Assembly: GCA_017858095.1 (NCBI GenBank)
Contig: JAFMCB010000010.1
Coordinates: 1 to 33,486, forward strand
DNA length: 33,486 nucleotides
Origin: Methylophilaceae bacterium
GTDB lineage: Bacteria; Pseudomonadota; Gammaproteobacteria; Burkholderiales; Methylophilaceae
Direction: 5' to 3'
This document shows positions 1-33,486 of the stretch, piece by piece (the stretch's first letter is position 1; the number at the start of each line of letters is the position of its first letter). The notes under the pieces are model-generated. The model saw nothing but the letters and a program-made list of their open reading frames with translations. It was not told where the DNA came from and ran no database searches. The translations under genes were made by a program, and so were the position numbers.

Positions 1-200
1 GATTGGCTGCAAAGTTTATAAATACATGGATCATAGTTCCATGGCATTAATGGAAATAAAATTCCTCCTGCAGCCCCAGATGCTTCACTGCCAATAAACG
101 TCTTATCAACAATGTAAACCTCAGCGCCTTTTTTTGCTAACTCTGCTGCTGTCAAACAACCTATGATTCCTCCACCAATGACGACAACTTTTTGTTTCAT
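1..200 (-). CDS. ThiO/DadA-like FAD-dependent amine oxidoreductase (5' part only)
   Basis: Only the N-terminal 66 or so codons lie in the window; the gene runs off the left edge. The translation starts MKQKVVVIGGGIIGCLTAAE, a classic FAD-binding Rossmann dinucleotide fold (GxGxxG at about residues 9-14), followed by an acidic residue at the end of the second strand (YIVD) and a segment SEASGAAGGILFPLMPW typical of the glycine oxidase (ThiO) / D-amino-acid dehydrogenase family. In that family ThiO makes iminoglycine for the thiazole of thiamine. Its start codon overlaps the stop of the upstream antiporter gene (ATGA, 197-200), so the two are probably translationally coupled. Assignment to ThiO rather than another DAO-family enzyme is inference, since the substrate-binding part is missing. 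Confidence 0.75.
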   Translation of the reverse strand, partial: MKQKVVVIGGGIIGCLTAAELAKKGAEVYIVDKTFIGSEASGAAGGILFPLMPWNYDPCIYKLCSQ

Positions 201-2176
201 TTTGACCCTGCGAATGCATATTTATGAAACTTTGATATATTTGGTTGGGTTCCAAGAATTACAATAATATCCCCAACCCCTAAAACTATATCAGGCCTTG
301 GGTCAATATTTTCTAGCATATTTGGCCTTCTGAGATATTGAACTTCAACATCAATATCTCCAATTTGTAACTCAGAAAGTTTGTGGCCTAATATAAAGGA
401 ATTATGAGAAATCTCCTCGGAATGCAATTCCAATTGTTGATTTGAATTAATGTCATCATCTATATCGGTAGATCCTTTAAAGTATCCTCTAAACATTTTA
501 TATCTCTCTTCCCTAAACTCTCTTATTCGACGAATAATTCTTTTTAGTGGAACCCCTAAAATTAGTAAAGTCTGTGAGGCAAGCATTAAGCTTCCCTCCA
601 AAACTTCGGGTATGACTTCTGAGGCGCCATCATTTTGCAATTGGACAATAGTAGAATCATCTGCAGTTCTAACAATTACAGGTAAATCTGGATAATCATC
701 TCTTATTACATGAAGAACTTTTGAAGAGGCTCTGTCATCTGCATAGGTTATAACAATGGCTTTTGCCTTAGCAATACCAGCAGCTTTTAAGACAACCCGC
801 CTGCTAGCATCGCCATACATCACTAATTCTCCAGCACTGGCAGCGTCGTTGACTCTATTTAAATCCATATCAATTGCTATGAATGAAGTTGACTCTTCTT
901 TTAAGAATCTCGCTAAATATTGTCCACTTCTTCCAAAACCACAAAGGATTACATGGTCATTTAATACCTTGCCAGTATCTTCAATATTAGCTACAACCTT
1001 TTGACTATTTCTTAAATAATTTTTTGATAAAAATCTAGCAATTTTGCCGTTTAATGGAATTAAAAATGGAGAAACCAACATAGATAATAAGCAAGTAGAT
1101 AGTATAATTTGAAACAAGTCACCAGTTAACAAACCTTGGTCATTACCCAGAGATAAAACAACAAAACTAAATTCACCCGCTTGCCCTAAAATAATACCCA
1201 CTCTCAAGCCAACGCCCCACTCATAACTATAAATTTTTGTAAGCACGCTGATTAAAATTACTTTAAAGAAGGTATATAGAGTAAATATTGCAATAATAAT
1301 AAAAAGATAATCTATAAAAATAGATATATTGAGCATCATTCCAATACTTATAAAAAAGAGTCCTAATAAAATATCTCTAAATGATGCGATATCAGATTCA
1401 ACTTGATAACGGTATCTTGTCTCAGAGATTAACATCCCCGCAATAAATGCTCCCAATGCATATGAGAGTCCTGTTAGATTAGTTAAATAAGAAAAAATTA
1501 AAGTAATCATGAGAACATTTAATACAAATAATTCTCTCGATTTTTGTTTCGCAACAATTCCAAACCAAAAATTCAATATTGGTTTTCCCAACCAAAAAAG
1601 AATTGTGAATAATATTAAAACTTTTATAAAAATTAATCCTGAAATTGTGTACAAGTCATAGGAATCTGAACTGATTGCAGGAATAAGAATGAGAATTGGT
1701 ATTACCGCCAAATCCTGAAAAAGTAAAATACCCGTTGCTAATTTTCCATGACGACTATTTAAATCAATTCGCTCAACTAATATTTTCAAAACAATCGCAG
1801 TGGACGATAAAGAAAAAGCAGATCCAATAATAAAAGCTGATCCAAAATTCAAATTAAAAAGTCTTGAAATAGCCATAGTTGTTAAAATTGTTGTAACAAC
1901 TTGAATGGCCCCTAAACCAAAAATAATTTTCCTCATTGAATTAAGTTTTGGCAGACTAAACTCGAGACCTATTGTAAACATTAGAAAAACAATACCAAAT
2001 TCAACAAAATGTTTTACAGACTCAGTATTTGGTAATAAGCCAAATGCAAACGGTCCTAAGAGAAGACCTACAAAAAAATATGCAATCGTGGAGGAAATTC
2101 TAAGATATCTAAAAACGGCAACAGCGGCAACTGAACTAACAAGAAGAATAAGGATTAATTCTATAGATTGAAACAT
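197..2176 (-). CDS. CPA2-family (Kef-type) monovalent cation:proton antiporter with RCK domains
   Basis: A 659-residue inner-membrane protein. Residues 1 to about 380 hold roughly 12-13 hydrophobic segments of the Na+/H+ exchanger fold, including the FQDLAVIP motif (Q154-D155) typical of CPA2 proteins. A cytoplasmic RCK-N/TrkA-N domain follows (about 406-525) with the NAD-binding motif GFGRSG (413-418), then an RCK-C/TrkA-C domain (about 580-659). KefB/KefC/YbaL-type proteins of this architecture exchange K+ or Na+ for protons and sense nucleotides through the RCK domain. No glutathione-site evidence lets me choose KefB or KefC, so no symbol is given. The gene is divergent from kdsD across a 75-nt AT-rich spacer and is coupled to the downstream oxidoreductase by an ATGA overlap. 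Confidence 0.88.
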   Translation of the reverse strand: MFQSIELILILLVSSVAAVAVFRYLRISSTIAYFFVGLLLGPFAFGLLPNTESVKHFVEFGIVFLMFTIGLEFSLPKLNSMRKIIFGLGAIQVVTTILTTMAISRLFNLNFGSAFIIGSAFSLSSTAIVLKILVERIDLNSRHGKLATGILLFQDLAVIPILILIPAISSDSYDLYTISGLIFIKVLILFTILFWLGKPILNFWFGIVAKQKSRELFVLNVLMITLIFSYLTNLTGLSYALGAFIAGMLISETRYRYQVESDIASFRDILLGLFFISIGMMLNISIFIDYLFIIIAIFTLYTFFKVILISVLTKIYSYEWGVGLRVGIILGQAGEFSFVVLSLGNDQGLLTGDLFQIILSTCLLSMLVSPFLIPLNGKIARFLSKNYLRNSQKVVANIEDTGKVLNDHVILCGFGRSGQYLARFLKEESTSFIAIDMDLNRVNDAASAGELVMYGDASRRVVLKAAGIAKAKAIVITYADDRASSKVLHVIRDDYPDLPVIVRTADDSTIVQLQNDGASEVIPEVLEGSLMLASQTLLILGVPLKRIIRRIREFREERYKMFRGYFKGSTDIDDDINSNQQLELHSEEISHNSFILGHKLSELQIGDIDVEVQYLRRPNMLENIDPRPDIVLGVGDIIVILGTQPNISKFHKYAFAGSK

Positions 2177-2224
2177 GATTTTTTTATTTTTATATAATTC
2201 CTTTATTCTACTATCATTCCCTTT

Positions 2225-2230
2225 TATACT
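2225..2230 (+). promoter_or_regulatory. Candidate -10 box for the kdsD-lpt-rpoN-pts run
   Basis: TATACT sits 22 nt before the kdsD start, inside the 75-nt divergent spacer. The -35 region (about 2202-2207, TTTATT) is poor, so this is only a candidate. Spacing would put the transcript start near 2237. Confidence 0.35.
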
Positions 2231-2251
2231 ATCTAAAAACTAGAAAAAACC

Positions 2252-3226
2252 ATGAAGAAAAATTCACAACAAATAATAGATTTTGCGCAAAATATTTTAT
2301 CAATTGAGGCGGAAGAGATAAATAATGCTAAGAGTACAATTGACGAAAAGTTTGTTGAGCTTGCAAAACTAATTCTTTCTTGCAGAGGAAGAATAGTTTT
2401 GAGTGGAATGGGAAAATCTGGCCATATTGCTAGAAAAATAGCTTCTACTTTCTCCAGTACCGGGACAGCAGCATTCTTCATGCACCCTGGTGAAGCAAGT
2501 CATGGTGATCTTGGAATGATTCAGAGAGAAGATATCGTAATTTTCTTTTCTAATTCAGGCAAGAGTGATGAGTTGACTGCCATTATTCCTAATATTAAAA
2601 GAATTGGGGCAAAAATTATTTCTATAACAAATAATAATGCATCATTTCTAACCTCTCAAAGTGATATTCATATTAATTTAAATGTAAAAAAAGAGGCATG
2701 CCCTCTTGGATTAGCTCCTACGGCAAGTTCTACCGTTGCTCTTGCTTTTGGCGATGCATTGGCTTTAAGCGTTTTGGATTTAAAAGAATTCACCGCAGAA
2801 GATTTCATTAGATCCCATCCAGGTGGCAATCTTGGTAAAAATATTTTATTAAAAGTCTCAGATATTATGCGCAAAGGTAAAGAAATTCCAATTATCTCAA
2901 CCTCTCAATCTATTGGAGATGCCATAAAAGAAATTTCTAATAAATTATTAGGCTTTACAGCAGTTGTAAATAAAAATGGTCAACCTATAGGTATTTTCAC
3001 AGATGGTGATTTAAGAAGAGCACTTTTAAAAAATTATTCATTAACTGATAGCATTGAGGATGTTATGACAAAAAAACCAATTACGTTAATAGATAATCAA
3101 TTAGCGATCGATGCTATTAATAAAATGGAAGATTCAAAAATTAATAGTTTCTTAGTTTTAAATATAAAAGGTGATTTAGTTGGGGTAATTAATTTACAAG
3201 ATTTACTGAAATCAAAAGTAATCTAA
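2252..3226 (+). CDS. kdsD: Arabinose-5-phosphate isomerase
   Basis: This cytoplasmic enzyme converts ribulose 5-phosphate to arabinose 5-phosphate, the first committed step to Kdo for lipid A-core LPS. The 324-residue length is normal. An SIS domain (about 30-200) carries GMGKSGH (52-58), SHGDLGMI (83-90) and SNSGKSDE (100-107). Residues K55, E107, E148 and H189 (in RSHPGGNLG) match the catalytic set known from E. coli KdsD, allowing for a four-residue offset. Two CBS domains follow (about 205-260 and 270-324). It opens the plus-strand LPS/rpoN/PTS run and its stop overlaps the lptC start by one base (TAATG). The Kdo-8-phosphate phosphatase gene kdsC, which often comes next, is absent here. 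Confidence 0.95.
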   Translation: MKKNSQQIIDFAQNILSIEAEEINNAKSTIDEKFVELAKLILSCRGRIVLSGMGKSGHIARKIASTFSSTGTAAFFMHPGEASHGDLGMIQREDIVIFFSNSGKSDELTAIIPNIKRIGAKIISITNNNASFLTSQSDIHINLNVKKEACPLGLAPTASSTVALAFGDALALSVLDLKEFTAEDFIRSHPGGNLGKNILLKVSDIMRKGKEIPIISTSQSIGDAIKEISNKLLGFTAVVNKNGQPIGIFTDGDLRRALLKNYSLTDSIEDVMTKKPITLIDNQLAIDAINKMEDSKINSFLVLNIKGDLVGVINLQDLLKSKVI

Positions 3227-3804
3227 TGGAAACAAAATTTTCAGCTTTTTTTGTTCTTTTTTTCGTATTAATAATTGCAATATCTTCTTATTATTTAAAA
3301 AATGAGGTTATACGAGAATTCTCAAGCAATGAACAAAAGCTTACAGGGGCCCCAGAATTTTTTTTAAAAAACTTTTCTTCAAAACAAACAAAAAAAGATG
3401 GAAGTCTTAAATTTATTTTTTCCGGAAATGAAATGAAAAGTTTTAAGCATGCTGATATTACAAAAGTTAAATTCCCAATATTTAAAAAATTTGAAAATAA
3501 TATTGAACATTCATTAATCGTAAGTGAAAATGCAGACATTATTAACAAAGGGGATCAAATTATTCTAAAAGATAATGTAACCTTGACAAGATTTCCAACC
3601 AAGACCCGTAAACAATTAAAATTATTTACAAGCGAGCTAAATATTTTTCCAAATGATGATTATGTTTCATCGAGCCAACCAATAAAAATTGTCCAGGAAC
3701 CAAACATAGAAATTAATGGGGTTGGCATGATTTATAACAAGACTGAAAACACATTTAAAATTTTAAAAAAAGTTACCGTATATTATGAAAAACCTAAAAA
3801 GTAA
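3226..3804 (+). CDS. lptC: LPS export protein LptC
   Basis: A 192-residue bitopic inner-membrane protein. One N-terminal hydrophobic segment (about residues 7-24) is followed by a beta-rich periplasmic domain with YrbK/LptC-like character. In the Lpt machine LptC takes LPS from the LptB2FG ABC transporter and hands it to LptA. Sequence conservation in this family is low, so the call rests on the topology, size and the position between kdsD and lptA-lptB. The start ATG shares its A with the kdsD stop, and its 3' end overlaps lptA by 20 nt. Lysine- and asparagine-rich composition fits the AT-rich neighbourhood. Confidence 0.85.
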   Translation: METKFSAFFVLFFVLIIAISSYYLKNEVIREFSSNEQKLTGAPEFFLKNFSSKQTKKDGSLKFIFSGNEMKSFKHADITKVKFPIFKKFENNIEHSLIVSENADIINKGDQIILKDNVTLTRFPTKTRKQLKLFTSELNIFPNDDYVSSSQPIKIVQEPNIEINGVGMIYNKTENTFKILKKVTVYYEKPKK

Positions 3805-4306
3805 TATTTTTACTAAAAAAATATTTTTACTAATCTCTTTGATAATTTCATTTGACGTATTAAGTGAAAAAAGTGATAAAGATAAACCTATTGAAATAGA
3901 GGCAGATTCAATGACCGTTGATGACTCTAAGAGCACTAGTATTTATGAGGGGGATGTGATTTTAACTCAAGGCACATTAATAATTAAAGCTGATACATTA
4001 ATCGTAAGAGAGGATAAACAAGGTTTTCAGCACAGTACTTCTATTGGAAAACCTACAACCTTTAAGCAAAAAATGGAGGGGTCTGATAAATTTATTCAAG
4101 GCAAAGCTCTAAGAATTGAATATGATGGGCACATGGATAAAATTCATCTTTATAAAAATGCTGAAGTAAAACGTGGTGATGATATTGTTGTTGGTGATTA
4201 TATTACTTACGATGCCAATGCCGAAATTGCTCAAGCCATGTCAAATAATAGTTCTAACTCGGGAAAAAAATCTCGAACGAAAGCTATCATAAAACCAAAA
4301 GACTAA
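3785..4306 (+). CDS. lptA: Periplasmic LPS transport protein LptA
   Basis: A 173-residue protein with a signal peptide (KNLKSNIFTKK basic start, hydrophobic core about 13-26, cleavage probably just after SFDVLS). The mature part starts KPIEIEADSMTVDD and contains YEGDVILTQGTLIIKAD, the OstA/LptA beta-jellyroll repeat signature. LptA oligomerises into the periplasmic bridge that carries LPS to LptD at the outer membrane. It starts inside the end of lptC and is followed three bases later by lptB, an arrangement typical of Proteobacteria. The C-terminal tail (about 145-173) is Ser/Asn/Lys-rich and probably disordered. Confidence 0.92.
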   Translation: MKNLKSNIFTKKIFLLISLIISFDVLSEKSDKDKPIEIEADSMTVDDSKSTSIYEGDVILTQGTLIIKADTLIVREDKQGFQHSTSIGKPTTFKQKMEGSDKFIQGKALRIEYDGHMDKIHLYKNAEVKRGDDIVVGDYITYDANAEIAQAMSNNSSNSGKKSRTKAIIKPKD

Positions 4307-4309
4307 ATT

Positions 4310-5032
4310 ATGTCTGAACTCTCTATTCAAAATTTAAGAAAAAGTTTTAAACAAAATAAAGTTGTTAAGGATATATCGTTGACTGTTAATAGTGGCGAGG
4401 TCATCGGCTTGCTTGGGCCAAACGGCGCTGGTAAAACCACTTCTTTTTACATGATAGTTGGTTTAGTCCAGGCTGATCACGGAACAATTGAAATTGATGG
4501 TATGAATATCACAAAGAGTCCAATTCACTTTCGAGCAAAAAAAGGTATTTCTTACCTGCCGCAAGAGCCCTCAATATTTAGAAAAATGACGGTGTCTCAA
4601 AATATCCTTTCTATTATTGAGCTCAATGAAAAGTCAAAATCTAAACAAAATAATAAATTAAATGAATTGCTTGATGAGCTTAATATACAGCACATTAAAA
4701 ATCACACCGCAATCAGCCTATCTGGAGGCGAAAGAAGGAGAGTTGAAATTGCTCGATGCCTTGCAACAGACCCAAAATTTATTTTACTGGATGAGCCTTT
4801 CGCTGGAATAGACCCCATCGCAGTCATTGACATTCAAAACATAATTACTCAACTAACATATAAAAATATTGGTGTTCTAATTACAGATCATAATGTAAGA
4901 GAAACATTGGGGATATGCGATCGAGCTTACATTGTCAATCAAGGAGAAATATTTGCTTCGGGAGTACCGCGTGACATTGTAGCAAATCAAAAAGTTAAAG
5001 AAATTTATTTAGGGAAAAATTTCGTATTGTAA
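4310..5032 (+). CDS. lptB: LPS export ABC transporter ATPase LptB
   Basis: A 240-residue ABC ATPase that powers LPS extraction from the inner membrane with LptFG. All motifs are intact: Walker [10 protein letters not shown] (36-44), Q-loop YLPQEPS (about 82-88), signature [13 protein letters not shown] (137-149), Walker B FILLDEP (157-163) and the switch histidine in ITDHN (H194). The LSGGERRR form and FAGIDPIAV after Walker B are characteristic of LptB rather than amino-acid importers. LptF and LptG are not in the window. The stop overlaps the rpoN start by one base (TAATG), so sigma-54 production is probably translationally tied to LPS export genes. Confidence 0.97.
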
Positions 5033-6351
5033 TGAAGCTTAGCTTTAATCTTAAATTATCCCAGTCCCTAAAATTAACCCCTCTTCTTCAGCAATCAATC
5101 AAATTATTGCAAGCATCGCAGGTTGAGATAAATGATTTAATTAATGACTATATTAATGAAAATCCATTCCTAGAGTACGAGGATAATCTCAGTATTTCTA
5201 AACCTAGAAATCAGTACACAAAAAATTATAACGCCAATGAAAATCAAGATGATTTTTATGATATTTTTGAAAATCAAACAAAAAATCTGACTTTAAAAGA
5301 GTTTTTAATAGAAAACTCTGGGGTATTCTCAATGTCAGAAAGAGAGCAGTTAGTATTTTATTATTTAATTGATGCAATAAATGATGATGGTTATTTGATC
5401 ACAGATTTTCATGATTTAATAAATGATATCCCCATATCACCAGAAATAAGCTTCTTTGAATTAGAGGCAGCTCTCAAAACTATTCAAGCATGTTCACATC
5501 CTGGAATTGGTTCTCGAAATTTAAGTGAATGTTTAACCTTGCAACTAGAAAATATAAAAGATACAAAAAATATAACAAAAATTGCACAAATAATTACAAA
5601 GGATTATTTAAACTATATCCCGGCAAATAAGGTGAGTGAATTATCAAGGAAAATAAGTGCATCAGAAGATGAAATTCAAAATGCTATCAAGCTAATTAAA
5701 AGTCTGAACCCAAGACCCGGGCAAATTTTTAAAGCCATTGAAAAGAATGACTTTATCAATCATGACTTAGAGGTGATCAATAAAAATAATCAATGGGAAA
5801 TATTTCTCAATGATGAAGAGTTCTTAAAATTGAAAATAGTAAATCATTATGATGAATTGCTTCAAAAAGAAAATTCCTTAAAAGATAAATTTCAAGAAGC
5901 AAGATGGCTGGTAAAAAATCTTGAGCAACGATCAATTACTATATTAAGAGTGTCGAAAGAAATAATGTCATACCAAGTAAATTTTTTAGATAATGGTGAA
6001 GAGTTTATAAAGCCGTTAAAATTAAAAGATATTGCTGAAAAATTAGAACTGCATGAATCGACAATTTCAAGGGTAACTAATAATAAATTTATTAAAACAC
6101 CTCATGGACTGTTTGAGCTTAAATTTTTCTTTAGTAAGGCTGTAGCCTCAACAGAAAAAGATGGCACTTCATCAAAGTCAATTCTAGCCAAGATCAGATA
6201 TATAGTGAATAATGAAGATAAAAAGAAACCTTACTCTGATGAAAAAATTGTCTTATTACTTAAACAGGAAGGGATCGTAGTGGCTCGAAGAACAATTGCA
6301 AAGTACAGGGATATTTTAAATATTGCTCCCTCTAATCAAAGAAAAGGATAA
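5032..6351 (+). CDS. rpoN: RNA polymerase sigma-54 factor
   Basis: A 439-residue sigma-54, somewhat short for the family, with the reduction probably in acidic region II. Region I is Gln/Leu-rich (LSQSLKLTPLLQQSIKLLQ, about 9-27) and contacts activator ATPases. The core-binding region spans about 80-300, a helix-turn-helix lies around LKDIAEKLELHESTISRVT, and the RpoN box ARRTIAKYR (418-426, consensus ARRTVAKYR) reads the -24 element. All parts needed for activity seem present. It is followed by hpf as in most Proteobacteria. The only response regulator of the NtrC type seen nearby (ntrX) has lost the sigma-54-activating ATPase, so its activator must be encoded elsewhere. Confidence 0.97.
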   Translation: MKLSFNLKLSQSLKLTPLLQQSIKLLQASQVEINDLINDYINENPFLEYEDNLSISKPRNQYTKNYNANENQDDFYDIFENQTKNLTLKEFLIENSGVFSMSEREQLVFYYLIDAINDDGYLITDFHDLINDIPISPEISFFELEAALKTIQACSHPGIGSRNLSECLTLQLENIKDTKNITKIAQIITKDYLNYIPANKVSELSRKISASEDEIQNAIKLIKSLNPRPGQIFKAIEKNDFINHDLEVINKNNQWEIFLNDEEFLKLKIVNHYDELLQKENSLKDKFQEARWLVKNLEQRSITILRVSKEIMSYQVNFLDNGEEFIKPLKLKDIAEKLELHESTISRVTNNKFIKTPHGLFELKFFFSKAVASTEKDGTSSKSILAKIRYIVNNEDKKKPYSDEKIVLLLKQEGIVVARRTIAKYRDILNIAPSNQRKG

Positions 6352-6355
6352 AAAA

Positions 6356-6679
6356 ATGAATTTAAGCATTAGTGGTCATCAACTTGAAATTACTGCTTCA
6401 CTAAAAGACCACATAGAGAAAAAATTCACAAAATTAACTAATCATTTTGATCATGTGATTGATGCAAAATTTACATTAAGTGTTGAAAAGCTCAATCATG
6501 TTGCCGAAGCAACCATTCACTTACCGAAAGCAGATTTACATGCTATTTCTACTGATGAAAATATGTATCATGCAATTGAGCTAGTGATAAATAAACTTGA
6601 TAGACAGGTTATAAAATTTAAAGAAAAAACTTTTGATCATCATCAACTTGATGGGTCAATCAAACGTAAGATCGATTAA
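6356..6679 (+). CDS. hpf: Ribosome hibernation promoting factor, short form
   Basis: I place the start at the ATG at 6356, preceded by AAAGGA, giving 107 residues MNLSISGHQLEITASLKDHI. A longer reading frame from 6323 would overlap rpoN and extend past the family N-terminus. The protein has the S30AE/sigma-54-modulation fold, with the conserved LxITxxLxxxIExK pattern at the start and a DLHAISTDENMYHAIELVINKLDRQ segment that is diagnostic. HPF binds the 30S decoding centre in stationary phase and promotes 100S dimers or inactive ribosomes. It lies five bases after the rpoN stop, its classic location. Confidence 0.93.
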   Translation: MNLSISGHQLEITASLKDHIEKKFTKLTNHFDHVIDAKFTLSVEKLNHVAEATIHLPKADLHAISTDENMYHAIELVINKLDRQVIKFKEKTFDHHQLDGSIKRKID

Positions 6680-6682
6680 ATC

Positions 6683-7075
6683 ATGGTTGGATATCTTCTT
6701 GTCACTCACGGTGAAATAGGAAGCTCACTTGCTGACTGTGTTTATCATATTTTTAATAAAAAAATTTCTCGATTAGACTGTATTTCAATTAATCCAACAG
6801 ATGATATTGATAAGAAAAAAATAGCTATTTCACAAAAAATTAAGAAAAATAACTCCGGAGATGGTGTCATTATTTTTACAGATATTATTGGAGCAACCCC
6901 ATGTAATATTTTAAAAGATTTTATTATCAAGAATAAAGTTGAAGTTTTAACTGGTGTGAATGCAGCCATGCTTATCAAAGCACTTTCTTCAAAAAATAAA
7001 GATTTAAATAATATTATTCAAGACTGCATAGAGGCAGCTGAAGAAAATATTTTACAGATTGCTCCAGATGATTAA
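6683..7075 (+). CDS. PTS EIIA component, mannose family (regulatory type)
   Basis: A 130-residue soluble EIIA-Man domain. The N-terminus MVGYLLVTHGEIGSSL carries the phosphorylated histidine (His9, matching His10 of ManX), and the middle has IIFTDIIGATPCNI, a conserved EIIA-Man segment. In betaproteobacteria a lone EIIA-Man sits with HPr and EI and is thought to act in regulation rather than sugar uptake, because matching EIIB/EIIC genes are usually missing; none is visible here. It follows hpf by three bases. The genes that normally lie between (ptsN, hprK, rapZ) are absent. The HPr start lies within its last codons. Confidence 0.9.
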   Translation: MVGYLLVTHGEIGSSLADCVYHIFNKKISRLDCISINPTDDIDKKKIAISQKIKKNNSGDGVIIFTDIIGATPCNILKDFIIKNKVEVLTGVNAAMLIKALSSKNKDLNNIIQDCIEAAEENILQIAPDD

Positions 7076-7337
7076 AAAAAAAATAAAAATCATTAATAAA
7101 CTAGGACTGCATGCAAGGGCCTCGAGCAAACTTACTGAATTAGCAAACAAATTTAAATGTGAAATCAAAATAAAAAAAGGGAATGAAGAGGCGGATGCAA
7201 AGAATATGATGGATATTCTTATGTTATCGGCTAGTTTTGAATCAAAAGTGGATGTTACTTTTTCAGGAATTGATGAGAAAAAAGCAGCAGAAGAAATAGA
7301 AAAGCTTTTTTTAAACTTTTTTGGTGAAGGTGAATAA
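7068..7337 (+). CDS. ptsH: Phosphocarrier protein HPr
   Basis: The ATG at 7068 overlaps the EIIA stop (ATGATTAA) and yields an 89-residue protein that lines up with HPr numbering; an in-frame TTG at 7059 would add three residues and is unlikely. His15 in KLGLHARASSKL is the EI-phosphorylated residue. The helix that normally reads KSIMGVMML is AKNMMDILML here, so the regulatory Ser46 is Asn46. HPr carries phosphate from EI to EIIA proteins. Its stop overlaps the ptsI start (TAATG). The absence of Ser46 fits the absence of an HPr kinase gene at its usual place. Confidence 0.93.
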   Translation: MIKKKIKIINKLGLHARASSKLTELANKFKCEIKIKKGNEEADAKNMMDILMLSASFESKVDVTFSGIDEKKAAEEIEKLFLNFFGEGE

Positions 7338-9073
7338 TGTCAAATTTTAATTTACATGGCTTAAGCGTTTCCAATGGTATAGCAATAGGGAAGGCCTATT
7401 TACTATCTGATGCGCTAGTTGAAGTTGAACATTACTCAATTAGTAAAAAAGATATAACCAAAGAATTGAAAAGGCTTAAATTAGCAATCAATCAAGTAAA
7501 CAAAGATTTAAATAAAATAAAAAAAGATTTCTTTAAAATAAATCATGCTGAATTTGAAGGGCTAATTAACACCCATCTAATGATGCTCAAAGATAGAAGC
7601 TTTAATGATGATGTTTTGAAAATTATTAAAACTAAAAAATGTAATGCCGAATGGGCAGTTAAAGTTCAACTTGATAAGATCATTACTCGTTTTGATCAAA
7701 TAAATGATTCATACATCAAAGAAAGAAAATTAGATGTTATCCAAGTTGCTGAGCGAATTACAAAAGCCTTATTAGGCCGCTCTAATCATTTATATGTAAA
7801 ACAATTAGATAACAATTCTATTTTGATAGGCCATGATATCTCCCCTGCTGATGCCTTAATTTTTAAACATAATCACTATGAGGGCTTTATTACTGAAATC
7901 GGAGGGACAAACTCGCATACCGCCATTTTAGCGAGAAGTTTAAATATTCCATCCATAGTCAGTATTCCACTTGCTAGAGCATTGATAAAAAATGATGATG
8001 TTGTCATTGTTGATGGTGATTCGGGAACTGCAATTATAAATCCTACAGATCAAATTCTTAATGAATATGAATCGAAAAAAAATCTATGGAATTTAGAGCA
8101 AAAAAAATTAAGTAAAATAAAAAATTTTAAAAATAAAACTTTAGATGGGAATAGAATTTTTTTAATGGCAAATATTGAGGAATTACAAGATTTAAAAACA
8201 GTTAAAGAGAATAAAGCTGATGGAATTGGATTATTTAGAACTGAGTTTCTTTTTATGAACAGAATTAAGCTGCCTGATGAGAATGAACAATTCGAAAATT
8301 ATCGATCAATTGTTCAATCAATGCGAGGCAAAGAAATTATTATTCGGACACTTGATTCGGGTGCAGATAAAATGACAGTGGCTGATACAAAAAAATCTTC
8401 GAATCCTGCATTGGGTTTACGCGCTATCAGGCTATGCTTGTCGGAACCCAGGATATTTCTAACACAATTACGAGCTATTTTACGCGCATCGGCTTTTGGA
8501 AAAGTTAAAATATTAATACCGATGATTTCATCTATTGATGAATTGAAACAAACAAAACTCCTTATTGAAAGAGCAAAGCAATCATTAACCAAAGAAAAAA
8601 TAAGGTATGACAAAAAAATTGAGGTCGGTGGTATGGTTGAAGTACCAGCTGTTGCTATCAATGCCAATTTTTTTGCCAAAGAACTAGATTTTTTATCAAT
8701 TGGAACGAATGATTTAATTCAATATACTTTAGCTATTGATAGAACAGATGATTCCGTATCTCATCTTTATAATTCCATTCATCCCTCTGTATTAAAATTA
8801 ATGGCAGAAACAATAAAGGCTGGAAAAAAATATAATAAACAAGTTGCTGTTTGCGGAGAAATGGCGGGTGACCCAAAATTAACTAGGTTGTTATTGGGTA
8901 TGGGTGTAGAAAATTTCTCAATGCATCCTTCAAGCATTCTTCATGTAAAGAAACAAATTCTAAGTACTAATATAAGTAAATTAAAAGGTTTAATAAATAA
9001 AATAATGAATACAAATGAGCCAGAAGTAATTGAAACTTTAATTCTTAAGATTAATCAGAAATCCAATGAATAA
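7337..9073 (+). CDS. ptsI: PTS enzyme I (phosphoenolpyruvate-protein phosphotransferase)
   Basis: A 578-residue cytoplasmic enzyme that transfers phosphate from PEP to HPr. The N-terminal domain carries the active-site histidine in GGTNSHTAILAR (His194). The C-terminal PEP-binding TIM barrel has GLFRTEFLFM, RTLDSGADK, GTNDLIQYTLAIDR and the catalytic cysteine in CGEMAGDP (around residue 507). All motifs are intact and the length is normal. It is translationally coupled to ptsH by TAATG, and its last eight bases overlap the start of the downstream peptidase gene. With only EIIA-Man nearby the system is probably a regulatory phosphorelay sensing PEP/pyruvate; this is inference. Confidence 0.97.
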   Translation: MSNFNLHGLSVSNGIAIGKAYLLSDALVEVEHYSISKKDITKELKRLKLAINQVNKDLNKIKKDFFKINHAEFEGLINTHLMMLKDRSFNDDVLKIIKTKKCNAEWAVKVQLDKIITRFDQINDSYIKERKLDVIQVAERITKALLGRSNHLYVKQLDNNSILIGHDISPADALIFKHNHYEGFITEIGGTNSHTAILARSLNIPSIVSIPLARALIKNDDVVIVDGDSGTAIINPTDQILNEYESKKNLWNLEQKKLSKIKNFKNKTLDGNRIFLMANIEELQDLKTVKENKADGIGLFRTEFLFMNRIKLPDENEQFENYRSIVQSMRGKEIIIRTLDSGADKMTVADTKKSSNPALGLRAIRLCLSEPRIFLTQLRAILRASAFGKVKILIPMISSIDELKQTKLLIERAKQSLTKEKIRYDKKIEVGGMVEVPAVAINANFFAKELDFLSIGTNDLIQYTLAIDRTDDSVSHLYNSIHPSVLKLMAETIKAGKKYNKQVAVCGEMAGDPKLTRLLLGMGVENFSMHPSSILHVKKQILSTNISKLKGLINKIMNTNEPEVIETLILKINQKSNE

Positions 9074-11099
9074 TTTAATAACAAACCCTCTTTTTATTAG
9101 AAACAAGCTGCCTCTATTCTCGAAAATTAAGGCTGAGGATATTTCCCCTGCTATCAATTACTTCATTAAAGAGAATAAGAAATTAATAAAAAAATTATCC
9201 CTCCTTAAAAATCCTTCTTGGGATAATTTTGTCCGGCCACTGGAAGTATGTGACGAAAGATTAAATCGTGTTTGGTCGCAAGCAAGCCATCTGAATGCAG
9301 TTATCAATAATGATAATCTTCGAAAAGCTTACAATAATAATGCAATTAAAATCAGCAAATATTATTCTGAGTTGTCACAAAATGAACAATTGCAAAATAA
9401 TTTTTTAAAATTACGAAATCACCCTGATTTTAAAATGCTTAGCAAGACTAGAAAAAAAATAATTAATGATGAATTACTTAATTTTAAGTTAGGCGGCGTT
9501 CAATTATCGCCAAAGAAAAAAACTCAGTTTAAAAAAATAAAATCTGAGCTGACAAAATTATCATCAAAGTTTCAAGATAATATTCTTGATTCTACTAATG
9601 AATTTATACTAAATATTTTAGATAAAGATGAGCTTCAAGGTTTGCCCAAAGAGATAATAAAATCTGCAAAAGAAACAGCCGTCGCACTTAAAAAGAATGG
9701 CTGGGTGTTCACCTTAAATTTTCCCTCTTACATCCCATTTATGCAATATGCTGATAATAGGTTATTGAGAAAGAACTTTTATTTTGCTTATGCTACAAAA
9801 GCTTCAGAATTAGCTAATAAAAAATATGACAATACAAAAGTTATAAATAAAACATTAGCGTTAAGACTGTCCCAAGCCAATATTCTTGGTTATTCTAATT
9901 ATGCAGAGATGGCATTAGAAACCAAAATGGCGAAATCAAGTAAAGAAATTACAGATTTTTTGCGAAATCTTGCAAAAAAAGCTATGCCTTTTGCAAAAAA
10001 AGATATGCAAGAATTAGAGCTCTTTGCTTTAAATTATGGCATTGCAAAAATTGAGGCTTGGGATGTTTCCTATCTCTCAGAAAAATTAAAACAAAGTAAA
10101 TTTGACTTTTCTGACAATGAATTAAAAAAATACTTTCCCCAAAACAAAGTGCTTAAGGGTTTATTTAATGTCACTAAAAAGCTCTATGGGGTAAATATTC
10201 AAAAACAAAAAGCGGATGTATGGCACGATGATGTTGAGTTTTATGAAATCAGAGACAGCAAAAAAAAATTAATTGGGCAATTTTATTTAGATCTTTATGC
10301 TCGAAAAAATAAACGTGGGGGTGCTTGGATGGATGAAGCAATATGCAAACACAACCTTGATGAGACTCCATCTTTACCTGTTGCGTTTTTAACTTGTAAT
10401 TTTTCATCCCCTTCTAAAAATAAACAAGCTTATTTCACACATGATGAAGTAATTACACTCTTCCATGAATTTGGTCATGGTTTACATCATATGCTCACAG
10501 AGATAGATGACTATAGCGTTTCTGGTATTAAGGGGGTTGAATGGGATGCTGTAGAGTTACCTAGCCAATTTATGGAAAACTTTTGTTGGAATTGGAAAGT
10601 TATACAAGATATGACTGAACATGAGACTACAAAAGAGAAATTGCCAAAATCATTTTTTGAAAAGTTAATTAATGCCAAAAATTTTCAAAGTGGGATTCAA
10701 ACCCTAAGACAAATTGAGTTTGCTCTTTTTGATATACTATTACATAGTGGTTTTAACCCCCTGAAGAAAAACTTCCTGACCCTCTTAGAACAAGTGAGGG
10801 ATGAGGTGGCTGTTATAAAACCTCCAAGCTGGAATCGATTTCCACATAGTTTTTCACATATCTTTGCTGGTGGCTACGCTGCGGGTTATTATAGTTACAA
10901 GTGGGCTGAGTTACTCTCTGCAGATGCATTCGATCTCTTCGAGGAAAAAAATATTTTTTCAAAAAAAATTGGTGAGTTATTTAGAAAAGAGATTCTTGCT
11001 AGGGGTGGCTCTAGGTCAGCATTAGAGTCGTTTGTCGCTTTTCGAGGCAGAAAACCTAATATTAAAGCTTTATTAAGACACTCAGGTCTGGCTAACTAA
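9066..11099 (+). CDS. prlC: Oligopeptidase A (M3 family metallopeptidase)
   Basis: A 677-residue cytoplasmic zinc peptidase that degrades oligopeptides, including cleaved signal peptides. The zinc motif HEFGHGLHHML has His467-Glu468 and His471, with the third ligand region GVEWDAVELPSQFMENF downstream, both typical of M3 thimet/oligopeptidase A proteins. Length matches E. coli PrlC (680). The start at 9066 overlaps ptsI by eight bases; MNNLITNPLF resembles the family N-terminus (M-T-N-P-L-L). Neighbours suggest simple co-transcription with the PTS run. DCP, a close relative, is less likely because of the N-terminal pattern and size. Confidence 0.94.
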   Translation: MNNLITNPLFIRNKLPLFSKIKAEDISPAINYFIKENKKLIKKLSLLKNPSWDNFVRPLEVCDERLNRVWSQASHLNAVINNDNLRKAYNNNAIKISKYYSELSQNEQLQNNFLKLRNHPDFKMLSKTRKKIINDELLNFKLGGVQLSPKKKTQFKKIKSELTKLSSKFQDNILDSTNEFILNILDKDELQGLPKEIIKSAKETAVALKKNGWVFTLNFPSYIPFMQYADNRLLRKNFYFAYATKASELANKKYDNTKVINKTLALRLSQANILGYSNYAEMALETKMAKSSKEITDFLRNLAKKAMPFAKKDMQELELFALNYGIAKIEAWDVSYLSEKLKQSKFDFSDNELKKYFPQNKVLKGLFNVTKKLYGVNIQKQKADVWHDDVEFYEIRDSKKKLIGQFYLDLYARKNKRGGAWMDEAICKHNLDETPSLPVAFLTCNFSSPSKNKQAYFTHDEVITLFHEFGHGLHHMLTEIDDYSVSGIKGVEWDAVELPSQFMENFCWNWKVIQDMTEHETTKEKLPKSFFEKLINAKNFQSGIQTLRQIEFALFDILLHSGFNPLKKNFLTLLEQVRDEVAVIKPPSWNRFPHSFSHIFAGGYAAGYYSYKWAELLSADAFDLFEEKNIFSKKIGELFRKEILARGGSRSALESFVAFRGRKPNIKALLRHSGLAN

Positions 11100-11100
11100 A

Positions 11101-11880
11101 TTGAAACTTGCAACATGGAATGTAAATTCTTTAAAAGTTAGACTTTCTCACGTGATTGATTGGCTCAAAGATACAAATGTCGATGTCCTTTGCCTTCAAG
11201 AGACCAAACAAGAAAATCAAAATTTTTCCCATGATGCTTTTAAAGAGATTGGGTATTATTCTTACCATAACGGTCAAAAAACTTATAATGGGGTCGCTAT
11301 CATTAGTAAAACACCCTTAAATGATGTTCAAATTGATATTCCAAATTATAAAGATCATCAAAAACGTTTTATTTCTGGTAAATATTCTTTAAATCCCTCA
11401 ACGGAAATATTGATAATTTCAGCATACGTGCCTAATGGTCAATCTCTTGATTCTGAAAAATTTATTTACAAAAAAAAATGGCTGGAAAATTTAATATCTC
11501 ATATTGAAAACATTAATGAAGAATCTCCTCTGATAGCTATTACTGGCGATTTTAATATAGCGCCAGAAGATATCGACTGTCATGATCCTTCTGCTTGGAT
11601 CGGCCAAGTTTTAGTTTCTGATCAAGAACGAGAATATTTTACAAAGATAATTAACCTAGGTTTTTTTGATTCATTTAGAAACCTAAATCCTGAATTACAA
11701 GAATATTCATGGTGGGATTATAGAATGGCCGCATTTAGAAGAAACTTAGGTATGAGGATAGATCACATAATACTATCAAATGAATTAAAAAATCTGCTTA
11801 AAAAAGCTTACATAGACAAAAACCCACGGAAACTTGAGAGGCCGTCAGATCACACTCCAGTGGTGATTGAAATTAAGTAA
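11101..11880 (+). CDS. xth: Exodeoxyribonuclease III (AP endonuclease)
   Basis: A 259-residue protein with a TTG start one base after the prlC stop; no nearer ATG would keep the conserved opening MKLATWNVNSLKVR. Motifs of the EEP nuclease fold are complete: N7/N9 in WNVNS, E in CLQETK (about residue 34), AYVPNG, GDFNIAPEDID and the catalytic SDHTPV near the C-terminus. The enzyme cuts at abasic sites and removes 3' blocks in base excision repair. Its stop codon directly abuts the stop of the convergent ntrX gene with no base between them, which leaves no room for a dedicated terminator. Confidence 0.94.
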   Translation: MKLATWNVNSLKVRLSHVIDWLKDTNVDVLCLQETKQENQNFSHDAFKEIGYYSYHNGQKTYNGVAIISKTPLNDVQIDIPNYKDHQKRFISGKYSLNPSTEILIISAYVPNGQSLDSEKFIYKKKWLENLISHIENINEESPLIAITGDFNIAPEDIDCHDPSAWIGQVLVSDQEREYFTKIINLGFFDSFRNLNPELQEYSWWDYRMAAFRRNLGMRIDHIILSNELKNLLKKAYIDKNPRKLERPSDHTPVVIEIK

Positions 11881-13107
11881 TTATTTTGTTTTTATACCAA
11901 GTTGTTTTAATTTTCTATATAAATGAGTTCTCTCAATATCAGCAATTTTTGATAAATCAGAAATATTTTTATTTTTACTTAAATGATATTCAAAATAACT
12001 TTTTTCAAAGCTATCGCGTGCCTCTTTTAACGACCTATCATAATTAAATCTATCAGCTTGATTGCTTAATACTTTTTCAGATTTCTCATCAGCAATTTCA
12101 ATATCTTCCCTAGAGATTTGCTCTTTATCAATACTTATGACAACTCTGTAAATAAATTCCTCTAAGGTATCAAAATCTAAAAACTTATTGGATGAACGTA
12201 AAAAATTTAAAGCAGAAATATCAAATTCTTTATAGCCAATATTTGGGTTACTAGAAATATAATAGTCAAGTAATGCTATTGCATAATCTGGGATCGAATC
12301 TACATCTTTTCCGACGGGTAAATTTATCAAATTTGAGACAGTTTCCATATCACTAAAAAATGTATCTCTAATAAATGATTCCTCTGAATCTGAAACAACA
12401 ATTTTTACGCCTTTTTCATTAAATTGTTTAAATACAGTTTTTAGATCATGAAAAGTTTTACCTCTTATAGTCTCGTTATTAATTATGATTAAGTGATTCT
12501 TTCCTTTCTCTAAAACTAATTTTAATAACGATTCATTAATCTCTTTTTTTGCATCTACTAAATAAAAATCATTGCCATATAAATAAGAAATTACTATTTT
12601 TAGAAAATTATTATTTAATCCATAAATAAAAAATAAATCGTCTTTTTTAAGCAAATTTATTGTTTTTTTAAATATTTGTACAATAGGTTGTTGGCTTTTT
12701 TCAATAAATTCTGGCGATAATCTTTTAATGTCTACAACTTTTTTTAAACTATCCGAAATTGTTTTTAAAAGCTTTTGAAGGGAAATTGGTTTTTCTAAAA
12801 AATCAAATGCACCTATTTTTGTTGCTTCAATCGCTGTATCAATTGTTCCATGACCTGACATCATAATTACTGGGCAAGTAAGCTGTTTATTTTTTTCCCA
12901 CTCTTTTAAAAGCGATATGCCATCACAATCCGGCATCCATATATCAAGTAGAATTAAATCAAGCTTTTCATTGTCTTTAATTTTCCTTGCAATTTTTGCG
13001 TCTTGGGCAAGAAAAATATCATAACCTTCATCAGTTAATATCTCCTTGAGAGACTCTCTAATATTATCTTCATCATCAACGACAAGTATTTTTGCTTTTT
13101 TATTCAT
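11881..13107 (-). CDS. ntrX: NtrX-type response regulator with degenerate AAA+ domain
   Basis: A 408-residue regulator paired with the NtrY kinase. The receiver (1 to about 120) is intact: D11-D12, phospho-acceptor D55 (LLDIWMPD), MSGHG and EKPI. The C-terminal Fis-type HTH is also intact (NISDLSKIADIERTHLYRKLKQLGI, about 380-405). The middle, about 140-330, aligns in outline with the sigma-54-activator ATPase but lacks its motifs: FIYGLNNNFLK replaces the Walker A GESGTGKE, there is no GAFTGA, and LIIINNETI replaces the Walker B GTLFLDE. The open reading frame is undamaged, so this is not a simple pseudogene; it probably works as a phosphorylation-controlled DNA-binding protein without sigma-54 activation. 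The start overlaps the ntrY stop (ATGA). Confidence 0.88.
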   Translation of the reverse strand: MNKKAKILVVDDEDNIRESLKEILTDEGYDIFLAQDAKIARKIKDNEKLDLILLDIWMPDCDGISLLKEWEKNKQLTCPVIMMSGHGTIDTAIEATKIGAFDFLEKPISLQKLLKTISDSLKKVVDIKRLSPEFIEKSQQPIVQIFKKTINLLKKDDLFFIYGLNNNFLKIVISYLYGNDFYLVDAKKEINESLLKLVLEKGKNHLIIINNETIRGKTFHDLKTVFKQFNEKGVKIVVSDSEESFIRDTFFSDMETVSNLINLPVGKDVDSIPDYAIALLDYYISSNPNIGYKEFDISALNFLRSSNKFLDFDTLEEFIYRVVISIDKEQISREDIEIADEKSEKVLSNQADRFNYDRSLKEARDSFEKSYFEYHLSKNKNISDLSKIADIERTHLYRKLKQLGIKTK

Positions 13108-15218
13108 GATTCAATTGGGATTTTAAAAGTAACTAAAGTCCCGCCTTTTTTATCATTTAAAATTTTTATGTCGCCATTATGCTCATCAATAATTTTGTAA
13201 ACAATGGCTAACCCAAGACCTGTGCCTTTTGTCTTTGAAGTGACATAAGGCTCGAAGACGCGATTTATTAATTCACTCGGCACGCCTGGTCCATTATCTG
13301 AAATTTTAAATATTAATGTTTTCATCCTCTTAATAACAGATATATAAATGAGTGGTTTTTTCGTTGATTCAAGCGCATCTATTGAATTTTCTATCAAATT
13401 TATAAAAACTTGTCTTAATTTATTTTTGTCCAGACTTACAATTAAACTACCTTTTACATTATCGTACTTAATACGAACTTTAGATGATTCGTATAAATCT
13501 AGAATTTCTTGAATAAATTCATTAATATCAGTGTCTTCTTTTTTTAATTTTGGCGTACGAGCATAATCTGCAAACTCATTGACCATTATTTTTAAAGATT
13601 CAACTTGGTTCACGATAGTTTGTGTGGATCTTTGCAGCATTTGTAAATCTTCAACCGATAATTTATCTTTTAATCTACTTTCAACACGTTCTGCAGACAG
13701 TTGAATTGGTGTAAGTGGATTCTTAATCTCATGTGCTAATCTTCTAGCTACTTCTGACCATGCTTGATGTCTTTGCGCTTCAGAAACATCTGTAATATCA
13801 TCAATCAATAGAATAAAAATAAACTCTCCAGACTCTTTGATAGATTTTATTTGTAATCTAATTATTTTTTCATTTTTATTAATATTAAATTTAAAATCTT
13901 TACTTTTTGTTTTGACATATTTTTTTTCTTTCACAAATTCAGAAACAAAATGAATAAGATTTAAATATTCATCATTGATATGACAAAAATCATTTAAATT
14001 TCTGAATTGCCTTTTAACAGCCAAATTAAAAATTTTATAAAACTCAATATTTGTTTGTATAATTTCTAAATTCTTTTTAATGACAATGATTCCAGAAGAT
14101 AGATTTGTTAAAATAGAATCCAAAAATTTTCTTGCCTCTTCAACCTTAATTCTATTTTTTTCAGAACTTAAAGTAGCACTATTTAATTGTGCGGTCATGC
14201 TATTAAATGAATTAACTAACATACCTAACTCATCTTTTTTTCCTTGATCTGGAATTACTTTCTTAAAGTTTCCTTTCGCAACGGCAACCGTTGCCTCGGC
14301 AAGCTGCGCGATTGGAGAAGAAAATCGCCGACTTATTACAAAGGATAGAGCCACAGCAGATAAAATTGCTAATAACAAAACTAATGTAAGAGTTAAAGAA
14401 TAAATAATTTTTAAAGAGGTTCTGCTGTAGGCAAGTTGTTGGTATTCCTCATAAACGGATTCAACAGAAATTGCTAAATTAGAAATTGCCAAAGGTATAG
14501 GTTGCGTCAACTCTAGATAAACTTTTTTTGTGATATCTTCTTTGAATTTAATTGGCGATAATGATTTTAGAAATATTTTTCCATTATCATCTAAAATTCT
14601 TCCATAAAATGATCCCTCAGCTTTTATAAGATCGTCAGCAGGTGGAAGTTGCGGAATGTTTGCACTATTTTCACTCGAAATAGCAATAATATTATTTTTG
14701 TTATCAATAATTATTGCCTGAAATATTGCAAATTTTTCCCTAAGATCAATTAATTGATTATTTCTTAGATTTTCATCAGTGTTACCAAGACTAAAAGCAA
14801 TGCTTTTTGACTTAAGCTCAATATCCTTCATTAAAATATCTAGCGTTTTTTGTCCCAGACTAAGGCCGCCCTCAAGAGCAGATTCCACTTTTACGTTAAA
14901 CCATGAATCAATCGATTTTGTCAAAAAGTTAAAAGAAACGAAATAAACAACCGATACTGGGATTATCACCATTAAGCCAAATGATAAAACTAAACGAAGT
15001 GTTAATTTGCTGCCAACAATTTCTTTTTTTATATTCCTAAATAAACGATAAATTTGAATGCCAATTAAGAGCACTAGTCCAATAATAAAAATAACATTGA
15101 AGATAAGTAGCAAGCGAAAGCTTTCACTAGAAATTAAATCCGAGTTTGCCAAAGACTTTGCTAATAAAATAAGTAAGCCAATACCAACAAAAGCAAATGC
15201 TGTTATTAAATATCTCAA
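13104..15218 (-). CDS. ntrY: NtrY-type membrane sensor histidine kinase
   Basis: A 704-residue kinase. Two hydrophobic segments (about 5-25 and 35-55) and a third (about 80-100) precede a periplasmic sensor region; another membrane helix at about 270-290 leads into a HAMP domain (SSPIAQLAEATVAVAKGNF). A PAS-like domain follows, then the HisKA domain with phospho-acceptor H496 in RRLAHEIKNPLTP, and the ATPase domain with N box FINLIENSIDALE, G1 SDNGPGVP and G2 TKTKGTGLGLAIV. NtrY homologues respond to nitrogen or redox/envelope state. All catalytic parts are intact, in contrast to its partner NtrX. The 3' end overlaps ntrX and the 5' end overlaps the DUF4390 stop. Confidence 0.93.
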   Translation of the reverse strand: MRYLITAFAFVGIGLLILLAKSLANSDLISSESFRLLLIFNVIFIIGLVLLIGIQIYRLFRNIKKEIVGSKLTLRLVLSFGLMVIIPVSVVYFVSFNFLTKSIDSWFNVKVESALEGGLSLGQKTLDILMKDIELKSKSIAFSLGNTDENLRNNQLIDLREKFAIFQAIIIDNKNNIIAISSENSANIPQLPPADDLIKAEGSFYGRILDDNGKIFLKSLSPIKFKEDITKKVYLELTQPIPLAISNLAISVESVYEEYQQLAYSRTSLKIIYSLTLTLVLLLAILSAVALSFVISRRFSSPIAQLAEATVAVAKGNFKKVIPDQGKKDELGMLVNSFNSMTAQLNSATLSSEKNRIKVEEARKFLDSILTNLSSGIIVIKKNLEIIQTNIEFYKIFNLAVKRQFRNLNDFCHINDEYLNLIHFVSEFVKEKKYVKTKSKDFKFNINKNEKIIRLQIKSIKESGEFIFILLIDDITDVSEAQRHQAWSEVARRLAHEIKNPLTPIQLSAERVESRLKDKLSVEDLQMLQRSTQTIVNQVESLKIMVNEFADYARTPKLKKEDTDINEFIQEILDLYESSKVRIKYDNVKGSLIVSLDKNKLRQVFINLIENSIDALESTKKPLIYISVIKRMKTLIFKISDNGPGVPSELINRVFEPYVTSKTKGTGLGLAIVYKIIDEHNGDIKILNDKKGGTLVTFKIPIES

Positions 15219-15796
15219 TTTATTTCCTTAACTTTCATGGCATAAGTTCCAGAGGAGACATTCCATGTGCCATTTCTGCGATTAATCTGTAATGGCTTTG
15301 GTAATTGATTGCTATCTAATGTAACTCCAACCTCTATACGAGTATCTTCTAAGAAAACTAAATAGCCTAAATTAATCTTTATTAAATTAATATTTTCTTT
15401 AAGCTTTTCTATATCTGAAAAATACTTATATTTCCCTTCAATATTTTTAAGCTGGTATTTTTTTAGTAGATTTCTGTATTTTATCTCAAAAGAAAATTTA
15501 TCATCAAAGATGATTTCATTAAACCAAAATTTCTTAAAATTAGTTACTTTGATATTTATATCAAATTTTAATGGGATCCCTTTTTGGATAGCCTGAAAAA
15601 GATTATTGTTAATTGAAATATCTTGCTCAAAAAAAAGTTCCTGGCCATCAACATTGTTCTCTATTTTAAAATTAGATAAATTAACTTCGCTAGCATTAAT
15701 ATTTAAACTAATAGCAATATTAAAAAAAAGCAAAAGTTTTAATAATAATTTATATTTTTTCAAGTAATTCATAATAAAAACCATCATGATTTTCAT
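15215..15796 (-). CDS. DUF4390 family exported protein
   Basis: Up to 193 residues. The frame offers starts at 15796, 15787 and 15772; the last (MNYLKKYKLLLKLLLFF) gives the most usual signal peptide, with a lysine-rich start, a leucine/phenylalanine core and a likely cleavage near NINASEV. All options overlap the end of rsmB, and no start has a good ribosome binding site. The mature part is beta-rich, with FDINIKVTNFKKFWFNEI and a terminal WNVSSGTYAMKVKEI. DUF4390 proteins lie between rsmB and ntrY in betaproteobacteria; their function is unknown, though an envelope role linked to the NtrY sensor is plausible from context only. Confidence 0.8.
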   Translation of the reverse strand: MKIMMVFIMNYLKKYKLLLKLLLFFNIAISLNINASEVNLSNFKIENNVDGQELFFEQDISINNNLFQAIQKGIPLKFDINIKVTNFKKFWFNEIIFDDKFSFEIKYRNLLKKYQLKNIEGKYKYFSDIEKLKENINLIKINLGYLVFLEDTRIEVGVTLDSNQLPKPLQINRRNGTWNVSSGTYAMKVKEIN

Positions 15797-17030
15797 TTGG
15801 CACTATTTGCTTACCAAACCTTTTGATATTTTCTGGAAACTCTATATTCAAAATTTTTGCATTACTATGTTTTTTCATAAACAGGCTTATTACTTGAGAA
15901 TTTTCTTCCTCAAAAATAGAGCATGTTACATATAAAAGTTTTCCATTTTTTTTAAGTAAAGGCCATGCATGATCTAATAAAGTTAACTGCTCTTTTTGAA
16001 ACTTATAAAAATCATCACTTCTTCTTAACCATTTTATATCAATGTTTCTTCTTACAACTCCAGATCCTGAGCAAGGAACATCAAGAAGTATTCTGTCAAA
16101 TTGCTTTTGATCCCACCAATTATTTTTCATGGATAAAGCATCATTAATAACCTTAGCTTTCAAGCCTAATCTATCTAAATTCTCATTCACCTTAATTACC
16201 CTTAATGAATCAATCTCTAATGCTGTTAAATTAACATTAACCATTTCTAAAATATGCCCCGTCTTTCCTCCAGGCGCTGCGCATGCATCTAAAACATGGT
16301 GGCCATCTTTAAGATCTAATATATTCGCAACTAATTGTGCTCCAAGATCCTGAACCGTCACACAACCATCATTAAAACCAATAATATCATCAACTTTTTT
16401 TGGCGTTTTAATTAAAATGGCAACGTCTGATAATTCTTTAAAATCTATATTAGCTTCAATTAAGCTTTCTTTGTATTTTTCATAAGAAATCTTTTTCTTG
16501 TTTATTCTTAAAGTCATTGGTGGGTGTGAATTTTGAGAATATATTATTTCTTCCCAATGATTTGGATAAAAATCTTTAATTTTTTTAATCCACCATAATG
16601 GAAAATTATATTTTGATTCTAATTTTTCATTTGCTTTCTTTCTTAATTCTTCTTTATTTCTTAAAAAATTTCTCAACACAGCATTCACAAAACCGGAATG
16701 CCTTGCATCAACTTCTTTTGATAAGTTAACAACCTCATCTACTAGTGCATATATTTTTTTATTGCCATAAGTTAATTGATTCATAGCAACTATTATTAAG
16801 TATTTAATTAACTTATTTTGTATCTCTTTTTTAATCAAACTATCCAGAAAAAAAGATAGCGTTTTAAAGTATCTTAGCGTGTCAAAAGTTATCGCTTTTA
16901 TTTGACTTTTTTTATTTTCCGTAAGATTGGATTGGGGATCTTTAAAATTTTCAATAAATAATTTATCTAAATTCTTCCCATCCATTACGGATGAAGTAAT
17001 TCTGGCTGAAATTAATAGGACATTATTCAT
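15750..17030 (-). CDS. rsmB: 16S rRNA (cytosine-967-C5) methyltransferase
   Basis: The chosen start is the ATG at 17030, whose first bases overlap the fmt stop (ATGAATAA); it gives MNNVLLISARITSSVMDGK, like the RsmB N-terminus. An upstream in-frame ATG at 17069 would add 13 residues inside fmt. The protein is about 426 residues. An NusB-like RNA-binding domain (about 1-130) precedes a Rossmann methyltransferase domain with SAM motif LDACAAPGGKTGHILE, the general catalytic/release cysteine in VPCSGSG (Cys320) and the nucleophile in TCSIFEEEN (Cys370). It methylates C967 of 16S rRNA using SAM, which the metK gene in this window supplies. Confidence 0.95.
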   Translation of the reverse strand: MNNVLLISARITSSVMDGKNLDKLFIENFKDPQSNLTENKKSQIKAITFDTLRYFKTLSFFLDSLIKKEIQNKLIKYLIIVAMNQLTYGNKKIYALVDEVVNLSKEVDARHSGFVNAVLRNFLRNKEELRKKANEKLESKYNFPLWWIKKIKDFYPNHWEEIIYSQNSHPPMTLRINKKKISYEKYKESLIEANIDFKELSDVAILIKTPKKVDDIIGFNDGCVTVQDLGAQLVANILDLKDGHHVLDACAAPGGKTGHILEMVNVNLTALEIDSLRVIKVNENLDRLGLKAKVINDALSMKNNWWDQKQFDRILLDVPCSGSGVVRRNIDIKWLRRSDDFYKFQKEQLTLLDHAWPLLKKNGKLLYVTCSIFEEENSQVISLFMKKHSNAKILNIEFPENIKRFGKQIVPNENHDGFYYELLEKI

Positions 17031-17970
17031 TAAGGAGTAATTCTTGGTGGTCAATTTGATATCCATCAATAAATTCTATTGCCGACATCTTAGATTTACC
17101 TTCTATTTGTATTTCTTTAATTTCAATAGCGCCACCTTTTACTCCTAAAAAAAGACGTTTGGACTGCACAGAAAAGTACCCATATTTATGATTATGAAAG
17201 TCTTCTTTAGCTATTTCTGCTTGCCATATTTTGATTAGCTTGCCACGAAATAAATAATGCAAACCAGGGCTTGGATTAAAAGCATTTATTTTTTGTATCA
17301 ATTGTTTAGGATTATTAGCAAAGTTTAATTTTGCTTCTAGTTTATTTATTTTTTCAGCATAACTAACATCAGATTCATCTTGCTCTTCAAAGCTAAGGAC
17401 TTTTCCATCTTTTAAATCAGAAATAACATCCTTTATTAATTTTGCACCCAATATAGAAAGTTTTTCTGTAGCAACTCCCGTTGTTAAATTATCATTAACA
17501 ATAGAAGCCTTTTTAATCATAGGGCCAGCATCTAATTTCTGCACCACTTTCATTATTGTTACGCCCAGTTCCTCATCACCTGCTTCAATTGCTCTATGAA
17601 TCGGTGCGGCCCCACGCCATCTGGGTAAAAGAGAAGCATGTAAGTTTAATGTCCCGTAGTCGAATAAATCTAAAATTCTTTGTGGAATAATTAATCCATA
17701 AGCAGCAACTATAAAAATATCAGCTTTCATTCCCTTGATTTCATCATAAATTAAATCGTCTTTTAAGCTCTCTGGCTGCAGAACGGGGATGCTGAGCTCT
17801 AATGCTTTTTCTTTTACGGGGCTTTGTATTATTTTCATCCCTCGACCTGCTCTCTTGTCAGGCTGAGTAAGTACACAACTTATTAAAAAATTAGATTTTG
17901 CTAAAATTTCTAAAGGAGGGACTGCAAATTGAGGTGTTCCAGCATAGATGATATTTAATTTATTCTTCAT
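17023..17970 (-). CDS. fmt: Methionyl-tRNA formyltransferase
   Basis: A 315-residue enzyme of normal length that formylates initiator Met-tRNA using 10-formyl-THF. The N-terminal domain has the substrate loop TQPDKRAGRGM (about 37-47), the catalytic NLHASLLPRWRGAAPIHRAI block (Asn and His of the N-H-D triad) and LDAGPMI with the Asp. The C-terminal OB-like domain (about 205-315) binds tRNA. It is four bases downstream of def and overlaps rsmB by eight bases, the standard def-fmt-rsmB order. Confidence 0.97.
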   Translation of the reverse strand: MKNKLNIIYAGTPQFAVPPLEILAKSNFLISCVLTQPDKRAGRGMKIIQSPVKEKALELSIPVLQPESLKDDLIYDEIKGMKADIFIVAAYGLIIPQRILDLFDYGTLNLHASLLPRWRGAAPIHRAIEAGDEELGVTIMKVVQKLDAGPMIKKASIVNDNLTTGVATEKLSILGAKLIKDVISDLKDGKVLSFEEQDESDVSYAEKINKLEAKLNFANNPKQLIQKINAFNPSPGLHYLFRGKLIKIWQAEIAKEDFHNHKYGYFSVQSKRLFLGVKGGAIEIKEIQIEGKSKMSAIEFIDGYQIDHQELLLNE

Positions 17971-17973
17971 AAA

Positions 17974-18483
17974 TCACAGAATAAGTTTCTGTTTTTTTTG
18001 TTTAACTAATTTGCTTTTAATTCGATTTCGTTTTAGTGGAGATAAATATTCAACAAATACTTTACCTAAAAGATGATCCATTTCATGCTGAACGCAAACC
18101 GCAAGCAAACCCTCTGCTTCCATTTCATAGGGATTACCCTCAATGTCAAGGGCCCGAAATTTTATCCATTCTGATCTTTTTACTTTTTCATAAATACCGG
18201 GCACAGATAAACATCCTTCTTCACAAATTTGTTCCCCCCGCATTTCAATGATCTCTGGATTCACGAGCACATGTAAATTATTTTTTTTCTCTGAAATATC
18301 AATCACAATAATACGTTCATGAAAATCAACTTGTGTCGCTGCCAAACCAATACCTGGAGCCTGATACATCGTATCTGCCATGTCACGTATAAGTTTTTTA
18401 TGTTTATCTGAAACAACATGCACAACAGCGGCAACTTTATGGAGCCTGGGGTCTGGATAATTTAATATATTTAATACTGCCAT
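17974..18483 (-). CDS. def: Peptide deformylase
   Basis: A 169-residue metalloenzyme that removes the formyl group from nascent proteins. All three motifs are present: GIGLAATQ (44-51), EEGCLSVPG with the metal-binding Cys91, and QHEMDH with His133, Glu134 and His137. The final tail is lysine-rich. First gene of the minus-strand run def-fmt-rsmB-DUF4390-ntrY-ntrX. The 157-nt divergent spacer with smg probably carries its promoter, but I could not identify a convincing minus-strand -35/-10 pair. The competence gene dprA that often accompanies smg/def in betaproteobacteria is not here. Confidence 0.97.
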
Positions 18484-18538
18484 AATGATTGATTAATTAA
18501 TTATTAACTGCTAAATTATTCTTAAGTGGAATTATTTA

Positions 18539-18567
18539 TTACAGTCTATAAAAGATCTTATTATACT
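18539..18567 (+). promoter_or_regulatory. Candidate sigma-70 promoter for smg
   Basis: TTACAG (18539-18544) and TATACT (18562-18567) are separated by exactly 17 bases. The transcript would start near 18574, giving a leader of about 66 nt that ends with an AAAGG ribosome binding site seven bases before the smg ATG. Confidence 0.5.
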
Positions 18568-18640
18568 TATAGCAGGCCACTTTTCCCCTTTTTCTATCTT
18601 ACATTAAGAAAATTTCTGTTTTTTTTAGAAAGGTATCGTT

Positions 18641-19102
18641 ATGTTTGAATTACTTATCTATATGTTCGAGAACTATTTAAGCGCTCAGAGTAAGCTTGAT
18701 TTCAATAACATGAGCCTTGAATTAGAGGCAGCCGGGTTTGATAATGATGAGATAAAAATTGCCTTTGATTGGTTTACTCAGCTCAAAGTAATGTCTGACA
18801 AAGTGCCTTTAAAATTAAAAAATAGAACAAAGCCTAAGCTGAGAATCTACACTGCTAATGAAAATGAAAAAATTTCACCCGATGCTTTAGGCTTTCTAAT
18901 CTTTCTTGAACAAGCACAAGTTTTAAATGATTACGAACGTGAAATTATCATTGATAGATCGATGGCACTAAATCAAAATTTTATCAGCATTGATGAAATT
19001 CGTTGGATTGTTATGATGACACTTTGGAACAATGGCAAAGAAAATGATTATTTATTTGTTGAGGATGCGTTGTATCAAAAAGAACAATTCAGCCTACATT
19101 AA
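18641..19102 (+). CDS. smg: Smg family protein (DUF494)
   Basis: A 153-residue protein opening MFELLIYMFENYL, the hallmark of the Smg/DUF494 family, with a following segment LELEAAGFDNDEIKIAFDWFTQL and a C-terminal IDEIRWIVMMTLWNNGKENDYLFVEDAL that is also typical. Function is not established; the gene commonly sits beside def and dprA in beta- and gammaproteobacteria. The protein is mostly helical and has no membrane segment. An AAAGG site lies before the ATG. Its stop codon overlaps the stop of the convergent metF gene in a shared TTAA. Confidence 0.9.
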   Translation: MFELLIYMFENYLSAQSKLDFNNMSLELEAAGFDNDEIKIAFDWFTQLKVMSDKVPLKLKNRTKPKLRIYTANENEKISPDALGFLIFLEQAQVLNDYEREIIIDRSMALNQNFISIDEIRWIVMMTLWNNGKENDYLFVEDALYQKEQFSLH

Positions 19103-19932
19103 AGATGCAAATTCTTTATTATCCTGGAAACAGTTTTTGATTTATTCAGTGTGTAAAAATGTATGCTAGGAACTTCATATTGAATGAGGGTTTCACAAAG
19201 CTCAGAAATAACTTCGACGCCATAATCCCTCAAAGAATCCAAATCATCATTAAATCCTTCAAGCTTTAACCTAAGCCATCTTGGTATCTCCGCACCACAA
19301 TTCGAAGCAAATCGGGATAATTGCTTGATATTATAAATAGGCATAATGCCAGGTGTAATTGGAATAGTTATTTTTCTTTTGTCACACTCTTCCATAAATT
19401 TAAAATAGGCATCAACATTAAAAAAGAATTGCGTAATGGCGCCATCAGCACCTGCATCAATTTTTTTCTTGAAATTATCTAAATCTTGTTCGGCTGACAA
19501 CGATTCAGGATGAAACTCGGGGTATGCTGCAACTTCTATTTTAAAAAAGTTTCCCGTTTCTTGTCGAATAAACTCTACCAACTCATTTGCATGATTAAAA
19601 TCACCATCCCCAACAACTCCTGATGGATTATCTCCTCTTAATGCAACTAAATGATTAATGTTTTTTGCTTGATAATTCATAATCAAATCGTGCACTTCAT
19701 CTTTTGAAGACGAAATACATGAGATATGAGGCACGGCATTTGCATTCATTGCTTTAATTTGCATTACCGTCTCCAATGTTTTCTCTCTGGTAGAGCCGCC
19801 TGCACCAAAAGTAACAGAATAAAATTCTGGATTAAAAACATTTAAATTGGTTACAGTGTCTTTTAATTTTTGCACCCCCTCATCGGTACGTGGAGGAAAA
19901 AATTCGAAACTAATTGTGGGTGATTTCGCCAT
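19099..19932 (-). CDS. metF: 5,10-methylenetetrahydrofolate reductase
   Basis: A 277-residue flavoenzyme that reduces methylene-THF to methyl-THF, the methyl donor for methionine synthase. The N-terminus SFEFFPPRTDEG contains the catalytic glutamate, and SVTFGAGGSTREKTL, HISCISSS, LVALRGDNP and GADGAITQFFFNVD are standard MetF segments of the TIM barrel with FAD. It lies three bases after ahcY and so belongs to the same SAH-riboswitch-controlled transcript, which links homocysteine release to its remethylation. The stop overlaps that of convergent smg. Confidence 0.96.
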   Translation of the reverse strand: MAKSPTISFEFFPPRTDEGVQKLKDTVTNLNVFNPEFYSVTFGAGGSTREKTLETVMQIKAMNANAVPHISCISSSKDEVHDLIMNYQAKNINHLVALRGDNPSGVVGDGDFNHANELVEFIRQETGNFFKIEVAAYPEFHPESLSAEQDLDNFKKKIDAGADGAITQFFFNVDAYFKFMEECDKRKITIPITPGIMPIYNIKQLSRFASNCGAEIPRWLRLKLEGFNDDLDSLRDYGVEVISELCETLIQYEVPSIHFYTLNKSKTVSRIIKNLHL

Positions 19933-19935
19933 ATT

Positions 19936-21357
19936 CTAATATCGGTAACTATCCGGTTTAAATGGTCCTGTTTTATTCACACCAATATAGTCAGCTTGTT
20001 CTTGTGTCAGCTGCGTTAGCTGAGCATTAAGATTTTTTAATTGTAAGATAGCCACTTTCTCATCTAAATGTTTAGGTAACGTGTAGACTCCAAGTGGATA
20101 TTTTTCTGTATTTTTAAACAATTCAATTTGTGCAATAACCTGATTGGCAAACGATGAGCTCATCACATAACTTGGATGGCCGGTGGCACAACCAAGATTC
20201 ACTAATCTGCCCTTAGCCAATAATATAATTTTCTTCTTATCAGGGAAAATCACATGGTCTACTTGTGGCTTAATCTCTTCCCATTCGTATTTTTCCAATG
20301 ATTTCACATCAATTTCATTATCAAAATGACCGATATTACAAACAATTGCCTCGTTTTTCATCTTGCACATATGATCATGATTGATGACATTCAAATTTCC
20401 TGTAGCCGTCACAAAAATATCAGCGTGCTCAACTGCATAATCCATTGTAACAACACGATAACCTTCCATAGCTGCCTGCAGCGCGCAGATAGGATCAACC
20501 TCCGTTACCCAGACTTGTGCAGAAAGCGCTCTTAACGCCTGTGCTGAACCTTTACCCACATCGCCATAGCCTGCAACCACCGCCACCTTACCAGCGATCA
20601 TGACATCAGTCGCCCTTTTAATTGCATCCACTAATGATTCGCGGCAACCATATAAATTATCGAATTTTGATTTTGTCACTGAATCATTTACGTTAATGGC
20701 AGGAAAGACTAATTCACCGTCTCTAAACATTTGATATAAACGGTGTACACCCGTCGTGGTTTCTTCAGTTACACCTTTGATGTGCTTAATTTTTTCAGAA
20801 TACCAATTTGCATTAACAGCTAAACGATTTTTTATCGCTTTAAATAAAGCTGTCTCTTCCTCTGAGGCGGGTTTATCTAAAACTGTAATATCTTTCTCAG
20901 CTTTCACTCCAAGATGCAATAACAATGTTGCGTCGCCACCGTCATCTAAAATCATATTTGTGAAATGATTATTTTCCCATTCAAAAATACGGTGTGTAAA
21001 TTCCCAATATTCATCGAGATTCTCACCTTTAAAAGCAAAAACGGGGATTCCTTGTGCCGCAATTGCTGCTGCCGCATGATCTTGCGTGGAGTATATATTG
21101 CAAGAAGCCCAGCGAACCTCAGCCCCCAAATCGACCAATGTCTCAATTAATACCGCGGTTTGAATGGTCATATGTAACGAACCAGTAATTTTGGCACCCT
21201 TGAGTGGTTTCGTTTGAGCATATTCTTCACGAATTGCCATTAAACCCGGCATTTCATGTTCAGCGATTGCAATTTCTTTACGGCCATAATCTGCAAGATT
21301 AATATCCGCAACAACATAATTATCTTTTGTAAGAGTATTTTCGGTCACAGTATTCAT
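19936..21357 (-). CDS. ahcY: S-adenosylhomocysteine hydrolase
   Basis: A 473-residue NAD-dependent enzyme that splits SAH into adenosine and homocysteine, relieving product inhibition of methyltransferases. Visible features are the substrate region [30 protein letters not shown], the NAD-binding [16 protein letters not shown], the catalytic [13 protein letters not shown] and the C-terminal [12 protein letters not shown], whose Lys/Tyr reach the NAD site of the neighbouring subunit. It carries the roughly 40-residue insertion usual in proteobacterial AhcY. The upstream 5' UTR contains an SAH riboswitch with its own promoter. A TAGGA ribosome binding site precedes the ATG. Confidence 0.98.
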
Positions 21358-21374
21358 TTATTTTCCTAGTAAAT

Positions 21375-21418
21375 AGTGTGACTAGTTGGACATCCACTTT
21401 TAATTACAACTAGACACT
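21375..21418 (-). promoter_or_regulatory. Hairpin between SAH riboswitch and ahcY (possible expression platform)
   Basis: AGTGT (21414-21418 as transcribed) pairs with ACACT (21375-21379), and CTAGTTG with CAACTAG, leaving a two-base bulge and an 18-nt loop. No U-run follows, so it is not an intrinsic terminator. Its loop sequence (about 21395-21406) can alternatively pair with CACTTTTATTA at 21421-21431, which adjoins the 3' pseudoknot strand of the aptamer. This suggests two exclusive folds that control access to the ahcY ribosome binding site. The switch mechanism is inference. Confidence 0.5.
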
Positions 21419-21428
21419 GTTAATAAAA

Positions 21429-21485
21429 GTGAACGCAGTTTGACTTTACCGAGCCTAGGAAGGAATCTTGCAGCGTTCCTCGGTA
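21429..21485 (-). ncRNA. SAH riboswitch (ahcY 5' UTR)
   Basis: Read on the minus strand, the RNA begins ACCGAGGAACGCTGCAAG and ends with CTAGGCTCGGT then GCGTTCAC. P1 forms between ACCGAG (21479-21484) and CTCGGT (21448-21453). The pseudoknot forms between GAACGC (21473-21478) and GCGTTC (21431-21436). These, with the GCUGCAA core and the AGGCUCGG segment, match the known SAH (ahcY) riboswitch consensus of beta- and gammaproteobacteria. It is expected to raise ahcY-metF expression when SAH accumulates. Confidence 0.93.
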
Positions 21486-21490
21486 GACGA

Positions 21491-21519
21491 ATTTTATTTT
21501 AATTAGCTATAAAAATCAA
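21491..21519 (-). promoter_or_regulatory. Sigma-70 promoter of the SAH-riboswitch/ahcY-metF transcript
   Basis: On the minus strand TTGATT (21514-21519) and TAAAAT (21491-21496) are exactly 17 bases apart. The expected transcript start is near 21484, the first base of riboswitch helix P1, so the leader would consist of the aptamer from its first nucleotide. The promoter lies between the metK stop and the riboswitch, so ahcY-metF is transcribed separately from metK. Confidence 0.7.
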
Positions 21520-21531
21520 TAGATTATCAAA

Positions 21532-22686
21532 TTAAGTAATAATTAACTGAGATTTCTTATCCAGTCTTTCCCAAGAAAATTCTGGTTCATCTCGACCAAA
21601 GTGACCATAGGCTGCAGTTTTTTTATAGATTGGCCTCAGCAAATCTAACATTTCAACAATTCCTTTTGGTCGAAGGTCAAAATTATCCGTAACAAGTTTT
21701 GCAATTTTTTCTTCCGATAACTTGGCTGTACCAAAGGTATCTACCATGACAGAAGTTGGTTCTGCAACACCAATGGCATAGGAAATTTGTACAAGGCAAC
21801 GCTCCGCAAGTCCAGCAGCAACAATATTTTTGGCAACATACCTAGCCGCATATGCCGCAGATCGATCAACTTTGGAGGGGTCTTTGCCAGAAAATGCACC
21901 TCCACCATGAGGCGCTGCTCCGCCATAGGTATCAACAATAATCTTTCTTCCTGTTAAACCACAATCGCCCTGTGGGCCACCAATAACAAACCGTCCTGTT
22001 GGATTAATAAGAAATTTGATATCACCTTGAATTAAATTTTTCGGTAAGATGGGTTGGATAATCTCCTCAATAACAGCCTCACGTAATGTCTTTAAATCAA
22101 TATCAGGATGATGCTGTGTGGATAAAACAATGGTATCAATGCGTTTGGGCTTGTTATCTTCATATTCAAGGGTGACTTGAGATTTTGCGTCAGGTCTTAA
22201 CCAAGACAAACGTCCATCTTTCCTCAGCAAGGCTTGTCTCTCCACCAATCGGTGTGCGAGCCAAATCGGCAGCGGCATCAATTCAGGTGTGTCATTGCAA
22301 GCATAGCCAAACATTAATCCTTGGTCGCCGGCGCCCTGATTTTTAGGATCGTCCATGGCATGATCGACACCTTGAGCAATGTCGGGTGATTGATGACCGA
22401 ATTTTGTAAGGACGTCACAAGTCTGATAGTCAATGCCGACATCCGCATTATCATAACCAATGCCTTTTAATGTCTCACGAGCAATTGATTCATAATCGAC
22501 ATCAGCATTGCTAGTAATTTCACCAGCTAATACAACAAGATTTGTTGCCGTCATTGTCTCGGCAGCAACCCGTGCATTCTTATCTTGTTCTAGAATGGCA
22601 TCTAAAATAGCATCTGAAATTTGATCGGCAACCTTATCTGGGTGCCCCTCGGAAACGGACTCCGAAGTGAAAAGATAATTTTTCAT
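21532..22686 (-). CDS. metK: S-adenosylmethionine synthetase
   Basis: A 384-residue enzyme that makes SAM from methionine and ATP. Signature segments are present: [37 protein letters not shown] (ATP-binding GAGDQG loop as NQGAGDQG), [21 protein letters not shown] and the P-loop-like [19 protein letters not shown]. Length equals E. coli MetK. The base composition is noticeably less AT-rich than in the ntrY-ntrX region, as expected for a highly expressed gene. It is upstream of, but separated by 174 nt from, ahcY-metF. Confidence 0.98.
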
Positions 22687-22747
22687 TATTTAATTTTTAT
22701 GTAATTTTGAATAAACGCTACAATAGCAAAAAACACAATAAAATAAT

Positions 22748-23581
22748 ATGGTAAAAATACCTTTTACGAAGATGCATGGCATTGGCAATGATTTCATTAT
22801 CATTAATCAAATTGATGTTGATTACCATCTCTCAAAAAAAATCATTCACCAGTTAGCTAATCGCCGCACTGGGATTGGCTTTGATCAAATGCTTATTATT
22901 GAAAAATCATCTTTAGAGCATGCTGATTTTAAGTACCGGATATTCAATGCAGATGGAAGTGAAGTCGCGCAATGCGGCAATGGAGCGCGTTGTTTTTTTA
23001 GATTCATTCACTATCACGGTTTATCAGCAAAAAAAAATATTGTCGTTGAAACAAAGGCGGGCATTCTTTCTTTGTTTGATAAAGATAATGGCATGATTGG
23101 GGTTGATATGGGTGAGCCTATTTTTAATCATGAAAAAATTCCATACCAGCAAAATTCTCAAAATGATTTAAATTTATTATTCAATAATCAAAAATATATC
23201 TTTGATGTAATTTCAATGGGCAATCCTCATGCCGTAATTAAAGTTGATGATTTTGCTAACATTAATATCACTGAGATTAGCAAAAATCTGCAAACCTCAA
23301 ATGCGTTTCCGGAGAGTGTAAATGTGGGTTTTTTAAAAATTAAAAACAAAAAAGAAATTAGATTAAAGGTTTATGAGCGGGGAAGTGGCTTAACGCTGGC
23401 CTGTGGTTCCGGTGCCTGTGCTGCGGCTGTGATAGCCATTCAAAATGATTGGGTCGATAACCCGGTCAAAGTTGTTATGGATGGTGGTGAGCTTGAAATC
23501 TTCTGGAAAAATAAACAATCTGTCGTCATGGTAGGGCCTGCGCAAATTGTTTATGAAGGACTCATTGAGCTTAATGACTAA
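22748..23581 (+). CDS. dapF: Diaminopimelate epimerase
   Basis: A 277-residue enzyme that interconverts LL- and meso-diaminopimelate for lysine and peptidoglycan synthesis. The two catalytic cysteines are in AQCGNGARC (Cys76) and LACGSGACAA (Cys219), and the N-terminus FTKMHGIGNDFI is diagnostic. Divergent from metK across 61 nt in which a short palindrome GCTACAATAGC may serve as a -10 region for one or both directions. The xerC start overlaps its last eight bases; the DUF484 gene that often separates dapF and xerC is absent. Confidence 0.97.
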   Translation: MVKIPFTKMHGIGNDFIIINQIDVDYHLSKKIIHQLANRRTGIGFDQMLIIEKSSLEHADFKYRIFNADGSEVAQCGNGARCFFRFIHYHGLSAKKNIVVETKAGILSLFDKDNGMIGVDMGEPIFNHEKIPYQQNSQNDLNLLFNNQKYIFDVISMGNPHAVIKVDDFANINITEISKNLQTSNAFPESVNVGFLKIKNKKEIRLKVYERGSGLTLACGSGACAAAVIAIQNDWVDNPVKVVMDGGELEIFWKNKQSVVMVGPAQIVYEGLIELND

Positions 23582-24461
23582 CCTTGAATACCTAAGTCAG
23601 TATCTTGAATATATCAAATTTGAGAAAAGATTAGCACAATTAACGGTCAATAATTATCAACGAGATATTAAAGAATTATTAAAAAAAATAAACAAAGACT
23701 TATCTTTATTTCAACATGAAGATATAAGGGGGGCCGTTGCGCAAATGCATGCACAAGGATTAAGCGGCACATCGATTTCGCGAAGGTTATCAGCGTGGCG
23801 TGGTTTTTTTGAATTCCTTAATAGTCGTTATGCATTTAAACAGAACCCCGTAATTAGTATCAAGGCACCTAAAGATAGTAAAAAATTACCCCAAACGCTT
23901 ACCGTTGATCAAACAATAAAATTGGTTGATATTAAAGACAAAACATTTTTGGGCAAGAGAGATCATGCCATTCTAGAGCTATTTTATTCTTCAGGTTTGC
24001 GCTTATCCGAGTTAACAAATTTAAAAATAGAAGACATTAGTTTTAGCGAGGCAAATGTCCGTGTTACCGGCAAAGGAAATAAGTCACGTATTGTGCCTAT
24101 TGGTAAAAATGCTTTGCATGCCATGCATGAGTGGTTAAAAATGCGGCAGACTATAGCCAAGCTTGACAGTAAAAATAATGGCATTTTTTTAAATAAACAA
24201 GGTAACCCCATTTCTGCAAGGGCTATCCAATACCGACTTAAATTTTGGGCTATCAAACAAGGAATCCCAGAGAACATCCATCCGCATTTACTCAGGCATA
24301 GTTTTGCAAGTCATGTTTTACAATCGTCGCAAGATTTACGCGCTGTGCAAGAATTACTAGGTCACTCAAATATTAGTACAACACAAATTTATACCCATCT
24401 TGATTTTCAGCATCTTGCAAAAATTTATGATAAATCACATCCGCGGGCGAAAAAAAAGTAA
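23574..24461 (+). CDS. xerC: Site-specific tyrosine recombinase XerC
   Basis: I use the ATG at 23574 (MTNLEYLSQYLEYIKFEKR), overlapping the dapF stop, giving 295 residues; the frame opens 27 bases earlier but those codons are inside dapF and not conserved in type. An N-terminal SAM-like core-binding domain (about 5-85) is followed by the catalytic domain with Arg143 (SGLRLSEL), Lys167, His238 and Arg241 (HPHLLRH), His264 (LGHSNISTT) and nucleophile Tyr273 (IYTH). With XerD it resolves chromosome dimers at dif. XerC rather than XerD is chosen from the dapF neighbour. Confidence 0.95.
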   Translation: MTNLEYLSQYLEYIKFEKRLAQLTVNNYQRDIKELLKKINKDLSLFQHEDIRGAVAQMHAQGLSGTSISRRLSAWRGFFEFLNSRYAFKQNPVISIKAPKDSKKLPQTLTVDQTIKLVDIKDKTFLGKRDHAILELFYSSGLRLSELTNLKIEDISFSEANVRVTGKGNKSRIVPIGKNALHAMHEWLKMRQTIAKLDSKNNGIFLNKQGNPISARAIQYRLKFWAIKQGIPENIHPHLLRHSFASHVLQSSQDLRAVQELLGHSNISTTQIYTHLDFQHLAKIYDKSHPRAKKK

Positions 24462-24479
24462 TTCTCAACATCGAGTATT

Positions 24480-24704
24480 GTGAGTAATGAAAATTTAAAT
24501 TATAGTGTTCACATGCAAGAAGAAATTAATTCCCTAGAAGAAAAACTAAATCTGTTAGCAGCGAAAATTGGTGATCTTAGAAATGAAAGTGGCTCATTAA
24601 AACCAAAGCTTCATCAAGCTGAAGAAGAAATAAAAATGCTAAAAGCAAAGATTAGTGAAGCTACCATAAAAATAGAAAATTTAATTGGGCAGATACCTGA
24701 CTAA
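24480..24704 (+). CDS. Small coiled-coil protein upstream of zapA (TIGR02449/ZapB-like)
   Basis: A 74-residue protein with a GTG start; a weak GAG lies about five bases before. An in-frame ATG at 24513 is an alternative but has no ribosome binding site. Nearly the whole chain from residue 12 to 72 shows a heptad pattern of Leu/Ile with charged residues (EEINSLEEKLNLLAAKIGDL, LHQAEEEIKMLKAKI), so it should form a parallel coiled coil. A small protein of this kind precedes zapA in many beta- and gammaproteobacteria; a role at the divisome is inferred from that position only. Confidence 0.75.
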   Translation: MSNENLNYSVHMQEEINSLEEKLNLLAAKIGDLRNESGSLKPKLHQAEEEIKMLKAKISEATIKIENLIGQIPD

Positions 24705-24706
24705 AA

Positions 24707-24997
24707 ATGACAAAACAAGTAGATGTCAAAATATTAGGAAGAGATTTTCAAATTGCTTGTCCTGACAACGAGGAAGAAAGCCTCGTCAAATCAATTGAGT
24801 ACCTCAACCACAAAATTGAGGAAATACAAAAGCAAGGCAATATTGTTGGGGTGGATAAAACCATTATTATGGCAGCACTTAATATTACCCATGAATTTTT
24901 AAATCAAAATTCAAGTTCTGACGCGCATCTGCTCTCCTACAAAAATAAAATTACTGATTTCAACAAGGTGCTTGATCAAATTCTTGAATCAGTCTAA
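24707..24997 (+). CDS. zapA: Cell division protein ZapA
   Basis: A 96-residue protein that bundles FtsZ filaments at the division site. The globular head VDVKILGRDFQIACPDNEEESL is the ZapA signature, followed by a helical region with VDKTIIMAALNITHEFL and a C-terminal coiled coil. It lies two bases after the small coiled-coil gene. Its 3' end overlaps the predicted promoter of the 6S RNA gene, and the zapA-6S RNA pairing is a widely conserved arrangement. Confidence 0.93.
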   Translation: MTKQVDVKILGRDFQIACPDNEEESLVKSIEYLNHKIEEIQKQGNIVGVDKTIIMAALNITHEFLNQNSSSDAHLLSYKNKITDFNKVLDQILESV

Positions 24998-25000
24998 ATT
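24972..25000 (+). promoter_or_regulatory. Promoter of 6S RNA, inside the end of zapA
   Basis: TTGATC (24972-24977) and TAAATT (24995-25000) are exactly 17 bases apart; the -10 box includes the zapA stop codon. The predicted start near 25007 is two bases before the closing stem of 6S RNA begins. Confidence 0.6.
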
Positions 25001-25006
25001 AGACTT

Positions 25007-25204
25007 AGCTTGTTTTGGTGTTGCTTAGGCTAATAATTCCTTGAACTAGTCTATAGCATCGGTTTTGGGTCATCAGATGTGGTGAGATCAGTAACAATTG
25101 GGTAACCTTATAAGGGCTCTTGGTAACTGAACCTAAAGCATCTTAGCCTATTACCACCTGAACCTTTGGTTCTGGATGCTGGTCTAGGCAACATCAAAGC
25201 AAGT
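25007..25204 (+). ncRNA. ssrS: 6S RNA
   Basis: Located directly after zapA, the conserved site of 6S RNA. The ends pair over 22 consecutive positions (25009-25030 with 25182-25203) including four G-U pairs. Inside, AGCATC (25055-25060 region) can pair with GATGCT (25175-25180 region), and a 3' hairpin GAACC-TTT-GGTTC (about 25160-25173) preceded by CACC resembles the 3' part of E. coli 6S RNA. The overall long rod with a large central unpaired region mimics an open promoter and binds sigma-70 RNA polymerase in stationary phase. Exact ends are estimated. The 3' end touches the stop of the convergent DUF2237 gene. Confidence 0.87.
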
Positions 25205-25569
25205 TAATTTTGCAGCTGATGATAAGTTAAGTCACTCAGTGAAATGATATCAAGTGCACGCTCATGTGTAGATTCTAAAATTACTGGAGGCGCGCAGCCT
25301 GCCTCCGCAGCCTCAAGCCAACGTTGAGCACATAAGCACCAACGGTCACCAGGATTCAACCCTGGAAAATTATATTCCGGTCTTGGGGTGGACAAATCAT
25401 TACCTTGTTCTTTTGAAAAAATTAAAAAAGGTTCATTGACCTCAGCACAGACAGTATGCTGCCCCGTATCTGAGGCACAATGATCGCATTCACCATTTCG
25501 ATAATACCCCGTCAGCGGGTCAAAGCTGCACGGGACAAGAGCTGTGCCTAAAACATTTTTCTTTTCCAT
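25204..25569 (-). CDS. DUF2237 family protein
   Basis: A 121-residue soluble protein. It opens KNVLGTALVPCSFDPLTGYYRNGEC and has the conserved blocks DTGQHTVCAEV, FLIFSKEQGNDLSTP and FPGLNPGDRWCLCAQRWLEAAEAG, all characteristic of DUF2237. Six or more cysteines (for example CDHCASDTGQHTVC and WCLC) suggest metal binding or redox chemistry, but no function is known. It is convergent with 6S RNA and divergent from the EVE-domain gene. Confidence 0.85.
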   Translation of the reverse strand: MEKKNVLGTALVPCSFDPLTGYYRNGECDHCASDTGQHTVCAEVNEPFLIFSKEQGNDLSTPRPEYNFPGLNPGDRWCLCAQRWLEAAEAGCAPPVILESTHERALDIISLSDLTYHQLQN

Positions 25570-25611
25570 GATAGGATTTTACCTTTAAAACAATCGAAAA
25601 AATTATTTACT

Positions 25612-26070
25612 ATGCGATATTGGTTAATGAAATCAGAACCGACAGATTTTTCAATAGATGACCTTGAAAAAGCCCCCAAGCAAACGATTGATTGGTATGG
25701 CATTCGTAACTACCAAGCAAGAAATTTTATGCGTGATGACATGTCACTCGGTGATCTCGCTTTTTTCTATCACTCTAATTGCAAAACACCAGGCATTGTT
25801 GGGATAATGACAGTATCAAAATTAGCCTACCCAGATCGATTGCAATTTATAAAAGATCATAAGTACTTTGACTCAAAGTCCCCGCCTGATAATCCGCGCT
25901 GGCTTAATGTCGATGTCAAATTTGTAAAAAAAACTAAATTGCTAGAGCTGAAAGATATCCGAAACTATGCTGAGCTAAAAGATATGCGTATATTACAACG
26001 AGGCAATCGGTTATCTATAACGCCGGTATCGCCTGAAGAATGGCATTTTATTTATTCATTAATAGCCTAA
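25612..26070 (+). CDS. EVE domain-containing protein
   Basis: A 152-residue protein consisting of one EVE (PUA-like) domain. The opening RYWLMKSEPTDFSIDDL and DWYGIRNYQARNFMRDDMSLGDLAFFYHS are the family signature shared with human THYN1. EVE domains bind modified bases in DNA or RNA. It sits downstream of the 6S RNA locus on the same strand with no mobile or restriction genes nearby, so a housekeeping role in RNA metabolism is more likely than phage defence; this is inference. Confidence 0.92.
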   Translation: MRYWLMKSEPTDFSIDDLEKAPKQTIDWYGIRNYQARNFMRDDMSLGDLAFFYHSNCKTPGIVGIMTVSKLAYPDRLQFIKDHKYFDSKSPPDNPRWLNVDVKFVKKTKLLELKDIRNYAELKDMRILQRGNRLSITPVSPEEWHFIYSLIA

Positions 26071-26081
26071 AAACTGGTCAA

Positions 26082-27167
26082 TTATTTTTGATCCAGACTA
26101 CCGGTTGATCGCGGGTAAGTTACGATACCCCATGGAATACCTGACACGGCAATACGTTTTTTTATTTCATAATTATTAGCATCAATCACAAGCACCTCAT
26201 CCGAGCGGCCACAACCGAGGAGGATATCTTGATCATCAGGCGTGAAAGAAAAGTGCCAACACCTTCTGCCATCAGTCTCAATTCGATGTATTTTTTCAAA
26301 ATTTTGCGTATCGTAAATTTCTAATGAGCTTCTTTTTTTGTAACCCCCACTGGCTGCTACCAAAAGCCTATCTCCAGCAGTATTAAAAGCTACACCGTAC
26401 GGTGATTTACCCTTGTGAAGATTGTCTTCAGGAACATCATGTTGTGTTTTTACCGTTTTGAGATGATTAAAATCTTTATCGAGTACAATAAAATTGTCAC
26501 TATGTTCTAGTGTGGCAACATAGTAATTTCCATCAGGGGAGACCTTGATGCCTCTGGGTCTTAAGCCATACTCTTCAGCATTAACCGTTTTAAGTAATTC
26601 CCCCGAATTAAAATCATGCACAGTAATCGTGTTATCGGCTTCGTTGGTGATAATAATCTTCGTGCCATCAGCAGAAAATTCTATACCTTCAGTTTCCGGG
26701 CCTGCCGTGATATCACGGATTTTTTTGCCTAAAGCCAGATCTACAACCGCCACCTTAGCTGGAATCTTATCGTCATCGTCTTCTTCTTCTTCATGCTTCA
26801 TGTCACCTTTGGCAGGTGGTTTGCCAGTAGAGGATGGCTCCGTAGAAACAAAAACCAAACCATCTTTAATTCGCACAAATTCGGGATTAATGCCTACGTT
26901 AATATCATTCACTACTTTTTTTGTTGCTAAATCTAATACCGTAATACTCGCGTGATCTTTATTCGCTGCGACTAAAAATTTTCCATCATCAGTAATACCT
27001 AAACCTCTTGGAAGCCCACCAATATCCAATGACTCAATGACCTCAAATGAATTAAGGTCGATGACTGACACACCGCCATCTTGTGAGGTAACATATGCTT
27101 TACCGCGATCCGCTTGTCCGCAACCGATGAGAAAAAAAGTAAGTAGCAGTAGTTTAATAAAGTGCAT
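26082..27167 (-). CDS. YVTN-type beta-propeller lipoprotein
   Basis: A 361-residue exported protein. The signal peptide ends in a lipobox LIGC with Cys16, and no Asp follows at +2 (Gly), so an outer-membrane destination is likely. The rest forms about seven blades of the YVTN/surface-protein beta-propeller kind (AYVTSQDGGVSVIDLNSFEVIESLDIGG, FLVAANKDHASITVLDLATKKVV, and so on). An unusual acidic insertion HEEEEDDDDK lies near residues 125-135. A GGGAG site precedes the ATG. It follows ilvA by 17 nt and probably shares its transcript. The ligand is unknown; related proteins often occur in methylotrophs near PQQ-type periplasmic dehydrogenases, but none is visible here. Confidence 0.85.
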   Translation of the reverse strand: MHFIKLLLLTFFLIGCGQADRGKAYVTSQDGGVSVIDLNSFEVIESLDIGGLPRGLGITDDGKFLVAANKDHASITVLDLATKKVVNDINVGINPEFVRIKDGLVFVSTEPSSTGKPPAKGDMKHEEEEDDDDKIPAKVAVVDLALGKKIRDITAGPETEGIEFSADGTKIIITNEADNTITVHDFNSGELLKTVNAEEYGLRPRGIKVSPDGNYYVATLEHSDNFIVLDKDFNHLKTVKTQHDVPEDNLHKGKSPYGVAFNTAGDRLLVAASGGYKKRSSLEIYDTQNFEKIHRIETDGRRCWHFSFTPDDQDILLGCGRSDEVLVIDANNYEIKKRIAVSGIPWGIVTYPRSTGSLDQK

Positions 27168-27184
27168 TGTGTCTCCCGTTTTAA

Positions 27185-28702
27185 TTAATTTTTACCCAAA
27201 AACAATTTGTAGCCAGGGTTATCTGTCTCAACAAAGTATGGGTACTTTAACTGATCTAAAAAGTTATTAAAAGTTTCTTTATCTTTTTTAGGTACTTGAA
27301 AACCAACCAATACCCGGCCAATATCTGCAGCGTGATTGCGATAGTGAAATAAACTAATATTCCAATTTGCCCCTACATGCTCTAAAAAATTCAGCAGTGC
27401 GCCTGGCCGTTCAGGAAACTCAAAGCGATATACTTCTTCATCTTTAGCATTGGGTGCATGACCACCTACCAAGTACCTAAGATGAAGTTTGGCCATTTCA
27501 TTTTTCGTCAAATCAATTGCACTCAATCCATTCTGAGAAAATTTCTTTATAAGATCTTGCGTTTCATCAGCATTTGCAATAGTTACCCCAACGAAAATTT
27601 GGGCTTGTTTAGGGTCCGCATATCTGTAATTAAATTCTGTAATATTTCTAGTACCAATCAAATTACAAAATGCTTTAAAGGCGCCAGGCTTTTCTGGAAT
27701 AGTGACCGAAATAATTGCTTCGCGCTCCTCACCAATTTCGGCTCGCTCGGCAACAAATCCTAGTCGATCAAAATTAATGTTGGCCCCTGATGCAATACCA
27801 ATTATATTTTGCGACTGCACAGGATTATTTTTTAAGTAGGCCTTGATCCCAGCGGTAGCCAATGCCCCAGCAGGCTCAAGAATTGTGCGGGTATCAATAT
27901 AAAAATCTTTGATAGCCGCACATATTTCATCATTATCTACAACAATCATCTCATCCACATATTTTTGAGCAATAGCAAAGTTATTCACGCCTACCTGCCT
28001 GACTGCAGCGCCTTCTGCAAAAAGGCCAACTCTTTCTAAACAAACCCGCTTTTTTGCTTTTAGTGAGCTTGTCATAGCTTCTGAATCTTTGGCTTCAACC
28101 CCAATAATCTTAATCGTTGGGTTAACTGCTTTAATGTAAGCTGCGATTCCAGATATGAGGCCTCCCCCACCAACACAGCAAAATACAGCATAAATCGGTT
28201 CCTTGAAATCTTCTAAAATTTCTTTACCAATAGTACCTTGTCCAACGATGACATCGGGGTCATCAAAAGGATGAATAAAAGTTAGCCCTTTTTCTTCTTC
28301 AATTTGCCGCGCAAATAAAATTGATTCAGTCAGTGTTTTACCTTCTAAAATAACGGTTGCGCCATGCTGTTTGACTGCATTTGTTTTTATTTCAGGGGTG
28401 GTAGTTGGCATAACAATGGTGGCTGGGCTATTTAATTTTTTTGCCGCCATCGCAACACCTTGGGCGTGGTTACCCGCTGACGCAGCGATGACTCCTTTTT
28501 TTAGAGCCTCACTTGTCATCTGCAACATTTTATAAAAAGCGCCTCTGATCTTGAATGAAAAAACAGCCTGTTGATCCTCGCGTTTTAGATAAATTTTATT
28601 ATTAAATCGCTTCGATAATAGCGGTTGAAAATCCAATGATGTTCGCTTAACAACATCATAAATATTGGCCTCATTAATACATTTTAGATAGTCTTTTTTC
28701 AT
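27185..28702 (-). CDS. ilvA: Threonine ammonia-lyase, biosynthetic
   Basis: A 505-residue PLP enzyme that makes 2-oxobutanoate from threonine for isoleucine synthesis. The Schiff-base lysine is Lys51 in VFSFKIRGAFYK; the phosphate-binding loop is CCVGGGGLISG; SAGNHAQGVA is also present. Residues about 330-505 form two ACT-like regulatory domains (SVTIPEKPGAFKAFCNLIG and RFEFPERPGALLNFLEHVG), so it is the isoleucine-inhibited form rather than the catabolic one. Length is like E. coli IlvA (514). It is divergent from rpiA. Confidence 0.97.
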   Translation of the reverse strand: MKKDYLKCINEANIYDVVKRTSLDFQPLLSKRFNNKIYLKREDQQAVFSFKIRGAFYKMLQMTSEALKKGVIAASAGNHAQGVAMAAKKLNSPATIVMPTTTPEIKTNAVKQHGATVILEGKTLTESILFARQIEEEKGLTFIHPFDDPDVIVGQGTIGKEILEDFKEPIYAVFCCVGGGGLISGIAAYIKAVNPTIKIIGVEAKDSEAMTSSLKAKKRVCLERVGLFAEGAAVRQVGVNNFAIAQKYVDEMIVVDNDEICAAIKDFYIDTRTILEPAGALATAGIKAYLKNNPVQSQNIIGIASGANINFDRLGFVAERAEIGEEREAIISVTIPEKPGAFKAFCNLIGTRNITEFNYRYADPKQAQIFVGVTIANADETQDLIKKFSQNGLSAIDLTKNEMAKLHLRYLVGGHAPNAKDEEVYRFEFPERPGALLNFLEHVGANWNISLFHYRNHAADIGRVLVGFQVPKKDKETFNNFLDQLKYPYFVETDNPGYKLFLGKN

Positions 28703-28780
28703 CCAGGATAATTCTCAATAATTTCAACGCCGTGTATGATATCAATAAATCATTATAGATAAAAAAGGGTTGAATACGAA

Positions 28781-29440
28781 ATGGCATTTTCACAGGATGA
28801 ATTAAAACAACAAGTCGCTCAGGCTGCAGTGCAATATGTTAAATCTGGCATTATTGGCGTCGGTACTGGATCAACAGCCAATTACTTTATAGACGAATTA
28901 GCCAAGGTTAAAAATAAAATTGATGGCGCAGTTGCAAGCAGTGAAGCCACCGCACAACGATTACGAAAGCATGGCATTGAAGTCTTTGATTTAAACGCCA
29001 TTGATGGCATGGATATCTACGTAGATGGAGCAGATGAAATAACCGAACATATGCATATGCTCAAAGGCGGAGGGGGCGCACTCACACGTGAAAAAATAGT
29101 GGCTGCCAATGCAAAGGATTTTATTTGTATTTGTGATGAAACTAAGTATGTACCGGTACTGGGTAAATTTCCTTTACCCGTGGAAGTGTTACCCATGGCA
29201 AAAAGCTATGTAGCACGTCAACTTGTAAAATTAGGCGGGCAACCACAACTTCGCGACTTCACCACTGATAATGGCAATATAATTTTAGATGTTCACGGAC
29301 TTAATATTGCTAATCCGATTGAGATGGAAGCTAACATTAACCAGATAGTAGGTGTGGTAACTAATGGTCTTTTTGCTGCACGTCCAGCAAACATTCTTCT
29401 CTTAGCCACTAACGACGGCGTGAAAACGATAAAAAAATAG
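28781..29440 (+). CDS. rpiA: Ribose-5-phosphate isomerase A
   Basis: A 219-residue enzyme of normal size interconverting ribose 5-phosphate and ribulose 5-phosphate. Motifs include the phosphate loop [18 protein letters not shown] (Asp82, Asp85) and [14 protein letters not shown] with Lys95 and catalytic Glu104. In a methylotroph it would feed ribulose 5-phosphate back to the ribulose monophosphate cycle; it also feeds KdsD, encoded in this window. phoU follows after 47 nt on the same strand. Confidence 0.97.
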
Positions 29441-29487
29441 CGAAAATAGATTAACAAGGTAAAATATTACCAATTATTGGAAAAATT

Positions 29488-30189
29488 ATGGCTGAAGAAC
29501 ATATTTATAGAAAATTTGATGAAGATCTCGAGGATATTCGCGCCAATGTAATTCAAATGGGTGCAATCATTGAAGAGCAAATTAGAAATGCAATCCAATC
29601 GCTCGAACAGATTGATCCACAGTTAGCTCAAAAAGTTATCAACCGTGATGAAGATGTGAATGATTTAGAAACATTGATTGAAGAGGAATGCTCACTATTT
29701 ATTGCAAAACGTGCACCACAAGCAAAAGATTTAAGAAATGTTCTAATGATGCTTCGAATGAGTAACGATCTTGAGCGCATGGGAGATGAATCCTCTAAAA
29801 TTGCTGAGGCAACCATTCGAATTAATGAAACCAGCCGAATAACCAAACCAAAAATAAAAAGTATTAAAAAAATTGCTGACCTCGTGCTAGTAATGCTAAA
29901 AAAATCGCTGGATGCTTTTGGAAGACTAGACACTACTGAGGTGGTAGAAATTCTTGAAGAGGATAAAGAGGTGGATGAAGAATACCATTCTCACATGCGC
30001 GAATTACTTACTTTTATGATGGAAGATCCTCGCACTATTTCAAATTCACTCGAATTAATTTTTGTTAGTAAAGCACTTGAGCGTATTGGCGATCACATAA
30101 AAAATATTTCACAAGCCATTGTCTATACCGTCAAAGGTCGCAACGTTGCACATGCTTCAATCAAAGAGATTAAACGAACGATTAATTAG
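29488..30189 (+). CDS. phoU: Phosphate transport system regulatory protein PhoU
   Basis: A 233-residue all-helical protein with two PhoU three-helix bundles; each has the metal-binding pattern ([18 protein letters not shown] at about residues 90-107 and [15 protein letters not shown] at about 193-207). PhoU links the Pst transporter with the PhoR kinase and suppresses the Pho response when phosphate is plentiful. Pst and PhoBR genes are not in the window. A short hairpin GGTAA-AATA-TTACC (29459-29472) lies in the gap after rpiA. The stop overlaps that of the convergent yggX gene by four bases. Confidence 0.95.
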
Positions 30190-30458
30190 GATTTCGGCGG
30201 AACAAAGCCTGAGGCTTGATCGGCACCTTCACCAAAGAAATAAGCTTCAGTTTGCTCCGTGAGGTATTTTCTTGCTTGAGGATCAACCAAGCTCAATCGA
30301 TTTTCATTCACCAACATGGTTTGATGTTTTAACCATTCCGCCCAGGCTTGCTTAGAAACATTTTCAAAAATTCTTTTTCCCATTTCTCCAGGGTATGGAG
30401 GAAAATCTAAGCCCTCAGCTTCTTTTTTTAGTCTCACACAAAATACAGTTCGTGCCAT
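30186..30458 (-). CDS. Fe(2+)-trafficking / oxidative damage protection protein YggX
   Basis: A 90-residue protein with the full YggX pattern: [24 protein letters not shown] including the conserved Cys7, then [29 protein letters not shown] and a C-terminal YFFGEG. YggX protects Fe-S enzymes against oxidation and may move iron. An AAAGGA ribosome binding site lies seven bases before the ATG. In many betaproteobacteria it is found alone, as here. It is convergent with phoU and divergent from the B12 riboswitch unit. Confidence 0.94.
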
Positions 30459-30569
30459 TAATTATCCTTTATCATGGGTTTTCATTCATTGAACTGAATT
30501 TTAACAGATTCTATTCTTACTATGAGAAGCATCTTTTCGATTTTTTTCAAAAAAAACTAATTTTTAAAA

Positions 30570-30597
30570 TTGGTCAAAATATTTATGCTACTATCAA
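30570..30597 (+). promoter_or_regulatory. Candidate promoter of the cobalamin riboswitch/btuB transcript
   Basis: TTGGTC (30570-30575) and TATCAA (30592-30597) are 16 bases apart; the predicted start near 30604 is just before the aptamer. The -10 box is weak. The 30459-30864 interval between yggX and btuB holds this promoter, the riboswitch aptamer, two hairpins and a leader ORF; I see nothing else in it. Confidence 0.4.
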
Positions 30598-30607
30598 AAT
30601 TGATTCA

Positions 30608-30771
30608 AAGGTGATTTTGTTTTGTTCAGAAACAAAATTTAAACGGGAAGCGTATGAAAGTTACGCACTGCCCCCGCAACGGTAATTGAGTGTGGATAAA
30701 TCAATCAATAGCCACTGAGAGTTTTCTTGGGAAGGCGATTTATCTAGTCTCATCAGTCCGGAGACCGGCCT
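30608..30771 (+). ncRNA. Cobalamin (B12) riboswitch aptamer
   Basis: The conserved elements appear in order: an opening stem ATTTTGTTT/AAACAAAAT near 30614-30638, GGGAA (30645-30649), hairpin GCGTA/TACGC, the L5 region CTGCCCCCGCAACGGTAA (30668-30685), AGCCACTGA, GGGAAGGCG and the B12 box AGTCCGGAGACCGGCC (30755-30770). These match the cobalamin riboswitch consensus. The aptamer is followed by a B12-type TonB receptor gene, so binding of cobalamin should switch off receptor synthesis, probably at translation since no intrinsic terminator is visible. Confidence 0.96.
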
Positions 30772-30781
30772 AAAAAATCAA

Positions 30782-30803
30782 AATATTGCGGGGAGGCAAT
30801 ATT
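30782..30803 (+). promoter_or_regulatory. Hairpin 1 with Shine-Dalgarno in its loop (putative L13 for the leader ORF)
   Basis: AATATTGC (30782-30789) pairs perfectly with GCAATATT (30796-30803) around the loop GGGGAG (30790-30795). The loop plus the next G forms a strong Shine-Dalgarno nine bases before an ATG at 30806. GCGGGG (30788-30793) is complementary to CCCCGC in the L5 loop of the aptamer (30671-30677), as in known L5-L13 kissing loops. Confidence 0.75.
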
Positions 30804-30805
30804 CA

Positions 30806-30841
30806 ATGAAATTCGTTTTAGCCTTTCCGATTTTTTTATAG
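30806..30841 (+). CDS. Putative 11-residue leader peptide upstream of btuB
   Basis: ATG-TAG frame encoding MKFVLAFPIFL. It has a near-perfect ribosome binding site (GGGGAGG, nine-base spacer) located in the loop of hairpin 1. The peptide is hydrophobic with one lysine, like the start of a signal peptide, but terminates before any cleavage region and is in a different frame from btuB. A ribosome stopping at 30839-30841 would cover and melt hairpin 2 (30843-30860), so it may couple translation to btuB. Expression is not proven; it could also be a relic of an old btuB start. Confidence 0.5.
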   Translation: MKFVLAFPIFL

Positions 30842-30842
30842 C

Positions 30843-30860
30843 CTAATCGGGGAGGATTAG
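30843..30860 (+). promoter_or_regulatory. Hairpin 2 with Shine-Dalgarno in its loop (putative L13 for btuB)
   Basis: CTAATC (30843-30848) pairs with GATTAG (30855-30860) around the loop GGGGAG (30849-30854), identical to the loop of hairpin 1 although the stems differ. GGGGAGG lies nine bases before the btuB ATG at 30865. CGGGG is complementary to CCCCG in aptamer loop L5, so kissing would hide the btuB ribosome binding site when B12 is bound. Confidence 0.75.
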
Positions 30861-30864
30861 TTAT

Positions 30865-32817
30865 ATGTGGCAAAAAAGATTTTTTTGCATACTATTCATA
30901 GCACCACAGCTGCTGTCTGCAGAAGAAGATATTAAGACTGACAATATCATTGTTCTTGAAGATCCCAGCCAGCTGCAAGAAGCCACTTCAACTTACGCAA
31001 AAGAAATTTATACCGTTACTGATATTGAAAAATCCGGTAGTACCAACCTTTTTGATTACTTATCACAACATACCTCATTGAATATTCTGCCCAGTTATGG
31101 TGACAAAACAAAGCCTCTCATTGACATGCGTGGTTATGGTATTGAAGCCGGCTATCAAAATATTGTAATTAATGTTGATGGGCAGCGACTGAATAATATC
31201 GATATGAGTTCACAATTGATTGGGTCTATTCCTCTCCACAGTATTAAAAAAATTGAAGTTATTCGCGGATCCGGTTCAGTTCAATATGGTGATGGTGCAA
31301 TGGCAGGGGTTATCAATATTGTGACAAAAAATTATTCAGGCGCACAAATTAAAACAACATTTGGCAGCGCGGGGCAAGAAATCTATTCGGGGAGCTATGG
31401 CTATAGCAGTGACTTTTTTAATTTCTCATTCGACATACATGATGAGAAGTTAGACGGTTACAGTGATGCAGATACCATTGGTAATAAAGATAAAATAAAT
31501 AATACCGCACAAAATTTAAAAATAAATTTTATACCGACAGAGGATCTTATCCTTAAGTTTGGTCTTAATCATGCTAGAAACAATAATTACTTGGTTGGCG
31601 CTCTAACAAAAAATGAATTCAAGTTAAATCCAAAACAAAATAGTGGCAATACTTATGCAAATTATGATTGGGATATAGATAAATACTCGTTGGGCTTAGC
31701 TTATAAATTTAACAACAATACGTCTTTGACTGTTGATTATTATAATGAGGATAAATCGCAGAATGCCGTTACTTATGGTTACGTGTATGACTATGATTCA
31801 GAGGCTTTTAATATAGCAATACCTTATGAAACTGAAAATCTGGCAATCTTAACAGGCATTCAGGTATTTGATGGCAGCAGAAAAACAGCCACTGGAACCG
31901 CGACCAAAGATAACGAAGCGATTTTTGTTGAGACGGAATATCGTCCACAATTCTTAAATCAGAAATTACTGGTTTCTGCAGGATTACGCTTTGAAAATGT
32001 TAAGTATACTTGGAACGATGCCATAGCCCCACTTAATGATGAAGAAGAATTAGAAGCATGGGACCTAGGTCTAAACTATGAAATAAATAAAAATTTAAAT
32101 ATATTTACAAATTATAACCATGGTTTTCAAGCGCCAGATGTAGATCGATTTTTTAAAGCAAATTACCCTCCGCCATCATATAGCTATGCAGGTTCAGAAT
32201 TTAATGCTTTCATTGATCCCGCTAAATCCGATACTATAAATCTCGGATTAAACCTTATTAATAGTTATAACCATCTCCAATTTAGCCTTTTCTACTCGAA
32301 AATTAAAGATGAAATTGTTTATGATCCTACTCAGGGGATCAATACAAATATTGAAAATTCAAAGAAATACGGTGTGGAGATATTTAACAACCTTAATCTC
32401 TCAAAAACTATTAACTTAAACTTGAGTTATACCTATGTAAAAGCTGAAATAGGATCCAACAGTCTGGGATTTACAAAAGGTAAAGATATGCCTGGAGTAC
32501 CGCAGCAATCAATTATTGCAAATGCTAATTACAAGTTTCTTTCGGCTGGTAATTTAAATATTAATCATGTTTGGAAAGAGAGCACGTTCAACATGGCAGA
32601 TTTTGACAACAATGGGCCAAGCCAGCCCGCCTTCATTTCAACCAATCTTTCTATTAATTATGAATTTGGTTCTATTAGCCAAATAGAATCAATCAAAATA
32701 TTTACAGGCATTAATAATATATTTGAACAGGAAAACGGAATACAGACGAATGATGATGCCATTTACCCTTTCAATTTTACAAGAACTTGGTTTGCTGGGA
32801 TTGAAGCAAATTTTTAA
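30865..32817 (+). CDS. btuB: TonB-dependent vitamin B12 receptor, BtuB-like
   Basis: A 650-residue outer-membrane receptor. A signal peptide (KR start, hydrophobic core, cleavage likely after LLSA, residue 19) is followed by a TonB-box-like TDNIIVLED segment, a plug domain (about 40-165) with LFDYLSQHTSLNI, DMRGYG, NVDGQRLNN and RGSGSVQYGDGAMAGVINIVTK, and a 22-strand-type barrel ending in aromatic FAGIEANF. Plug motifs are standard for BtuB/FepA-type receptors. Substrate specificity for cobalamin is inferred from the riboswitch upstream and the B12-transporter-like gene downstream. It is slightly longer than E. coli BtuB (614). Confidence 0.9.
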   Translation: MWQKRFFCILFIAPQLLSAEEDIKTDNIIVLEDPSQLQEATSTYAKEIYTVTDIEKSGSTNLFDYLSQHTSLNILPSYGDKTKPLIDMRGYGIEAGYQNIVINVDGQRLNNIDMSSQLIGSIPLHSIKKIEVIRGSGSVQYGDGAMAGVINIVTKNYSGAQIKTTFGSAGQEIYSGSYGYSSDFFNFSFDIHDEKLDGYSDADTIGNKDKINNTAQNLKINFIPTEDLILKFGLNHARNNNYLVGALTKNEFKLNPKQNSGNTYANYDWDIDKYSLGLAYKFNNNTSLTVDYYNEDKSQNAVTYGYVYDYDSEAFNIAIPYETENLAILTGIQVFDGSRKTATGTATKDNEAIFVETEYRPQFLNQKLLVSAGLRFENVKYTWNDAIAPLNDEEELEAWDLGLNYEINKNLNIFTNYNHGFQAPDVDRFFKANYPPPSYSYAGSEFNAFIDPAKSDTINLGLNLINSYNHLQFSLFYSKIKDEIVYDPTQGINTNIENSKKYGVEIFNNLNLSKTINLNLSYTYVKAEIGSNSLGFTKGKDMPGVPQQSIIANANYKFLSAGNLNINHVWKESTFNMADFDNNGPSQPAFISTNLSINYEFGSISQIESIKIFTGINNIFEQENGIQTNDDAIYPFNFTRTWFAGIEANF

Positions 32818-32849
32818 AAAATCTTTACCCAAAATGATAGAATGTAATC

Positions 32850-33431
32850 ATGAATAAAACTTACTCAAACAGTAAAAATTTACCCTCTCAACTGATAATT
32901 TTTGCAGTTATTTCTTTGGTGGTATGTTTAACGCGATTTAGTCATGAATTGACGCCCCTTTCACTACCAGATGCAAGCCTTATTGCTTTTTTTGCTGGTG
33001 GATTGTTAATCAAAAAGATACGTTATTTATTGTTCCTTTTCGTAGCTGTATTTTTTATAGATTTTTATGCTATTACAATTCATCAATATGCTGAGGTTAG
33101 GATCAGTATTAGTTATTTCACGCACATGCTTACTTATCTAATTGCCTGGCTGATAGCGAAAAAATGGCTCAGTGATCGTCAGCTCGAAATTAAAAGATTT
33201 TTTAAAATATCTGCCGCAATTATAGTTGTTACCTACTTTATTTCTTATGGAAGTTATTATCTATTGAATACTACCGCCACTGATACAACCTTCTTTAATT
33301 TTATGGCACTAGACTTAAAAAATTTTCTAATTACAAATTTCGCCTACGCTATAATCCTCTTGGCTAGTATTAAAATAATTGATGTTATGGAAAATCAAAA
33401 AAAGCCAAAAAATTCACTTCTAAATAATTGA
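32850..33431 (+). CDS. btuM: Six-helix membrane protein, putative cobalamin transporter BtuM
   Basis: A 193-residue protein with about six hydrophobic segments (roughly 15-28, 42-54, 58-76, 88-104, 118-138, 158-176) and a charged C-terminal tail. The loop RFSHELTPLSLPDASLIAFFAGG (29-51) resembles the RxxH...LPDAS pattern I recall from BtuM, the solitary ECF-type S component that takes up B12 in betaproteobacteria. It is 32 nt after btuB in the same riboswitch-led transcript, and no btuCDF is nearby, so an inner-membrane B12 step is the logical role. The family match is from memory. The cysteine expected near residue 80-84 is missing; the only Cys is Cys26. Confidence 0.65.
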   Translation: MNKTYSNSKNLPSQLIIFAVISLVVCLTRFSHELTPLSLPDASLIAFFAGGLLIKKIRYLLFLFVAVFFIDFYAITIHQYAEVRISISYFTHMLTYLIAWLIAKKWLSDRQLEIKRFFKISAAIIVVTYFISYGSYYLLNTTATDTTFFNFMALDLKNFLITNFAYAIILLASIKIIDVMENQKKPKNSLLNN

Positions 33432-33461
33432 TTGTTTCAATAGACGCATTGTTAGATAAGT

Positions 33462-33470
33462 TGCTATAAT
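33462..33470 (+). promoter_or_regulatory. Extended -10 promoter at the right edge
   Basis: TGCTATAAT is a perfect extended -10 element (TGnTATAAT) after the last gene. The matching -35 region is poor, as tolerated with extended -10 boxes. The transcript would start near 33477 and serve a gene beyond the window. Confidence 0.5.
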
Positions 33471-33486
33471 TGCGCACTTAACGATA

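Follow-up and report, generated by a model that had tools for sequence, protein, structure and literature searches.

Cobalamin riboswitches are among the commonest riboswitches, and in the accounts cited here their control is described through a single kiss between loops L5 and L13. For E. coli btuB, the cited description puts P13 in a pseudoknot that repression requires and includes P14, an anti-Shine-Dalgarno (anti-SD) element and an anti-anti-SD (PMC11162775). In the env8 cobalamin riboswitch, as a review summarizes it, the ribosome-binding site lies in the P13 loop, which kisses L5 (PMC10907184). Two further placements are described for Mycobacterium tuberculosis: in metE the L13 hairpin holds an anti-anti-TIR, and in ppe2 L13 sits between the anti-TIR and the TIR and acts on a uORF, through which control is relayed to the gene (PMC11260477).

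We analyzed a 33,486-nucleotide stretch of a Methylophilaceae genome (the window), whose forward strand carries a cobalamin riboswitch aptamer upstream of a receptor gene. The aptamer (30592-30787) is a cobalamin riboswitch by its covariance model match (RF00174; 107 bits against a gathering score of 31.5, E 4.4e-26, model positions 1-189 of 189 covered), is the sole such match in the genome and is predicted to bind cobalamin. Its L5 loop, CCCCCGC (30671-30677), located by sequence and the RF00174 match, is the presumed kissing partner of the elements downstream. The gene (30865-32817) encodes a 650 aa TonB-dependent receptor with Pfam plug and barrel domains, probably BtuB; since it scores about 74 bits against the BtuB equivalog models, far under their cut-offs of 600-836, we infer B12 as its substrate from the riboswitch. 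The genome (88.9% complete) encodes MetH, and MetE gave no match in it.

The sequence-only reading had described two hairpins after the aptamer, with unrelated stems of 8 and 6 bp and a shared GGGGAG loop, and the sequence bears this out. Hairpin 1 (30782-30803), which is P13-like, consists of AATATTGC (30782-30789), the loop (30790-30795) and GCAATATT (30796-30803), and hairpin 2 (30843-30860) of CTAATC (30843-30848), the loop (30849-30854) and GATTAG (30855-30860); both have counterparts in the family. As also noted earlier, both are complementary to L5, over 6 bp in hairpin 1 (GCGGGG) and 5 bp in hairpin 2 (CGGGG). Each loop holds an SD, SD1 in hairpin 1 and the receptor SD2 in hairpin 2, and thus has the layout of an env8-type platform with predicted docking, the second L5-complementary hairpin standing next to the gene SD in a tandem-L13 arrangement. 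GGGGAGG occurs three times in the window against 0.77 expected, a count reached in 6 of 100 shuffles and weak if taken alone. The ATG that was said to follow each loop after nine bases does so when counted from the end of GGGGAGG; from the loop GGGGAG the gap is 10 bases for each hairpin. Between the hairpins lies the 11-codon ORF reported before (MKFVLAFPIFL; predicted, forward strand, 30806-30841), with its ATG at 30806, coding positions 30806-30838 and a TAG at 30839-30841, one base before hairpin 2. Codons 6-9 of this ORF contain an anti-SD (30822-30832) whose possible partners are SD2 (11 bp) and SD1.

The reading we favor, with moderate confidence, is a translational OFF switch made of the aptamer and two L5-complementary hairpins with an anti-SD between them, most likely an inherited architecture. 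Hairpin 1 would correspond to P13, and hairpin 2 would stand at the receptor SD. With B12 bound, L5 would kiss hairpin 1, so that the anti-SD stays available to cover the SD and turn the receptor off, and hairpin 2 would offer L5 a second docking place beside the SD, in the window on the SD itself; without B12, the anti-SD would be drawn off the SD. The window species would represent a compressed version of this plan, in which both loops are SDs and the anti-SD lies inside the short ORF, and elongation by ribosomes that had entered at SD1 would open the anti-SD:SD2 helix and pass translation on to the receptor gene.

We then followed this arrangement through a family set of at least 184 riboswitch loci in 152 genomes, which left out some places (one at a contig edge) and weaker matches, and through samples of 87 loci from the order and 49 from the class, drawn from better-scoring matches and not at random. 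The labels btuB-like and nrd stand for BLAST links to family proteins; of two nrd-type loci checked with Pfam, L035 encodes a ribonucleotide reductase and the truncated L071 its ATP cone only. The AGACCGGCC type, which has the aptamer end of the window, was defined after the sequences had been inspected. Using a detector of L5-complementary hairpins within 220 nt, at least two such hairpins were found in 103 of the 121 listed family leaders with this aptamer end, compared with 0.5% of dinucleotide shuffles, and 103 is also the count over all 143 listed non-nrd loci. The remaining listed AGACCGGCC-type leaders had one hairpin (7/121) or none (11/121), and 10 of these 11 appear, on visual inspection, to belong to a single type whose stems contain mismatches. 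Two-hairpin leaders numbered 1 of 41 among the listed nrd-type (ribonucleotide-reductase) paralogs and none of 8 among the listed ATACCGGCC leaders, a subclade of the window's own genus. Beyond the family, two hairpins were detected in 35 of 63 btuB-like leaders sampled in the order outside this family (3.7% of shuffles) and in 21 of 42 leaders of the class sample (2.9% of shuffles). The relatives thus show the paired hairpins to be a common and, by sequence comparison, apparently long-conserved design in related bacteria, and the duplication can no longer be called unusual, as had been proposed.

These counts are accompanied by a test that chooses the hairpin first, in which the strongest small hairpin 45-160 nt past the aptamer was selected in unselected sets with its loop ignored. 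The loop proved L5-complementary in 96 of 120 listed family leaders with the aptamer end of the window and in 19 of 22 genera, compared with 1.7% of mononucleotide shuffles; the corresponding counts were 1/41 for the nrd type, 27/63 for the order and 18/42 for the class. Furthermore, in 115 listed family leaders, aligned on an anchor that requires a CGGG motif, the counterparts of hairpin 2 keep a 6-nt loop and a fixed register around a covarying stem (pair 4 in 111/115 against 85.5 expected, pair 6 in 105/115 against 57.6). The stem of hairpin 1 is nearly invariant; in the window's genus one pair clearly exceeds the partner shuffles, and in the main register no pair does so. The covariation predicted for both stems is therefore found in hairpin 2, with little in hairpin 1, and the argument from structure and spacing to selection holds for the hairpin 2 stems, which covary around a constant loop, but not for the spacing, since the sister locus L004 has 6 bases from loop 2 to the receptor ATG. 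L5 is CTGCCCCCGC in 181 of the 184 family loci among the matches listed, so covariation between L5 and either loop is not informative.

It is conceivable, if doubtful, that hairpin 1 alone kisses L5 and that hairpin 2 never contacts it, its G-rich loop being kept for another purpose, such as keeping the start region accessible, binding a protein or pairing with the anti-SD. Such a division of roles would agree with known cobalamin riboswitches, described in the accounts cited above with one L5-L13 kiss, with the shorter L5 complementarity of hairpin 2 and with its scarce formation in default folds, but it does not account for a loop that fits L5 far more often than in shuffles even when the loop is ignored in the choice, nor for a stem that varies around it. 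The fifth base of the hairpin 2 loop is mostly T among the matches listed (67/115, with A in 42/115), and a GGA-type CsrA site is therefore not general.

The predicted folds place the anti-SD at the center of the platform. In the window, the anti-SD:SD2 hairpin is calculated at -14.3 kcal/mol (11 bp), compared with -4.8 kcal/mol for hairpin 2, with pair probabilities of 0.90-0.97, and the default fold favors it in spite of an anti-SD:SD1 duplex of -16.5 kcal/mol. SD2 is engaged with part of the ORF, so that hairpin 2 scarcely forms in the default folds, its pair probability being 0.02-0.03 when the full leader is folded and 0.09 for the platform by itself. Hairpin 1 reaches 0.91 in the platform alone; the full-leader fold lowers this to 0.23-0.27 and joins its GCGGGG to L5 in an ordinary helix (up to 0.71). 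The excess over shuffles is weak in the window, the MFE being reached by 89 of 2000, and none was seen in L004 (584 of 2000); a comparison of the inter-hairpin segment, which is C/T-rich, with the SD by per-locus shuffles was likewise weak, 26% of the 94 loci reaching p <= 0.05.

The specificity of this pairing was assessed by comparing each anti-SD against its own SD and against SDs from other genera, separately by level and with matched controls, in loci where two hairpins and the gene start had both been located (94 in the family, 30 in the order and 21 in the class, excluding the window and L004); the comparison draws depend on a random seed, and the precise figures may move from run to run. 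This design replaced a first test that pooled the levels and was confounded, its coding-region control having moved too (p 0.0009). Among the loci listed, the anti-SD pairs more strongly with its own SD in 17 of 19 family genera (p 2e-5), as it does in 23/30 cases in the order (p 1e-5) and 17/21 in the class (p 0.003). The three controls were by themselves null at every level, and the class-level result did not reach significance against one of the three (p 0.076). Pairing between the hairpin 1 arm and the anti-SD showed the same preference in 16 of 19 family genera (p 0.002, and p 0.31 when set against one of its two controls) and was not supported as such in the order or class. An anti-SD able to sequester the SD, as in E. 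coli btuB, was thus found both in the window and in relatives.

The position of the anti-SD raises a further alternative, of which we are similarly skeptical, namely that B12 acts on the leader ORF only: L5 would block SD1, and the receptor would be made only after leader translation, which without B12 would run through the 11 codons, melt anti-SD:SD2 and end 23 nt ahead of the receptor ATG. The stop one base ahead of hairpin 2 suits this scheme, as does SD1, which pairs with the 16S tail at -11.0 kcal/mol and is unpaired at 0.78 in the platform alone, but at just 0.42 in the full-leader fold. The anti-SD lies entirely within the ORF, and masking the ORF raises the unpaired probability of SD2 from 0.08 to 0.85; masking the initiation site alone leaves the anti-SD:SD2 helix closed (1.0), so a relay would need elongation. 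The earlier suggestion that leader translation may open the btuB site hence agrees with the folding, in which SD2 is hidden by an anti-SD that belongs to the ORF, and a relay of this kind has been shown for the B12 riboswitch of M. tuberculosis ppe2, according to the cited account (PMC11260477).

Conservation of the ORF is another matter. The sister locus L004, the only close relative among the matches listed (receptor identity 75% over 301 aa), keeps both hairpins unchanged and has no ATG at the ORF start; it offers a possible TTG start in another frame, opening a 14-codon ORF whose stop lies inside hairpin 2, so that the two species share neither the frame nor the peptide. In another genus, an 11-codon ATG ORF follows a GGGGAGG hairpin 1 loop in 5 of 8 riboswitch-bearing genomes, but these are very similar sequences that, by eye, end before the presumed anti-SD. 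Among the matches listed, 12 of 121 leaders have an ATG 3-14 nt past the hairpin 1 loop and 74 have a start codon of any kind there, which makes one such ORF unsurprising; nine leaders have GGAGG in that loop, the window being the only one with an ATG there, and it is also alone in this among the 19 listed AGACCGGCC-type leaders of its genus, a count that does not include the 8 ATACCGGCC leaders. A protein search of genome contigs found no named relative, and a DNA pattern of two GGGGAGG hairpins retrieved one Methylophilaceae MAG identical to L004 over 1 kb and one Parabacteroides stretch of GGGGAGG repeats. With an ATG found in the window alone among the 19 AGACCGGCC-type leaders of its genus and start codons common at this place, the ORF is ruled out for now as a conserved coding element. 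The sequence-only reading had held that relatives lacking hairpin 1 or the ORF at random would speak against it: hairpin 1 withstands this comparison, whereas the ORF, for which conservation of ATG, peptide and spacing finds no support, does not. It may be accidental, selection on its ATG being unproven given the sister and the frequency of ATGs in other leaders, and the hydrophobicity of its peptide is presumably what T-rich codons yield. The window leader thus has the arrangement of a putative ppe2-type uORF, possibly translated, with an ATG that is not conserved.

That hairpin 1 controls transcription termination and hairpin 2 translation is improbable, for although T-runs were seen by eye after hairpin 1 in L005, L008, L011 and L016, and with an outer stem in L019-L023, L025 and L026 (imperfect in L020), a search of 30400-30900 in the window found no terminator-like site and hairpin 1 there has no T-run, giving no support to it as a terminator.

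Returning to the translational OFF switch, a bolder version, which we put forward as speculation, would extend to btuB-type leaders across the class: two hairpins would compete for one L5, which would dock co-transcriptionally on hairpin 1 and pass later to hairpin 2 at the ribosome site, so that a single aptamer would exert control in two stages. In the streamlined window species the plan would have become a relay, with ribosomes entering at both docking loops and the second entry site opened by leader translation. The second kissing-type hairpin is the more interesting part, and we found no description of it in the cobalamin riboswitch literature consulted. Its recurrence at the SD of btuB-type genes gives L5 two possible partners, and single-kiss models of B12 repression may consequently be incomplete for part of the class. 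In the window leader, docking loops, ribosome sites and anti-SD fall together, a compact arrangement that may stand midway between a switch that simply masks the SD and a uORF relay.

Like E. coli btuB, the locus combines a cobalamin aptamer, a P13-type hairpin for an L5 pseudoknot and an anti-SD able to cover the SD of a probable B12 receptor gene; unlike E. coli btuB as described in the cited work, it places another L5-complementary hairpin at the SD, carries an SD in each loop and has a leader ORF (PMC11162775). Each of its hairpins resembles env8 in carrying an SD in the loop of a small L5-complementary hairpin, whereas the cited review presents one such hairpin for env8, mentioning neither an anti-SD nor a leader ORF, and the window has two hairpins and both of these elements (PMC10907184). 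The two L13 placements reported for M. tuberculosis belong to separate riboswitches, and similar placements occur here in tandem behind one aptamer; in that report ppe2 reinitiates at an overlapping AUGA, in contrast with the separate ORF stop and receptor ATG of the window (PMC11260477). Finally, the locus shares with dual expression platforms the use of one aptamer for more than one control point, but where those, as described, join a terminator to a ribosome-binding site, the window sets two kissing-type hairpins before the same loop (PMC2258182).

The sequence-only reading had placed, after a cobalamin aptamer, two hairpins whose loops carry a Shine-Dalgarno (SD) sequence and are complementary to the aptamer loop L5, with an 11-codon leader ORF (MKFVLAFPIFL) between them, and all of these features were found in the window where that reading had put them. 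By sequence reading, L5 lies at 30671-30677, hairpin 1, with SD1 in its loop, at 30782-30803, the leader ORF at 30806-30841 and hairpin 2, with SD2 in its loop, at 30843-30860; codons 6-9 of the leader ORF contain a segment able to pair with the SD (anti-SD, 30822-30832). The aptamer scores 107 bits and is the sole match in the source genome (1.15 Mb, with the window as its contig C38). A domain search identifies the gene starting at 30865 as a TonB-dependent receptor of 650 aa, and because BtuB models score it at only ~74 bits, far under cut-off, the btuB label is based on the riboswitch plus weak homology. The source genome encodes a B12-dependent methionine synthase, and no match to MetE was found in its 88.9% complete sequence. 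Another riboswitch of the window stands among methionine-cycle genes: an SAH riboswitch (RF01057, 21424-21487, minus strand, 42.4 bits) directly upstream of the S-adenosylhomocysteine hydrolase gene (19936-21357), preceded by MetK (21532-22686), with MTHFR (19099-19932) following the hydrolase gene.

A cobalamin riboswitch is present in 27 of 31 genomes searched for the genus and in 168 of 187 for the family. Among the matches listed, the family set comprises 184 loci from 152 genomes, of which 41 are nrd-type loci, located before ribonucleotide-reductase-type genes (an assignment checked on two examples). Within the 143 non-nrd loci, 128 are joined to the window's receptor in a single group by BLAST links and 121 share the window's aptamer end AGACCGGCC, the others ending in AGACCTGCC (12), ATACCGGCC (8) or neither (2). 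All eight ATACCGGCC leaders (L003, L007, L009, L010, L012, L014, L015 and L018) belong to the window's genus; by eye, this subclade presents an SD-like TGGGAG just before the start codon, maybe in the loop of a weak hairpin, and is another possible instance of an SD displayed as a hairpin loop.

Two L5-complementary hairpins are the rule among AGACCGGCC-type leaders. A detector with fixed settings, counting L5-complementary hairpins within 220 nt, found at least two in 103/121 of them (one in 7, none in 11), a level reached by 0.5% of their dinucleotide-shuffled versions, and in 1/41 nrd-type paralogs, 0/12 AGACCTGCC and 0/8 ATACCGGCC leaders. When the strongest small hairpin 45-160 nt past the aptamer was instead picked first and its loop examined afterwards, the loop was L5-complementary in 96/120 AGACCGGCC-type leaders, covering 19/22 genera, and in 1/41 nrd and 0/12 AGACCTGCC leaders. 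Outside the family, among btuB-like leaders (so named from BLAST links to family proteins), this hairpin-first test gave 27/63 for other families of the order and 18/42 for other orders of the class, with mononucleotide shuffles at 2-7% over all the sets tested, and the detector found at least two hairpins in 35/63 (versus 3.7% of dinucleotide shuffles) and 21/42 (versus 2.9%), respectively; the remaining leaders reached two in 1/4 nrd and 3/20 other cases in the order sample, and in 0/1 and 0/6 in the class sample.

Order and class loop sequences vary relative to the family (e.g. GGAGG, GGGTG), and judging from these differences some may pair less well with L5. In the order and class samples (L185-L320), the hairpin 1 loops of btuB-like leaders are often GCGGAGGGC or GCGGCGGGC and those of hairpin 2 GCGCGGGTGNGCGC-like, although L5 is CTGCCCCCGC in 123/136 loci of these samples; loops differ between lineages that share this L5. 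By eye, T-runs follow hairpin 1 in L005, L008, L011 and L016 of the window's genus, and in L019-L023, L025 and L026 an outer stem encloses hairpin 1 before a T-run, which suggests that some species of the genus have a transcription terminator as well.

A C/T-rich segment is located between the two hairpins. For loci that had two hairpins and whose start could be located (94 in the family, 30 in the order, 21 in the class; the window and its sister locus L004 lie outside this set), we compared its pairing energy with its own SD region and with SDs of other genera. The own SD was preferred in 17/19 family genera (p 2e-5), 23/30 order groups and 17/21 class groups, and the three controls, two from coding regions and one with shuffled SDs, were null at all three levels. 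In family and order the SD effect lay above each of the controls, at p 0.016 or below; in the class it exceeded two of three (p 0.076, 0.035 and 0.009). Therefore, hairpin 2 normally caps an SD-sequestering stem, and hairpin 1 is the P13 counterpart. That this segment also pairs with hairpin 1, through the 5' arm of the latter acting as an anti-anti-SD, was supported in the family (16/19, p 0.002; p 0.31 versus one control) and unsupported in the order (p 0.64; p 0.014 relative to one control) and class (p 0.97).

The suggested check of both stems for covariation found it in hairpin 2. In 115 family leaders, aligned on a CGGG-type motif without requiring pairing (6 of the 121 loci, including the window and L004, lack an anchor), the 6-nt loop is maintained and pairs 2, 4, 5, 6 and 7 form in 108, 111, 111, 105 and 66 leaders, versus 87, 86, 97, 58 and 43 expected from partner shuffling; pairs 1 and 3 showed no clear excess. 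In the main register (76 loci), the stem of hairpin 1 is too uniform for such testing; 26 loci fall in neither register, and within the window's genus pair 6 alone is clearly above shuffles (17/18 versus 10.3).

The window leader can be read as a derived form. Its hairpin loops, like those of L004, lie 59 nt apart, compared to 75-138 nt in the 94 family leaders measured. Folding predicts an 11-bp anti-SD:SD2 hairpin of -14.3 kcal/mol, compared to -4.8 for hairpin 2 alone, and an unpaired probability for SD2 of 0.03 in the full leader. Masking the leader ORF, which mimics ribosomes, forms hairpin 2 (0.97) and opens SD2 (0.85), and the anti-SD:SD2 helix is complete when either loop 1 alone (mimicking L5) or the initiation site alone is masked. 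As a plain duplex, L5 binds loop 1 (-14.8) more stably than loop 2 (-10.2), and in the full-leader fold up to 0.71 of the ensemble has it paired with the GCGGGG of hairpin 1, at the cost of that stem. Given these masking folds and the preference of L5 for loop 1, a relay is plausible in the window, in which B12 would block SD1, the leader ORF would fall silent and SD2 would remain hidden. The window's anti-SD shows a weak excess over shuffled sequence (89/2000 as good), and that of L004 none (584/2000).

Of the genus leaders compared, L004 alone is close (75% identity in the receptor over 301 aa; next 51%), and it keeps both hairpins unchanged. A named MAG record that matches L004 without a difference over 1 kb places the family as Methylophilaceae. 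L004 has no ATG at the leader ORF start, where a TTG would open 14 codons in a different frame. Across the 121 leaders, an ATG lies 3-14 nt past the hairpin 1 loop in 12 and any start codon in 74; nine have GGAGG in this loop, with an ATG after it in the window alone. In another genus of the order (18 genomes searched, 8 riboswitch-bearing), an 11-codon ATG ORF follows an SD-like hairpin 1 loop in 5 of the 8, the other three having none. In these five (L204, L209, L323, L324 and L326) the loop is GGGGAGG and the ORFs are near-identical (MMTCILTAPAA-like). On these comparisons, the leader ORF of the window is possible, if unproven.

In searches of open-licence PMC papers, and in the portions consulted of PMC11260477, PMC10653944, PMC9600662, PMC2258182, PMC11162775 and PMC10907184, a second hairpin complementary to L5 was nowhere described. 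Apart from its additional L5-complementary loop, the tandem-hairpin leader resembles the published scheme for E. coli btuB (PMC11162775). It also unites in one leader two L13 placements described for separate M. tuberculosis switches, those of metE and ppe2 (PMC11260477).
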